From a virus: a DNA stretch of 48,794 nucleotides. The DNA lies in the IMG/VR virus record IMGVR_UViG_3300042691_035711, positions 1-48,794 of that record; one strand, given 5' to 3'. The notes below the pieces were generated by a model, which saw only the letters and a program-made list of their open reading frames with translations, was not told where the DNA came from and did not search any database. This document shows, in pieces, positions 1-48,794 of this stretch (position 1 is the first letter of the stretch; every line of letters begins with the position of its first letter). The position numbers and the translations under genes were made by a program.

Positions 1-24
1 TTGTTGCGCCAGAAATAAATCAAA
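1..24. repeat. terminal direct repeat, left copy
   Basis: These 24 bases (TTGTTGCGCC... to ...AATCAAA) are identical to 48771-48794. They sit in the middle of the tape-measure reading frame, which continues correctly when the copies are merged. This is what a circular or circularly permuted assembly looks like when the contig ends overlap. A true short direct terminal repeat is less likely because it would split an essential gene. Confidence 0.95.
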
Positions 25-170
25 ATATAAATAAGCCACAACAAATGACTGCTGGTGGTCAATTAGATGTGAATATTAAGGGGCTGCCAAAAGGCTCAAG
101 CGCTGGCTTTACTCCGAGACCTAATAATTTCTTGCCTGTTGGCTTGAATACTGTTTATGCGGGGGGTTAG
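1..170 (+). CDS. tail tape-measure protein, C-terminal end (continues from 47522-48794)
   Basis: This is the last ~56 codons of the tape-measure gene that leaves the window on the right. Base 1 is the second base of a TTT codon whose first base is 48770; the frame then runs to TAG at 168-170. The tail contains GGQLDVNIKGLPKGSSAGF and ends near LNTVYAGG, resembling the end of Mu-type tape-measure proteins. The next gene starts immediately after the stop. Joined length is 472 residues, short for this class, which suggests a short contractile tail. Confidence 0.9.
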   Translation, partial: VAPEINQNINKPQQMTAGGQLDVNIKGLPKGSSAGFTPRPNNFLPVGLNTVYAGG

Positions 171-1361
171 ATGACTGTATATAATACCGCAAGGCTGCCT
201 GATGGGCAATTTAGAGACGCTGGCTTTTTCTACCAAGATTCAAACGGAACTGGTGGAAGAAAAACAACAACTCACGAATACCCAAACAAAGCGGCTCGCT
301 ATGTTGAAGATCTAGGCGGCTTAGAAAAGAAATTTAGCTTAAATGTAATAACTGACGATAATGTTTCTTATGCCGATAGAGATTCTTTAATTGGCGCGTT
401 GGATCAAGGAGGGGTTGGAACTTTGATTCACCCTTCGATGGGCGATTTACAAGTTGTTTGCGTTGGCTATAATTTCAATGAAAGCGTTAAAGAGTTAGGA
501 ATTACTAAGTTCTCAATTGAATTTGAAGTTGCGTCACTAAATGTTTTACCAACTGCTACTACTGGCAATAAAGGATTTTTGGCTAATTTAAAATCTAAAA
601 TTCTTGGCAGCAATGAAGCGGCTTTTGACGCTGCATTTAAAACAGTTAAAAACTCAAAAGCAAAGTTTGATTCTGCTGTAAAAACTTTGAAGCAATCTGC
701 CAATGAGATTAACCGAGTGGCGAGACAAATTCAAGGCGCGGCAGATAGTTTCTCAGATTTTGCAACCTCAATTAATCAAATAGTCAATAGCGCTACTAAA
801 TTAGTGCAGTCTCCTTCTGTTTTAGCCTCTAACCTTCGCACAGCTTTTGATAACTTGGGCGTTGCTTACAATAGTTCTCAAGATTTATTTAACACAACCA
901 GAGGACTTTTTGGATTTAATCAAAGAGACCAGCAAGCTAACGGAAAATCACAGCTTCAACAAGATATTAATGCAAATCAAAATCAAATAAACAATTTTAT
1001 TAATGTTGCTGCTTTAGCTACCGCCTACGATGCTGCCGCTAATATAAGTTACTCAAACTTAGATGAGCTAAATCAAGTGGTGAGCGAACTTGAAGACGGC
1101 TTTAATTCCTTGCCTAGCATTGACCGCGCGCTTTATGATAGCCTAGTTGAAATGAAAATTGAGGCTACAAATATTTTCTCATCGCTAGCAATAAGCCTTC
1201 CAAATGTTGCGCAATACGAGATACTAAACCCGATTAGCTTGAATGTTTTAACTTATAAACTTTACGGCTCTTTAGAGCTGAAAGAAACTTTGAGACTTCT
1301 TAATGGCTTTGGAGATACTTCGCAAATTCAAGGCACAATTAAAATTCTGACAAATGTCTAA
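171..1361 (+). CDS. Mu gpN-like tail/DNA circularisation protein
   Basis: This 396-residue protein has an N-terminal region (about residues 5-125) typical of the DNA_circ_N family: RLPDGQFRDAGFFY, a YVEDLGGLEKKFSLN strand pair and a TLIHPSMGDLQV stretch. The rest is alpha-helical, rich in Asn, Gln, Ala and Ser. In Mu-type phages this protein lies between the tape measure and the gpP-like hub and belongs to the baseplate/tail-tip assembly. The ATG follows the tape-measure stop directly and the 3' end overlaps the next gene by 8 nt, so the three are translationally linked. Mu N is about 490 residues, so this is a shorter version. Confidence 0.88.
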   Translation: MTVYNTARLPDGQFRDAGFFYQDSNGTGGRKTTTHEYPNKAARYVEDLGGLEKKFSLNVITDDNVSYADRDSLIGALDQGGVGTLIHPSMGDLQVVCVGYNFNESVKELGITKFSIEFEVASLNVLPTATTGNKGFLANLKSKILGSNEAAFDAAFKTVKNSKAKFDSAVKTLKQSANEINRVARQIQGAADSFSDFATSINQIVNSATKLVQSPSVLASNLRTAFDNLGVAYNSSQDLFNTTRGLFGFNQRDQQANGKSQLQQDINANQNQINNFINVAALATAYDAAANISYSNLDELNQVVSELEDGFNSLPSIDRALYDSLVEMKIEATNIFSSLAISLPNVAQYEILNPISLNVLTYKLYGSLELKETLRLLNGFGDTSQIQGTIKILTNV

Positions 1362-2418
1362 GATATTGCTTGAAGTAGCTGGTGTAGAATATGAGGGCTT
1401 TACCGATGTTGGTGTTAATGGCGCTTTAGAAAACTTCTCATCTTCGTTTTCTTTTTCAACAACAGTGAAAGAAAGCTCCTTGGGCGTAATTCAAAATGAT
1501 TTAAAGCTTGGGCAGCAAGCAAGGGTTTTTGTGGGTGAAGATTTGGTGATAACAGGCTTTATTGAGTCCTTAGATATTTCTTACTCTGCAGACTCCCACT
1601 CAATTAATGTTTCTGGTCGAGATATTGGAGGCGATTTAATTGACTCCTCAATTCGTCAAAGGTCTTATATTCAGAGAGACTTTTTTAAATTAATCAATCT
1701 TGTTTTAGTTGATAACGGATATTCAATCAAAGTTATAAACAAAGTAGGAACTCTAACTTTAGAGCCAACAGAAACGATCAAAACTGAGCAAGGCGATAGT
1801 GTTTTTGATTTTCTTGATAGATACGCTAAAAAACTACAAGTATTGCTTAAAATCAATCCTAATGGCGATTTAGAAATAATCAGAGAAGATAACGATGTTG
1901 TTAAAAACTTTTTAATAAATGACTTCACCGAGAATAATAATATTCTGTCTGCTAGCTTAAGTCTTACAACAACTAATCGTTTTAATGTAATTGATGTTTA
2001 TTCTCAGGATAATAATAGAACGCATACCAAGACTGGAATTTCACAAAAAGGATCTGCGACTGACTCAAGCATAAGAACCACTAGAAGAAAAATAATCACA
2101 ATGGAAACTGCTTCGCAATCTAGGTCTTTGGCAGCATTGGCGGAGTGGAATGTTAACTTAAGAAGAGCGAAAGGCTCAAGATATACCTGTAAAGTTGTTG
2201 GCTTTTATTCTGGCGAAAATGTTTGGCAGCCAAATAAATTGGTTAATATAATTGATCTAACGGCACAGGTGCAGGGCAACTTCTTAATTCAAGGTGTTGA
2301 ATTTTCGCAAAGTCTGCAAGGCTCATTTACAACTCTAGATATTGTCGAAAGAGGTGCTTTTAGTTTGGCTGGAGTTAATAGTTTCGGAAATAGCTTCGCT
2401 GATGGGTTGATTAGTTGA
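1354..2418 (+). CDS. Mu gpP-like baseplate hub protein
   Basis: This 354-residue protein resembles Mu gpP/P2 gpD-type hubs, which form the trimeric ring that holds the spike. Visible features are the opening beta-strands (ILLEVAGVEYEGFTDVGV), the ARVFVGEDLVITGFIESLDISY segment, an IDSSIRQRSYIQRDFFKLI region, and a C-terminal QGNFLIQGVEFSQS strand typical of the family. It starts inside the end of the gpN-like gene. The spike gene normally follows here; in this phage it is on the opposite strand 1.8 kb further on. Confidence 0.88.
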   Translation: MSKILLEVAGVEYEGFTDVGVNGALENFSSSFSFSTTVKESSLGVIQNDLKLGQQARVFVGEDLVITGFIESLDISYSADSHSINVSGRDIGGDLIDSSIRQRSYIQRDFFKLINLVLVDNGYSIKVINKVGTLTLEPTETIKTEQGDSVFDFLDRYAKKLQVLLKINPNGDLEIIREDNDVVKNFLINDFTENNNILSASLSLTTTNRFNVIDVYSQDNNRTHTKTGISQKGSATDSSIRTTRRKIITMETASQSRSLAALAEWNVNLRRAKGSRYTCKVVGFYSGENVWQPNKLVNIIDLTAQVQGNFLIQGVEFSQSLQGSFTTLDIVERGAFSLAGVNSFGNSFADGLIS

Positions 2419-2486
2419 GGAGGCATCAGTTCCCGAAACCTTAATCTTATCCCAACCCATTAATTCCAGATAGAATGATAGCCAAG

Positions 2487-2594
2487 TCATTTTACTTTCT
2501 CCCACAATTCTTGAGCTTTTTTTAATTGCTCTTGATAATATTTGTTTTTTGAATCAATTGCTAAATTATTTTTATAGTGGAATACCAAAACCAA
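2487..2594 (-). CDS. possible small protein with a TTG start
   Basis: A 35-codon frame would start at TTG. It has a short hydrophobic beginning (LVLVFHYKNN) and a charged amphipathic end (YYQEQLKKAQELWEKVK). Its TGA overlaps an ATG at 2488-2490 that opens a further ~50-codon frame, antisense to the hub gene and probably not real. The composition of the first frame looks coding-like, but no Shine-Dalgarno sequence is seen. The remainder of the 212-nt gap 2419-2630 shows nothing else. Confidence 0.3.
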   Translation of the reverse strand: MVLVFHYKNNLAIDSKNKYYQEQLKKAQELWEKVK

Positions 2595-2630
2595 ACACTA
2601 TTGATACTGGCGGTATTCAAACAAAAGGAA

Positions 2631-3320
2631 TTAAGCAATAGCCTTTTTAAACCATTTAATTGTTCCATCTATCTTGGTACGATGAACCAAAGAAACCGCT
2701 GCCAAGATAGATAAAATGGCAATAGCCAATTTATTTTCCATGCAAGTCGTCAATAGAAGCGGCACTACTGAGCTAACCATGCAACAAATTGCAAGTTTTA
2801 GAAAAGATGCTTTTCGCTCATTAGAATTTATGCTAACATTGATTCTAGCTGTATAATCAACCAGCATATAAGCCTTTAGAAATTTAAAATTTTCTTTCTT
2901 TGTTTTAAAAGTTTCTTTCTGCAAAAAGAAATCAGGATGCTTTCCTAAAGAACCATAATCATCAACTTGAAGGCAAAATACACTTCCAATCAAGCCAATT
3001 ACTAGAAACAAAATTGGTAGCCAAATTATTTGCGTTATTGAACTAGGAACCTCAAAAATTTTCGCGTTAATTATCGTAATTAAAATTGAAATAATAGAGA
3101 GTTGAGTCGTGAATAATTTGGTCGCTTTATCCTCAAGCCCTTGTTTGGTTTTTAAAGAATCTTCCAACATCTTTTCTGATTCTTTTAAGCCATTATCAAC
3201 TAGACCTTCTTCAAAATTCTCAAGATCGTAAATATCATCTTTTGATATTGTGTTATTAGCAGATTTTATCTTTACTGGCTCTACACCGAAAATTTTCTCT
3301 AGTAAATTTATCATTTTCAT
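2631..3320 (-). CDS. multi-pass membrane protein, SLATT/Pycsar-effector-like layout
   Basis: This 229-residue protein has a hydrophilic N-terminal ~75 residues, then LFTTQLSIISILITIINAKI (TM1), IIWLPILFLVIGLIGSVFCL (TM2), a ~60-residue soluble loop, and two closing membrane segments around LAICCMVSSVVPLLL and LAIAILSILAAVSL. The order helix, paired TMs, soluble loop, TMs recalls SLATT-type and Pycsar-effector membrane proteins, but I cannot identify the family from motifs. It is the last gene of a leftward cassette inside the rightward baseplate operon. Superinfection exclusion or defence is an inference from the location only. Confidence 0.75.
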   Translation of the reverse strand: MKMINLLEKIFGVEPVKIKSANNTISKDDIYDLENFEEGLVDNGLKESEKMLEDSLKTKQGLEDKATKLFTTQLSIISILITIINAKIFEVPSSITQIIWLPILFLVIGLIGSVFCLQVDDYGSLGKHPDFFLQKETFKTKKENFKFLKAYMLVDYTARINVSINSNERKASFLKLAICCMVSSVVPLLLTTCMENKLAIAILSILAAVSLVHRTKIDGTIKWFKKAIA

Positions 3321-3368
3321 TGGAATTTGTTTAATAATTTTTTCAATTTAAGGGCTGAATTTTATTCT

Positions 3369-3590
3369 TCAACCAATTAGCGTAAAGTCCGTTAAAGTTT
3401 GAGCCAGACCCTCAAAAGCCGCATCGCGCTCCGCTTTCGTATCAAAACGCCACCTCACAAAAACTTGCTGTTCCCCAATGGCAAAAATTATTTCTGCCTT
3501 ATCGGCCGCACTTTCCCACGGACACTGTTTATGGATAGCAAAAATTTTAGAAGAATTTATGATTGGATTATTGCCATTTGCTAGAAACAT
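3369..3590 (-). CDS. small hypothetical protein
   Basis: This 73-residue protein has the motif QQVFVRWRFDTKAERDAAFE and then LAQTL, a beta-strand followed by a helix. The W-x-F-x-T/S-x-x-E-R-x-x-A-F pattern resembles small ferredoxin-fold proteins that pass from phage to phage. No catalytic residues are apparent. It is the second-to-last gene of the leftward cassette, 27 nt after the gene at 3618-3878. Function is unknown. Confidence 0.65.
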   Translation of the reverse strand: MFLANGNNPIINSSKIFAIHKQCPWESAADKAEIIFAIGEQQVFVRWRFDTKAERDAAFEGLAQTLTDFTLIG

Positions 3591-3617
3591 GATTTAAATT
3601 GCGTTATGGGTTCTAGG

Positions 3618-3878
3618 TTACTTAGTTGTTAACTCGCTATTAATCCGTGAGTCTTTAGAAAGGTTATGTATTTTTACTACCCTATCTTTATTCTCGTAGT
3701 CTGTCAAAAAATATTTAGCTGATCGCAGGTCGCGAAATTTTACCGTCTGAAAAACTCTATAGTAAAGCTCGTCAAAAACCAACTCTGAATAATACCACCA
3801 GATGCCAAATGACTTATACTGAGGATAATAATGCGTTTTTGCCTCTTTGTTAACTTTTTCTAAAATCCTAAATCGCAT
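3618..3878 (-). CDS. hypothetical protein, paralogue of the product at 29933-30181
   Basis: This 86-residue protein is aromatic and basic at the start (YYPQYKSFGIWWYYSELVFD) and ends in a helix preceded by SAKYFL. The order Y-P, G-I-W, E-x-V-x-D-E, then S-x-x-x-A-x-x-F-L is shared with the early-region protein at 29933-30181, so both belong to one small phage family of unknown function. It lies in the leftward cassette upstream of the spike-associated genes. Confidence 0.65.
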   Translation of the reverse strand: MRFRILEKVNKEAKTHYYPQYKSFGIWWYYSELVFDELYYRVFQTVKFRDLRSAKYFLTDYENKDRVVKIHNLSKDSRINSELTTK

Positions 3879-3936
3879 AATATATAATTTTTAACTCGCT
3901 ATTTGCGGAATTGAGAATTCCACTAATTCAGCTGTT

Positions 3937-4206
3937 TTATGTTGTTATTTTAATTAATTCAAAATTGCGATTAGTTCTTGTTTCGCCCAACTCAACTCTG
4001 CAAAAATTATTTATTCTTTCGGGTTCAATTTTGATTCCCATAAAAAACACACCTTCTCGTACACAAGTCACATAATTACCAATGGAGTTTCTTAATTTAA
4101 TTATTATGCACAAATCTTCCCTTGAAACAATTATTTTTTCATCAAACTTTAAAGTTTGAGTAAATTCGTAAAGCTGTTGTTCGTAACTTATCCTTTGTTT
4201 GAGCAT
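3937..4206 (-). CDS. small hypothetical protein
   Basis: This 89-residue protein starts MLKQRISYEQQLYEF and appears mixed alpha/beta, with no membrane segment or signal peptide. It starts 6 nt after the stop of the spike gene, so it is probably co-transcribed with the spike. I do not recognise a family. Its link to the spike could mean a baseplate role or a passenger gene; the sequence does not decide. Confidence 0.6.
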   Translation of the reverse strand: MLKQRISYEQQLYEFTQTLKFDEKIIVSREDLCIIIKLRNSIGNYVTCVREGVFFMGIKIEPERINNFCRVELGETRTNRNFELIKITT

Positions 4207-4212
4207 AATTAG

Positions 4213-4686
4213 TTATGTTGCTATTAATCCATGCGCTCTAAGTGCTATTAAAATAGAATCAACAGCCGCATGAAGTTCTGGCAATCCAGCCAACGGATTG
4301 GGGATCGCCGCTTGCTGATTTCCAACAACCTTAATGCCAGCAACCTTGTAATAATCAGCTTCACAAGTTCCATCAATTACAGAGTTACCTTTAATGTCAT
4401 TTTGCGTTTCTTTTGCAAGAAATCCGTTGCCCGATACTCTATTTCTTATTTCGGCTTCTCCAGCCTCTAGGGTCGATTGCGTCAAAATATCATAAGGAAT
4501 TGCAAACGCATTTGTCTTACTTCCCAATGCGCAAAAAATTAAAACTAAAGTTGACTCACTCGGTTTCACTTTTGACTGAAAGCCATAGGGGTAAAGTAAA
4601 AGCACATCGTCAAAAACTTCATCTTGCAAAGAAACGACTTTGGCATAAGTGCCGTCTGTTTCGGTGATATATCCTTTATAAATCAT
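4213..4686 (-). CDS. baseplate central spike protein, Mu gp45-like, inverted
   Basis: This 157-residue protein has the plan of Mu gp45/P2 gpV-type spikes: an N-terminal OB-like part (YKGYITETDGTYAKVVS, then PYGFQSKVKPSE), a short repeat region around LEAGEAEIRNRV, and a C-terminal segment KVVGNQQAAIPNP followed by ILIALRAHGLIA, the usual ending of such spike proteins. It would form the trimeric membrane-piercing needle on the hub. Mu gp45 is somewhat longer. It occupies the expected place between the P-like and 46-like genes but is encoded on the opposite strand to all other tail genes. Its start is 65 nt from the divergent 46-like gene. Confidence 0.8.
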   Translation of the reverse strand: MIYKGYITETDGTYAKVVSLQDEVFDDVLLLYPYGFQSKVKPSESTLVLIFCALGSKTNAFAIPYDILTQSTLEAGEAEIRNRVSGNGFLAKETQNDIKGNSVIDGTCEADYYKVAGIKVVGNQQAAIPNPLAGLPELHAAVDSILIALRAHGLIAT

Positions 4687-4751
4687 ATTTATTAGATTTG
4701 AGTTGATTTAAACAAACTATATTTTTCTAAATCAAAAAAGCAACTTAAAAA

Positions 4752-5183
4752 ATGGCGTTAGATTTAAAATTAAATCAATCAAAAGGATATTGGGATTTAG
4801 ACATCGAGAATGGCGATTTTGCCAAGACCGATAGCCTAGATACTGCTCTTTATATGTCTGTTTTTTGCGAAAGGCGAGCTAATCAAGTTAATGAGCCAAC
4901 ACTAAGAAGAGGTCATTTTACTAATCAATTTAGCCGCGTTAGTAGTTACGAAGTGGGCTCTTTGTTCTGGCTATATACTAGCCAAGCTAAAAACACTACA
5001 TCAAATTTAACTTTGCTAGAAAACGCCGTTAATGAGGGCTTAAGATGGTTAATAGATGACGCAATAATTTCTAAAACAAATACAAGGGCGACCAAGTCTA
5101 ATACTCAAGTCAACCTTGAAATAGATTTAATTAATAGGCTGCAGTCCAATAGTAAATATTATAATCTTTTTATAAATCTATAA
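4752..5183 (+). CDS. Mu gp46-like baseplate wedge protein (gp25/lysozyme-like family)
   Basis: This 143-residue protein matches the length of Mu gp46 and has its pattern: an N-terminal GYWDLDIENGDFAKTDSLDTA stretch, then ALYMSVFCERRANQ, GSLFWLYTSQAK and a C-terminal LEIDLINRLQ strand. The T4 gp25-type family builds baseplate wedges and helps start sheath polymerisation. The ATG has an A-rich leader and no clear Shine-Dalgarno. Its TAA overlaps the ATG of the 47-like gene, so the two are coupled. Confidence 0.82.
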   Translation: MALDLKLNQSKGYWDLDIENGDFAKTDSLDTALYMSVFCERRANQVNEPTLRRGHFTNQFSRVSSYEVGSLFWLYTSQAKNTTSNLTLLENAVNEGLRWLIDDAIISKTNTRATKSNTQVNLEIDLINRLQSNSKYYNLFINL

Positions 5184-6523
5184 TGATTGAATTTCCTTCA
5201 ATTTCACAAATTCAACAAAGAATCGCAAACGCTTTAGTTTTGTCGGTTAATGCTGGTCAGTTAGATAATTCAAAGCAAATCGATCCAAACATTAGAAATA
5301 GCTTTGTTTTAGGATTGGCAAATTCTATGGCCGCTGGTTTCGATGAAAATAATGATAATATCAAAGAAGTTTTAAAACAATTATTTCCACAAACTGCGAC
5401 TGGTGAATATCTGGAGCTTTGGGCTTCGTTCTTTGGCATAAATAGAAAAGATGCGGTGCAAGCAGAGGGCTTTGTTGTTTTTACAGGCGTTGCCGCAACT
5501 TCGATTCCAATTGCCACAGCTATTCAAAGAGCTGACGGGTTTTTATATGAAACTCAAGCTCTAGGAACTCTTGCAAGTCAAACGATCTCTATCTCTTCTT
5601 TAACAAGAAGCGGATCTACAGCCACGGTAACGACCACATCTAATCACAATCTTGCGACTGGTGTTTCGGTGACAATCGCTGGCGCGACGGAAACCCAATA
5701 TAATATCACCGCTACTATTAGCGTTATTTCAAACACTCAATTTACTTATACCGTTTCAGGAAGTCCAACAACTCCAGCAACTGGAAGCCCTATGGCTACC
5801 TTCACGACAGCTTATGTTGCGATCAAGGCTGTCGAATATGGAGACGCGGGAAATTCTGCTGGCGGTTCGCAATTAAGTTTGGTTTCGCCAGTTGTCGATG
5901 TTGATAATGCTTGCTACCTTCCATACGATGGCGCTTCTTTAGGCTTAGATATTGAAACTGATGAGGCTTTAAGAGCTAGACTACTAGAAAGAACTTCAAG
6001 CTTTACAGCTCCATTTACAGCTTCGGGTTTACCAGTTTTTATTAAAGAAAAAATCGCTGGCGTGACGAGAATTTGGGTTCAGACTGCAACCCCTTCCGCT
6101 GGATATGTCACAATTTATTTTGCAAGAGACAATGACTCAAATATAATTCCAACTGCGGCTCAAGTAAATGCCGTTAAGGACGCAATTATTGATGAAGATA
6201 CAGGAATTAAGCCCGCAAATACTCCAGATAGCTATGTTGTGGTTTCTGCCCCTACAGCCGTGCCAATAGTCATAACCTTCTCAAGCTTGAGTCCAAACAC
6301 GGCAGCGATGAGAACCGCCATTACTCAAACTTTAACTGACTATTTTAAAAGCGCCTCGGTTAATGTTGGCGGCGATATTCTTTTAAATGAAGTAAACGCT
6401 TTGATTTTTTCAGTGATTGACGAGAGCGGAAATTCACCGACCTTTGCTCTCTCTGCACCTTCTGCCGATACTAATATTTCTAATAGTGAATTAGCAACTC
6501 TTGGCACGATTACTTATGTTTAA
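5183..6523 (+). CDS. Mu gp47-like baseplate J protein with an inserted beta domain
   Basis: This 446-residue protein is the baseplate J/gp47 wedge component. Family features include FPSISQIQQRIANAL, GEYLELWASFFGINRK, the DETDEALRARLLERT-type block (here LDIETDEALRARLLERTSSF) and a C-terminal GGDILLNEVNALIFSVI. Mu gp47 is about 360 residues. The excess is explained by an extra domain at about residues 133-205 (from SISSLTRSGSTATV to PTTPATGSP). Related sequence occurs in the neck protein at 43714-44778. It overlaps the next gene by 8 nt. Confidence 0.88.
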   Translation: MIEFPSISQIQQRIANALVLSVNAGQLDNSKQIDPNIRNSFVLGLANSMAAGFDENNDNIKEVLKQLFPQTATGEYLELWASFFGINRKDAVQAEGFVVFTGVAATSIPIATAIQRADGFLYETQALGTLASQTISISSLTRSGSTATVTTTSNHNLATGVSVTIAGATETQYNITATISVISNTQFTYTVSGSPTTPATGSPMATFTTAYVAIKAVEYGDAGNSAGGSQLSLVSPVVDVDNACYLPYDGASLGLDIETDEALRARLLERTSSFTAPFTASGLPVFIKEKIAGVTRIWVQTATPSAGYVTIYFARDNDSNIIPTAAQVNAVKDAIIDEDTGIKPANTPDSYVVVSAPTAVPIVITFSSLSPNTAAMRTAITQTLTDYFKSASVNVGGDILLNEVNALIFSVIDESGNSPTFALSAPSADTNISNSELATLGTITYV

Positions 6524-7118
6524 AGAAAGAACCGCAGCGCAACAGGCTAATGTTCTGGGGCAATATTTAAGAGACGACCCTTTACACGAAGCTAAAAATA
6601 GAGAAGACTCGGTTTTAAGAAAGGTTTTAATAGGCTTGGCTAGTGAGTGGCTTAATTTTAGAGCCGATTTAAATGATGTGGTAACTGAATATAATCCAAG
6701 AAACACAACATCTTTGATTGAAGAATGGGAAGCTTTTGTAGGCATCCCTGACTCCTGCATTGCAGTTGCCTCGACTTTAGAGCAAAGACGATTAAATGTT
6801 TTATTAAAATTGGCTGGCATTAATGTAAGCACAGCGAAGCAGTTTAAAAATGTTGCCGCAGTATTAGGATTTACGATTGAAGTTTCAAACGGTGTTGATA
6901 CTTCAACATTTCCTTTGCAACTACCTTTTTTATTAATTTCACCAGCTTCAGCACCTTTCACAATAGTAATTACTTTGCCAGCTTCTTTAAAGCCAATAGG
7001 TTTTCCCTTAACTTTGCCTTTTAGACTAACAGAAGCTCAACCAAAAATATTAAATTGCTTGTTCAACAAGCTCAAGCCCGCGAACACTCAATTATTCTTT
7101 AGATACAGTGAATCATAA
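6516..7118 (+). CDS. Mu gp48-like tail protein (DUF2313 type)
   Basis: With the ATG at 6516, which overlaps the stop of the 47-like gene (ATGTTTAA), the product is 200 residues. It has the family's DDPLHEAKNREDSVLRKVLIG region, the SLIEEWEAFVGIPDSC block and EQRRLNVLLKLA. In Mu-type phages this is the last conserved baseplate protein before the fibres and joins wedges to the fibre base. A longer frame starting upstream at TTG is possible but would lie wholly within the previous gene. Confidence 0.85.
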   Translation: MFKERTAAQQANVLGQYLRDDPLHEAKNREDSVLRKVLIGLASEWLNFRADLNDVVTEYNPRNTTSLIEEWEAFVGIPDSCIAVASTLEQRRLNVLLKLAGINVSTAKQFKNVAAVLGFTIEVSNGVDTSTFPLQLPFLLISPASAPFTIVITLPASLKPIGFPLTLPFRLTEAQPKILNCLFNKLKPANTQLFFRYSES

Positions 7119-7127
7119 TTTTTAGTT

Positions 7128-7157
7128 TTGATTTGAGGTATTTATTAGAGGTATAAT
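7128..7157 (+). promoter_or_regulatory. predicted promoter before the tail-fibre genes
   Basis: TTGATT at 7128-7133 and a perfect TATAAT at 7152-7157 are separated by 18 nt in the 67-nt gap after the 48-like gene. The start codon of the fibre gene is about 28 nt downstream. This would allow the fibre and lysis genes to be transcribed apart from the baseplate operon. Confidence 0.5.
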
Positions 7158-7185
7158 TTTTAATTAATTATTTTTTTTATAAAAA

Positions 7186-8109
7186 ATGGCAGACTTCAAT
7201 ACATCAAAAGTAGACGGCGATACAGTAGCGGCAGCTGAGTGGAATCAGCTTGCAAGTGTAGATAATTTTATTACTACAAGCGGCCAAACGCCCTCAACTG
7301 GCAATCTCAATCAAATGGGAATCGGTGCAGCTCGATATTCGAGTGGCGGTCAATTCTTTACCGACTCTGGAACTGCCAACGCGTATATTCTAACTTCAGT
7401 TTCTCCTTTTAAAGCTCCAGTTAGTGCAACGGAAGGCTATTTCAATGGAATGACAATTCGCTTCCGAGCTGGCAACGCAAACTCGGGAGCTTCGATAGTT
7501 AATGTCAACTCTGCTGGTGTTAAAAACCTTAAAAAAGAAGATGGCTCAACGGCTTTAGTCTCTGGAGATATTCCTACAGACATTGATGTGATGTTTAGAT
7601 ATAATGGAACCGTTTTTGTTTTGGTAAGAAACGCAGCGTCTCTCCCCGAAGCAATCACAGGCACAAACAATACAAAATTCCTAACACCTTATTTAGCTTC
7701 TAATTTACCAGCTTTTAGAGCTGCAAAACAAACGCCTCAAAACTTAACTCACTTAGTTGCAACAAAAATTACTGGCTTTAGCGTTGATTTTGACATAGGC
7801 AGCTACTGGAATGCTGGAACTAGTAGATACACACCTCCAGCTGGAAAATATGCCTTTAATTTAACGGCAAGCGGAGTCAGCAGCGTTAATTACGGTTTAG
7901 CATGGGCTATATATATCAATGGGGTTGCCACTCCCTACGGAGCCACTATTGGAACAATATTAGCAAATTCAACAGCTAAACTTCCAGCTGTTGGCTATAT
8001 TACAGTCAACGGAACTGATTATTTAGAAATCTATGTAACAATGGGCTACGCTTCACCCGCAACACTTACTTTAAATGAAGTATTTTTTGAAATTGAAAAA
8101 ATCAGATAA
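7186..8109 (+). CDS. tail fibre protein
   Basis: This 307-residue protein has the usual fibre start (FNTSKVDGDTVAAAEWNQL), a middle repeated-strand part (FRAGNANSGASIVNVNSAGV, then DGSTALVSGDIP, MFRYNGTVFVL) that occurs in many fibres, a TKFLTPYLAS linker, and a C-terminal beta-rich head from about residue 185. The head has a PPAGKYAFNLTASG strand and an LEIYVTMGYAS strand, as in C1q-like trimeric heads. It follows the baseplate genes and is probably the receptor-binding fibre. Confidence 0.78.
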   Translation: MADFNTSKVDGDTVAAAEWNQLASVDNFITTSGQTPSTGNLNQMGIGAARYSSGGQFFTDSGTANAYILTSVSPFKAPVSATEGYFNGMTIRFRAGNANSGASIVNVNSAGVKNLKKEDGSTALVSGDIPTDIDVMFRYNGTVFVLVRNAASLPEAITGTNNTKFLTPYLASNLPAFRAAKQTPQNLTHLVATKITGFSVDFDIGSYWNAGTSRYTPPAGKYAFNLTASGVSSVNYGLAWAIYINGVATPYGATIGTILANSTAKLPAVGYITVNGTDYLEIYVTMGYASPATLTLNEVFFEIEKIR

Positions 8110-8112
8110 TTT

Positions 8113-8649
8113 ATGGAACAGTTAATACAAAAATATCTAAAAGAAAACAATGTTGAAGGAAAAAATGGCGTTGATTACCGCTTAGAAGATAGCGGCAATG
8201 GCATTGAAATAAAGGATTGGGCTTTGTCAATTGAAAAGCCCGAGTTTACTGAGCAACAAATCAATGCGGGTATTTTAAGCCAAGCAAAGGATATAAAAAT
8301 ACTTGAATTAAAATCAAAGCGAGATAATTTATTAAATAATAAAACATTTTCAATTACAGTCGATGGAGTCGGTTGCTCGTTTTGGCTAAGAAATTCTGAT
8401 TTACCAGATATTCAAGGGAGAATTACTTCTTTGTCAAACAATACCACGACTAGAAATTGGGGAACTGTTGAAGGTCAGAGAGTGGGTTTAAACAAAGAAG
8501 CTTATATTTCCTTATCTCGTCACATTAGCATTAATGACGCTCAAGTAAGAGACCTTTACGCTGACAAAGAAAGCGAGCTAGAGGCTTTGGTTGAAGAAGA
8601 ATCAACTACTCTTGAAGATATTAAAAATTTTAACACTAATTTAATATAA
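8113..8649 (+). CDS. tail fibre assembly/DUF4376-like protein
   Basis: This 178-residue protein is placed directly after the fibre gene with 3 nt between. Its second half has the DUF4376 look: ILELKSKRDNLLNNKTFSIT, then FWLRNSDLPDIQGRI, YISLSRHISINDAQVRDLY and a final charged helix. Proteins of this type follow fibre genes in many phages and are thought to be fibre parts or assembly chaperones. The N-terminal ~55 residues could bind the fibre. Function is inferred from position and family. Confidence 0.65.
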   Translation: MEQLIQKYLKENNVEGKNGVDYRLEDSGNGIEIKDWALSIEKPEFTEQQINAGILSQAKDIKILELKSKRDNLLNNKTFSITVDGVGCSFWLRNSDLPDIQGRITSLSNNTTTRNWGTVEGQRVGLNKEAYISLSRHISINDAQVRDLYADKESELEALVEEESTTLEDIKNFNTNLI

Positions 8650-8650
8650 T

Positions 8651-9511
8651 ATGTCGATTCTATCGAGTCTTTTGGGGGGCGATGGTGGTTCTGCACTAGA
8701 AACTGGCGCAATAATAATAGCGCAACTTGCTGATCCTGGTAGTGGTTATGTTGGCGGATTATATCAAAATGTGCCTTTAGTAAATATTCAATCTTCAGGA
8801 AGTGGCGCAAAAGCTGATGTAGAAGTTGGAAGTGGCGGCATTTCAAGCGTTCTTTCAATTGATAACAAAGGTAACGGAGGCAGTGCAGCAGCAACATATA
8901 ATAATGTTGATGTTGTCACTTTGTCAGGCACAGGATCTGGAGCTGAAGCTTCGGTTATAACTGCATATCGCGGTCAAATTAACACATTAACAATTGAAAC
9001 TCCTGGAATTGGAGGAATTGATGGCATTTATTATGATATCGCTCCCATTCTTGCCCCCCCGCTTGTTGGCACTGGATTGTTGGTTAAGGTAACAATCAGT
9101 GGCGGAGTTTTAACGGCTGTCGAAGCAGTTGATAAAGGAGAAGGATATTTAGCTGGCGCTACCTTTAGTTTCGATCCTGTTGATGTTGGGGGTTTAACTG
9201 GAGCTACAATTGAAGCTGATGCTTTAGTAACTTACACAATTGATAGAATTGTAATTACCGAAGGAGGAGAGGGATATGAAGCTGGCGATAATTTAACTTT
9301 TAATGCAGCGGATATTGGCGGCGTAACATCTGTTTTATTTACGCCAAAAGTTATTGCCACTGGAGAAGTTTATAGAATTCGTCTTACAGAAAACGGAGTT
9401 GGGTATGAAAACAACGACACTTTTACAGTAAATAATTCTAATTTAGGTAATTCTGGCTCTGGACTTGTTTTAACAGCTAGCCTTTGTTTTAATACATGGG
9501 TTTATACATAA
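8651..9511 (+). CDS. glycine-rich repeat structural (fibre or spike) protein
   Basis: This 286-residue protein is built from imperfect repeats of about 45 residues. Each has a GxGYxxG turn followed by TF/LTF and an aspartate-glycine turn: GEGYLAGATFSFDPVDVGG, GEGYEAGDNLTFNAADIGG, GVGYENNDTFTVNNSNLG. Such repeats are typical of phage structural proteins with beta-helix or beta-roll shafts. It probably adds a second fibre or a collar. Its TAA overlaps the ATG of the next gene (TAATG), linking it to the lysis cassette. Confidence 0.65.
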   Translation: MSILSSLLGGDGGSALETGAIIIAQLADPGSGYVGGLYQNVPLVNIQSSGSGAKADVEVGSGGISSVLSIDNKGNGGSAAATYNNVDVVTLSGTGSGAEASVITAYRGQINTLTIETPGIGGIDGIYYDIAPILAPPLVGTGLLVKVTISGGVLTAVEAVDKGEGYLAGATFSFDPVDVGGLTGATIEADALVTYTIDRIVITEGGEGYEAGDNLTFNAADIGGVTSVLFTPKVIATGEVYRIRLTENGVGYENNDTFTVNNSNLGNSGSGLVLTASLCFNTWVYT

Positions 9512-9723
9512 TGATAAACGCACTTAAATTAATTTTAGATTTCTTTTTAAAAAGCGAACATATTCAAAAAGCAATTGCTTTTGGAATTAGAATATTTTGC
9601 ATATCAGTTAGCTTTTGCGTAAGCATTGGCGCAGGTGTTGCAACTTACGAAAAAATAAAACAAGGCAAAGGTTTATCTGATATTGTCGCTGAGGCTAAGG
9701 CTGTAATTCGTGAGGTAAAATAA
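9511..9723 (+). CDS. small membrane protein, holin candidate
   Basis: Starting at the ATG that overlaps the previous stop gives 70 residues. An N-terminal amphipathic part (MINALKLILDFFLKSEHIQK) is followed by one membrane segment IRIFCISVSFCVSIGAGVAT and a short charged tail ending VIREVK. Size, single TM and place just before a spanin pair suggest a holin or pinholin. An ATG start two codons earlier in another context (9496) would lie inside the previous gene and is not needed. Its TAA overlaps the next ATG. Confidence 0.55.
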   Translation: MINALKLILDFFLKSEHIQKAIAFGIRIFCISVSFCVSIGAGVATYEKIKQGKGLSDIVAEAKAVIREVK

Positions 9724-10115
9724 TGGATACCACGCTTGCTCTTCAACCTTTTTTGTTCTGGATATTTGGCATTGTTGGCATTCTAGGTGTTTATATTTTC
9801 AAAGATTTCAAGCAAAATACTTCGGAACGAATTACTAAAAATGAAAGCGCAATTGATAAGTTGCAAGAAAATCGCGCAAACAATGAAAAAGAAATTTTTT
9901 CATTAACTCATTCGATTACCGATGTTGTCGTGCAATTGTCTAAATTAGAAATTGATTTTAAAGAATATATGAAAATGTCGCAAAAAGCATTAGAAAGACG
10001 AGAGCAGTATCACGATTATATTGAAAAAATTGCAACAAACTTAATGACGCAAAATCAAATGAAAGATATGCTTGATACGCTTGATAAAATAGCAAATAAA
10101 ATAGCAAATAAATAA
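9723..10115 (+). CDS. membrane-anchored coiled-coil protein in the lysis cassette
   Basis: This 130-residue protein has one N-terminal TM (PFLFWIFGIVGILGVYIF) and then a long charged helix with heptad-like spacing (KNESAIDKLQENRANNEKEI, and later VVQLSKLEIDFKEYMKM), ending in LDKIANKIANK. This is the plan of lysis accessory or antiholin-like proteins, often found between the holin and Rz. It is translationally coupled on both sides (TAATG overlaps). The exact role is unknown. Confidence 0.55.
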   Translation: MDTTLALQPFLFWIFGIVGILGVYIFKDFKQNTSERITKNESAIDKLQENRANNEKEIFSLTHSITDVVVQLSKLEIDFKEYMKMSQKALERREQYHDYIEKIATNLMTQNQMKDMLDTLDKIANKIANK

Positions 10116-10357
10116 TGATTAAATTCTTTGCGCCAATAGCTTTTGCTTTATACACCCTAAGTATTTTATTTATTGGTAAAAATTGGGGTTCTTTAAACAA
10201 AGAAGTTGAATACCAAAAAACAGAAATTGTAAATCAAAATGCAGAAAATAAATCTATTGTCGAATCTAAAAAAACTATCAACAAAATTAGCTCTATGCCT
10301 GATGATGCTATCTGGAGCGAGTTGTTCAAGAAGTATTGCGCAGACTGCGACAAATAG
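10115..10357 (+). CDS. Rz-like inner-membrane spanin
   Basis: This 80-residue protein has an N-terminal signal anchor (FFAPIAFALYTLSILFIG) and a hydrophilic helical periplasmic part with KEVEYQKTEIVNQNAENKS, ending in a cysteine pair region (CADCDK). This is the i-spanin plan. A lipoprotein frame begins inside it in another reading frame and extends past its end, exactly the overlapped Rz/Rz1 arrangement. Together they would fuse inner and outer membranes at lysis, which implies a Gram-negative host. Confidence 0.65.
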   Translation: MIKFFAPIAFALYTLSILFIGKNWGSLNKEVEYQKTEIVNQNAENKSIVESKKTINKISSMPDDAIWSELFKKYCADCDK

Positions 10358-10505
10358 CGATACTTGCAAAGTAAAATACACACAAATTTATTTTAACAAA
10401 CAAGATAAAAAGATTATTGACGAGATAAATTCAAATGCAAAATATCGCCCAGTCATGCAAAAGCTCGGCAAGAATATTTTAACAAATTCTGAAGTTTTTA
10501 AATAA
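10239..10505 (+). CDS. Rz1-like outer-membrane spanin (embedded start)
   Basis: This 88-residue frame starts inside the Rz-like gene and runs 148 nt beyond it. It has a basic N-terminus, a hydrophobic stretch LALCLMMLSGAS and then Cys, a plausible though not perfect lipobox, followed by a Ser/Thr-rich linker. The C-terminal half (YTQIYFNKQDKKIIDEINS) is longer than in lambda Rz1. The nested layout supports an o-spanin. Its TAA overlaps the ATG of the next gene. Confidence 0.6.
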   Translation: MQKINLLSNLKKLSTKLALCLMMLSGASCSRSIAQTATNSDTCKVKYTQIYFNKQDKKIIDEINSNAKYRPVMQKLGKNILTNSEVFK

Positions 10506-11245
10506 TGCTAATTCACTTTGCCAATCTCCTCTTTGTCACAATTTTATGCGCTTTTCTCAATAGGTGGCGCGGTGGATGGTTCGATAAATTCCACTTTAAA
10601 AACAAACTCTTCGAAAAAATAATCACTTCCCAAACTCTAAGCCGAATTTTAATCACTTCGATTTGCTGCTACTCAATTTTCTTTAATCTTGGCTTTCCAA
10701 GCATTTTAGAATCAATCATCATCTTTTTTATAATCCTTTATTTCTCGCTTGTAGCTGGTTGGGGCACTTGGTTTAGTATTAAAGGCACCGATGGCTGGAA
10801 ACATAATGTAGACGCTTTCTGGGTTGAAATATTAATGACTTGGGTTTCTGGCAAACATTGGATTCCAAAGGGCGAGAAAACAGTCAGAAGTGATTCATGG
10901 CTAGGACGCTTCACAATTGAGAAAAGCCCCACTGGTAATGCTAGAAGTGAAGACTGGTATTTATTTTACAACTTCTTTGCAATGTCTCTACGAGGCCTAG
11001 GATTTGGCGCAGCAATTACATTTATTTTCTGTTACTTAGAGCAGCCGCATCCATCTATGATACTTTTCTGCGCGATTAGTTACATGATGGGGTTTTGCTA
11101 TTATGTTTGGTATGATTTGAAAGAAAATGGCGTTAATTTTCCAACTTTTCTAAATGGAAATACGATGCTTGGTGAGTTTCTATATGGCGGCTTGATTTTA
11201 GGTGGCGGCTTGTATTTATCCTCGTTTTTGGTAAGTATAAGTTGA
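10505..11245 (+). CDS. polytopic membrane protein
   Basis: This 246-residue protein has about six membrane segments: ANLLFVTILCAFLN, ILITSICCYSIFFNLGF, LESIIIFFIILYFSLVAGWG, GLGFGAAITFIFCYL, MILFCAISYMMGFCYYVWY and LYGGLILGGGLYLSSFL. An NRWRGGWFDKF motif near the N-terminus and a GWGTWF motif are notable and, from memory, recur in proteins near phage lysis genes. I cannot assign a function. It is coupled to the spanin gene by TAATG overlap. Confidence 0.7.
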   Translation: MLIHFANLLFVTILCAFLNRWRGGWFDKFHFKNKLFEKIITSQTLSRILITSICCYSIFFNLGFPSILESIIIFFIILYFSLVAGWGTWFSIKGTDGWKHNVDAFWVEILMTWVSGKHWIPKGEKTVRSDSWLGRFTIEKSPTGNARSEDWYLFYNFFAMSLRGLGFGAAITFIFCYLEQPHPSMILFCAISYMMGFCYYVWYDLKENGVNFPTFLNGNTMLGEFLYGGLILGGGLYLSSFLVSIS

Positions 11246-11279
11246 TAACTTGCCTTATTAGCATAGTTCGACTTGTTAC

Positions 11280-11318
11280 TATCAAAGCTTATTATCATAG
11301 TATCAAAGCTTATTATCA
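11280..11318. repeat. tandem 18-bp direct repeat, operator-like
   Basis: TATCAAAGCTTATTATCA occurs exactly at 11280-11297 and again at 11301-11318, 21 bp apart (two helical turns). Each copy is centred on AAGCTT with partly symmetric flanks. It lies in the 284-nt gap between the membrane-protein gene and the DUF5675-like gene. The spacing suggests a dimeric protein binding the same DNA face twice. Confidence 0.7.
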
Positions 11319-11320
11319 GA

Positions 11321-11363
11321 GTTATAGCAAGTTTAGTAAGATATAGTTCAAATCTGCTATAAC
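11321..11363. repeat. 9-bp inverted repeat
   Basis: GTTATAGCA at 11321-11329 is the exact reverse complement of TGCTATAAC at 11355-11363. The 25-nt AT-rich spacer makes a stable hairpin less likely, so a binding site is at least as probable. It follows the tandem repeat at once. Confidence 0.45.
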
Positions 11364-11453
11364 TGTATAAACTTTGTATAACTTATTGCATTTCTAAAAA
11401 ATAATTCTATTTTGCCCTCAAGCGTCAATCGCTCAATTGAGTGCGCACTCACC

Positions 11454-11515
11454 GCCGCCCCAGTTACTCGCGCTTGGTTTACCTCATATTTTCCAAGGCT
11501 ATCTCTTGGGGCGGC
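11454..11515 (+). ncRNA. structured leader hairpin upstream of the DUF5675-like gene
   Basis: GCCGCCCCA at 11454-11462 pairs perfectly with TGGGGCGGC at 11507-11515. Inside, CTTGG can pair with CCAAG to form a second stem. The 62-nt structure is far more GC-rich than its surroundings and ends 14 nt before the ATG at 11530, where no Shine-Dalgarno is visible. Just upstream are two perfect palindromes, CTCAATTGAG and GAGTGCGCACTC. It may control translation or RNA stability of the gene. Confidence 0.5.
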
Positions 11516-11529
11516 ATAGTTTTTAAATT

Positions 11530-11994
11530 ATGTTTCAAGCAACTTTAAAAAGATATTGTCAAGGCGACAACGGCACAATAGGCAAATTATTCGTGCAAGA
11601 TAAATTCATTTGCTACTTGCTAGAGCGCCCTAAAACTTATAATGGCATAGAGAACCTATCAGACGACCCGAACACGCCTATAAATGAATCCTGCTGCGTT
11701 CCAGAGGGCGAATATATTGTGGACTGGACTTTCAGCCCAAGGTTTAAAACTTTCATGTTTTTGCTTGAGAAAACTGGCAAAAGAACTGGCATTAGGATTC
11801 ATCGCGCAAACACAATTGACGAATTGCACGGCTGCCTAGCCCCAGTAATGACAATAGGTCGCGCTAGATTTAAAGGTAAAATGTTTGAGAATTTTGGCGG
11901 CAGATCAGGCGAGGCTTTGGATAAGCTTTATAAATTAGTGCCAAAAGATAAATCTGGCAAGCCTGAAAAGTGGAAGTTAATAATTACCTCCTAA
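11530..11994 (+). CDS. DUF5675-like protein, possible lytic enzyme
   Basis: This 154-residue protein has the DUF5675 signature: an N-terminal beta region (QATLKRYCQGDNGTIGKLFV), a CCVPEGEYIVDWTFSPRF block, then GIRIHRANTIDELHGCLAP with conserved His and Gly-Cys. The His...Gly-Cys spacing recalls YkuD-type L,D-transpeptidase active sites, but that link is my inference. It is the last gene of the rightward late block and follows the lysis cassette. No recognisable endolysin occurs elsewhere. Confidence 0.7.
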   Translation: MFQATLKRYCQGDNGTIGKLFVQDKFICYLLERPKTYNGIENLSDDPNTPINESCCVPEGEYIVDWTFSPRFKTFMFLLEKTGKRTGIRIHRANTIDELHGCLAPVMTIGRARFKGKMFENFGGRSGEALDKLYKLVPKDKSGKPEKWKLIITS

Positions 11995-12243
11995 TCACCC
12001 TCTCTATTAATATATTATTGACAAATCTCATTTATTTTATATCAATAGAAAGCCTTAATTCTATTGGTCTGAAAGCCTAAGTTCGTCTAAAGTTTGTCTA
12101 AACTTTAACTAAAGTTCGTCTAAATTTATTCCTTTATTTATTCCCTTATTTATCCCTTATTATTCCCTAATTTATCAAAAATTAGGTCGTTGAGACTGTA
12201 AGACTCATGAGGGTTTTATCCCTAATTTTCTCCTAATTTACTC
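11995..12243. other. convergent intergenic region with short repeats
   Basis: The late (rightward) and early (leftward) blocks meet here. The stretch holds three GTT(C/T)GTCTAAA repeats near 12081-12126, a 7-bp inverted repeat AAAGTTT-GTCT-AAACTTT, and strings of TTATTCCCTTA-like and CTCCTAATTT-like units. A TTGACA at 12018-12023 has no good -10 partner. It probably serves as a bidirectional transcription end zone. Confidence 0.6.
12166..12186. terminator. possible bidirectional terminator hairpin
   Basis: CCTAATTT at 12166-12173 and AAATTAGG at 12179-12186 form an 8-bp stem with a 5-nt loop between converging gene blocks. There is no strong U-tract after the stem on either strand, and the stem is AT-rich, so termination efficiency is uncertain. 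Confidence 0.4.
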
Positions 12244-12417
12244 CTAATTTTTCTTAATCACCCAGCCATCCCTAGCCATTAAATTATAAAACGAATCAAG
12301 AGTTAATTCATCTTTAGCTCCATTCTCTTTAATGACGCTTACCGTTGCCGTGTGGTAAAACACTTTAAAAATTTTACCGTCTTTGCTGATGTAGATTTCA
12401 GTTTCGCCTTTTTTCAT
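12244..12417 (-). CDS. small conserved-looking protein, 57 residues
   Basis: The ATG at 12415-12417 is preceded by an AGAGGTGGAA Shine-Dalgarno sequence, one of the better ones in this genome. The product runs KKGETEIYISKDGKIFKVFY, then SVIKENGAKDEL, and ends DGWVIKKN. It looks like a small beta-rich protein of about four strands and a helix. It is the last gene of the leftward block. Family and function are unknown. Confidence 0.7.
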   Translation of the reverse strand: MKKGETEIYISKDGKIFKVFYHTATVSVIKENGAKDELTLDSFYNLMARDGWVIKKN

Positions 12418-12534
12418 TTCCACCTCTTAAACAATTGTTTTTTCATATTTTTAGTTTACCCCGCAAGCTATCAAATCTAAACTCTTGTCTACCGATGGAA
12501 GGGAACATTTAGAAAACTTGCGAAGGATTTACGA

Positions 12535-12608
12535 TGGAGCGGAATCGCAGAATCGAACTGCGCTCTTCTGGTTGGAAGCAAGACATAATACCAATATACT
12601 AATCCTGC
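12535..12608 (-). tRNA. tRNA-Gly (anticodon UCC)
   Basis: The 74-nt minus-strand sequence begins GCAGGATTAGTATATTGGT and ends ATTCCGCTCCA with an encoded CCA. The T-arm (CGCAG TTCGATT CTGCG) is perfect and the anticodon loop is CTTCCAA. The acceptor stem has one A-C mismatch at pair 3-70 and one G-U pair; the anticodon stem has one U-C mismatch. UCC reads GGA/GGG. The layout matches bacterial tRNA-Gly(UCC), though the mismatches suggest some drift. Confidence 0.82.
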
Positions 12609-12615
12609 AAAAAAA

Positions 12616-12800
12616 GTCAAAGGCTGGGATTTGCACCCAGCACGGGCTAAAAGAAGTTGCCCAGTAAGCGATACCATCTACCGCCAAGACGCTCGGAAAC
12701 CTTCTCTAATTCCTTTGGATACTCACTGCCCGAGAAATTCTCAGACATTTTCTCCTAAAAAGCCGTATAATTACCGCGTCTGCTATTTCGCCACTTTGAC
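12616..12800 (-). tRNA. tRNA-Leu-like gene interrupted in the anticodon loop
   Basis: The ends GTCAAAG and CTTTGAC pair over 7 of 7 positions. After the 5' end come UG and a class II D-arm (GCG AAATAGCAGA CGC) as in tRNA-Leu. Before the 3' end come a long variable arm (GGGC...GCCC), GUG and a T-arm (CTGGG TGCAAAT CCCAG, then one extra C). GGTAA and TTACT can form the anticodon stem. Between them lie 103 nt instead of 7, with no normal anticodon. The D-loop lacks GG and the T-loop has TGC for TTC. It may be a decayed gene or one carrying an unusual insertion. Confidence 0.5.
12647..12748 (-). CDS. 33-residue ORF inside the interrupted tRNA-like gene
   Basis: The frame starts ATG three nt after AGGAG, ends TAG in the variable arm, and encodes MSENFSGSEYPKELEK, then VSERLGGRWYRLLGNFF. 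The codons look like normal protein composition. An in-frame TAG lies just upstream of the Shine-Dalgarno. It fills nearly all of the insertion in the tRNA-Leu-like gene. Whether it is translated is unknown; short frames also arise by chance. Confidence 0.35.
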   Translation of the reverse strand: MSENFSGSEYPKELEKVSERLGGRWYRLLGNFF

Positions 12801-12823
12801 ACAATATAAACGATTTGCCTTTT

Positions 12824-12915
12824 TTGCAGAAAGGCTAAACTGGTCTAACTGTGCCTTAAAGCGGAACTTTCTTAGACATTCCCCGCTGCGGCTAATTTCC
12901 CGCCGTATAGCAAGC
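12824..12915 (-). ncRNA. degenerate cloverleaf-like or other structured RNA
   Basis: This GC-richer stretch holds three consecutive stems: GCGG/CCGC at 12888-12903 (4 bp, 8-nt loop, D-arm-like), GGAA/TTCC within GCGG...CCGC at 12861-12886, and AAGGC/GCCTT at 12831-12857. Outer TTGC and GCAA ends can pair. Read on the minus strand the order resembles a tRNA, but the third loop is 17 nt and no anticodon is convincing. It could be a decayed tRNA or a distinct RNA. Confidence 0.3.
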
Positions 12916-12978
12916 CTAGCAATCATTGTTAAGAGGATTTACTAGAGTCACTTGCAAGAGCGACTTGCCAATACTCAC

Positions 12979-13006
12979 TTTATAGAAGTTAGATTTTATA
13001 TTGCAA
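12979..13006 (-). promoter_or_regulatory. predicted leftward promoter for the tRNA cluster
   Basis: On the minus strand TTGCAA (13001-13006) is followed after 16 nt by TATAAA (12979-12984). The same TTGCAA-N16-TATA pattern occurs at 18586-18613 and 21988-22015. It lies just after the nuclease gene's stop and would drive the tRNA genes and the 57-residue gene. Confidence 0.5.
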
Positions 13007-13009
13007 TAA

Positions 13010-13435
13010 TTATTTTTTCAAAAACCAAATAAAGTTTTCAAAGTCTGCCACGCTTGAGCAAACCGCAAATTTTATTGACAAAGGCTCAATGTATTTATCA
13101 TGGAACTCAATTTGAGCTTCATTCATGCCCTTAGATTTAGTTTCTTTGCCTTTGCTAGTTCTATGCGCTGATGGCGTTTTAACTTCAACATATGCAATAT
13201 TTGCACCAGTTGCACTCTTTGGGTCTTTGTAGATCAGTGTGAGATCTGGAACCCCCGCCAACCGCCCCATTCTTTTAAACCTAGCTCCACTTGCAATGCC
13301 CTTAAATCCACCAACATTATTTTCATTTCTGTTGGAATACAAAAGGCAGTATTGATGAATCTGCTTGTAATAAACTAATTCGTTAAAGCGCCTTACAATC
13401 GCCTCCTGTATTTTCTCTTCTTCAAATTTTGCCAT
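13010..13435 (-). CDS. VRR-NUC domain nuclease
   Basis: This 141-residue protein is a stand-alone VRR-NUC nuclease, a PD-(D/E)XK fold enzyme. Visible motifs are an N-terminal EEEKIQEAIVRRFNEL helix, GVPDLTLIY with the catalytic Asp, and AYVEVKTP with the Glu-x-Lys pair, followed by a Gln-bearing helix (MNEAQIEFHDKYI). Such proteins cut branched or flap DNA during phage replication and recombination. The neighbouring SSB and recombination genes fit that role. It is the most distal protein gene before the tRNA promoter. Confidence 0.85.
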   Translation of the reverse strand: MAKFEEEKIQEAIVRRFNELVYYKQIHQYCLLYSNRNENNVGGFKGIASGARFKRMGRLAGVPDLTLIYKDPKSATGANIAYVEVKTPSAHRTSKGKETKSKGMNEAQIEFHDKYIEPLSIKFAVCSSVADFENFIWFLKK

Positions 13436-13452
13436 AATTTATTTTGTAAATT

Positions 13453-13722
13453 TTATATCCACAGCTTATTAAAATTCTCGGCAAAAAGTTTTAAAGCTTT
13501 TTTTTGCTCTCTTGGACGAAGCTTACTATACTTTCCATCCTTACCCTCTTTTACCATTAAACCAAAGCCAACAATCATATCAATTAAAATATGCTGCTCA
13601 AAATGAGCATATTTGCACTTAGCATTAAGCTTATTAAAATCTTTCAACGCCTGCAAAATTATCTTTGCCAGCTCGTAATCAAGATTGTAAAGCTGGTCTT
13701 TTTTAATTGCTTTTTTGTTCAT
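13453..13722 (-). CDS. small helical hypothetical protein
   Basis: This 89-residue protein is largely alpha-helical and basic. It begins MNKKAIKKDQLYNLDYELAK and ends with KALKLFAENFNKLW. A central HILIDMIVGFGLMV stretch is hydrophobic but too short and amphipathic to be a clear TM. It lies 17 nt upstream of the VRR-NUC gene in the same transcript. No family is recognised. Confidence 0.6.
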   Translation of the reverse strand: MNKKAIKKDQLYNLDYELAKIILQALKDFNKLNAKCKYAHFEQHILIDMIVGFGLMVKEGKDGKYSKLRPREQKKALKLFAENFNKLWI

Positions 13723-13734
13723 GTTTTTTTAATT

Positions 13735-13899
13735 TTAATCACTAGCAGAAACTAATTTAATTTCATGTAGCATAAAATCAATAAATGCACCATTTATTAC
13801 TACAATTGCGTAAGTGGAATCTTGTTTTGCGACAAAGCCAGCAATAAAACCTTCTTGGTTTTCAAGATAATTTTTTCGCTTTATTTTTACTTTAATCAT
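13735..13899 (-). CDS. small protein, 54 residues
   Basis: The frame starts ATG at 13897-13899 with an A-rich leader and encodes MIKVKIKRKNYLENQEGFIA, then GFVAKQDSTYAIVVINGAF. Alternating strands and basic residues suggest a small beta-barrel-like (SH3- or KOW-like) protein. It ends 13 nt before the next gene. Function is unknown. The gap 13900-13989 contains only AT-rich leader sequence. Confidence 0.6.
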   Translation of the reverse strand: MIKVKIKRKNYLENQEGFIAGFVAKQDSTYAIVVINGAFIDFMLHEIKLVSASD

Positions 13900-13989
13900 T
13901 TTATTTCTTAATTAATTACCCGAAAATCACAATTTAACACTAAATCACCATTTTAGTTAAAGTATAGAAGCACTAAAACAGTGATTTAA

Positions 13990-14421
13990 TTAAAAATCAT
14001 CGGCAGCAAAATCTTCGTCTTGAGGCTGAAACCCATCCGCTTTAGCTGCATTATGCGCATCAACTGGCTTGTCGCTCTCGTTTTTAGAGCCTAGCAATTC
14101 CAATCTTGAATTAAAATCCTGTAAAACAATTTTGGTTCTAAAGTGGTCAACCCCGTCTTTCGGGAATTTGTCAGTTTTAATTTTGCCTTCAACATAAACC
14201 TTACCGCCTTTCTTTACATACTGCTTGACAATATTAGCTATGTTTCCAAAGGCATCGATGTTTACCCATTCAGTGCTGGTCTTTTTCTCGCCGCTAGTTT
14301 TATCAGTCCAAGACTCACTTAGAGCGATTGAGAACTTAGCGATTATTTTCCCGTCATTGGTTGTTATAATTTCTGGGTCATTTCCCACATTTCCAATAAA
14401 AATACATTTATTTATAGACAT
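13990..14421 (-). CDS. ssb: single-stranded DNA-binding protein
   Basis: This 143-residue protein is a bacterial-type SSB. The N-terminal OB fold (residues 1-~105) begins SINKCIFIGNVGNDPEI and contains WVNIDAFGNIANIV and KGGKVYVEGKIKTD. A short linker leads to an acidic tail ending EDFAADDF, which stands for the DDIPF-type tip that recruits partners. It protects ssDNA and hands it to RecT. It is in the same leftward operon as the exonuclease and recombinase. Confidence 0.92.
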   Translation of the reverse strand: MSINKCIFIGNVGNDPEIITTNDGKIIAKFSIALSESWTDKTSGEKKTSTEWVNIDAFGNIANIVKQYVKKGGKVYVEGKIKTDKFPKDGVDHFRTKIVLQDFNSRLELLGSKNESDKPVDAHNAAKADGFQPQDEDFAADDF

Positions 14422-14444
14422 TATTTTACTCCTTTAGTTGTTAA

Positions 14445-15029
14445 TTATTTCTCAGGCGGTGATTCAATCTCAATACCATAACCCGCTGCAAAGCGAATTA
14501 CTGCATCAATATATTTCATCACATCAGCCTTATTTCCCGCGTTAGAAATAGTCAATCTAGCCTTGTAAAGCTCGCCAGTAATAGGATTTGTTTTCTCAGT
14601 AAACAAACCCTCCTCTTGCTCTATTACATCCTTGATCGCCTCGTGTAAAGCATTTATAGCAATAAAGTTTCCCTCACGCTTAAAATGCTCTTGAATTGTT
14701 GGCAAAACCACGCCCCAATAATAAGCTCTCTGATTATCAGTTGGAGTTTCTGCTGCTACAAAAACAACCTTAAAATCATCGAAATTAGCTTCTTGTATGC
14801 GTCTAGTCAATTCGTTGCCAACACCCGCTCTAATATCCATCAACTTATCCTTATTCGTTTGACGGAAATAAAAGATATGCGGAAACTTTAGATCAAGTGC
14901 TGGTTTAGAAACCTTTATTTGCACTTCCCAATCTTTTTGGCAATTAAGGTTTTTGCAAATTTCATCAGCAATTGCTTTTTGATTATCGCCCCAATTTGAT
15001 TTGTCGGATTGCTTAAAAAGTAGTTTCAT
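14445..15029 (-). CDS. NinB-like recombination protein
   Basis: This 194-residue protein has the central pattern TDNQRAYYWGVVLPTIQEHF, then ALHEAIKDVI, and a C-terminal helix DVMKYIDAVIRFAAGYGIEI. This resembles phage NinB/recombination-mediator proteins that often lie near SSB and recombinase genes. The N-terminal ~95 residues, beta-rich, may be an extra domain. It is 4 nt from the gene upstream and 23 nt from SSB. The family call is moderate because it rests on motif memory. Confidence 0.55.
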   Translation of the reverse strand: MKLLFKQSDKSNWGDNQKAIADEICKNLNCQKDWEVQIKVSKPALDLKFPHIFYFRQTNKDKLMDIRAGVGNELTRRIQEANFDDFKVVFVAAETPTDNQRAYYWGVVLPTIQEHFKREGNFIAINALHEAIKDVIEQEEGLFTEKTNPITGELYKARLTISNAGNKADVMKYIDAVIRFAAGYGIEIESPPEK

Positions 15030-15032
15030 TTA

Positions 15033-15221
15033 TTATTTTACAATTTCCCAATTTTTCTTTAGCTCTTTGTCTAAATCTTTAACTTTGCAAGCTAATTGAG
15101 CAAATAAAAGTTGTGAATCTGAATCTTTACAACTCCACTTCCAGTCTCGATTATCAGAAATCTCTACTAGTTTTAAAATTTGACCAGTTGTTTTATTTTT
15201 AAAAGTTATTTCTTTTTGCAT
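15033..15221 (-). CDS. small hypothetical protein
   Basis: This 62-residue protein begins MQKEITFKNKTTGQILKLVE and ends with a charged helix (KVKDLDKELKKNWEIVK). Three strands and one helix are likely. It overlaps the next upstream gene at a single base (stop/start), so translation is coupled. No family is recognised. Confidence 0.6.
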   Translation of the reverse strand: MQKEITFKNKTTGQILKLVEISDNRDWKWSCKDSDSQLLFAQLACKVKDLDKELKKNWEIVK

Positions 15222-15616
15222 TATTTACTTTCTTTGCTTAAATGATTTTTTATCTCTCTATTTATTTTCTCTTCTCTTTCTTGTAGTTTTTGGAAAGCTA
15301 AGGCAATTTCTTTTTCTTTTTCCAAAACCCATTTTTCGCAATCGTCCTCGCATTTCTTTATTTTCTTGAGCTTATCTTCTGGATAAGTATTCTTAATAAA
15401 TTCTTTGATAAACGAAACTTTATTCTTAGTTTCTAGCTGCTCCTTATCCAAATAAGCATGGCTTACAGGACCTGATTCAAAATTGTTTTTATTAAAATAT
15501 TCATCCTTAACCATAAATATTGCGCGCAATATATCGTTTAAGCCTTCTTCCACAATTCTCATATGGGAGATTTTTTCCTCAAGTTGCTTTAAAGTTAAAT
15601 CGCTAAATTTTGTCAT
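15221..15616 (-). CDS. coiled-coil hypothetical protein
   Basis: This 131-residue protein has an N-terminal helix (LTLKQLEEKISHMRIVEE) and a C-terminal coiled coil with strong heptad character (EKEIALAFQKLQEREEKINRE). Two cysteines in KKCEDDCEKW are near each other. It lies between the exonuclease gene and the NinB-like gene, so a role in recombination or host takeover is possible but not shown. Confidence 0.55.
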   Translation of the reverse strand: MTKFSDLTLKQLEEKISHMRIVEEGLNDILRAIFMVKDEYFNKNNFESGPVSHAYLDKEQLETKNKVSFIKEFIKNTYPEDKLKKIKKCEDDCEKWVLEKEKEIALAFQKLQEREEKINREIKNHLSKESK

Positions 15617-15658
15617 TACTTACCCTCCATTTCGTCACTCAAATAAAATTCAAGTGCC

Positions 15659-16270
15659 TTATCCTTTAATTTTTGTTAATAACTCATCGCGCAATTTGAT
15701 TGTTTTTGCAACTAAACCCGCAAGTTTTTCAATAAATTCTTCATTTCTTTTAACTCTAACCACAAAAAGCTGCCTATCTTCTTTAAAGTTTGGATTAAAC
15801 GAAACAAAGTCAATCCATTTTCTATCGCTAACCCAAAGCCCACCCTGCACTTGTTGCCAATAATCCGTAGGACATTTATTATCAAGTAAATATTTAAAAT
15901 GAGTTGTAGCCAACGGGCATTTAATTTCAATCAATCCATCGTCGCCAATTAAACCATCGCTTGAATAGCCGTAATTACCGCAATCACTAAGCATTAAGCC
16001 AACCTCTTGCACTTGCTCAAAAGTAGCTTGCTGATAAGCTTCTCTAGCAACTGGCTCGAGCTCATTACCTCTGGACATTGCATCACTCTTATAACTTGGC
16101 TCTGGCTCAACTAACATCTTTTCAGTTGCTAATTGTAAAGCATATTTTTCTAGCGTAGCGCTTTCTTTACCAGTTGAAGTAATGATTTTATCAAAATTAG
16201 AAGCTGTGGCAACGCCTAATCTAGCTTTTAGCCATTCATCGCTGCCTTGTGGGTGATTAAGTATTTGCAT
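15659..16270 (-). CDS. YqaJ/lambda-type viral recombinase exonuclease
   Basis: This 203-residue 5'-3' exonuclease works with the RecT annealing protein. Motifs seen are GSDEWLKARLGVATASNF at the start, GNELEPVAREAY, the catalytic GYSSDGLI...LIEIKCP (Asp and Glu-x-Lys) and YWQQVQGGLWVS. The ATG at 16268-16270 is chosen over an upstream TTG; it overlaps the end of recT by 14 nt. A short coding-like frame follows in the +1 frame after its stop (15617-15655), which may be a lost extension. Confidence 0.92.
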   Translation of the reverse strand: MQILNHPQGSDEWLKARLGVATASNFDKIITSTGKESATLEKYALQLATEKMLVEPEPSYKSDAMSRGNELEPVAREAYQQATFEQVQEVGLMLSDCGNYGYSSDGLIGDDGLIEIKCPLATTHFKYLLDNKCPTDYWQQVQGGLWVSDRKWIDFVSFNPNFKEDRQLFVVRVKRNEEFIEKLAGLVAKTIKLRDELLTKIKG

Positions 16271-17198
16271 TTTCAACTACCTCGTTTTTTATTGCATCTG
16301 GTTTTTCATTTAAAGTTTTAATTACCGCCTCAAATTTAGAAGCTGGTAAATCAATAATTGAATTTAATTTATAGACTTTGTTGATTTGGGCTATATCAAA
16401 GCCTTTTTGTTTGCAAAGGGTTTCAATTTCTATCCCTTGTTCACTAGATATTGGCTCAAATTTGGGGGTAATATCAATAATTTCTTCATCTCTCTTACCT
16501 TCGTAAGTTGACATTTCATTCGCAATTCCAAGATTTACTTTTTTTACAGCGTTTCTAATTACAGTTTTCAAACACATTTGCCCGTAATCTGTAGTTCTTT
16601 GATCCGATTCCCAAACATTACCTAAACCCCTTACTTTAGATTTTTTGCCGTTTTCTTCAATCCACTTTTCAGTTTTTGCCATTTCCTCAATCTCTTCTTT
16701 ACTTAAAACAGTAAAAGTCTGTTTCCCATCTTTAGTTAAGACGCAATAAGCTAGGGCAATAGAATCTTTAGTCCTAATGCAATTTCTGATTGGGTTATGA
16801 ATAATCTTTGGATCGCTTCCCCTAATTTCTTGGAAACGATTTTGCTCTAATTCTTCTTTGGTAACCAATTCAACTTCTATCGAATATCCAGCCTCTTCTA
16901 ATTTAGTAACATATCCTTTATAGCCGATAATCAATTGAGCTGTTGTTACTTTAGTTTTATAGTTTGTGTAAGGTATTAAATAAGCTTGATTAGCTAAACC
17001 GCCAACAATTAAACCAAAACTCGCCACATCTTTTGCAACTTCAATTAAATTTGTGCATTCGCCTAATTTTGGGTTTTTCTGAACCTCTAAAAATAGAGTC
17101 CCCATGAATTTTTTAACATCAAAATTACTTGGCAAAACAGCTTCAAATTGTTTTTGATTAGCCGAGATTATTTTTTTTATTTCCGTTATTTCTTTCAT
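16257..17198 (-). CDS. recT: RecT-family ssDNA annealing recombinase
   Basis: This 313-residue protein shows the RecT core: LPSNFDVKKFMGTLFLEVQ, ECTNLIEVAKDVASFGLIV, ANQAYLIPYTN, AQLIIGYKGYVTKLEEAGY, and the C-terminal NVWESDQRTTDYGQMCLKT. RecT anneals complementary strands and, with the exonuclease, gives a two-protein recombination system. The C-terminal ~70 residues (from EIIDITPKFEPI) form a separate helical tail often seen in phage RecT proteins. It is the operon's central gene. Confidence 0.93.
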   Translation of the reverse strand: MKEITEIKKIISANQKQFEAVLPSNFDVKKFMGTLFLEVQKNPKLGECTNLIEVAKDVASFGLIVGGLANQAYLIPYTNYKTKVTTAQLIIGYKGYVTKLEEAGYSIEVELVTKEELEQNRFQEIRGSDPKIIHNPIRNCIRTKDSIALAYCVLTKDGKQTFTVLSKEEIEEMAKTEKWIEENGKKSKVRGLGNVWESDQRTTDYGQMCLKTVIRNAVKKVNLGIANEMSTYEGKRDEEIIDITPKFEPISSEQGIEIETLCKQKGFDIAQINKVYKLNSIIDLPASKFEAVIKTLNEKPDAIKNEVVENANT

Positions 17199-17202
17199 AT
17201 TT

Positions 17203-17382
17203 TTATAATTTAGGATTTTTTAATTCATTTTCTAAAAGCTTCGAGCATCCTTGCGAAAAGCTCTTATATTTTTTCTTTATATGCTCTTGCGATTTTTTTA
17301 GTAAAACTCTGTTTATCGTCATTGACACAGTTTTAGTTTTGTCGCAATCTGCTTTAAATTTTGGACCTCGTTTCTTTTTCAT
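17203..17382 (-). CDS. small ribbon-helix-helix-like protein
   Basis: This 59-residue protein has a basic N-terminus (MKKKRGPKFKADCDK), then KTVSMTINRVLLKKSQEHIK as a strand and helix, and a second helix SQGCSKLLENELKN. That order matches Arc/MetJ-type ribbon-helix-helix DNA-binding proteins, which bind as dimers. It sits 4 nt from recT and 1 nt after the coiled-coil gene. It may regulate the early operon. Confidence 0.65.
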   Translation of the reverse strand: MKKKRGPKFKADCDKTKTVSMTINRVLLKKSQEHIKKKYKSFSQGCSKLLENELKNPKL

Positions 17383-17383
17383 A

Positions 17384-18298
17384 TTAATAAGTTATTTTTA
17401 AATTTCTGATCTTGCCTTGAGCAAACAATCTGACAATATCTTTAGCTTGCTCTTCGTTTATTTTGTCGAAATATTTAAGAAGGTCTTGCGCAATTTCATT
17501 GTGGATTTTAGCTTGATGCTCTTTGCTTGCTACATAAAAAGAATTAGTCGCGACCCTCGGCAATTCCTGCAAATCTTTTGAGATTTCCTTCTTAATTTCT
17601 TCGATTTTAATTTCCGCATCCGATTTAGCTTTTTCAGCTCTGGCATTAGCATCATCAATTTCTTTTTGCGCCGCAAGCTTTGCCTTAGCTTCCGCCTCAA
17701 TTCTGATAGCTTCCTCTCTGTCTAGCCTAGCTTTTTCAGCAGCTTCTTTCGCCAGTCTTTCTTGTTCGTCAAATTTAATCTTTTCATTCGAGATAAATTG
17801 CTTGTGTTGCTCAATAAGCGCCAAAGCTTCCTCTGAAAATCCAAGCCAATTGTAATCTTTAAGACTTTCGATTTCTGCAAGTTTTGCAGCATTAGAATTT
17901 GCATCAAGGCTAGGAGTAAATACCTTTGCTTTGATTGACTTAAGCTTCTCTTCTCTTTCGTCTATAGGAGCGAGTAAAGCTTCAATTACGGAGCTTTTAC
18001 TCTTGTTAAGTTTAGTAGATATTAAGCTTCTGGCGTCTTTAATTCTTTGACCTTCAGCTTCCAGTGGTTCACAAAACTCTTTTAGCTTTTCAACAAATTT
18101 ATTAGCCTGAGTTCTTAATTCTTTAGCCTCTTTGATTTTATCTTTGGTAGAAAAGTCTAAAACTATTTTTCCAAGACTCTCTAACTCCTTTGCAAAAACC
18201 TCAACTTTCTTAGTATCGGATATAAACATTTTTGAAAGCTCTAATTTGCAACCGCCAATTTCGATAGCTTCTATTTCTTTTTTAATTATTTCAGTCAT
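17384..18298 (-). CDS. coiled-coil protein of the recombination operon (DUF1351-like)
   Basis: This 304-residue protein is mostly long helices. A very charged Ala/Glu/Lys coiled coil runs from about residue 165 to 250 (DEQERLAKEAAEKARLDREE). Proteins of this kind, labelled DUF1351 or similar, sit directly upstream of recT in many phages, but their function is not settled. The C-terminal part (AQDLLKYFDKINEEQAKDIV) is a compact helical domain. Leader sequence is identical over about 22 bp to that of the next upstream gene. Confidence 0.65.
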   Translation of the reverse strand: MTEIIKKEIEAIEIGGCKLELSKMFISDTKKVEVFAKELESLGKIVLDFSTKDKIKEAKELRTQANKFVEKLKEFCEPLEAEGQRIKDARSLISTKLNKSKSSVIEALLAPIDEREEKLKSIKAKVFTPSLDANSNAAKLAEIESLKDYNWLGFSEEALALIEQHKQFISNEKIKFDEQERLAKEAAEKARLDREEAIRIEAEAKAKLAAQKEIDDANARAEKAKSDAEIKIEEIKKEISKDLQELPRVATNSFYVASKEHQAKIHNEIAQDLLKYFDKINEEQAKDIVRLFAQGKIRNLKITY

Positions 18299-18309
18299 AT
18301 TTTTATAAA

Positions 18310-18555
18310 TTAGTTAATTATAATTGCATTAAACTCAAACTTTTCAATCATGCCTTCCTCTACTAAATATTCCTCATCCTCTTCTATATAAAATTCACCC
18401 TCATCGGCGAACATTCCCATCGCAGGCGCACCATCATTAACTAATTGATAGCCATTGCCTTCATCATCTCTGGAATAAATTACATCCATTTCTAAACTGC
18501 TAGGATTCTTTTCTGCAAAATCTATAAGCTCTTTTAAGTATTCTTTAAATTTCAT
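18310..18555 (-). CDS. acidic conserved phage protein
   Basis: This 81-residue protein is very acidic. It has an N-terminal helix (FKEYLKELIDFAEKNPSS), a DVIYSRDDEGNGYQLV strand-turn that recurs in a small phage family, and a run of Glu/Asp (EFYIEEDEEYLVEEG). Acidic proteins of this size may mimic DNA or bind host factors; that is speculation. It is the first gene after a predicted leftward promoter and probably opens the recombination operon. Confidence 0.65.
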   Translation of the reverse strand: MKFKEYLKELIDFAEKNPSSLEMDVIYSRDDEGNGYQLVNDGAPAMGMFADEGEFYIEEDEEYLVEEGMIEKFEFNAIIIN

Positions 18556-18585
18556 ATTTTTATAAATTAGTTAATAAGTTTCTAC

Positions 18586-18629
18586 AATATAAAGACCCTT
18601 TATTATATTGCAATTAATATATTTTACAA
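18586..18629 (-). promoter_or_regulatory. predicted early promoter of the recombination operon
   Basis: On the minus strand TTGCAA (18608-18613), 16 nt and TATATT (18586-18591) form one promoter; an overlapping one uses TTGTAA (18624-18629), 16 nt and a perfect TATAAT (18602-18607). The sequence after the first -10 (GTAGAAA) is the same as at 21988. CAATATAA/TTATATTG half-sites are also arranged as a dyad, which could be an operator. Confidence 0.6.
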
Positions 18630-18633
18630 TATA

Positions 18634-19065
18634 TTAAATAAAGTTCTTGACATTATCCGAGCCAATACTGGCGCGGGTTAAATCTCTTTTAATTTTTTTA
18701 ACATATCCCTGCTCCACCAACTCTTTCATTATCTTTCTCTTTTCTGAATTGGCCTGCAAGTCATTAACAAAAACATCGTAGTCGCTAATCTTACTCATGA
18801 AAATAAACCCGCATTTATCCAAAACTCTTTTGCTGGCTAGATTGCTTCGTTCAACCATAGCTATAAGCTTTGGGAATTTGTCTTTAATGCTGGCAAGATA
18901 TTTTGTAAGCTCTCTAGTCATTATGCCTTTGCCCCAATATTCATTATCAAGTTTGTATTCGATGTGCGGGGTTGCTTTTTCCGTATAATTATAATGCGCT
19001 AACTGAATATAGCCAACTTCTTTGCCGTTGATAATGATGCGGTGGAAGGTGCTTATCTTAAGCAT
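18634..19065 (-). CDS. GNAT-family N-acetyltransferase
   Basis: This 143-residue protein has the GNAT fold order: beta strands around GKEVGYIQLAHYNY, acetyl-CoA pyrophosphate loop in NEYWGKGIMTRELTKYL, and SNLASKRVLDKCGFIF, the usual RimJ/RimL-like signature. It would acetylate a small molecule or a host protein. The C-terminal 25 residues are basic and follow the domain. It is 3 nt after the YopX gene. Confidence 0.82.
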   Translation of the reverse strand: MLKISTFHRIIINGKEVGYIQLAHYNYTEKATPHIEYKLDNEYWGKGIMTRELTKYLASIKDKFPKLIAMVERSNLASKRVLDKCGFIFMSKISDYDVFVNDLQANSEKRKIMKELVEQGYVKKIKRDLTRASIGSDNVKNFI

Positions 19066-19068
19066 TGG

Positions 19069-19461
19069 TTAATTCATGCCTTGTTTAATGTTGCCAACAA
19101 CCTTGAGGCGATAAGGTCGATTATTAAAATCAGTATCATCAAATTGCCATACCAAGCCAGTTATACTTGCAATTTTAAATGAAGCTGATCTAGGGCAATA
19201 TTGTATTTTTGCCAGCCGGCTTCCTTCTGCTTTTCCAAGTTTATCGGAATGTGAGTTGCAAGATATTATTACAAAATCTCCATCATAAACCTTCTTGCCA
19301 TTACAATCACAAAACCCCGTCCATTGCATCAACTCCTTATCCCCATAATGATGAATAAAACTCTGCAAAGTCTCTAAATCTGGATCGCCTTGGTAAGCCA
19401 TGTATTTTTGCTTTTCATCCCAAGCTCTAAATTGTATTTTATCGTTCATGCTATTTGTCAT
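19069..19461 (-). CDS. YopX-family protein (first copy)
   Basis: This 130-residue protein is a YopX-type phage protein: KIQFRAWDEKQKYMAY at the start, the MQWTGFCDCNGKKVYDGDFV signature, and VVGNIKQG at the end. YopX proteins are common in phages, with a beta-rich fold and no agreed function. GGAGG 7 nt before the ATG at 19461 decides the start. A second YopX gene is at 29490-29918. Confidence 0.85.
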   Translation of the reverse strand: MTNSMNDKIQFRAWDEKQKYMAYQGDPDLETLQSFIHHYGDKELMQWTGFCDCNGKKVYDGDFVIISCNSHSDKLGKAEGSRLAKIQYCPRSASFKIASITGLVWQFDDTDFNNRPYRLKVVGNIKQGMN

Positions 19462-19870
19462 TTTCTACCTCCGCTTGAAAAAATTGTTTATTGTCTCGCA
19501 TGATGATTTCTCCAGCTCTGTTTCCTATCCATTGTTGATTTGCGGAAAAATTTTTAGTATAAAACGATCCTTTATCTCGATCAATTTTAGAAATCCAATT
19601 TACAGAGACATGGTGAAACAAGCCTTGGTCAAGCGCATCTTTTTTGACTACATCGCCCTCTTTTGGCTCAAAAATATGCTCTGATTCGCTTTCAACATAT
19701 ATCTTAGTTCTGCCATTATATCCACTAAGCCATAAATCGACATTATCCGCATATTCTTGAGGATTAAAATCAACATCGCCGTTTTTGGTTTCAAAGTATA
19801 AGCCAACGCCAAAATTTAATTGCATATATAAGGCTTGAATAGGGCAAGTGAAGAAAAGTCTTTTAGTCAT
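19451..19870 (-). CDS. hypothetical protein
   Basis: This 139-residue protein starts MTKRLFFTCPIQALYMQLNF. A middle acidic, beta-rich part includes HIFEPKEGDVVKKDALDQG. It overlaps the YopX gene by 11 nt and the next upstream gene by 8 nt, so it is a real coupled gene. I do not recognise a family; EPKEGDVV recalls DUF551-like small phage proteins only loosely. Confidence 0.6.
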   Translation of the reverse strand: MTKRLFFTCPIQALYMQLNFGVGLYFETKNGDVDFNPQEYADNVDLWLSGYNGRTKIYVESESEHIFEPKEGDVVKKDALDQGLFHHVSVNWISKIDRDKGSFYTKNFSANQQWIGNRAGEIIMRDNKQFFQAEVENDK

Positions 19871-20186
19871 TTAAAGCCTCTTTTATTCGATTAATAAGTT
19901 TTATCTTCGGCAAATGAAAACTAATTAGATTGTTGCTGCTCAAATTACATTTTTTGCGGCAATTGTCCCAACTTCCTTTTGGATTTTCCTTAAAAAAACA
20001 ATCAATTTTGTTTCTTGTCTGATTTGGCTTGTTAATTTTTTTTAAAATATCTTGCAAAAGAGGCTTTACTTGCCGCATTGCCATATCATAACCCATTCTT
20101 TGCTGATATTGATATTCGTTTTCTTCAAAGATGCTGGCAGCGGTTTTTTGCTGCTTTACTTCTTCTTTAAATGGAATACTTGTCAT
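19863..20186 (-). CDS. hypothetical protein
   Basis: This 107-residue protein has a charged helical N-terminal half (ASIFEENEYQYQQRMGYDMA) and a basic C-terminal half with two cysteines (DNCRKKCNLSS). No membrane segment or known motif is seen. It is coupled to the next gene by an ATGACTAA overlap. Confidence 0.55.
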   Translation of the reverse strand: MTSIPFKEEVKQQKTAASIFEENEYQYQQRMGYDMAMRQVKPLLQDILKKINKPNQTRNKIDCFFKENPKGSWDNCRKKCNLSSNNLISFHLPKIKLINRIKEALND

Positions 20187-20223
20187 ATTTTTACAATTTA
20201 ATTAAGTTGTTTTCATATTTTAT

Positions 20224-20658
20224 TTATTTTAAAATTTTACCATTAGCCGCAGAAATAGCTTGCAAAAACAAATCTTTAGAAACCCTTTCTTTTTCTAATT
20301 CCCATGTCTCATTTTGTAGATTTTCTAACCTAAGCACCGCATTATCTCGCTCTTTTTCGACTCTATTACATCTGTCCGCGATAGCTTTGTTCGCAGCTTT
20401 TAACTCCCCAATTTCTTGATCTGGTTTTTCAAATCTAAAGTAGCTTAGATTGTCGGCTTGGTAAGCAAAGAATCGTCTTTCTTCTAAACGATCCCAACCC
20501 ATTCCTACTAAAAAATAAAAAGAGCCTCCCATTTCAAATAAAATTCTCGGTTCTTTTTCTGCGCTAATGTCATAGCCCAAAATATCCGCTATTTTACCCG
20601 CTTCTAAAGTCGATAAATTGCTTGGAACGCTTGGTATTGATATTAAAACTCTGTTCAT
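20224..20658 (-). CDS. hypothetical protein with C-terminal coiled coil
   Basis: This 144-residue protein has an N-terminal globular part (ISIPSVPSNLSTLEAGKIAD, later GGSFYFLVGMGWDRL) and from about residue 80 a coiled coil (ELKAANKAIADRCNRVEKE). It probably oligomerises. The family is not recognised. It lies alone between 37-nt and 18-nt gaps in the early operon. Confidence 0.6.
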   Translation of the reverse strand: MNRVLISIPSVPSNLSTLEAGKIADILGYDISAEKEPRILFEMGGSFYFLVGMGWDRLEERRFFAYQADNLSYFRFEKPDQEIGELKAANKAIADRCNRVEKERDNAVLRLENLQNETWELEKERVSKDLFLQAISAANGKILK

Positions 20659-20676
20659 ATTTTTTTAAATTTAAAA

Positions 20677-21006
20677 TTAAACCCTCTGCGATTTAAGCCA
20701 CACGCTCGCCTCGCTCTCCATTACACTAACATCGGATTTAAAATCCTCTGCCAGCAAATACTCATCTTGCCAAAGCTTTGTTAAAAGCTCGTTCAATTTC
20801 TTAATGATTTCGTTGTAAAAATTAACTGAATCCTCATCTTCCAAAGCTGAAAGATTTTCTGCGTATTGAAAAAATTCCTCAGTTACAAATTGAAGCTCTT
20901 CGTGTTCAAAGCCGTAATCTTCGTAGCGATAGCCAATTGCATCAACTTTTGCTTTGTCGATGAAGCGCACCACATTATCTAGGATAAATGTCATTTCTAT
21001 TGTCAT
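20677..21006 (-). CDS. acidic helical hypothetical protein
   Basis: This 109-residue protein is acidic (AIGYRYEDYGFEHEELQF, ENLSALEDEDSVNFY) and predicted mainly helical. It is 5 nt after the larger gene at 21012-21935, so probably co-translated. Function is unknown. Confidence 0.55.
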   Translation of the reverse strand: MTIEMTFILDNVVRFIDKAKVDAIGYRYEDYGFEHEELQFVTEEFFQYAENLSALEDEDSVNFYNEIIKKLNELLTKLWQDEYLLAEDFKSDVSVMESEASVWLKSQRV

Positions 21007-21011
21007 ATTTT

Positions 21012-21935
21012 TTAATTTAGTTTAGATTGATCCCATAATTCAATTGGCAGCATTTCTCTGCACATATCGCCGTTTAGGTATTCAGAATATTTTTTGTTTA
21101 TAACTTTATAAAAAAATTGATCCGCAAAGAATTGAAGTTTTTGCTTGTCTAGTAAGGAGCTTTGATAAATAGACACGGCCTCCTCAAGTTTAGATTCGAT
21201 TTGTTTACAATTATCTTCCATTGCTTTTGTTTCATTTTCTACACCAAGAAAATCCGAGGAACGCCGCAGTTTGATTTGTTCTTTTAAAGATTTTAACTGA
21301 TATTCTTTTTCACCCATATCCTCTATTTCTTTTCTGCCATAATTGCAAATATCTTTACGATTATAACAAAAATACTTAAATTGTGAAAAATTGTAAAATA
21401 TGTATTTTAAATTAAAAAACTCCTCGCGGTGTAAATCTAAAATGTGTTGGATAAAGGTTGCGCTATATTTATGATGCGCTGCCTCGTATAGCTTTGCAGC
21501 CGATCTTAGCGATTCCATGTCCGGCCCCATAGTATTGGCAATTGCACGAAAATATGCGTCGTGATATTGCAAGCTATTCTCTAATTCTCCAACAAATAGA
21601 CTTTTATTAAGACTGTTTAAAAAATAATGAGCCAAAACTGCCGCTTGTGAGTCAATTCTTTTATATCGTTTCAGATGTTCTTGATAATACTCAAGATTAA
21701 GTTCTTTGAAATCAAAATCGTTTTCGAGCAATTGGATAAAAAGCTCTATGTATTTCGATTTTACTTTTTCAATTAATTTTTCATCTTGCCCGCTTATTTT
21801 AAATAAGTGTAAAATCCAGCCCGAATTATCACACTTTTCTAAAAATTCTTTTAAAGATAAGTTCTCTGCAAATCTCTTAAAATCATAACTTAAAGTTTGG
21901 TGCTTTTCTAAAAATTTCTTTAAATTTGCCGTCAT
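21012..21935 (-). CDS. large helical hypothetical protein
   Basis: This 307-residue protein has no recognised domain. It is helix-rich throughout. A region of four or more cysteine and aromatic residues (FKYFCYNRKDICNYGRKEIE) sits in the middle, then a coiled coil (EKEYQLKSLKEQIKLRRSSD), and a C-terminal part ending MLPIELWDQ. It is the first gene after the predicted promoter at 21988-22015 and one of the longest unassigned proteins of the early region. Confidence 0.6.
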   Translation of the reverse strand: MTANLKKFLEKHQTLSYDFKRFAENLSLKEFLEKCDNSGWILHLFKISGQDEKLIEKVKSKYIELFIQLLENDFDFKELNLEYYQEHLKRYKRIDSQAAVLAHYFLNSLNKSLFVGELENSLQYHDAYFRAIANTMGPDMESLRSAAKLYEAAHHKYSATFIQHILDLHREEFFNLKYIFYNFSQFKYFCYNRKDICNYGRKEIEDMGEKEYQLKSLKEQIKLRRSSDFLGVENETKAMEDNCKQIESKLEEAVSIYQSSLLDKQKLQFFADQFFYKVINKKYSEYLNGDMCREMLPIELWDQSKLN

Positions 21936-21987
21936 ATTTTCCTATATTTTTTGAACTTGTAAGAAATTCTTACGAGTTAATTTCTAC

Positions 21988-22015
21988 AATATAAAATATA
22001 ATTATTACATTGCAA
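21988..22015 (-). promoter_or_regulatory. predicted early promoter
   Basis: On the minus strand TTGCAA (22010-22015), 16 nt and TATATT (21988-21993) are followed by GTAGAAA, exactly as at 18586-18613. The gene at 21012-21935 starts about 53 nt after the -10. Confidence 0.6.
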
Positions 22016-22018
22016 CAA

Positions 22019-22201
22019 TTATTTTCTAATCTTCTTCAATTCCCTAACTTGCGCCCTCAAATCCTTTATTTCTGCGTCTTTCAAAGCAATGAGCATATCC
22101 TTTTCGTTTTCAGTAGCCTCATCTGCTAAGTCTTTTTCTCTGGTAGCATCAAGATAATTGTGCTTGATGTGATACTTTATTTTTTCTATTAATTTAATCA
22201 T
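22019..22201 (-). CDS. small charged hypothetical protein
   Basis: Choosing the ATG at 22199-22201 after a GGGGGA stretch gives 60 residues: MIKLIEKIKYHIKHNYLDAT, then a charged helix DAEIKDLRAQVRELKKIRK. It is helical, perhaps a short coiled coil. It overlaps the preceding gene by 8 nt. Unknown function. Confidence 0.5.
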   Translation of the reverse strand: MIKLIEKIKYHIKHNYLDATREKDLADEATENEKDMLIALKDAEIKDLRAQVRELKKIRK

Positions 22202-22376
22202 TTTCCCCCACATGTTTTTTTAAAATTTCCCGCACTTCATCAAGCGCAGAAATAAGCCCTTGCTTGTTGTAATCATCGAAAGCTTTAACGCTCTCGGTGA
22301 TTCCTTTAATTATGCCATAAGCCTTGCATAACTCAGCTTTCTTTTGCCATTTTAGGCGTTCTTGCTCTCTAGTCAT
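22194..22376 (-). CDS. small hypothetical protein
   Basis: This 60-residue helical protein begins MTREQERLKWQKKAELCKAY and ends LKKHVGEND. Both ends overlap neighbouring genes by 8 nt, the pattern of tightly packed phage early genes. No family is recognised. Confidence 0.5.
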   Translation of the reverse strand: MTREQERLKWQKKAELCKAYGIIKGITESVKAFDDYNKQGLISALDEVREILKKHVGEND

Positions 22377-22716
22377 TTGCCTCCAAAGATTTATATAATT
22401 TTAAGAAAGTTTCCAAATCTTCTTTAAAACCGCATCCTTTTTCATCGTTAAAAGAAATCATTTTTTTTAGATAAGGTCCTTCTAAATAAACTTTACAAAC
22501 CTGCACTTTTTCTTTACCTTTTTTCCACCAACTGCCGGGAATTGGAATTGCTGGAGCTGTTGGTCTTGGAGCTTCTAAAATACAATCCCAGTTGTTCTGG
22601 AATAACTCCCAAATAGAGCCATCTTGACAAACAGCGATCAAAACTAGATCGCCATCATTAATAAAATGGCTTGAAATCTGCATAACTTTTGATGTTGGTT
22701 TTAAATTTTCTGTCAT
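22369..22716 (-). CDS. hypothetical protein
   Basis: This 115-residue protein opens with a beta-rich part (GDLVLIAVCQDGSIWELFQN) resembling small phage proteins of the form D-G-x-I-W, then a Pro-rich linker (APRPTAPAIPIPGSWWKKG) and a helical end. Function is unknown. It follows the next gene upstream after 4 nt. Confidence 0.6.
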   Translation of the reverse strand: MTENLKPTSKVMQISSHFINDGDLVLIAVCQDGSIWELFQNNWDCILEAPRPTAPAIPIPGSWWKKGKEKVQVCKVYLEGPYLKKMISFNDEKGCGFKEDLETFLKLYKSLEAND

Positions 22717-22720
22717 AAGT

Positions 22721-23101
22721 TTATTTTTTAAATGTTAATAATCCTTTCTCGACAAGCAGTAGGAGCAAACGAGCTGCACAATCTGCTAGTGATTCGTTTT
22801 GTTTTTTTATTTCGTCACACAAATCGCTTTCACAATGATTCTCTTCTAAATAAGCAATCACAAATTGATTGGCACTTAGAAAATATTCAAATCCGTCTTT
22901 TTCGATAGAATATGGCAAAGCCTCTAAAATCGTCTCGAGGTCATAACCCAAAATATCCTTCTCGTGGTCGATTTCTACTGGATTTGAAAAGCAAAGCAAT
23001 TGATGATCGTCTCCGCTCCAAGCGTAAATGTAATTTGTTTCCGCTTCAAACCCCGCCTCTGCGAGTTGTTTGCTTAAAATATATGATGTCACTTTTATCA
23101 T
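22721..23101 (-). CDS. conserved-looking phage protein of unknown function
   Basis: This 126-residue protein reads SYILSKQLAEAGFEAETNYI, then YDLETILEALPYSIEKDGFE, and closes with ESLADCAARLLLLLVEKGLL. This order (switch helix, LE-x-x-LP motif, N/D-E-S-L-A-D-A-A helix) occurs in a common family of small phage proteins whose function is unknown. Stop and start codons overlap with the next upstream gene. Confidence 0.65.
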   Translation of the reverse strand: MIKVTSYILSKQLAEAGFEAETNYIYAWSGDDHQLLCFSNPVEIDHEKDILGYDLETILEALPYSIEKDGFEYFLSANQFVIAYLEENHCESDLCDEIKKQNESLADCAARLLLLLVEKGLLTFKK

Positions 23102-23292
23102 TAAATTCCTCCTTTTGTTACTTTATCCAAAACCAATTCCGCCTGCGTTTTAAACATCTTGCAGCGTCTAATTAACTCTTGAAGCGTCTGTTTATCTTCC
23201 TCACTCATTTCCGTTGTTTGAAGCAATTGCCCTTGAATATATTCAAGATTTTCGTTTGCTTCTTTGGCTAGTATGAAAAGTGTTTTTTGCAT
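23101..23292 (-). CDS. small helical protein
   Basis: This 63-residue protein is a helical hairpin candidate: MQKTLFILAKEANENLEYIQ, EEDKQTLQELIRRCKMFKTQ. It begins MQKTL like the protein at 23716-24072, but the rest differs. It overlaps the next gene at one base. Unknown function. Confidence 0.5.
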   Translation of the reverse strand: MQKTLFILAKEANENLEYIQGQLLQTTEMSEEDKQTLQELIRRCKMFKTQAELVLDKVTKGGI

Positions 23293-23303
23293 AAATTAGT
23301 TGT

Positions 23304-23495
23304 TTAAATTGATATTTTATAAATTTTTCCGTCTTTTAAGCTTTTCCATGTTTCGGTTGTCCAATAATTTCTATCTCTTGCTTTAAGGATTAGTGTTTTA
23401 TCTTTTTTTCTAAGCCATTCTCTTGCAGTCTCGACAGAATTAAATTCTCTCTTAAAGCCAGAAATCTTAAATTTTGGAATTTCAAGATTAATCAT
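23304..23495 (-). CDS. small hypothetical protein
   Basis: This 63-residue basic protein has SVETAREWLRKKDKTLILKA and ends in strands around KDGKIYKISI. A small alpha/beta fold is likely. It overlaps the preceding gene by 8 nt. No family is recognised. Confidence 0.5.
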   Translation of the reverse strand: MINLEIPKFKISGFKREFNSVETAREWLRKKDKTLILKARDRNYWTTETWKSLKDGKIYKISI

Positions 23496-23712
23496 TTTCC
23501 ATCTCAGTTAATTTAGGCTTAGAAATTCTCTTGAGCCTCTCTTTGTCGGTTTCCTCTTTGGGGAAATCAAATATAGGGCAGTCGTAGCCCTGATTTTGTC
23601 CAGAGGGTTTTTTGAAATCTACAAAGCCAATTAATTTGCCAGCTTCATTAAAAACAGGCCCTGACTCGTTGCTTTTTACATTTTTTAGAAATTGCTCAAA
23701 TTTCTTGCTCAT
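23488..23712 (-). CDS. small hypothetical protein
   Basis: This 74-residue protein starts MSKKFEQFLKNVKSNESGPV and has GKLIGFVDFKKPSG in the middle, then a charged tail. It is soluble and probably poorly ordered at the end. It overlaps its downstream neighbour by 8 nt and follows the next gene by 3 nt. Unknown function. Confidence 0.5.
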   Translation of the reverse strand: MSKKFEQFLKNVKSNESGPVFNEAGKLIGFVDFKKPSGQNQGYDCPIFDFPKEETDKERLKRISKPKLTEMEND

Positions 23713-23715
23713 AAA

Positions 23716-24072
23716 TTATTGAGTTAAAAGTTGATGAATTGCGCGTTGAGTTTCTTCGCTTTGATCTCCGAGGGTTTCTTTTGTTAAGTCCCATTTTTCA
23801 ATTATATAATCTCTACTCGCCCAATAAAATTTCTCAACTATAGCCGTATTTTTAAATGCCAAAAGCACTCGCGATAAAGTAATTGGTTTGCCAATATTTC
23901 TAAGCCATGTTCTAATATCATTGAAATCTCCTCTATAACCAGTAAAAATCGTAAATTGCGAATTTGCTTGCAAAAAATCTTGCTCTAAAGCCTCCTCATA
24001 GCTACAGCCATGCACGGCCTCTAATATCAACCTGCGATTCTCCGCCTGTATTTCTTGTAATGTTTTTTGCAT
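23716..24072 (-). CDS. hypothetical protein
   Basis: This 118-residue protein starts MQKTLQEIQAENRRLILEAV, contains HGCSYEEALEQDFL and closes with a helix QSEETQRAIHQLLTQ. A small alpha-helical fold is likely. It is 3 nt from each neighbour. From memory, small early proteins with GCSYEEAL-like motifs recur in phages, with unknown function. Confidence 0.55.
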   Translation of the reverse strand: MQKTLQEIQAENRRLILEAVHGCSYEEALEQDFLQANSQFTIFTGYRGDFNDIRTWLRNIGKPITLSRVLLAFKNTAIVEKFYWASRDYIIEKWDLTKETLGDQSEETQRAIHQLLTQ

Positions 24073-24075
24073 AAA

Positions 24076-24276
24076 TTAAATTTTTTGGTTAAAAGTTTTT
24101 TGTAAATTCTCTAGCTTGTCAAATTCTTCCCCGTTAATCACCTCACAACCCACCATTTTATAAACCTGTGGTGCATTTTGTGAAAACCAGCTAATGGCAT
24201 TCTCAGTTTCGACAGCTCCTTCAAGCAACCTTTTCTTGTAGCCCTTTTGTATGTAAGTTATTTTAAATTTTTTCAT
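24076..24276 (-). CDS. small hypothetical protein
   Basis: With the ATG at 24274-24276 the product is 66 residues: MKKFKITYIQKGYKKRLLEG, AVETENAISWFSQNAPQVYK. Strand-helix-strand order and basic character are evident. It overlaps the preceding gene by 14 nt. A TTG 6 nt upstream is a less likely start. Confidence 0.5.
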   Translation of the reverse strand: MKKFKITYIQKGYKKRLLEGAVETENAISWFSQNAPQVYKMVGCEVINGEEFDKLENLQKTFNQKI

Positions 24277-24481
24277 TCTCAAAATCGTTTAATAATTGAT
24301 ATTTTTTAGATTTAAACATGCGCTCAAATGATTTCTCTGTAAGTTCTGCTAAATTTCTAGCTTTAACCCCCGCTGGAAAAAACTTCCAAAGAAAATCAGC
24401 TAAGGAAAAGTTTTCTTGAATAAACAAGAATTTCTTTTTTGTTTTGTCTGGAAATATTATTTCGATTCTAAAGTAACTCAT
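24263..24481 (-). CDS. small hypothetical protein
   Basis: This 72-residue basic protein opens with strands (MSYFRIEIIFPDKTKKKFLF) and ends with the helix SFERMFKSKKYQLLNDFENE. It overlaps both neighbours by 14 nt. Unknown function. Confidence 0.5.
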   Translation of the reverse strand: MSYFRIEIIFPDKTKKKFLFIQENFSLADFLWKFFPAGVKARNLAELTEKSFERMFKSKKYQLLNDFENEKI

Positions 24482-24746
24482 TTAACTCCTTTTTCATTTC
24501 CTCTGCCATGTCGTCCAAATCGCTCGCTTTATCAGCCAAGTCTTCGGCTTCGCTTCTGATATTGTTGGCTGTAATTGCTATATCATCCAAGGTTTTTACA
24601 TAACGCTTGATGTCTTTTAGAATCTCGCTCGTCTTTAAAAAAGCCTCCTCTATTAACTCCAAAGCCCCTTCACGCTTCAAAACCTCAATTACTCCCTCAG
24701 CTTTTTCGTAAGAGAGTTGTTTAAAAATCAGTTGCTCAAATGTCAT
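24468..24746 (-). CDS. acidic coiled-coil protein
   Basis: This 92-residue protein is almost wholly helical, with a repeated pattern of Asp and hydrophobic residues (DIAITANNIRSEAEDLADKA, SDLDDMAEEMKKELNELL). It probably forms a coiled coil. It overlaps the next gene by 14 nt and lies 11 nt after the PP-loop gene. Unknown function. Confidence 0.55.
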   Translation of the reverse strand: MTFEQLIFKQLSYEKAEGVIEVLKREGALELIEEAFLKTSEILKDIKRYVKTLDDIAITANNIRSEAEDLADKASDLDDMAEEMKKELNELL

Positions 24747-24757
24747 ATTTTTGTTAA

Positions 24758-25966
24758 TTAAATTAAGTTAGATATTCTTCTTTTCTCTTTGATAGCTTTA
24801 TACTTTTCGTAAGCCTCAGATTTTGGTTGAGTCTGCCCAAGTCCTTTACAATAATAGTCATTTCTTAAGATGCAGCGAGCCATTCTTTTCCAAGAGGGCG
24901 CCCATTGCTTTACTTCTAAATCGTGAGGAGCTTTGTCAGGAATTGACTTGTAGCCTCTTTTTTTCCAACCAACAATAAATTTTTTAAATCTTTCTTTGTA
25001 ATGCTCTTGCATATTTTGGGGCAAAGATTTCAGCAAATAGTTGGTGTAGGATTGCCAGGTATGATTATCTGGCTTAGTAATGTCATTATAACCAGTCATA
25101 TTACCGCTTTCCTGAATATACAAAGCCCCGCTGTTAACTCCGCTAACGCGATTTAGAAGTTTATACCAAGTGTCAGATTCTAAAATATGATAAAGCCAAA
25201 GACCTCTCCTTTGGTCGTCACCAAAAGGTTGGCATAATCTTTGATTGCTTAATTTTACGCCAGCCATGGTCATCATATCGTAAATTTTATTGTGCTGCAA
25301 GTCCTTGTTTTTAGAATGAAAAACCCAAATATCCTCAGTTCGCCAATCATAAATCGGGTAAACATTGTAAAGACATTTTGAAAGTTTTGTTGTCCACTTC
25401 CAACCATTCAGCATTAAATCTTTCTTTGTTGAGGTGATAGCTCGGTAACGATGTAAACTTTCGTCAGCTCTAATACCAATGAATCCACCAGTTAATTTAT
25501 CCCCAGCATACCACTTGCCAAATAAAACCATAAATTCTTCAAATTCCATTTTTGGAAAATAAAAATCATATTGACTTAAGTTTGAAGCTTCCGCTGGCTT
25601 TTCTCTAACCCACAAATTCTTATTCTCTTCATCCCAACAAACCCACTTTGGCTGAAAATCGCTTACCGCATTTCTTAAAAGCAACTCGCCGCAAAACCAG
25701 TGCAAATCAATATTATCTTTATACTGGTTTATCATTTCTCTTAGGTGGATTATTGTATGTCTATATTGAGCCTCAAGATCAATAATTAACAATCCAACAA
25801 CTCTATTGCGCTTCTTAGCTTCTTCTAAAACCAAATGCGTCATTACTGAGCTGTCTTTTCCGCCTGAAAAACTAATGTAAATTTTCTCAAAAGCATCAAA
25901 AGCTTTGCAAATCCTCTCTTTTGAAGCTTCCAGAACGCTCTTTTCTAAATAAACTTTTTTTGACAT
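24758..25966 (-). CDS. IbrA-like PP-loop (PAPS reductase-type, DUF3440) protein
   Basis: This 402-residue protein has the PP-loop ATP-binding motif in ISFSGGKDSSVMTHL (residues ~31-45), a conserved LIIDLEAQYRHTI block, WVCWDEENKNLWVR, GIRADESLHRYRAI, YPIYDWRTEDIWVF and a closing region with WKRMARCILRNDYYC. This is the IbrA/DUF3440 type of PAPS-reductase-like protein, found in phages and prophages beside a ParB-like partner. The reaction is not known; ATP-dependent sulfur or nucleotide chemistry is an inference from the PP-loop. The partner gene is 1 nt away. Confidence 0.85.
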   Translation of the reverse strand: MSKKVYLEKSVLEASKERICKAFDAFEKIYISFSGGKDSSVMTHLVLEEAKKRNRVVGLLIIDLEAQYRHTIIHLREMINQYKDNIDLHWFCGELLLRNAVSDFQPKWVCWDEENKNLWVREKPAEASNLSQYDFYFPKMEFEEFMVLFGKWYAGDKLTGGFIGIRADESLHRYRAITSTKKDLMLNGWKWTTKLSKCLYNVYPIYDWRTEDIWVFHSKNKDLQHNKIYDMMTMAGVKLSNQRLCQPFGDDQRRGLWLYHILESDTWYKLLNRVSGVNSGALYIQESGNMTGYNDITKPDNHTWQSYTNYLLKSLPQNMQEHYKERFKKFIVGWKKRGYKSIPDKAPHDLEVKQWAPSWKRMARCILRNDYYCKGLGQTQPKSEAYEKYKAIKEKRRISNLI

Positions 25967-25967
25967 A

Positions 25968-27098
25968 CTAATAAAGCTCCGTTTGGCGATTGATACTTAC
26001 AGCCTCTTCAAGAGGAAGTTCTTGGCGGCCGTTTTCCTTTAACCATTTATTGAGATATTCTAATGCAATTAAATTAGCATTATCCTGTTGTTCTTTTGTC
26101 AATTTAAACCAAGCCTGAGAATACGAGGAGGGAATACCGAAGCCCAAACAGATCGAAGCTTGCCCTAACCATGCCAAGCGATTCATTGCCTTGTTTGTTA
26201 AATAATGCTCGCAACTGTTTTTCCACTCAGTTATTACTCTTTGAAGCAGTGATTCAAACTCAGGAATATTGGTCAAAATTCTAATGTACTCGGCCTCGCA
26301 TTGCTCATTTGTCCAACCATCTTTTTTACTTGCATAAAAACCTGCTTTATGGCACTCCCACTTATCAAAAGTATGAAAAATCCGCGAATCATCTTTCTCA
26401 AGAGGAATTCTATACAGCTCCATTTCGTCAGAAACTTCATCAGTAAGCATTTCATAGCTATTTTCAACATAGTCTGCCGATTCCCAAGCTTTAGAAAAGT
26501 CGTTATCGTTAAATAAATGCTCTAAACCAGAAATTTGACATAGTCTCAGAACCTCCTCTTCGTCCATACCTAGCTGTTTAGCAATCCTTTGATTTGTCCA
26601 ATTGCGATTTTTTAACTCAATAACAATTTCACTCATTGCGTTGATCTGATGCTTACCCCTCGCTCTATTATGTCTAATAGTAGATGCAATTCGGTCGTTT
26701 TTATCTTGCTGCTCTTTCCTAATATTAACTATTGGCAAGTAGCCGTGAATTCTCTTGTTAACAATCTTGGACTCTTTGCCGACTCTATTTCTGTGAAAAC
26801 CGTCAATTACCTCAACCTTTTGCTTATCTGGATTCCCCCAAGTTACAATTGGCTGTGTATAGCCATCGTTCATAATCGACAACTCTAAAAGCTCCATTTC
26901 TGGTGGGGCGACTTTGTTTGGATTGTAATCATTCGAAACCACCTCTTCATTAAAAACCCATTTCACATAATCCACTGGATTATCTTTAAAGGGCGAATTT
27001 TCATGTATAAATTCTCTTAAATCATTAATAAAATTAACCTTGTCCTTCAAATCAAGACCTTGTGTTTTTTCAATAAAAAGTTCTTTTATTTTTTTCAT
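25968..27098 (-). CDS. IbrB-like ParB/Srx-domain protein
   Basis: This 376-residue protein has an N-terminal ParB/sulfiredoxin-like domain: DYNPNKVAPPEMELLELSI, then QPIVTW and the box VEVIDGFHRNRVGKE, followed by HNRARGKHQINAMSEIV. A helix-turn-helix follows (WTNQRIAKQLGMDEEEVLRL). The C-terminal ~150 residues, rich in aromatic residues, are extra. ParB-like domains use NTPs and bind DNA or act as nucleases. It is the usual partner of the PP-loop protein and is encoded just upstream of it. Confidence 0.83.
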   Translation of the reverse strand: MKKIKELFIEKTQGLDLKDKVNFINDLREFIHENSPFKDNPVDYVKWVFNEEVVSNDYNPNKVAPPEMELLELSIMNDGYTQPIVTWGNPDKQKVEVIDGFHRNRVGKESKIVNKRIHGYLPIVNIRKEQQDKNDRIASTIRHNRARGKHQINAMSEIVIELKNRNWTNQRIAKQLGMDEEEVLRLCQISGLEHLFNDNDFSKAWESADYVENSYEMLTDEVSDEMELYRIPLEKDDSRIFHTFDKWECHKAGFYASKKDGWTNEQCEAEYIRILTNIPEFESLLQRVITEWKNSCEHYLTNKAMNRLAWLGQASICLGFGIPSSYSQAWFKLTKEQQDNANLIALEYLNKWLKENGRQELPLEEAVSINRQTELY

Positions 27099-27107
27099 AT
27101 TTTTAAA

Positions 27108-27506
27108 TTAAAGTTTAAGTTGTTTGATAATCTCGATATGATCTTTTTTATAAAAAGGCTTGACATAATTATTTTTCAAAACCTCATTTCTAAAAAAATC
27201 GCTTCTAAAAAAATCTACAAATTCGCTTTGATAAATTGGCAGGGGATTTTCAAATTTATAAAGTATTTTGAGTTGTAGGGCAAAACCCGTGCGTAAATAG
27301 CCCAAAAAGCCACGAGAACAGCGATTATTTAAACTCCCAAGCCAACCCTGCTCTTTTGCTATTTGGCACTTGGTAGCCTCACTTTCAACGAATTTATTGA
27401 TTTCATGCTCGACTTGTCGCCAAATTTCTGCATACTCCCAAAGCGTTTTATTGCTTTCAAATGAATCTTGGTTGTATGTTCGCGCATAAGCTGTTTTTCT
27501 GGTCAT
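27108..27506 (-). CDS. hypothetical protein
   Basis: This 132-residue protein starts MTRKTAYARTYNQDSFESNK and continues with a helical part containing QGWLGSLNNRCSRGFLGYLR and a basic end (YKKDHIEIIKQLKL). It is between the ParB-like gene (9 nt) and the replication-protein gene (1 nt), so it is part of that operon. No family is recognised. Confidence 0.6.
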   Translation of the reverse strand: MTRKTAYARTYNQDSFESNKTLWEYAEIWRQVEHEINKFVESEATKCQIAKEQGWLGSLNNRCSRGFLGYLRTGFALQLKILYKFENPLPIYQSEFVDFFRSDFFRNEVLKNNYVKPFYKKDHIEIIKQLKL

Positions 27507-27507
27507 T

Positions 27508-28104
27508 TTATTTTGCGTTTAAGGTTTTGTATTGCTCTACAATAAAGCGTTCTTGATTTAGCATAACTGAGACTTGGCAAGTAAGCGTATTGTTATTAAG
27601 ACACTTCAGCAAATACTCTTGAGTTCCATCAAAGATTTGATCTGCGGTATATTTCTTCAAAGCTTTTTCGTAGGCAGCTTTTGCTAATTGTTTTGAGCCT
27701 TTATCAACAATTTTACCTTCTTTTGTTTTTACAGGATTATATCCTTGCCAAAATTCCTCAAATAAAAAATCTAGGTCTAAATTATTTGGTGCATTGATTA
27801 ATTCTTCATTTTTAACCGACTGGGTTTCTTTTGGTTTTCTTGGCTTTCTATTGGGTTTTGAAGGCCTACCACCACCAGCCCCATTCTTTCTAGCAGTTTC
27901 TGCCTTTACTCTAGCTTTCTCAAATTGAGTATCGAGCCTTCCCTTCATGAAGTTAAAAACATTCAAAAGTTTAAGGTTCTGGATGTTAGGTAATTCTTGA
28001 TTTTTACCGTATTGAATCAGCAAATCTAAAAAATCTCCCTTTTCCTCTTGAGTTAGAAAATTTAGCAAATGCTCTATTTCTAAATAAACAATAATATAAT
28101 TCAT
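27508..28104 (-). CDS. DUF6291-type phage replication protein
   Basis: This 198-residue protein has an N-terminal DUF6291-like region (about residues 1-70: FLTQEEKGDFLDLLIQYGKN, FNFMKGRLDTQFEKARVKAE), a Gly/Arg/Pro/Lys-rich linker (ARKNGAGGGRPSKPNRKPRK), and a C-terminal domain FEEFWQGYNPVKTKEG...GSKQLAKAAYEKALKKYT, as in phage replication initiators that precede a loader. It is the best candidate for the phage's own origin-binding or primosome protein; no helicase or loader is found. Confidence 0.7.
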   Translation of the reverse strand: MNYIIVYLEIEHLLNFLTQEEKGDFLDLLIQYGKNQELPNIQNLKLLNVFNFMKGRLDTQFEKARVKAETARKNGAGGGRPSKPNRKPRKPKETQSVKNEELINAPNNLDLDFLFEEFWQGYNPVKTKEGKIVDKGSKQLAKAAYEKALKKYTADQIFDGTQEYLLKCLNNNTLTCQVSVMLNQERFIVEQYKTLNAK

Positions 28105-28152
28105 AATCTATAATTTAATTCTTATTCTATAATCTTATTCATAAGCTATAAG

Positions 28153-28539
28153 CTAACGCGCGCGTATAAACCTAAAAAAACCAATTGGGTTATTATTTAT
28201 TATAGCCAACAGACTATTGATTCTAAGTAATGCTACTCTTAAGATTAATTTCATCATAAATTTTCTTAACACAATTCTTACTTTCAATTGATCTATTTGA
28301 TTTTCGCTAAAATTTATTTCTGAAAGTTTCTTTAAAGTTATCCATTCCGCTAATCTTATTATTTTCTTTTTATCTCTACTATAATGCCGCACAAAAAGAT
28401 GCTTTTCTTTAGCATAAAGAAGTTTTATCCCAATAGATGCTTTAGCGGCAGAGTTTAGTATTGCCAATTCTTCATTAAGAATACGATGAGCTAAATTGAA
28501 TAGTAGTATAGATTGATTATTTGTTGTTTGATTTGTCAT
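28153..28539 (-). CDS. basic helical hypothetical protein
   Basis: This 128-residue protein is strongly basic and helical (VRIVLRKFMMKLILRVALLR, INSLLAIINNNPIGFFRFI). The ATG follows AAGGTAGGATCAA, a good Shine-Dalgarno. That initiation region is nearly the same as the one of the next upstream gene, so part of one gene's start was probably copied. It may bind nucleic acid or membranes. Function is unknown. Confidence 0.55.
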   Translation of the reverse strand: MTNQTTNNQSILLFNLAHRILNEELAILNSAAKASIGIKLLYAKEKHLFVRHYSRDKKKIIRLAEWITLKKLSEINFSENQIDQLKVRIVLRKFMMKLILRVALLRINSLLAIINNNPIGFFRFIRAR

Positions 28540-28699
28540 TTGATCCTACCTTTTTTATTAAAATAAACTCATCAATAAGACGCCACATAGCTTTGCGTAT
28601 AACATCAATTTCCTTTCTTGATATTCCGCTCATTTCTAAAAGTTCGAGCGTTTCCGCTATTCTTTTACTCGCCTGTGTTTGTATTTCCTGATTTGTCAT
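28517..28699 (-). CDS. small helical protein
   Basis: The ATG at 28697-28699, after AAAGGTAGGTTCAAAA, gives 60 residues: MTNQEIQTQASKRIAETLEL, LEMSGISRKEIDVIRKAMWR. An upstream TTG would add seven residues but would place the Shine-Dalgarno inside the gene, so the ATG is preferred. It overlaps the next gene by 23 nt. A helical bundle with unknown role. Confidence 0.55.
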   Translation of the reverse strand: MTNQEIQTQASKRIAETLELLEMSGISRKEIDVIRKAMWRLIDEFILIKKVGSNDKSNNK

Positions 28700-28781
28700 T
28701 TTTGAACCTACCTTTTGCAAAAAAAATTTCTTTGCCTCGTCATTTTATTTCCTAATTCTTCTTAGTCAAATAATATTTAAT

Positions 28782-28826
28782 AGAGCCGCGCTACAAGTCC
28801 GCACAAGCAGCGCAGCCCTCTTTTTT
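28782..28826 (+). terminator. GC-rich hairpin with T-tract (plus-strand)
   Basis: AGAGC-C-GCGCT (28782-28792) can pair with AGCGC-A-GC-CCTCT (28809-28821), with GCGCT/AGCGC as the perfect core and a 16-nt loop, followed by six T. The T-tract is on the plus strand, while all genes nearby are on the minus strand. It lies in a 203-nt gap (28700-28902) without a confident gene. It may end an antisense transcript or be an attenuator on the minus strand. Confidence 0.4.
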
Positions 28827-28902
28827 AGAAAATTGCAAATTAAGAGAAATTCGACAACTTCTTTTTTAAATAAAACTTGCAGATTTTAACTTGCAATAGT
28901 TT

Positions 28903-29052
28903 TTATAATTCCAAACCGCACTTAACACAATAAGCAAATAATGCTAAAACTGCGATAATTGGCACAACATCATGCCAGATTACGAATAAAACCATTTTTA
29001 GAGCCTTTAGATGCCTTTTTTTCTTGATTTGTTTTTTAGTTTTCTTTGTCAT
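28903..29052 (-). CDS. small membrane protein, 49 residues
   Basis: Starting at the ATG of 29050-29052, one base after the preceding stop, gives MTKKTKKQIKKKRHLKALKM, a very basic head, and one TM VPIIAVLALFAYCVKCGL. A longer frame beginning upstream would run through the previous gene. The topology (N-in) follows from the positive residues. Small membrane toxins and inhibitors look like this, but function is unknown. Confidence 0.6.
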   Translation of the reverse strand: MTKKTKKQIKKKRHLKALKMVLFVIWHDVVPIIAVLALFAYCVKCGLEL

Positions 29053-29053
29053 G

Positions 29054-29311
29054 TTAATGAGTTTTGAATTTAGATTTAAGCGTTTCGATTTTGGATAATT
29101 CCAGCAACTCAGCCGCTTTCTCAAAAGTAGATTTACTTTCGTTTTTTAGGACTTCCAGAATCTTGTTTTCGATTTGTGGATTGCCAGTTCGGGCTAGTGT
29201 TTGGGCTAGTAATAGCTCTAGCTTTATGTCTTTGCCAACAGATAAGCGCGATTGCATTTGCATTGCAATAAAATCGCTGGTTGGGAGTAAGAATTTGTTT
29301 ATTTCTGTCAT
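29054..29311 (-). CDS. small helical hypothetical protein
   Basis: This 85-residue protein is helical (AMQMQSRLSVGKDIKLELLL, ENKILEVLKNESKSTFEKA). It is followed after one base by the small membrane protein gene, suggesting coupling. No family is recognised. Confidence 0.55.
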   Translation of the reverse strand: MTEINKFLLPTSDFIAMQMQSRLSVGKDIKLELLLAQTLARTGNPQIENKILEVLKNESKSTFEKAAELLELSKIETLKSKFKTH

Positions 29312-29312
29312 T

Positions 29313-29471
29313 TTATTTTATAATTTTAAATTGATAAACAAAAACCCAAGGGTTGGCCTCCCATTTTTCCTCGGGTTTTTTGTGAGTTGCGTTCCAGTTG
29401 ACTATAAATCCCGTTCTATAATCACCGCAAGGTGATCTATGAAATGTGCCGTAATCTTCGTCATAGCCAAT
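29313..29471 (-). CDS. small protein with a probable ATT start
   Basis: The frame reads IGYDEDYGTFHRSPCGDYRT, GFIVNWNATHKKPEEKWEAN and ends WVFVYQFKIIK: clearly protein-like, and ending 2 bases before the next ATG. No ATG, GTG or TTG lies in frame between it and the upstream stop at 29490-29492. A strong GGAAGGAG lies 8 nt before ATT (29469-29471), so a rare ATT start is the best reading (52 residues). Readthrough of the upstream TAA would fuse it to the YopX protein, since both share one frame. Confidence 0.6.
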   Translation of the reverse strand: MGYDEDYGTFHRSPCGDYRTGFIVNWNATHKKPEEKWEANPWVFVYQFKIIK

Positions 29472-29489
29472 TTTTTCAACTCCTTCCGC

Positions 29490-29918
29490 TTATTTTGCAT
29501 TATCCTCCAGTAATTCGGGGTTTCTATAGATGTCGCCAATTATTTCAATTGTTTGCTCAAGATAAAACGGAAAATCTAAAAGCGAGTATCTGTCAGCAAA
29601 AAGAGAGTTATATTTTAAAACTGAATCATCATTTTTTGAGCTAACAAATTTAGCATAATAACCGCCCTCACTTAAAATTACCTCGTAAATAATTTTGATC
29701 CTTTCATTCTTTTGCTCAAAAAGTAGTAAATCTCCAACCGAAATTTCTTTTTTATTTTTGTCAAAAAGTCCCGTTGATAACATAACAACATCAACCGCTA
29801 TTGTTCTATTGGAGCATGAAAAATGCTTAGCGCTAGGATGTTTTTCAATTACTAGCCAATTTTCCACCATTATTTTTTCTGTAGAGTTCCAGCCTCTAAT
29901 TTTTATTCGTGTTTGCAT
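29490..29918 (-). CDS. YopX-family protein (second copy)
   Basis: With the ATG at 29916-29918 this has 142 residues: MQTRIKIRGWNSTEKIMVEN at the start, GLFDKNKKEISVGDLLLFEQ (the YopX signature) and the typical end IIGDIYRNPELLED. Function is unknown, as for the other YopX gene at 19069-19461; the two differ a lot, so they were probably acquired separately. An upstream TTG start is possible. Confidence 0.85.
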   Translation of the reverse strand: MQTRIKIRGWNSTEKIMVENWLVIEKHPSAKHFSCSNRTIAVDVVMLSTGLFDKNKKEISVGDLLLFEQKNERIKIIYEVILSEGGYYAKFVSSKNDDSVLKYNSLFADRYSLLDFPFYLEQTIEIIGDIYRNPELLEDNAK

Positions 29919-29932
29919 ATTATAATTTTTTA

Positions 29933-30181
29933 TCAATATTGATATTTGTGAATTTCAGATTTGGGTAACGCTTTTTTATCAAGAAATTTTTCAGCTTCTT
30001 CTTTTGAATAAAAATAGGCAATTTGATTAAAATGACTATTTTCTCGCTCGTCATAAACCCTTTCATTAAATTTAGTCCATATCCCAAAAACTCTTTTTTC
30101 AGGATAAAATACTCCTCCTTCTTGATAAATCCTATACTTTATTACTAAAACCTTTTTTTTATTAAATATTTTTCCTTTCAT
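29933..30181 (-). CDS. small hypothetical protein, paralogue of the product at 3618-3878
   Basis: This 82-residue basic protein has YPEKRVFGIWTKFNERVYDE followed by a SKEEAEKFLDK helix. The order of Y-P, G-I-W, E-x-V-x-D-E and S-x-x-x-A-x-x-F-L is shared with the cassette protein at 3618-3878. Start codon overlaps the stop of the 38-residue gene upstream (ATGA). Function is unknown. Confidence 0.6.
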   Translation of the reverse strand: MKGKIFNKKKVLVIKYRIYQEGGVFYPEKRVFGIWTKFNERVYDERENSHFNQIAYFYSKEEAEKFLDKKALPKSEIHKYQY

Positions 30182-30294
30182 AATTTTTTATCAATTTCTT
30201 TGTTAATTTTTCTAATTTCTCTTCTTAGTTTTGCAATTTCATACTCACGGCCTCGCTTGGCTAGAAGGAGTTGTTTTAATGTAGGTTTTTTCAT
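30178..30294 (-). CDS. very small basic coiled-coil protein, 38 residues
   Basis: MKKPTLKQLLLAKRGREYEI then AKLRREIRKINKEIDKKL. The TGA overlaps the next gene's ATG (ATGA), and the ATG follows the common A-rich early leader, both signs of a real gene. A helix with heptad spacing suggests dimerisation or RNA/DNA contact. Confidence 0.6.
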   Translation of the reverse strand: MKKPTLKQLLLAKRGREYEIAKLRREIRKINKEIDKKL

Positions 30295-30296
30295 AT

Positions 30297-30572
30297 TTAT
30301 TTCAGTTGATTTTGTTTTTTCCAAAGTTTATAGGTGTCTTCATCGTCGCAACAATAAATGTAGGATTGACTTTCAGTTTTTCTGCAAACCTTTTCCCAAT
30401 CTTCATAAAGAATACATAAATCCGCGTATCTTAGATTGTCTGAATCAAAAGTTTTTCGATGTGATTGACTTAAAAATATTAAAATCAGAGAAGGAAACAA
30501 GAAGGCGAATAAAATTGTTGGAAATCCATAACTACTAGTTAAGAATTTATCGAAGTTAGTTTGTTTTTTCAT
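30297..30572 (-). CDS. small membrane protein
   Basis: With the ATG at 30570-30572 the product has 91 residues: a short polar head MKKQTNFDKFLTSSYG, one TM FPTILFAFLFPSLILIFL, then a soluble part with four cysteines (LCILYEDWEKVCRKTE, YIYCCDDEDTYKLW). The Cys residues may form disulfides if the tail is periplasmic. A longer frame (to 30629) runs into the upstream gene and is less likely. Function is unknown. Confidence 0.6.
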   Translation of the reverse strand: MKKQTNFDKFLTSSYGFPTILFAFLFPSLILIFLSQSHRKTFDSDNLRYADLCILYEDWEKVCRKTESQSYIYCCDDEDTYKLWKKQNQLK

Positions 30573-30576
30573 ATTT

Positions 30577-31023
30577 TTAAATAATTTTGATTTTATTTCT
30601 CTTAATAAATTCACGCAAACAATCAGCACTTGAGTGATCGTTCTTTTTTAATTTAATAGTAATTACAGAATTTAACTTGCCATAAAAGCTTCCTGCGCCA
30701 TATTCTCTGTGGTATTGTTTAGCGTTTAGACCATTTACTTTAAAAGACTGAGCAGCCAACAGAATCGTTTCTACCTTCTCGTTTTTCTGCAAAGCTAGTG
30801 TTTCGCCTCGATTATTAGCAGCCTTGCCCCGCAAATGCTTTCGCTCGTCTTTGACAAACTCGAAGCCATGTTCTTTCTGCAAGAGTTTTACATAATATTG
30901 GCTGGCATTTATGCTAGCGTCAATTATTGGGCTAATTATTTTTGCGGCTTCAGTCATAGTGAGCGGCTTTTTCTTTTGCTCGGCAGAAATGACTTTTGCT
31001 AGTTTTTCTAAATCAACTTTCAT
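30577..31023 (-). CDS. basic hypothetical protein, possible DNA binder
   Basis: This 148-residue protein is basic. The part LTMTEAAKIISPIIDASINA recalls a helix-turn-helix start, followed by FEFVKDERKHLRGKAANNRG and a basic C-terminus ending FIKRNKIKII. A regulator or DNA-binding role is possible but not shown. It lies 3 nt after the next gene upstream. Confidence 0.55.
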   Translation of the reverse strand: MKVDLEKLAKVISAEQKKKPLTMTEAAKIISPIIDASINASQYYVKLLQKEHGFEFVKDERKHLRGKAANNRGETLALQKNEKVETILLAAQSFKVNGLNAKQYHREYGAGSFYGKLNSVITIKLKKNDHSSADCLREFIKRNKIKII

Positions 31024-31026
31024 GCT

Positions 31027-31224
31027 TTAAAATATTGTGGTTAATATTATTTTCTCAAAAGCCAAAATCTCAGCTTTCGAGTTACTTTGCTTAATTCTTG
31101 AGTGATTCTCGAAGTCTGCAAATCTTTGGCGCTTCTTTTGCGTCGAAAAACATGCGGTAAAAATCACAATTAGAATTATTAAAATGCAAGTTAATGCGAT
31201 TTCTAAAGGGCTATATTTTTTCAT
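31027..31224 (-). CDS. small membrane or lipoprotein-like protein
   Basis: This 65-residue protein has an N-terminal membrane segment SPLEIALTCILIILIVIFTA followed by Cys in the setting FTACFSTQ, close to a lipobox, then a polar basic tail. It overlaps the preceding gene by 14 nt. Function is unknown. Confidence 0.5.
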   Translation of the reverse strand: MKKYSPLEIALTCILIILIVIFTACFSTQKKRQRFADFENHSRIKQSNSKAEILAFEKIILTTIF

Positions 31225-31381
31225 TTTTGCTAGAGTTTCGTGCTTTCAGGGCTTTAATAACATACAAACGCGCTAAATCGCTTTTTGTGCGCTGTTCTTC
31301 ATTAGCGGCTTGCAATAAGTTTTGCTCTTCTTTATCGCTGAGTAAAAATGTAATTCTTTTGTTTTTGTTTTCTTTTTTCAT
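31211..31381 (-). CDS. small ribbon-helix-helix/MobC-like protein, 56 residues
   Basis: The sequence MKKENKNKRITFLLSDKEEQ, NLLQAANEEQRTKSDLARLY, VIKALKARN has the order strand, helix, helix of ribbon-helix-helix proteins (RITFLLSDKEE...SDLARLYVIKAL), and resembles MobC-type relaxosome or small phage regulators. It overlaps its downstream neighbour by 14 nt. It may bind an early operator or the iteron region. Confidence 0.65.
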   Translation of the reverse strand: MKKENKNKRITFLLSDKEEQNLLQAANEEQRTKSDLARLYVIKALKARNSSKNEKI

Positions 31382-31385
31382 AAAT

Positions 31386-31589
31386 TTAATATTGGAATTG
31401 ATTTTTCTCTAACTTATTTGCAACATGCGCGCAACTGTTGAAGTAATAGCCTTCATCAGCTAGGCGATGTTTTAGGGCAATTAGGAAAGTGGGCTTTTTG
31501 AAGTGCGGTTTTTCTTGTTTGAGTTTTTCCGCGATTCTTAGAGTTTCTAGGGTTTTTTCGTTATGAAATGCTTTTACTGTGTTTTGCAT
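31386..31589 (-). CDS. small hypothetical protein
   Basis: This 67-residue basic protein is helical (FHNEKTLETLRIAEKLKQEK, PTFLIALKHRLADEGYYFNS) and ends with NKLEKNQFQY. It lies 4 nt from the RHH gene. No family is recognised. Confidence 0.5.
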   Translation of the reverse strand: MQNTVKAFHNEKTLETLRIAEKLKQEKPHFKKPTFLIALKHRLADEGYYFNSCAHVANKLEKNQFQY

Positions 31590-31612
31590 ATTTACAAAAG
31601 TTAATTGTTAAT

Positions 31613-32032
31613 TTATTCTTTTATATCAACCCATTGTTGCGAAGAAATATTTTGCCCAAAAACTCCGCCATAAAAATAATCTTCTTCATCTGGTTCATCT
31701 GGCCAGCTTAGGCTGCCGCCGTAATAACCATTCGAGGAGTTGCGGTAATCAATGATTATATCACCTTTATTGGTTGAAATTTTACATCCGTAAAATCTTA
31801 TAGTCTCGCCATCAATCTCTTCATCATCTCTTAAATGCAAATTCTCAATAGAATTAACGAGCGCGGGAAAAGCGCATGGCAATTCAACAGATTCAATCCA
31901 AGTATGAGAGCAACAATCTGCATCACACTTAGCCACTATTTCACCTTGGTCTGTAATGAATTTTATCGCTTGTTTATCGTTAGCAATTTTAATATCTAAA
32001 ATTGTTTTTCCTTCTAAGATGTGATTTTTCAT
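31613..32032 (-). CDS. DUF7448-like conserved protein
   Basis: This 139-residue acidic protein has the pattern GKTILDIKIANDKQAIKFIT, AKCDADCCSHTWIESVELPC (three Cys in a row-like motif) and a C-terminal acidic, aromatic region. The DxDCCSxTWIE motif is typical of a widespread family in phages and bacteria (DUF7448) of unknown function. The Cys pair may bind metal. The gene starts an A-rich leader with no Shine-Dalgarno. Confidence 0.65.
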   Translation of the reverse strand: MKNHILEGKTILDIKIANDKQAIKFITDQGEIVAKCDADCCSHTWIESVELPCAFPALVNSIENLHLRDDEEIDGETIRFYGCKISTNKGDIIIDYRNSSNGYYGGSLSWPDEPDEEDYFYGGVFGQNISSQQWVDIKE

Positions 32033-32039
32033 ATTTCCC

Positions 32040-32207
32040 TTATTTTAGATTGTTAAAAAATTTACCACGCACGCAGTCTTGATAATGCTGCGAGCTTTCG
32101 CATGATTGAGCTAGTTTAGCCAGTTTATCGCTTTCGTTAGCGTTTGCATACACGGGCAGGATTAAGAAGATTGCGGCGAGTATGTACAAGAATATTAGTT
32201 TTTTCAT
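32040..32207 (-). CDS. small secreted protein, 55 residues
   Basis: A clear signal peptide (KKLIFLYILAAIFLILPVYA, with a cleavage site at NA-N or YA-N) is followed by a ~33-residue mature part with two cysteines (LAQSCESSQHYQDCVRGKF). The two Cys, nine residues apart, could form a disulfide in the periplasm. Possible roles are superinfection exclusion or regulation of lysis; nothing in the sequence decides. Confidence 0.65.
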   Translation of the reverse strand: MKKLIFLYILAAIFLILPVYANANESDKLAKLAQSCESSQHYQDCVRGKFFNNLK

Positions 32208-32262
32208 ATTATTTTTTTGAAATTCTCAAATTTAGATTTATAATTGATTTAACATTGTAAGA

Positions 32263-32628
32263 TTAATAACTTTGAAAAAGCGCTCCTGAAAATTTCTTGT
32301 TCATTTCTAACAAATATCTGATGTCTTCATCGAATAAAACGCTTCCAGCCTCTTTTCTTTCTTTTATTTTATGTTCAACATCTGCAATAAGCGCTTCTAA
32401 TTTAGCTCTGCAATCAGTAAGATCACTTGACTTTGCATCAAATACATATTTCTTTTTTTCTAAACAAATTATCTCTAATAAATATTTTTCTTTTTGATCA
32501 GAAAAATTTTTAGTGATTGATTCAATTGAATCAGATTGAATATTTTCAATAAATAATTTTTTTGAAAAATCGGTATATCTAACGCTAAAATTTTTCATAT
32601 TTTTTTCGATTGAATTAAAATTGTTCAT
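32263..32628 (-). CDS. first early leftward gene, coiled-coil protein
   Basis: This 121-residue charged protein is helical (SIESITKNFSDQKEKYLLEI, LEALIADVEHKIKERKEAGS) and ends SGALFQSY. It is the first gene after the control region and its promoter at 32691-32719, so it should be expressed immediately after infection. First-expressed genes often encode host-takeover proteins. Function is unknown. Confidence 0.6.
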   Translation of the reverse strand: MNNFNSIEKNMKNFSVRYTDFSKKLFIENIQSDSIESITKNFSDQKEKYLLEIICLEKKKYVFDAKSSDLTDCRAKLEALIADVEHKIKERKEAGSVLFDEDIRYLLEMNKKFSGALFQSY

Positions 32629-32690
32629 ATTTTTAAAGATTTAGATTTCATATTTTCAGAAACTCTTTAATGAATTTCTTAGAGACAAAT

Positions 32691-32719
32691 ATAATATTGC
32701 AATAAATAACATGCAACAA
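32691..32719 (-). promoter_or_regulatory. predicted main leftward early promoter
   Basis: On the minus strand TTGTTG (32714-32719), 17 nt and TATTAT (32691-32696), with TTGCAA immediately upstream of the -10 as at 18602-18613; an alternative pairing is TTGCAT (32711-32716), 17 nt, TATATT (32688-32693). Several ATGCAATA-like half-sites lie nearby (32697-32760), suggesting control by a repressor or activator. Confidence 0.5.
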
Positions 32720-32919
32720 CTTTATTCAATAAAATGCAATAATATTTAATAAGTGATTAGATCAATAGAATCAAGTATTTAAAGCATATTGAGACACGCA
32801 AAGGCTAGAGCGAGTTGGGAAAGCGAGAATTAAGAGCTGTGAAGTCAATAAACTAGAGGAGTTGCAAAGCAACAGAAAAGGAGATTAGAAAAATAGTTAT
32901 TGGTTAAACGAGGTCAACC

Positions 32920-33018
32920 ATGCCTAAAACAACAAAAAAGCTTTCAGTTGCGAAGTTTAGAGACAGAGCAACTGAAAGCCCTAAGCCATTAGTAATTAAA
33001 CTAACAGTAAAAACATGA
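32920..33018 (+). CDS. possible 32-residue basic peptide
   Basis: The ATG follows ACGAGGTCAACC, a fair Shine-Dalgarno, and gives MPKTTKKLSVAKFRDRATES, PKPLVIKLTVKT. It contains the perfect 11-bp inverted repeat at 32941-32978, so a translated peptide or an RNA hairpin is possible. It is the only coding-like stretch in this control region. Confidence 0.35.
   Translation: MPKTTKKLSVAKFRDRATESPKPLVIKLTVKT
32941..32978 (+). repeat. perfect 11-bp inverted repeat (hairpin)
   Basis: CTTTCAGTTGC at 32941-32951 is the exact reverse complement of GCAACTGAAAG at 32968-32978, with a 16-nt loop. It lies in the control region, not after a known gene, and has no T-tract, so it is not a standard terminator. 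A structured RNA or a protein site is more likely. Confidence 0.6.
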
Positions 33019-33069
33019 TAAAGAATAATTCCCGCAATTGCAAGCAGAAATTCCAATTAAATACTAGTT

Positions 33070-33151
33070 GCGGATAAACAGCGGATAAATGGCGGATAGA
33101 ATTGATCCAAGATTGGCGCAGATAAGAGTTTGCGGATAAACAGCGGATAGA
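33070..33151 (+). repeat. iteron array GCGGATA(A/G)A
   Basis: GCGGATAAA occurs at 33070 and 33081 and GCGGATAGA at 33092, spaced exactly 11 bp. A second group has GCGGATAAA at 33132 and GCGGATAGA at 33143, again 11 bp apart; a weaker GCAGATAAG lies between at about 33118. The 11-bp spacing keeps copies on one DNA face, typical of iterons at origins or of terminase-binding sites. It lies ~400 nt upstream of the packaging genes. Confidence 0.75.
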
Positions 33152-33398
33152 TATTTAGTATTTTAAATTAACTAAAAATGACCAAGAGGTTTTTTTAGGC
33201 TTAGAGGACAAAAAGCAAAAACACAAAACCTAACTTTTTAGAGATTTTTAACTCATGTTTCACTGTTTCGCTCTTAATAGAATGGAATATGAAACAAAGA
33301 TTTATAAATAATTTATTATACAAAATGGGTTGCTTTCTTAAAAACTGTGTCAAGGATTATTTTTGAGGCTGCTCTAATTTGGGAATAGAAAGACTAAG

Positions 33399-33426
33399 CT
33401 TGACAAAAAATAAATAACTTGACAAA
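33399..33426 (+). repeat. CTTGACAAA direct repeat pair
   Basis: CTTGACAAA occurs at 33399-33407 and 33418-33426, 19 bp apart, just upstream of the extended -10 promoter. Each contains a perfect TTGACA -35 hexamer, but neither has a correctly spaced -10 box. They could be activator sites for the late promoter. Confidence 0.4.
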
Positions 33427-33452
33427 CTCCCCCGCGAAGAGCAAAGCATGCG

Positions 33453-33461
33453 TGCTATAAT
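33453..33461 (+). promoter_or_regulatory. predicted rightward (late) promoter, extended -10
   Basis: TGCTATAAT at 33453-33461 is a perfect extended -10 (TG-n-TATAAT). No good -35 is found at the right distance, which fits either extended -10 use or activation from the CTTGACAAA repeats. The first structural-block gene starts 86 nt downstream. Confidence 0.5.
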
Positions 33462-33546
33462 CCAACTGGATTTGCTCAAAAAAAATTCGACATGGAAAAA
33501 TAGCGACCAAGCTTTAGCTGGCGCGGCATGATTAACTAAAATTACA

Positions 33547-33792
33547 ATGGCTAAGAAACTTAGGGTAGATTACACGAAGACCCTTTACGCGACACTCAAG
33601 AATAATTTTGTCAAAAATGAATTTGGCTATCCAGCTTTCTTTGATTATTATTTTCAGAGATACGGGGCGCGGAATATTCTGACAGAAGAGAGGAGATTTG
33701 CTGGAAAATTAGCTTTTGTTAAAATGTATTTTAAGCTTTTCAGATATAACATAATTTATAAGTTCAAGCATTATGAGCAAGAAATTAACTAG
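33547..33792 (+). CDS. small basic protein before terminase
   Basis: This 81-residue basic, aromatic protein reads MAKKLRVDYTKTLYATLKNN, FGYPAFFDYYFQRYGARNIL, then FRYNIIYKFKHYEQEIN. It overlaps the small terminase gene by 20 nt, so it is co-translated with it. A role in packaging is suggested by position only. No family is recognised. Confidence 0.6.
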   Translation: MAKKLRVDYTKTLYATLKNNFVKNEFGYPAFFDYYFQRYGARNILTEERRFAGKLAFVKMYFKLFRYNIIYKFKHYEQEIN

Positions 33793-34219
33793 ACCAGAAA
33801 AAGAAGAGTTAGAGAACCAGCCAAACTTAGGCGGCAGACCGCGCAAGTATCAATGTGTTGAAGATATGGCGAAAGTTATTGATGATTACTTTGAGATTTG
33901 CGCTAATAGATTTGTGACAAAAGTAAGTAAAGATGGAGAAATTACACAAGTGCCAAGTCCAGCGCCGAGGCATATTCAAGGGCTTTGCGTGCATTTGGAT
34001 ATTTGCAGAGACACCTTGCTAGAGTATGAGAAATTGCCTGAGTTTTCCGACACGGTTAAGCGGGCCAAGCGGAAATGCGAGTCTTATGCGGTCGATCAGT
34101 GCTTTGAAGGAAGGCATGGAAATAAGGCTGATTTTATCCTTAAAAATGGTTACGGATGGTCGGATAAAACTACAATTGAGCAAACTAATATTACTAGAAT
34201 TATCAAAGATGATATTTAA
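33773..34219 (+). CDS. terS: terminase small subunit
   Basis: This 148-residue protein has the GGRPRKYQCVEDMAKVIDDY start, an RHIQGLCVHLDICRDTLLEY helix-turn-helix-like segment with FSDTVKRAKRKCESYAVDQC, and GNKADFILKNGYGWSDKT, the usual profile of small terminases that pair with PBSX-type large subunits. It binds the packaging site and guides the large subunit. The TAATG overlap with the next gene indicates coupling. Confidence 0.85.
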   Translation: MSKKLTRPEKEELENQPNLGGRPRKYQCVEDMAKVIDDYFEICANRFVTKVSKDGEITQVPSPAPRHIQGLCVHLDICRDTLLEYEKLPEFSDTVKRAKRKCESYAVDQCFEGRHGNKADFILKNGYGWSDKTTIEQTNITRIIKDDI

Positions 34220-35511
34220 TGATAACGCTAAGTGAAAAGATAGCTCCAGTATTTTATCCAGTTCACAAAGCAATTAGAGATGAAACGCATGATGAGTTTT
34301 GGCTGCATGGCGGTAGAGGTTCTACGAAATCAAGCTTTATATCAATACAAATAATTTTAGCATTAATAAGGGACCCTGAAGCAAACGCAATTGCTTTTAG
34401 GAAAGTTTCGCGCACGATTAGAGACTCGATTCAAGGTTCTTTAAATTGGGCAATTGATGAGTTGGGTGAAAGTGATAACTTTGATTCAATTAGCTCACCT
34501 GCCGAGATAACTTACAAACCGACTGGGCAGAAGATAATTCTAAGAGGGTTAGACGAGCCAAAAAAGCTGAAATCAATTAAACTACGCAAAGGCTATTTTA
34601 AAATTCTCTGGTTTGAAGAAGCTGATGAATTTAACGGCGATGCAGAAATAAGAAGTGTTGAGCAATCAATCTTAAGGGGTGGTGAAAAGTTTATTGAGTT
34701 TTTAAGCTACAACCCACCAAGAAATCCGAGTCACTGGATTAATAAAATGGCGAAAGAGGCGGGAAATAAACTTGTGCATCACTCAACTTATTTAGATGTG
34801 CCGAGGCATTGGCTTGGCGAGAAATTCTTTGACAAAGCAGAGCGATTGAAAGCAAACAATTATGAGACTTACTGCCACGAATATTTAGGAAAAGCGATTG
34901 GCAACCCAAAAGAGCTAGTCTTCGCTGGTAAATATGAAGTAAGAGATTTTGAGACCCCGACATTATCAGAAATTTATCAAAACAGGTTCTTTTTTGGTGC
35001 AGACTGGGGTTTCGCAAACGATCCAACCGTTTTAATACGCTGCTTTATAAAAGATGATTGTCTGTGGATTGACTATGAGCAATACGGCGCTCAAGTTGAA
35101 ATTGATCACATTGGAAAAGTTGTTTTTGAAAAAATACCAGAATCTAAAATTTGGCAAATAGAAGCTGACTCATCAAGACCAGAAACTATATCGAATGTAT
35201 CGCGCCAAGGTTATAAAGTGAGGGGAGCTAAGAAGTGGGCTGGAAGTGTTGAAGAAGGTATTGAATATCTAAAGAGCTTTAAAAAGATAATTATTGAATC
35301 TCGCTGCGTAAATTTGGCAAAAGAGTTTGAGAATTACTCTTACTTAGTGGATAAAGAAACTAGGGAGATATTGCCAAAAATTAACGACAAAAAAGACAGG
35401 ATTTACGAAAAAGAAGGCGACAAAATGGGTATTAAAGACGATGGAATTGATGCGATTAGGTATGCATTAAGCACCTACATTAAGAAAGCACCTGAGATTA
35501 TCGCTTTCTAA
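34219..35511 (+). CDS. terL: terminase large subunit (PBSX type)
   Basis: This 430-residue protein has a Walker A in HGGRGSTKSSFISIQI (residues ~30-45), adenine and coupling region FRKVSRTIRDSIQGS, Walker B ILWFEEADEFNG, and a nuclease part with FGADWGFANDPTVLI, IWQIEADSSRPETI and GIKDDGIDAIRYAL. It powers DNA translocation and cuts the concatemer. The length and motifs match the PBSX/phage terminase large subunit family. Confidence 0.95.
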   Translation: MITLSEKIAPVFYPVHKAIRDETHDEFWLHGGRGSTKSSFISIQIILALIRDPEANAIAFRKVSRTIRDSIQGSLNWAIDELGESDNFDSISSPAEITYKPTGQKIILRGLDEPKKLKSIKLRKGYFKILWFEEADEFNGDAEIRSVEQSILRGGEKFIEFLSYNPPRNPSHWINKMAKEAGNKLVHHSTYLDVPRHWLGEKFFDKAERLKANNYETYCHEYLGKAIGNPKELVFAGKYEVRDFETPTLSEIYQNRFFFGADWGFANDPTVLIRCFIKDDCLWIDYEQYGAQVEIDHIGKVVFEKIPESKIWQIEADSSRPETISNVSRQGYKVRGAKKWAGSVEEGIEYLKSFKKIIIESRCVNLAKEFENYSYLVDKETREILPKINDKKDRIYEKEGDKMGIKDDGIDAIRYALSTYIKKAPEIIAF

Positions 35512-35569
35512 TCATATTTTTTAGCTTTGATAATCAAGCAAAAAAGCCCTTTTATTTAAAATAAAAAAA

Positions 35570-36922
35570 ATGTTTTTCCGCAAAGAAAAGAAAAGCTCTG
35601 GCAACAATTGGTCGTTCTTGAATATGCTTCGTGGCGAGTATTATCAAGTCAATGCGCCAACCGAATTTATCAAATATTACATCGAGGCTTGCCCTGTTTT
35701 TACAGCTACAAAGCTAATTGCTGACGCTATCTCTTCTATTGATATTGTGTTAAAAAACAAAGATGGCGATTATATTTACGAGCATGACGCGCTAAAGATT
35801 TTAAGAAATCCAAATCCTTTCACTGACGGACAGCTTTTTATGAAAGAGCTGTCGTCTTATTATATCATAACTGGCAACGCTTATATTAACATCATCGGCG
35901 AAAAGAAACCAGTTGAATTAAATTGCCTCAACCCCGCTTCAATTTCAATCTTGCCCGCAAGCGATGGCTATGCTGGCGAATATACTTACAGCTCAAGCAA
36001 CTTAAACTTCATTTACAACAGAGCGCCAGATAAAAGATTTTTTGACGGCAGAAAAAACGAGTTAGCTCATTTAAGAGACTTCAACCCAAATTTTTCATCA
36101 ACAAATTTAGTCGGTTCATCTTCATTCTTAGGCTGTCAGTTAGAAATTAGCCAATACATCTTAGCCTCAATCCACAACAACTCGCTTTTAAAGAATCAAG
36201 CGAGGCCAAGCGGCATTATTACATACAAAGGCGCAAACGATTTGCAGCAAAGCCAAATTGATAATTTGAAAGAGGTTATTAAGAATAAGCTATCTGGCGC
36301 AAGAAACGCAGGAGAGCCAGCTTTTCTAGGTGGTGACTTTAACTGGTTGCAATTGTCTGAGTCTGTAAAAGATATGGACTTCCCGACTCTTAAAAAATCC
36401 GTTGCAGAGGCTATTTATTCTGCCGCTAAAATACCTTTGCCAATGATTAGCCCTGACAATATGTCTTTTGCTAATATGGACGCTTCAAAATATGCTTTTT
36501 ATGACAACGCGGTTTTGCCAACTTTGAGAAGAATATTGAGGTTTTTAGATGCTAGAGTTTTATCTAGATACCCAAACGCGGAAGGGTTGCGATATTCATT
36601 TGACGAATCAGCAATTGAAGCGTTAGAAGCTCGCAAATATGATGTAGCAGATAGAGCCTCTAAAATTGGCGTTTTAAGCGATAATGAGATTAGAACAATA
36701 ATTGGCTACGAATCAACTACTAACGGCGATGGCATTTATAAGCCAGCAAACTTGGTGCAAGTTGGACTTGATAGCTACACCGCCGACAATAGAGACCAGC
36801 CAGTGGGCAAAAGCGAGTTTATTAGAATCATGACCGAAGAGAAAAAATTAAACGGCGAAAGACTTTATTCTGACGAATACATCCAGCTAAAAGCCAAGGA
36901 GTATTATGGAAATCGACGCTAG
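35570..36922 (+). CDS. portal protein (HK97 type)
   Basis: This 450-residue protein forms the dodecameric ring for DNA entry. Family features: FIKYYIEACPVFTATKLIAD, LRNPNPFTDGQLFMKEL, YYIITGNAYINI, LNPASISILPASDGY, the SIHNNSLLKNQARPSGIITY block and DFPTLKKSVAEAIYSAAKIP with PLPMI. It precedes the minor head protein gene, overlapping by 17 nt. The leader is A-rich. Confidence 0.93.
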   Translation: MFFRKEKKSSGNNWSFLNMLRGEYYQVNAPTEFIKYYIEACPVFTATKLIADAISSIDIVLKNKDGDYIYEHDALKILRNPNPFTDGQLFMKELSSYYIITGNAYINIIGEKKPVELNCLNPASISILPASDGYAGEYTYSSSNLNFIYNRAPDKRFFDGRKNELAHLRDFNPNFSSTNLVGSSSFLGCQLEISQYILASIHNNSLLKNQARPSGIITYKGANDLQQSQIDNLKEVIKNKLSGARNAGEPAFLGGDFNWLQLSESVKDMDFPTLKKSVAEAIYSAAKIPLPMISPDNMSFANMDASKYAFYDNAVLPTLRRILRFLDARVLSRYPNAEGLRYSFDESAIEALEARKYDVADRASKIGVLSDNEIRTIIGYESTTNGDGIYKPANLVQVGLDSYTADNRDQPVGKSEFIRIMTEEKKLNGERLYSDEYIQLKAKEYYGNRR

Positions 36923-38057
36923 AAAAAGAAAGATAGAAGCAAATGCGATTCCTAAGCTCAAGGCCATTTTTAGAAACATGGCAAACGATGCCGAAAGAAT
37001 TTATCGCAAGAATGGAAGCATAGACAGCCGAGAGCTTGCAAACAATTATTACCCCGAATTTCTAAAGGAAATTAGAGACATAATGCGCAAAACCACGAGA
37101 GAGTTTGGTTTTAGTTTGCGAGAAGATTTGCAAAAAAAAGGACTTAACTTCGGTATTGATTTAGAGATAAAAGAAATCACCGATTCAGATGTTAAAAACA
37201 AGTTAAAAGAGATTAACGCAGAGCTTGAAGATGCCACAACTTTTTTCATTGCTAATAGTAGCGAAAAACAAGCAAGATTTATTACTCAAACAAACGCAAG
37301 AGAAATAGCTCTAGCAATCACGCAAGAAGAAGTGAAATTTAACTCACAAAAGGCGCTCCCTGAGTGGATTATTATTTCAAGAAATATTAAAATTAACTTG
37401 CTAGATAAAGCGCAATGGAGAAGTGAGTTAATTGCCGCTCAAGTAGTGGGATTAACTGAAAGCTGGTCAAGAAATGAAGAGGCGGAGATTATTCAAGATG
37501 CAGAATTAGAAATTGACAATAGACCCGTTGAAGTTCTTAAAACTTGGATTGCAATACTTGATTCCAAAACAAGGCCAACGCACGCAGCAGCAGACTTCCA
37601 GCAAGTAGGAATCAACCAAAACTTTATTGTTGGTGGCTTTGAAGCTAAATATCCGAGAGATGAGAATTTGCCAGCTGATGAGGCAATTAATTGTAGGTGC
37701 ATCGCTGATTACTCTAACGCCTTTGGCTCAAAGTCATTTAAATCAACAGAAACCTACAAGCCAACGGATGAGATGGCGAGAAACGCTGCTCGCGGTTTAG
37801 AATGGCGCAAAGAATATGGAAGAGGTGGCACTTCGATTGGAGTTGCCAGAGCTAACCAATTAAAGAATAGAGAAAACCTAAGCGAAAGCACGGTTAAAAG
37901 AATGCACTCTTATTTTTCAAGACACGGCAACTATCGCTCAAGTCATTATGAGTTTAGAGATGGAGAGCCGACAACTTGGAGAATAGCCTGGGAACTTTGG
38001 GGCGGAGACGCTGGTAGAGACTGGGCTAAAAGAATTGCTGAAAAGTTAAGAGATTAG
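36906..38057 (+). CDS. minor head protein (SPP1 gp7/Mu F-like) with a C-terminal extra domain
   Basis: This 383-residue protein has the head-morphogenesis domain at about residues 100-275: FITQTNAREIALAITQ, KTWIAILDSKTRPTHAAADFQ, ADEAINCRCIADYSN. The rest (about 285-383) is a second domain ARGLEWRKEYGRGGTSIGVA, RMHSYFSRHGNY, WELWGGDAGRDWAKRIAE, which occurs alone or fused in many phage head proteins. It attaches to portal and capsid and may enter with DNA. Confidence 0.88.
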   Translation: MEIDARKRKIEANAIPKLKAIFRNMANDAERIYRKNGSIDSRELANNYYPEFLKEIRDIMRKTTREFGFSLREDLQKKGLNFGIDLEIKEITDSDVKNKLKEINAELEDATTFFIANSSEKQARFITQTNAREIALAITQEEVKFNSQKALPEWIIISRNIKINLLDKAQWRSELIAAQVVGLTESWSRNEEAEIIQDAELEIDNRPVEVLKTWIAILDSKTRPTHAAADFQQVGINQNFIVGGFEAKYPRDENLPADEAINCRCIADYSNAFGSKSFKSTETYKPTDEMARNAARGLEWRKEYGRGGTSIGVARANQLKNRENLSESTVKRMHSYFSRHGNYRSSHYEFRDGEPTTWRIAWELWGGDAGRDWAKRIAEKLRD

Positions 38058-38572
38058 AACCTAACGCCTTTTTCTCGGCTTATCTCTTGAGCTGATTTAA
38101 AATAAATTTCTATCGAGTCAAAGCTATCTAAAGTATCTAAGCCAAAAACAACGCTCATTTCACCCTCATCACTAAAATCAAGCTCACCGCTTGAATCTCT
38201 TCTTGTTTTTAGCTGAATCCAGTTTGGAGACTTCACAACAACCACTTTATCTTTATACTTTATTTTTGCGAAAGCGTAAGACCTCTCAGCCTTCAATATG
38301 GATGATTTATATTGAGGGTTTTTATTGATAAAATCCTCAAACTTATCAACCCACTCTTGATTATATTTTAAATCGCCAATAACAGAGATGTAATAAGACC
38401 CCGCATCTTCTTTTAGCGGCTTCACATCTTTAACTTTAAATTCAATAGCATCAACCAAAGAATCTAGTTTATCAATTTCAGCTTGCTCGGCAGATATTTT
38501 ATTAAATGAGCTGCTTAAATCATAAGCGTTTGCGCTGCATGAGAGTAATAAAAATATTAAGAATTTTTTCAT
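38054..38572 (-). CDS. secreted periplasmic protein (moron)
   Basis: This 172-residue protein begins with a signal peptide KKFLIFLLLSCSANA and cleavage near ANA-YD. The mature protein is beta-rich with many Lys and Asp (ISVIGDLKYNQEWVDKFEDF, LKTRRDSSGELDFSDEGEMS). It overlaps the end of the minor head gene by 4 nt on the other strand. A secreted product on the antisense strand of the head operon suggests a cassette that alters the host envelope. Function is unknown. Confidence 0.7.
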   Translation of the reverse strand: MKKFLIFLLLSCSANAYDLSSSFNKISAEQAEIDKLDSLVDAIEFKVKDVKPLKEDAGSYYISVIGDLKYNQEWVDKFEDFINKNPQYKSSILKAERSYAFAKIKYKDKVVVVKSPNWIQLKTRRDSSGELDFSDEGEMSVVFGLDTLDSFDSIEIYFKSAQEISREKGVRF

Positions 38573-38576
38573 GTTT

Positions 38577-38891
38577 TTATTTTAAAATTGAATCGTCTTT
38601 TTTCCAAATTTGCCACGCTTGCTCAAGCTCAGGTAAGCTTGTCATTTGAATTTTCCCGACCAAAAAAAGAATTACTAAATCTTTGTGTAGAATATTCCAG
38701 ACTTTGTAGCCTACACCATACCTACGCCAAGCATCGCAGACTTTCTCAGAATAATTATTCATTAATGCAAATTGCTTTACCTGCCCGCAATAAGGCAGCT
38801 CAGTTTTATACTTCTTAAGCACCCACAACAGAAAGTAATATTTGCCGTTAAATGTTATATTTAAATCAACTGCATCTTGTTCATTAATCAT
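38577..38891 (-). CDS. hypothetical cassette protein
   Basis: This 104-residue protein starts MINEQDAVDLNITFNGKYYF and has cysteines in PYCGQVKQFALMNNYSEKVC, then VWNILHKDLVILFLVGKIQM. The hydrophobic segment around LVILFLVGKI may touch membrane. It is the first gene of the leftward pair inside the head operon, 4 nt from the secreted-protein gene. Its start overlaps a conserved AATCATATTTTTTAG element. Confidence 0.6.
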   Translation of the reverse strand: MINEQDAVDLNITFNGKYYFLLWVLKKYKTELPYCGQVKQFALMNNYSEKVCDAWRRYGVGYKVWNILHKDLVILFLVGKIQMTSLPELEQAWQIWKKDDSILK

Positions 38892-38967
38892 ATTTTTTAG
38901 ATTAGCGGTTTTAAAACAAACCCGTTTAATAAAATTAAATTTTTAAAAATCAACAACTTATTTTTTA

Positions 38968-39627
38968 ATGAAAAAAGAGATTAAGTCACTTCCTTTTGAA
39001 GTAAAAGAAATCAACGAGGATGGCGAATATTTTACTTTTGAAGGCTATGCCTCAACTTTCGGTAACATAGACTTAGGTGATGACATTATTGTTCGTGGCG
39101 CATTTTCAAAGACTTTAGAGAAAAATGCAATGTTACCAATTCTTTGGCAGCACCAAATGTCTGAGCCAGTTGGAAAGTCAGTAACTCTTTATGAAGATGA
39201 CAAAGGTCTATATATCAAAGCAATTCTACCAAAAGAAGATTCTCTTGTTAAAGGTCGCATAATTCCACAGATGAAAGTGGGTTCAATTCGCGAAATGTCA
39301 ATTGGTTTTTTCACTCGTGATGCAGAAATGGAAAAAGGCATCCGCTTGCTGAAAGAAATAGAATTATTTGAAGTGTCTTTGGTTACAAAAGCAATGAATC
39401 CTCAAGCCCTTGTAAGCGGCTTTAAATCAATGGAATCATTAAAAGACATAGAACAATCACTTAAAGAAATGGGGCTTTCTAACACGGAAGCAAAAACCCT
39501 TATTTCTAAAGTAAAAGAATTTTCCAACCAGCGTGACGCTGAAGAAAAAGCTCATCGCGATGATGAGATAAAACAAAGAGTCATAAGCGACTTAAACAAT
39601 TATATTATCAATTTAAAAAACAAATAA
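38968..39627 (+). CDS. prohead protease (HK97 family)
   Basis: This 219-residue protein is a serine protease that cleaves the capsid delta domain. Seen are FEGYASTFGNIDLGDDIIVR, ILWQHQMSEPVGKSVTLYED (His), and IREMSIGFFTRDAEM with the Ser, followed by ELFEVSLVTKAMNPQALV. It starts 76 nt after the leftward cassette and ends 1 nt before the capsid gene. Confidence 0.93.
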   Translation: MKKEIKSLPFEVKEINEDGEYFTFEGYASTFGNIDLGDDIIVRGAFSKTLEKNAMLPILWQHQMSEPVGKSVTLYEDDKGLYIKAILPKEDSLVKGRIIPQMKVGSIREMSIGFFTRDAEMEKGIRLLKEIELFEVSLVTKAMNPQALVSGFKSMESLKDIEQSLKEMGLSNTEAKTLISKVKEFSNQRDAEEKAHRDDEIKQRVISDLNNYIINLKNK

Positions 39628-39628
39628 A

Positions 39629-40786
39629 ATGTCAGATTTTGAACAAAAACATATTGAAGCATTAGAAGCCCTTCGCAAAGGAGTTTCTGCTGAAATGGAA
39701 GTTAAAATTAACACCCTTTTGGATGCTCAAGAAGAAAAAAACCAAGCTAAATTCAGAGAATTAAGCGAAAAAGCTAACAAAGCTCAAGAAGTAGAAGAAA
39801 AAATGAATTCTCTTGAAGCTGATCTTAAAAGAGGACTTGGTGGCGAAGAAAAAGCTGCTAAAACTCAAGAATTGAAAGCTTTTGAAACTTACCTAAGAAA
39901 AAACTCTAGCTTTGTAGGTGAAGAATTAAAATATCTTAGAACGGATATTGACTCTCAAGGTGGCTATTTATTGCCAACTGAATTAGATTCAGAAATTATC
40001 AAAAAAATTATTGAAATTTCTAACATCCGCGCAGTTGCAAGAATCCGTCCAATGAGTTCTAAATCTCTTGGCATGCCAACTCGTTCAACAATTGTTTCTG
40101 CTGGAATGGTTGGAGAAGGTCAACAAGATACTCTTTCTAATTCAACTTATGGCTTAGAAAAGCTTTATGCTAAAAAGGCGCAAGTGACTGTCTCTTCAAC
40201 AATTGAAGAATTAGAAGATACTTCTTTCGATGTCGCTAATCTTATCATGCAAGATGTTGGAGAAGAAATGGCTAAACTAGAAGGAACTCAATTTACTGTG
40301 GGTTCTGGTGCTGGTAATAACTGCGAAGGTTTTATGACTAATGCAAATATCGCACAAGTAAATTCTGGCGCCGCTTCTGCCCTTACTTTCGATTCTTTAA
40401 TTACATTAACTGGCGAACTTAAAACTGGATACAATCCAATTTTTGGCATGAATAGAAAAACATTAGCGATCGTTCGTAAATTGAAAGATGGCAATGGTCA
40501 ATATTTATGGCAAGCTGGAAACCTAAGCGCTGGAGTTCCTAACCAAATTTTAGGTCATAATTATATCGAAATCCCTGATATGCCAGATGTTGGAGCTGAT
40601 TTGTTTCCTGTTATTTACGGAGATTTTAGAAGAGGCTACACTATTGGCGACAGAAAAGGTTTGACAATGGTAAGAGACGAAGTCACTCAAAAAAGAGAAG
40701 GCAAAGTCGAATTTACTTTCTACAGAAGATTTGCGGGAATGGTTACCCTTCCAGAAGCTTTCGTTAAACTAAAAATTGCTGCTTAA
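39629..40786 (+). CDS. major capsid protein (HK97 fold)
   Basis: This 385-residue protein has an N-terminal coiled-coil delta domain (about residues 1-95, EKANKAQEVEEKMNSLEADL), then the HK97 fold with LRTDIDSQGGYLLPTELDSE, ISNIRAVARIRPMSSKSLG, VTVSSTIEELEDTSFDVAN, LWQAGNLSAGVPNQILGHNY and VIYGDFRRGYTIGDRKGLTM. The delta domain is probably removed by the protease encoded just upstream. A strong terminator follows. Confidence 0.95.
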   Translation: MSDFEQKHIEALEALRKGVSAEMEVKINTLLDAQEEKNQAKFRELSEKANKAQEVEEKMNSLEADLKRGLGGEEKAAKTQELKAFETYLRKNSSFVGEELKYLRTDIDSQGGYLLPTELDSEIIKKIIEISNIRAVARIRPMSSKSLGMPTRSTIVSAGMVGEGQQDTLSNSTYGLEKLYAKKAQVTVSSTIEELEDTSFDVANLIMQDVGEEMAKLEGTQFTVGSGAGNNCEGFMTNANIAQVNSGAASALTFDSLITLTGELKTGYNPIFGMNRKTLAIVRKLKDGNGQYLWQAGNLSAGVPNQILGHNYIEIPDMPDVGADLFPVIYGDFRRGYTIGDRKGLTMVRDEVTQKREGKVEFTFYRRFAGMVTLPEAFVKLKIAA

Positions 40787-40793
40787 TGTAGCT

Positions 40794-40818
40794 GGAGGGG
40801 TTCGCCCCCTCCTTTTTT
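40794..40818 (+). terminator. rho-independent terminator after the capsid gene
   Basis: GGAGGGG (40794-40800) pairs with CCCCTCC (40806-40812) over a TTCGC loop, followed by six T. This is the clearest terminator in the window. It would lower expression of downstream genes relative to the capsid. Confidence 0.85.
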
Positions 40819-40839
40819 CAACTCAAATAAATAAAAAAA

Positions 40840-41241
40840 ATGCCTAGCGTAGATCAAAAAAATAACATTAGTGTTGAAAACGCACTAAACATCCAAGCAA
40901 TCACAACAAACACAACAACTGTTGGCGTTGAAGTTGACACCAAAGGTTTTGAATCAGTGACTTTTGAAATTATCACTGGCGCAAGAACTGACGGAACCGT
41001 GACTCCTGTTGTTCAAGCAACTGACACTTCGGGAAGTGATTACTATGATGTGACTAATGATTTCCTTATTGGAACTGAGGATGAAGCTGCACTTTCTGCC
41101 GCTCAATCTCGCTCAATTATTGGGGCTGTCGCTTCTTATCAATTTTATAAACTATCTTTGGTTTCAACAGATGTCACTTCTGGCTTGACTGCAGGCGCTT
41201 CTGCAATCCTTGGTTCACCAAGAAGTGCGCCAGTTGCTTAA
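40840..41241 (+). CDS. head decoration or minor structural protein
   Basis: This 133-residue protein is beta-rich and Thr/Ala/Val-rich (TTVGVEVDTKGFESVTFEII, VTPVVQATDTSGSDYYDVTN). It has the size and place of proteins that decorate HK97-like heads. Similar proteins occur after capsid genes in many phages, but function cannot be assigned with certainty. A weak AGGGG/CCCCT hairpin follows (41249-41268). Confidence 0.55.
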   Translation: MPSVDQKNNISVENALNIQAITTNTTTVGVEVDTKGFESVTFEIITGARTDGTVTPVVQATDTSGSDYYDVTNDFLIGTEDEAALSAAQSRSIIGAVASYQFYKLSLVSTDVTSGLTAGASAILGSPRSAPVA

Positions 41242-41286
41242 GTAACTTAGGGGGGTGTAAAAACCCCTCTATTAAACAAAATTAAA

Positions 41287-41559
41287 ATGAAAATAAAAGT
41301 TTTAAAAAATACTAAAGCTGCAAAAGATAAACTCGGAATTGAAGCCTTTGACTACCAAGCTGGCGAGACTTATGAAATCTTTGACGAATTGGCAAATGTT
41401 TTTGTTTCTCAAGGTTGGGGAGTTGAAGAAAAGACTGAAAAAGAAAAACAAATAGAGATTGAAGAAAAAGCAATCAATAATTTAGAAAATAAAGCAGTTG
41501 ATAACTTAGAAAATAAGGCAATCGACAATCTTAACAACAAAAAGAAAGGTAAAAAATAA
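41287..41559 (+). CDS. small head-region protein with a C-terminal tandem repeat
   Basis: This 90-residue protein has a folded start (AAKDKLGIEAFDYQAGETYE, VSQGWGVEEKTEK) and a tail of three eight-residue repeats of the form A-(I/V)-(N/D)-N-L-(E/N)-N-K, ending in KKKGKK. The repeat is encoded by near-identical 24-nt DNA repeats (about 41465-41540) that could expand or contract. Its start resembles small head-tail linker proteins. The TAATG overlap couples it to the next gene. Confidence 0.6.
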   Translation: MKIKVLKNTKAAKDKLGIEAFDYQAGETYEIFDELANVFVSQGWGVEEKTEKEKQIEIEEKAINNLENKAVDNLENKAIDNLNNKKKGKK

Positions 41560-41999
41560 TGTCAAATGTATTAAATCGTTTTGAACAGCCAGTATCTAAC
41601 TCACAAGACAACCCTCTAATTTTGGGTGGCACTGTTGAAACTGTTAGCGGTCAATCACTTAAAAAAGTTTATGTGACTACATCAATCGCAGACATTTCAA
41701 CTGCTGGTCAAATTTATGTAGTATCTCCAGTTGCTGGAACTATTACTAAAATTTACTCTGTAATTAATGGCGCTATCGCAACTGCTAACGCAGTTTTGAC
41801 TCCAAAAATTGCTGGCACTGCTATCACTGGCGGCGCGATTACAGTTGCTTTCTCTGGCTCTGCCGCTGGCGATGTTGATTCATCAACTCCAAGCGCTGCG
41901 AATGTGATTACAGCTGGCGCGGCAATTGAAATTCAAACTGATGGAGCTTCTAGCAACACAGTCGAAGTTGTTTTAACAATTGAAATCACTTTAAGCTAA
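41559..41999 (+). CDS. structural protein, probable head fibre or decoration
   Basis: This 146-residue protein has strands rich in Ala, Thr, Gly and Ile (QIYVVSPVAGTITKIYSVIN, ALTPKIAGTAITGG-type sequence, AAIEIQTDGASSNTVEVVLT). The pattern of a repeated beta-sandwich suggests a capsid decoration protein. It is coupled to both neighbours. Exact role is unknown. Confidence 0.55.
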   Translation: MSNVLNRFEQPVSNSQDNPLILGGTVETVSGQSLKKVYVTTSIADISTAGQIYVVSPVAGTITKIYSVINGAIATANAVLTPKIAGTAITGGAITVAFSGSAAGDVDSSTPSAANVITAGAAIEIQTDGASSNTVEVVLTIEITLS

Positions 42000-42283
42000 T
42001 GTCAGCTAAGCAAATTTTTACAGCACAAGCAGCCGACGGCAATAGCGAAACTTTCGCCGGCAATGGTAGAGCTAGCTTGAAAATCAATGGAGTTTTTGAT
42101 GGATGTTCCATTCAACTTCAAGCAAAAACCAACAACTCTAACGACGACTACAGCACTACTGGCGATGCACCTATTACCGCGGCTGGAGTTTGGAACTTAG
42201 AATTTTCGCCCAACCTTAATTACAGATTAGTCTTAAGTTCTGCTGGAGCATCAACAAGCATAAACGCTTTTGTCACGCAATAA
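41999..42283 (+). CDS. small structural protein
   Basis: This 94-residue protein (FTAQAADGNSETFAGNGRAS, GVWNLEFSPNLNYRLVLSSA) is beta-rich and probably an accessory head protein like its neighbours. Stop and start codons overlap with those before and after. No further family is recognised. Confidence 0.5.
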   Translation: MSAKQIFTAQAADGNSETFAGNGRASLKINGVFDGCSIQLQAKTNNSNDDYSTTGDAPITAAGVWNLEFSPNLNYRLVLSSAGASTSINAFVTQ

Positions 42284-42858
42284 TGCAGCCAATCAATTAC
42301 ATTCTAGTTAGTGAAATAGGGTCGGAACTTCTAACCTTGAGTGACATAAAAACTCACTTGAGGATAGATGGCTCTGACTATGACTCTATTTTAACCCCGC
42401 TGATTAAAACATCGAGATTAATTGGCGAGAAGATAACTGGCAGGGACTTTATTCAGAAAGAGTGGAAAACATATCTTGATTACTTCCCCGCTTCCAGTTA
42501 CGAAGGAATAGAGCTTAGAAAATCAAAGTTGCTTTCCATCACTTCGATTCAGTATTATGATGAAAATGATGCGCTTCAAACTCTAAGCTCCAATGATTAT
42601 TACATAACGAATGAAGCTGATTATTCTTCTATATTCATTAAGTGCGATAAATCATTTCCTAATACCGCTTGCCGCGCACAAGCTATCATTATTACCTTTA
42701 GAACCAGCTTTCCAAACTTCCCAGAAGATTTAAAACAAGCGATGCTTTCTGTATGCGCTTATTTATTCGAGAACGCTGGCGACTGTATAAACGACGGCAA
42801 CTCTCAATTTAAATCCCTGTTTTTCCCTTACATCATTTCACAAATATTTTTGTTATGA
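42283..42858 (+). CDS. head-tail connector (gp6-like adaptor)
   Basis: This 191-residue protein has the connector signature LSDIKTHLRIDGSDYDSILT, PLIKTSRLIGEKITGRDF, TYLDYFPASSYEGIEL-type middle, and FPEDLKQAMLSVCAYLFEN. It forms the ring under the portal and starts the neck. The order portal/head/connector is usual. It overlaps the following gene by 4 nt. Confidence 0.85.
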   Translation: MQPINYILVSEIGSELLTLSDIKTHLRIDGSDYDSILTPLIKTSRLIGEKITGRDFIQKEWKTYLDYFPASSYEGIELRKSKLLSITSIQYYDENDALQTLSSNDYYITNEADYSSIFIKCDKSFPNTACRAQAIIITFRTSFPNFPEDLKQAMLSVCAYLFENAGDCINDGNSQFKSLFFPYIISQIFLL

Positions 42859-43247
42859 GATGTCAGTCAATCAAAAGAAATATAAACAAAGTTTGCACGG
42901 GTGATTTTAGAGACAGAATAGCTATTCAAGCGACATCAGTTACTGCAAATAATTCGCCTAACGGACTTTCAAGCGTAGGCTTTGCAACTGTTGCCACAGT
43001 GTGGGCATTAGTAAAAACAAACGCTTCAAGACAGTATATAGATGGCGTAAACATCGAAAACGGATTAAATACTGACTTTTACATAAGATATAATTCTGCG
43101 ATTCCTTTGGATAAAGAGCTTTGGGTGGAATATAAAAATGTTTTATACAAAATAACAAATACCGACAACATCGACAAAATGGATAATATAGTGCGCCTGA
43201 GATCAAGCGAGAAAGGAAGTGAGGACATTAACGCAAACAAAAGATGA
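42855..43247 (+). CDS. head closure/head-tail joining protein (SPP1 gp16-like)
   Basis: This 130-residue protein has CTGDFRDRIAIQATSVTANN, FATVATVWALVKTNASRQYI, and ELWVEYKNVLYKITNTDNID, the usual strands of the head-tail joining family. It closes the head after packaging. It overlaps its neighbours by 4 nt on each side. Confidence 0.85.
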   Translation: MRCQSIKRNINKVCTGDFRDRIAIQATSVTANNSPNGLSSVGFATVATVWALVKTNASRQYIDGVNIENGLNTDFYIRYNSAIPLDKELWVEYKNVLYKITNTDNIDKMDNIVRLRSSEKGSEDINANKR

Positions 43248-43717
43248 TAAAGGTAACAGAAAGCTCACAAAATGCTAAAACACTCAAATTCCTTTATGAC
43301 TTGCCAGTTGAAATAACTAGGGCAATTAGACAAGGCTTTTACACTTCTGGTAAGCAATTAGTAGCTGACCTAAATAAAGATATGAAAGCGCCTAAAAGCG
43401 GTAAAAAATACAAGGTTTATAGGGGTGTCAGCGGTAAATTAAATAGACCAAAACTTCATACAGCTTCCGATGCAAGCCAAACTCCCGCAATTATTACAGG
43501 GGCCTTTAGAAAGTCCGTTGATTTTAAAGTAAGAGGAAACCGAGAGCTTGAATTTGGAGCTAATCAATCAGCGCCAGTTTATGCCGAGTTTTTGGAAAAT
43601 GGAACTTCAAAAATGGAAGCAAGGGAGCCTTTCAAAAGAACTGTTTTAAAAAACAAAGAAAGAATTAAGTCAAATATTGACACTAGAATTAAACAAGCAA
43701 TGACAGGTAAGCAATGA
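43244..43717 (+). CDS. HK97 gp10-like neck/tail completion protein
   Basis: This 157-residue protein has LPVEITRAIRQGFYTSGKQL, a basic loop KAPKSGKKYKVYRGVSGKLN, and SAPVYAEFLENGTSKMEARE with PFKRTVLKN, the family signature. It takes part in neck formation between head closure and the tail terminator. Starts and stops overlap with neighbours. Confidence 0.85.
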   Translation: MIKVTESSQNAKTLKFLYDLPVEITRAIRQGFYTSGKQLVADLNKDMKAPKSGKKYKVYRGVSGKLNRPKLHTASDASQTPAIITGAFRKSVDFKVRGNRELEFGANQSAPVYAEFLENGTSKMEAREPFKRTVLKNKERIKSNIDTRIKQAMTGKQ

Positions 43718-44778
43718 GAGCGGTTTATGTTGTAAACAGACTAAAAGAAGAGCTGCCAAAATTTACTGACGGCTTTTCAGAAATACTTTCGGTATCCTCT
43801 TTAACAAGAAGCTCTACGACAATTACTTGCGCCACCTCAACAGCCCACGGCTTAACTACTGGCAATTATGTAACTATTAGAGGAGCGAAAGAGCCAATCG
43901 CTTTAACTAGCATAACTTTTTTAAATGGCATCGCAACCGCAACTTCTCCAACAGACCATAAACTAAGCGATCCTTCTTTATATTCACCAGAAAGCCTGCC
44001 TCTTTATGTAGAAATATCAGGTGCGACTGGATTTAATGGAACTTGGGAGCTTGTAAGCGTTCCAACTAAATTAACTTTCACTTTTAAAGTTACTGGAAGT
44101 CCTTCAAATGTATCTGGCGGATTTCTTCTGTTAGAAGACCAAGATGGTTATAACGGCTACAAGCAAATTACGGTTACAAGCACAACAGCTTTTACCTATA
44201 CAACAACTGGCACAATGCAGTCACCTGCTCAAGGAACGATTCAGGTTAGCTGTTTAACTAGAATTGATTACGCCGCGACAGCTCAAAGGATTCAAGATTT
44301 TTATTCTGCAAATTCTGCTGGAGTTTTGAAAACTTGGGCTTTTGTAGTTATGGGGCAAAATCAAGCGTTTAGAGATGATACTGTTGTTGGTGATTCATCT
44401 TCTGCAAAAAGAACGAATGAGAGCTATTGGTATACTATGCAGCAAGCATTTAGTGTCTATGTTGTAATTCCTTCAAAAGATTCAATACTAGGCGGCAATA
44501 CAGCTGATATAGCTAAATCTTATTTGCAACCGATGATTAAAACCTTGTCAAACTTTATTTTTCAAAGTGATTTTAACGAAGAGCGAACTCAGCCCTGCGT
44601 TTTTGCTAATGATGAAGCTGATGACTATATAAAGGTTTCTTACACGCACAGATTTGACTTTACCGTTCAAAGCATAGTTCAAACAATCGACACAGCAAAC
44701 TTTAGCAATGGCGTGCCACTACAACTAGTTGATGGCGTCTTTGAGCAAGGCTTGGATTATTATGTCAACACTCGTTAA
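43714..44778 (+). CDS. neck/tail terminator protein with nested beta-domain insertion
   Basis: This 354-residue protein is unusually long for a neck terminator. The core segments are VYVVNRLKEELPKFTD at the start and, from about residue 185, LTRIDYAATAQRIQDFYSAN, FAVMG-like WAFVVMGQNQAFRD, SVYVVIPSKDSILGG and HRFDFTVQSIVQTID. Between lie ~150 residues of beta domain: SVSSLTRSSTTITCATSTAH as in the gp47-like protein, interrupted by a second copy-like part (ITFLNGIATATS to FTFKVTGSPSNVSGG) and completed by YNGYKQITVTSTTAFTYTTT. Role in the core is to stop tail growth and bind the neck. Confidence 0.75.
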   Translation: MRAVYVVNRLKEELPKFTDGFSEILSVSSLTRSSTTITCATSTAHGLTTGNYVTIRGAKEPIALTSITFLNGIATATSPTDHKLSDPSLYSPESLPLYVEISGATGFNGTWELVSVPTKLTFTFKVTGSPSNVSGGFLLLEDQDGYNGYKQITVTSTTAFTYTTTGTMQSPAQGTIQVSCLTRIDYAATAQRIQDFYSANSAGVLKTWAFVVMGQNQAFRDDTVVGDSSSAKRTNESYWYTMQQAFSVYVVIPSKDSILGGNTADIAKSYLQPMIKTLSNFIFQSDFNEERTQPCVFANDEADDYIKVSYTHRFDFTVQSIVQTIDTANFSNGVPLQLVDGVFEQGLDYYVNTR

Positions 44779-44845
44779 ATCATATTTTTTAGATTAGCTT
44801 TTTTTTAAGCGAAAATAACAATTGAATTAAATTAAATTTTTAAAC

Positions 44846-45028
44846 ATGAAATTAAAATTAAATCAAGATTTAAGAACGCCTAAAGGCAAGCTAACCAAAG
44901 ACTCAACAATAGAAGTTGTAGATGTTGATGGCGTGCCAGCGGATAAATTCTGGCGCAATAGATTAAAAGACTCAGCAATTGATAATTGCGTAGAGATTGT
45001 TTCAACTCAAACTAAAGGTAAAAAATAA
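44846..45028 (+). CDS. DUF2635 protein (Mu gp38-like)
   Basis: This 60-residue protein has LRTPKGKLTKDSTIEVVDVD, GVPADKFWRNRLKDSAI, the DUF2635 pattern always found just upstream of Mu-type sheath genes. Function is unknown. Its TAATG overlap couples it to the sheath gene. Confidence 0.85.
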   Translation: MKLKLNQDLRTPKGKLTKDSTIEVVDVDGVPADKFWRNRLKDSAIDNCVEIVSTQTKGKK

Positions 45029-46584
45029 TGGCAGCCTCATTTCCTAATGTTACATCAAATATTAAATCAGCTTTAACTGCCCAAGATGCAGGCGAGCGCT
45101 CGATTTTACTTACTGGCTGCATGATTAGCGGAACTGCATCAAGCGGCCAATTAATTGAAGGCATAATTTCAAAAGCAGAGTTCAATACTTATTTTGGCGC
45201 TAAATCACAAATCGCAAAAGCTGGTAGAGCTTTAATTGATGCTCTTGCAATTTCTAGAGTTAGACCAAGAATTTCAGCAATTGGATTAACCGATAACGGT
45301 TCTGGCGTTGCTGCAACTGGCTCAATAGTTTTTGCAACTAATGCAACAGCGGCTGGCACTATCACAGTTTATATTGATTCAATCAGAAATGGTAAATATG
45401 AAATTCCAGTAGCAGTTGGCGATACTCCAACTAAAATTGGCGATGCTCTAGTTGCTTTAATTACAGCCAATACTTATTCCCCAGTTTCTGCGGTAAATAC
45501 AACCGGAAGCGTTGCTTTGACGGCCGTAAATGACGGAACTCAAGGAAATACCATTGGCCTTAAATATGATATTGGAACGGTTGCAGGCACAACAGTCACC
45601 TTAACGGCAATGGCAAGCGGCGCTACTAACCCAGTTTTAACTTCATTATTTGATTCAGTTGCCGATAAAAGATACACCTCAATTGTTTATCCTGCAGAAT
45701 GGGGAACTTCAACTTTAACTACTTTTACAGAAGCCAGATTTAATGTTGACAATAAGATTGTTGATGGCGTTGGTATCGTATGCAAGAATGACACTTACTC
45801 AACCTCAAATAGTGCTTTAGACGCTCTAAATCAAAAAACTTTAGCTTATATTCCTAACGCTTTGATTGCTAGCTCAACTCACAAAGGCGGCGCTATTTTT
45901 GAAAGCCCTCTAGTTGTTGCAGCCTATGCGGCGGCTTATAGAGAGTTGAGATTAACGGTTGGTTCAAATGTTTCAGCAATCACAACTAACGGTCAAGCAA
46001 TTGGCGGTAATTTCTTTGGTGGAATTCCCTACCACAATACTCCTTTCTCATTGCTTCCAGTTATTGAAACTGGCAACGATTTCTCAGATGAAGAATGTGT
46101 TGAATTAGAAAGCTCTGGTGGTTGGTTACTAAGAAATAATCCAGCTAATACAGCTATTATTTCTAACGAAGCTGTAACTACTTATAAAACTGATACCCTA
46201 GGTCAACCAGACCCTACTTTCAAATATTTGAACTATGTAGACACTTTGACGATCGCTAGAGATTATGTATTTAGAAATCTTAAAGCTGATTTCTCACAAC
46301 ATATCTTAACAACTGGTCAATTAATCGCTGGTCGCCCAATGGTTAATCGCGAAGGCTTTATTTCAAGAATGATGGGCTATTATGCGGCTCTTTCTGGAAT
46401 TAATGGCAACAACAATTATGTCTTGCTAAGAGCAGGAACTGCAGAAGCTCTTGCATTTAAACAAGCTCTTGATGACTCCGTTGTCATTACCTTAGTTGAT
46501 GGCAAGATTACTGCAGAATCAATCGCAAACATTGTCACACAAGTGAGAAATATTATCGTTAACTTCACTCCAACTTTTGAATAA
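45028..46584 (+). CDS. tail sheath protein (Mu gpL-like)
   Basis: This 518-residue protein is the contractile sheath subunit. Seen are ILLTGCMISGTASSGQL, FGAKSQIAKAGRALIDALAI, a beta-rich variable domain at about residues 90-200 (GKYEIPVAVGDTPTKIGDAL), YTSIVYPAEWGTSTL, ECVELESSGGWLLRNNP, VTTYKTDTLGQPDPTFKYLN and DYVFRNLKADFSQHIL. Mu gpL is 495 residues. It wraps the tail tube and contracts on infection. Confidence 0.94.
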   Translation: MAASFPNVTSNIKSALTAQDAGERSILLTGCMISGTASSGQLIEGIISKAEFNTYFGAKSQIAKAGRALIDALAISRVRPRISAIGLTDNGSGVAATGSIVFATNATAAGTITVYIDSIRNGKYEIPVAVGDTPTKIGDALVALITANTYSPVSAVNTTGSVALTAVNDGTQGNTIGLKYDIGTVAGTTVTLTAMASGATNPVLTSLFDSVADKRYTSIVYPAEWGTSTLTTFTEARFNVDNKIVDGVGIVCKNDTYSTSNSALDALNQKTLAYIPNALIASSTHKGGAIFESPLVVAAYAAAYRELRLTVGSNVSAITTNGQAIGGNFFGGIPYHNTPFSLLPVIETGNDFSDEECVELESSGGWLLRNNPANTAIISNEAVTTYKTDTLGQPDPTFKYLNYVDTLTIARDYVFRNLKADFSQHILTTGQLIAGRPMVNREGFISRMMGYYAALSGINGNNNYVLLRAGTAEALAFKQALDDSVVITLVDGKITAESIANIVTQVRNIIVNFTPTFE

Positions 46585-46586
46585 TT

Positions 46587-46931
46587 ATGTCTATTTTAAA
46601 TTACGGCGATTTGTCAATTAACGGCACTGTTGAATCTTACGAGGGCGCAGTTAAAATCCAAGCAGGCTCGATCAAAAGAGTTGTAAATCCTCAAGTTAAT
46701 GGCTCAAAAATCATTACTTCAGATATTTCAACTAACATGAGCAAAATTATAATTCCTGTTCGTGTTAGCCCAGCTTCAAATGCTAGATACGACGCATTAT
46801 TCAACAATGGCGACAACAACACAATCTCTTTTAGAGATAAAAACTTCACAGCTTGCGTAATGGAAGAATTGCCAGAGCGCGAAGATATGGCTATTGTTGA
46901 ATATGTATTTATTGGGGACCCTGCAATCTAA
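46587..46931 (+). CDS. tail tube protein (Mu gpM-like)
   Basis: This 114-residue protein has YGDLSINGTVESYEGAVKIQ, GSKIITSDISTNMSKIIIPV and a closing MAIVEYVFIGDPAI, like Mu gpM (about 118 residues). Hexamers stack to form the inner tube. It is separated from the sheath gene by 2 nt and overlaps the chaperone gene by one base. Confidence 0.88.
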   Translation: MSILNYGDLSINGTVESYEGAVKIQAGSIKRVVNPQVNGSKIITSDISTNMSKIIIPVRVSPASNARYDALFNNGDNNTISFRDKNFTACVMEELPEREDMAIVEYVFIGDPAI

Positions 46932-47389
46932 TGACTGATAAAATAAATTTCACATTACAGAATCCAATTAAAAGCCAGATCAAACTTGATGGCAAAAATG
47001 ATTTTGTAGATTTAGATACTGTTTATCTTAAAGCTCCGTCTTACAAAGAAAAAGATAAAACTCTAATCTTAAAAAAGAAATTTATTGAAGCGGTTTTTTT
47101 GATGACAAATTCACTTCCAAGACAAGAAGCGCAAGAGCAAATTGGTGATGGAAAACTTGATGCCAAAGCAATTAAAGCAGTTTTGTTTGCTGCTGGGGGC
47201 TTTGATATTGTTGCTTATTTTAAGCACTTTGAAAGCCTAGTTTTAAGTGTTGGCTTTAAAGATGAAGCAATGGAACAACCTCTAAATAACTTAGATATGC
47301 AAAAGCTCGATGAGTCTGATTTTGAGGAGCTACTGGCTAAATATTTAGAGGTTTTTTTTATTACTTCTTGGATGAAGACTTTAAGCTAG
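46931..47389 (+). CDS. tail assembly chaperone, short form (Mu gp41-like)
   Basis: This 152-residue protein reads FTLQNPIKSQIKLDGKNDFV, DTVYLKAPSYKEKDKTLILK, then KLDESDFEELLAKYLEVFF. The position between tube and tape measure and the frameshift make it the G-type member of the chaperone pair. Translation ends TAG at 47389. A slippery run of eight T at about 47352-47359 lies 30 nt before the stop. Confidence 0.82.
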   Translation: MTDKINFTLQNPIKSQIKLDGKNDFVDLDTVYLKAPSYKEKDKTLILKKKFIEAVFLMTNSLPRQEAQEQIGDGKLDAKAIKAVLFAAGGFDIVAYFKHFESLVLSVGFKDEAMEQPLNNLDMQKLDESDFEELLAKYLEVFFITSWMKTLS

Positions 47390-47529
47390 AGTCGCTTATC
47401 TGCGGCCTAGCTTATTTTTTTAAAGGCTCTGCGAGCATCGACTGGCTAGAAAGTCAACCAATACCCAAACTACTTAGATTACAAAAAGAGGCGGAAAAAA
47501 TTAATAAACAACTAGAGAAAAATGTTTAA
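46931..47529 (+). CDS. tail assembly chaperone, -1 frameshift fusion form
   Basis: In GAG GTT TTT TTT ATT a -1 slip on T-TTT-TTT continues translation as YYFLDEDFKLESLICGLAYF, FKGSASIDWLESQPIPKLLR, ending LEKNV before TAA at 47527-47529. The fusion adds about 57 residues in a frame with no stop and clear coding character, overlapping the tape-measure ATG (47522) by 8 nt. This is the lambda G/GT- and Mu gp41/gp41*-type arrangement that sets the ratio of chaperone forms. Confidence 0.85.
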
Positions 47530-48794
47530 AGTATCATACATCTACGACCTAGTTGATAACATAAGCCCTCAATTAAAGAAGATTCAATCAAATTTAGAGC
47601 AGGCAGGCAATAAGGTTCAAGCTACCGCTCAGTCAATGGCCTCCTCTCTCAATAATGTTGGGCAATCATTAAAACAAACAAGTCAATCTTTTAAAAACGC
47701 TGGCTCAACTCTCGCTCCTTTGTCGGTTGCAATGGGTGGCGTGGCAATTAAAGCTTTAAGCTCTGCTGCAAACTTTGAGAAGCTTCAAATGCAAATGGAG
47801 GTCTTGACTGGTTCCGCTGAGAAAGGAAGAGAGGTATTTAAAAAGCTCGTAGCATTTGCCGCCGCAACTCCTTTTGAATTGCCAGAACTTGTAAAAGCCA
47901 ATAATACCTTGATGGGCTTTGGAATGACTGCTGAAGATGCTTTTGATTCTCTTAAAATGATTGGTGATGTTTCTGCTGTTGCTGGTGGTGATTTGCAAGG
48001 CATAACTGTCGCATTTGGTCAAGCTGCTGCCTCTGGTCGCTTAATGGGGCAAGATTTACTTCAATTGGTAAATAATGGCGTTCCTGTTATCGATATGTTG
48101 TCTAAGTCAATGGGCGTTGCCAAAGAGCGAATCAAAGACATGGTGTCAGAAGGTAAAATTACTTTACCAGTTTTAGTTAAAGCATTTAGAGACGCAACGA
48201 GCGAAGGCGGGAAATTCAACAATGGTATGGACAAACTATCAAAAACTCTTGGTGGCGTTTACTCTACCTTGAAAGATAGCGTTAATATTGCCTTTGCTGA
48301 ATTAGGATCTGAAATGGCAAAATCAATTAATCTTCAACAACTAATAAAAGACCTAAGCGAATTTGCTGGAAAACTAACTGAAAAGTTCAAAGCTTTAAGC
48401 CCAGAAGCCAAGAAATTTATTACTTATCTTGTTCTAGCGACAACGGTTCTAGCCCCTCTTCTTTTGGTTCTTGGCTCATTAATTGGAATTTTAGGACTGG
48501 CATTTAGCGGATTGTCAATTCTTGCTACTGGATTTGTTTTAATCTTTACGCCAGTTGGTTTAATTACTGCTGGAGTTGTTGCATTAATTGCCGTGATTTA
48601 TTCTTTAAGAGACAGCTTCGCAATCGTTTATGATTTTCTAAAAAACAATTTATTAGCAATCTTTGATGCCATTGTTTTAAAAGTAGAAAGCGTTGTTGCA
48701 AAAATAAACGAATTGAGATCAGGCGCAGCTTCAATATTAAGCTCCGTTGGCTTAGAAAGCGCAGCTAATTTTGTTGCGCCAGAAATAAATCAAA
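47522..48794 (+). CDS. tail tape-measure protein, N-terminal part (continues at base 1)
   Basis: The frame starts ATG at 47522 and runs to the window edge: FKVSYIYDLVDNISPQLKKI, EKLQMQMEVLTGSAEKGREV, a conserved tape-measure region (FELPELVKANNTLMGFGMTA, SGRLMGQDLLQLVNNGVPVI), then hydrophobic stretches (ITYLVLATTVLAPLLLVLGS). It sets tail length and guides DNA exit. Completed at bases 1-170 the product is 472 residues. No stop codon occurs before the edge. Confidence 0.92.
   Translation, partial: MFKVSYIYDLVDNISPQLKKIQSNLEQAGNKVQATAQSMASSLNNVGQSLKQTSQSFKNAGSTLAPLSVAMGGVAIKALSSAANFEKLQMQMEVLTGSAEKGREVFKKLVAFAAATPFELPELVKANNTLMGFGMTAEDAFDSLKMIGDVSAVAGGDLQGITVAFGQAAASGRLMGQDLLQLVNNGVPVIDMLSKSMGVAKERIKDMVSEGKITLPVLVKAFRDATSEGGKFNNGMDKLSKTLGGVYSTLKDSVNIAFAELGSEMAKSINLQQLIKDLSEFAGKLTEKFKALSPEAKKFITYLVLATTVLAPLLLVLGSLIGILGLAFSGLSILATGFVLIFTPVGLITAGVVALIAVIYSLRDSFAIVYDFLKNNLLAIFDAIVLKVESVVAKINELRSGAASILSSVGLESAANFVAPEINQ
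48771..48794. repeat. terminal direct repeat, right copy
   Basis: Identical to bases 1-24; see that entry. Removing one copy gives a 48,770-bp circular map. Confidence 0.95.

What the first reader, a model, noticed from the sequence alone, without database searches (positions are those of the whole stretch)
12616..12800. tRNA-Leu-like gene split in the anticodon loop by an ORF-bearing insertion
A perfect 7-bp acceptor, class II D-arm, variable arm and T-arm flank 103 nt where a 7-nt loop should be. The ~96 extra nt contain AGGAG, an ATG and a 33-codon frame that ends in the variable arm. The insertion is too small for a normal group I intron. It could be a new kind of intervening element, a tRNA-mimic mRNA, or a decayed gene. 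D-loop GG and T-loop TTC are altered together, which argues for loss of normal tRNA shape.
Basis: partly seen in the sequence, partly recalled or inferred. Interest (0 to 1): 0.75.

Follow-up and report, generated by a model that had tools for sequence, protein, structure and literature searches.

The report
tRNA-shaped phage RNA with swappable core
The window carries one member of a widespread, apparently undescribed family of virus-of-bacteria RNAs that keep the two ends of a leucine tRNA but replace its code-reading arm with a core that is swapped between viruses, probably a stable carrier for fast-changing RNA tools used against the host.

Summary
In detail: on the minus strand, 12800-12616 has a perfect 7-bp acceptor, a leucine-type D-arm, a T-arm, and about 134 nt with no anticodon arm. 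It is not an intron-split tRNA or a decayed gene. Searching with its D-arm alone led to a large phage family: 123 unique elements (82 unrelated core sequences, 65 different acceptors). In an unselected, fixed register 41 of 52 acceptor stems pair 7/7, against 2.8% with shuffled partners. Shared features are a 6-bp T-stem (13-bp stack), a UGCAAAU loop, a helix ending 2 nt before the T-stem, and no anticodon stem. The cores are exchangeable: related prophages are alike up to the last D-arm base, then have unrelated cores, then regain identity at the T-arm; one core also sits in shells with different acceptors. Isolated Lactobacillus phages carry it unannotated; Rfam 15 does not match it. The 33-codon ORF is specific to this member and weakly supported. 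Most likely it is a tRNA-shaped shell, matured like a tRNA, that carries a fast-changing effector RNA. Function is inferred, with counter-defence the leading guess; the family and its modularity are shown.

The parts
12616..12800 (-). whole tRNA-Leu-like RNA gene (185 nt)
   Evidence: family
12794..12800 (-). acceptor stem 5' strand GTCAAAG
   Evidence: pairs 7/7 with 12616-12622; family covariation
12776..12793 (-). leucine-type D-arm TGGCGAAATAGCAGACGC
   Evidence: 18-nt motif used to find the family; same D-loop in ordinary tRNA-Leu genes
12642..12775 (-). variable core replacing the anticodon and variable arms (134 nt)
   Evidence: no similarity to other cores; core exchange in relatives
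12643..12663 (-). core helix TGGGC-AACTTCTTTTA-GCCCG next to the T-arm
   Evidence: position of the family's core helix; also in the predicted fold
12623..12641 (-). T-arm, 6-bp stem and loop TGCAAAT
   Evidence: 67 of 82 core families share the loop; 67 of 82 have a 6-bp stem
12616..12622 (-). acceptor stem 3' strand CTTTGAC; next base is T, no encoded CCA
12647..12748 (-). 33-codon ORF MSENFSGSEYPKELEKVSERLGGRWYRLLGNFF inside the core (member-specific, coding status uncertain)
12752..12756 (-). AGGAG upstream of the ORF
   Evidence: SD of 5 nt in only 1 of 26 genes of this phage
12535..12608 (-). ordinary tRNA-Gly(TCC) 7 nt downstream, presumably on the same precursor

Best explanation
It is a gene for a non-coding phage RNA made of a tRNA-Leu-type shell (acceptor, D-arm, T-arm, 13-bp acceptor/T stack) around a core that takes the place of the anticodon and variable arms. 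SHOWN by sequence comparison: the shell is under selection as folded RNA; there is no anticodon arm; cores are exchanged between phages exactly at the shell borders; the same core can sit in shells with different acceptors. INFERRED: the precursor, in the window probably shared with the tRNA-Gly 7 nt away, is cut at its 5' end by RNase P and trimmed at its 3' end like a tRNA, giving a nuclease-resistant RNA that cannot decode; the core is the working part. Its rapid replacement fits a role in conflict with host or rival phages (binding or decoying a host or defence factor). My probabilities: family and shell/core architecture 0.9; tRNA-like maturation 0.75; conflict or host-takeover role 0.4.
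For: D-arm pattern alone: many of 74 hits have a T-arm plus matching acceptor. Unselected pairing: 41/52 at 7/7 versus 2.8% shuffled, all four Watson-Crick types at pairs 2-6 and three at pair 1; outermost T-stem pair kept in 51/52. Core helix ending 2 nt before the T-stem: 55% with at least 6 bp versus 17% null. Two compensated pairs in the core hairpin of one subfamily. Core swap L141/L173: flank 86.6% identical up to element nt 26, identity resumes at nt 79; L139/L217 100% up to nt 26. Same core in two shells: L139 and L252. Isolates: 31 phage records, with no annotated feature under the matches. Near ordinary tRNAs in 21/82.
Against: No RNA data. The discriminator base varies (A 59%, T 20%, C 17%) and CCA is encoded in only 4 of 82, so tRNA-like 3' maturation is unproved and leucine charging doubtful. 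No core target was identified: no antisense match to the phage's own contig above chance. The window is a lone member of its core family, its core has an unremarkable folding energy (z -0.56), and the nearest relatives have a tRNA-Trp (L002) or no tRNA (L003) at this locus.
Confidence: 0.68

Rival explanations
1. tRNA-mimic mini-mRNA: the core is a small message, translated from AGGAG/ATG into a 33-residue peptide and protected by the tRNA-like ends.
For: ORF with SD of 5 nt or more in 0.3% of shuffles; codon score in the top 3% of shuffled open frames; L265 has a 44-codon ORF filling its whole core.
Against: No ORF excess across 82 core families (14 versus 10.2 +/- 2.8, P 0.11); an open frame of 33 codons in 10% of shuffles; SD rare in this phage (1/26); no homologue of either peptide in phage records; the stop codon lies at the T-proximal core helix.
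Confidence: 0.15
2. tRNA-Leu gene interrupted by an intron that is spliced out (new small intron, archaeal-type bulge-helix-bulge, or group I remnant).
For: Weak GGTAA/TTACT pairing could form an anticodon stem in the window element; leucine tRNA genes are known intron hosts (own knowledge).
Against: The family has no stem next to the D-arm; cores down to about 30 nt (Sha1, 83-nt element); cores not homologous; ARAGORN intron mode finds nothing at default threshold; no Rfam intron match.
Confidence: 0.04
3. Decoy for host nucleases or toxins that attack class II tRNAs: the shell is bait and the core only needs to be non-decoding.
For: Septu and retron-Eco7 cut tRNA-Tyr in the variable loop, and phage tRNA may act as decoy or supplement (PMC13096335); leucine tRNAs are also class II; no anticodon to be cut.
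Against: Bait for a variable-arm nuclease would need a conserved variable-arm region, but that region is what changes; acceptor sequences also vary between lineages.
Confidence: 0.2
4. Decayed tRNA-Leu gene or chance fold.
For: Sits beside a tRNA gene where tRNA content changes between relatives; no tRNA software score; end pairing alone is near chance level.
Against: Family-wide compensatory acceptor changes with exact register; identical architecture across unrelated phages.
Confidence: 0.04

Closest known systems
T4 RNAC / RNAD (species 1 and 2 stable RNAs)
   Same: Stable phage RNAs next to phage tRNAs; RNAC carries a T-arm near its 3' end; function unknown (PMC9697503).
   Different: RNAC has no leucine D-arm and only about 5 of 7 acceptor pairs by my reading; no shared core or shell.
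tRNA-Leu (bacterial, class II)
   Same: D-arm, acceptor geometry, T-loop/D-loop combination.
   Different: No anticodon arm, 6-bp T-stem (13-bp stack), variable discriminator base, not detected by ARAGORN or Rfam tRNA.
tmRNA (Rfam RF00023)
   Same: tRNA-like ends around a non-tRNA middle that may hold an ORF.
   Different: No tmRNA score; acceptor pair 3-70 is C-G, not G-U; retains a full leucine D-arm. One relative contig (L193) has both a tmRNA and this element.
c4 antisense RNA of phages P1/P7 (Rfam RF01695)
   Same: Phage regulatory RNA processed by host RNase P (PMC4919922, ref. 206); the same maturation is inferred here.
   Different: Antisense to a phage transcript; no such match above chance was found here.
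tRNA scaffold (laboratory) and gammaherpesvirus tRNA-like miRNA carriers (own knowledge, untested)
   Same: A tRNA-shaped part used as processing and stability handle for another RNA.
   Different: Man-made, or with the payload outside the tRNA-like part; no relation by descent.

Membership tests
tRNA | 7-bp acceptor, D-arm, T-arm in register | tested here: met
   (T-stem 6 bp instead of 5)
tRNA | anticodon stem and 7-nt loop | tested here: not met
   103 nt between the weak stem halves in the window; no anticodon stem in the family
tRNA | scored by tRNA models | tested here: not met
   Rfam tRNA none at E<=10; ARAGORN none at default; at a 50% threshold only an implausible tRNA-Asp(ATC) call
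intron-containing tRNA gene | joined exons give a functional anticodon arm | tested here: not met
   shortest Lactobacillus member has a core of about 30 nt
group I intron | conserved intron core, known model | tested here: not met
   no Rfam match at gathering or E<=10
tmRNA | tmRNA model / G3-U70 alanine identity | tested here: not met
   sequence shows C3-G70
c4-type antisense RNA | complementarity to a phage transcript | tested here: not met
   longest complement 9.17 versus 9.25 in shuffles over 82 contigs, most of them partial
phage tRNA-Leu-like shell/core RNA (family described here) | 7-nt acceptor pairing at fixed register around leucine D-arm and TGC/TTC T-arm | tested here: met
phage tRNA-Leu-like shell/core RNA (family described here) | core helix directly 5' of the T-arm | tested here: met
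   window TGGGC/GCCCG, ending 1 nt before the T-stem (usual: 2 nt)
phage tRNA-Leu-like shell/core RNA (family described here) | discrete RNA cut by RNase P | not testable with these tools
   needs RNA
small protein-coding gene | translated, conserved peptide | tested here: inconclusive

The most novel reading that the evidence does not exclude
Phages of many hosts share a natural 'tRNA scaffold': a tRNA-Leu-shaped, non-decoding shell from which exchangeable effector RNAs (and perhaps sometimes mini-messages) are displayed and swapped as cassettes between viruses.
Probability: 0.5. Interest if true: 0.9.

Novelty: categorically new. Interest (0 to 1): 0.8.

Why it matters
Phage genomes have been annotated with tRNA finders for decades, and this family falls through: too tRNA-like to be intergenic noise, not tRNA enough to be called. 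It is abundant, sits unannotated in isolated Lactobacillus phages that can be tested at once, and its swapped cores point to an arms-race function. It may also bear on a long-standing question, what stable non-tRNA RNAs such as T4 RNAC and RNAD are for.

Tried and rejected
Intron in a tRNA (no anticodon stem in the family). tmRNA. Known Rfam RNA (no match on any element scanned). ORF as a family trait (not enriched). Antisense guide to the phage's own genes (no excess). Bacterial chromosomal origin: the 58-88-gap pattern gave 0 of 399 genomes in each of two phyla; it is an exact pattern, so only a weak negative. Acceptor plus T-arm pairing alone as proof for the window (6 versus 2.8 by chance, so not sufficient). 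Second structured RNA upstream at 12818-12992: not better folded than shuffles. Leucine charging as the function: considered, but the discriminator is A in only 59%. Function from neighbours: mixed; late transcription regulators upstream and terminase/HNH downstream are common. Host of the window phage: not settled; an 86% terminase match lies in a short contig of a Rickettsiales MAG.

Full report
CHECK OF THE OBSERVATION. The element lies on the minus strand, 12800 to 12616. It reads GTCAAAG (acceptor), TG, the leucine-type D-arm GCG-AAATAGCAGA-CGC, 134 nt of core, T-arm GCTGGG-TGCAAAT-CCCAGC, and acceptor CTTTGAC. All seven acceptor pairs and six T-stem pairs form, and the predicted fold contains both (z -2.0). 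Seven nucleotides downstream starts an ordinary tRNA-Gly(TCC) on the same strand. ARAGORN (default and intron mode) and Rfam (even at E up to 10) give the element no score. I also asked whether such end pairing is beyond chance in this AT-rich window: a perfect T-arm plus matching 7-mer occurs at 6 places versus 2.8 in shuffles, so pairing alone proves little. What proves it is the D-arm in exact register and the family below.

THE FAMILY. An exact scan of IMG/VR with the D-arm TGGCGNAATAGYAGACGC, which says nothing about acceptor or T-arm, hit 74 contigs. A few are ordinary tRNA-Leu genes, but many show the window's anatomy: a 7-nt acceptor, the D-arm, a long middle without anticodon arm, a T-arm and the complementary acceptor. 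A third pattern for gaps of 120-150 nt, like the window's, found 11 contigs. Together: 123 unique elements under 300 nt that are not tRNAs, 82 groups of unrelated cores, 65 different acceptors.

COVARIATION. To avoid selecting for pairing, I took every stretch with D-arm and T-loop in a fixed register and measured acceptor pairing: 41 of 52 distinct ends pair 7/7 and 46 pair at least 6, whereas shuffled partners give 7/7 in 2.8%. Pairs 2-6 each occur as G-C, C-G, A-T and T-A; pair 1 as G-C, T-A and A-T; pair 7 is always G-C. The sixth T-stem pair is kept in 51 of 52. This is an RNA under selection, with a 13-bp acceptor/T stack instead of the 12 bp of ordinary tRNAs. Inside the element, a helix ends exactly 2 nt before the T-stem (55% with 6 bp or more, 17% in shuffles), and no stem starts next to the D-arm, so there is no anticodon stem. 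In a Lactobacillus subfamily the core hairpin has two compensated pairs.

CORES ARE EXCHANGED. L141 and L173 are 86.6% identical over 681 nt, ending exactly at nt 26 of the element, the last base of the D-arm; identity resumes at nt 79, just before the T-stem; the cores between are unrelated and of different length. L139 and L217 show the same with 100% identity up to nt 26. Conversely, nearly the same core sits in shells with acceptors GTGCTTG (L139, L204, L222, L233, L272) and TGAGATG (L252). So shell and core behave as modules.

ISOLATED PHAGES. 31 phage records, nearly all L. plantarum phages from unrelated groups (Herelleviridae LP65, Tybeckvirinae, Coetzeevirus phiJL-1, Sha1) plus a Hujiaoplasma phage, hold the GTGCTTG shell or part of it, with no annotated feature under the matches (in LP65 an annotated ORF overlaps it). 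In Sha1 the core is only about 30 nt, essentially one hairpin. Phage P1 keeps only acceptor and T-arm with a small hairpin. The paper on the Bacchae/Iacchus group reports only tRNAs from tRNAscan-SE (PMC6669764). The elements lie within 1 kb of an ordinary tRNA in 21 of 82 cases, and often between late transcription regulators and terminase/HNH genes.

THE ORF. The 33-codon ORF with AGGAG is real sequence, but ORFs are not enriched in the family (14 groups with 15 codons or more versus 10.2 expected, P 0.11). In shuffles of the window core, an open frame this long occurs in 10%, with an SD of 5 nt in 0.3%. Its codon score is in the top 3% of shuffled open frames and 7% of non-coding frames, but only 1 of 26 genes tested in this phage has an SD of 5 nt. 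No homologue was found in phage records. L265 has a 44-codon ORF filling its core, also without homologues. I keep translation as a minority reading.

THE D-LOOP AND T-LOOP. Seven of eight ordinary tRNA-Leu genes found with the same D-arm searches carry the short D-loop, a TGC T-loop and intact anticodon arms; the eighth has the longer D-loop and TTC. The L002 relative has a tRNA-Trp with loop TGCGAAT and a GG-less D-loop. So this looks like a normal paired variation.

HOW IT MOST LIKELY WORKS. Shown: a selected tRNA-like shell, no anticodon, exchangeable core. Inferred: the precursor is cut by RNase P at the acceptor, as happens with other phage regulatory RNAs such as c4 (PMC4919922), and trimmed at the 3' end; the 13-bp stack and missing anticodon keep it out of translation; the core is the active part. 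Rapid replacement of cores with conserved shells fits conflict with host defences or rival phages. Phage tRNAs are known to blunt tRNA-cutting defences such as Septu (PMC13096335), but bait alone does not explain why the core varies. No partner of any core is known, so the function remains a guess.

NOVELTY. No Rfam family covers it and nine literature searches found no description; the library is open-access only, so a description elsewhere is possible. Nearest known things are T4 RNAC/RNAD, stable RNAs of unknown function beside T4 tRNAs, and c4 antisense RNA. Neither shares the shell. 'Categorically new' refers to the RNA class (tRNA shell with exchangeable core); the looser category 'stable tRNA-like phage RNA' already had T4 RNAC in it.

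Noticed in passing
L134:817-875 (phage phiJL-1) and L135:818-876 (Hujiaoplasma phage zrk29-2): A 59-nt tRNA-like sequence with 7-bp acceptor, D-arm and T-arm but no anticodon arm at all, followed by a 42-nt hairpin-like sequence (GTTATGCAG...CTGTATAAC), directly upstream of the shell/core element; the two copies differ by changes that keep the T-stem.
   Followed up: partly
L137:1720-1802 (phage LP65) and the same place in L133: tRNA-like gene annotated as pseudo 'tRNA-OTHER' that appears to have an extended anticodon arm, directly downstream of the shell/core element.
   Followed up: no
L136:1474-1531 (Lactobacillus phage P1): Minimal form: acceptor plus T-arm of the shell with a small hairpin in place of D-arm and core.
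   Followed up: no
L002:4085-4158: Close relative of the window phage has a tRNA-Trp(CCA) with T-loop TGCGAAT and a D-loop without GG at the same locus where the window has the element.
   Followed up: partly
L193:7314-7626: Phage contig with a tmRNA gene and about 18 tRNAs in addition to the shell/core element.
   Followed up: no
window 12079-12251: Short direct repeats (AAGTTCGTCTAAAGTT-type and TTTATCCCTAATTTT-type) in the non-coding stretch downstream of the tRNA-Gly; could be binding sites or an origin.
   Followed up: partly
window, 26 genes tested: Genes are mostly preceded by A/T-rich sequence and lack Shine-Dalgarno motifs (1 of 26 with 5 nt, 3 of 26 with 4 nt), suggesting a host that does not rely on them.
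   Followed up: partly
L251:126-215: A DUF3800-VII RNA lies about 120 nt upstream of a shell/core element, another phage RNA of unknown function.
   Followed up: no
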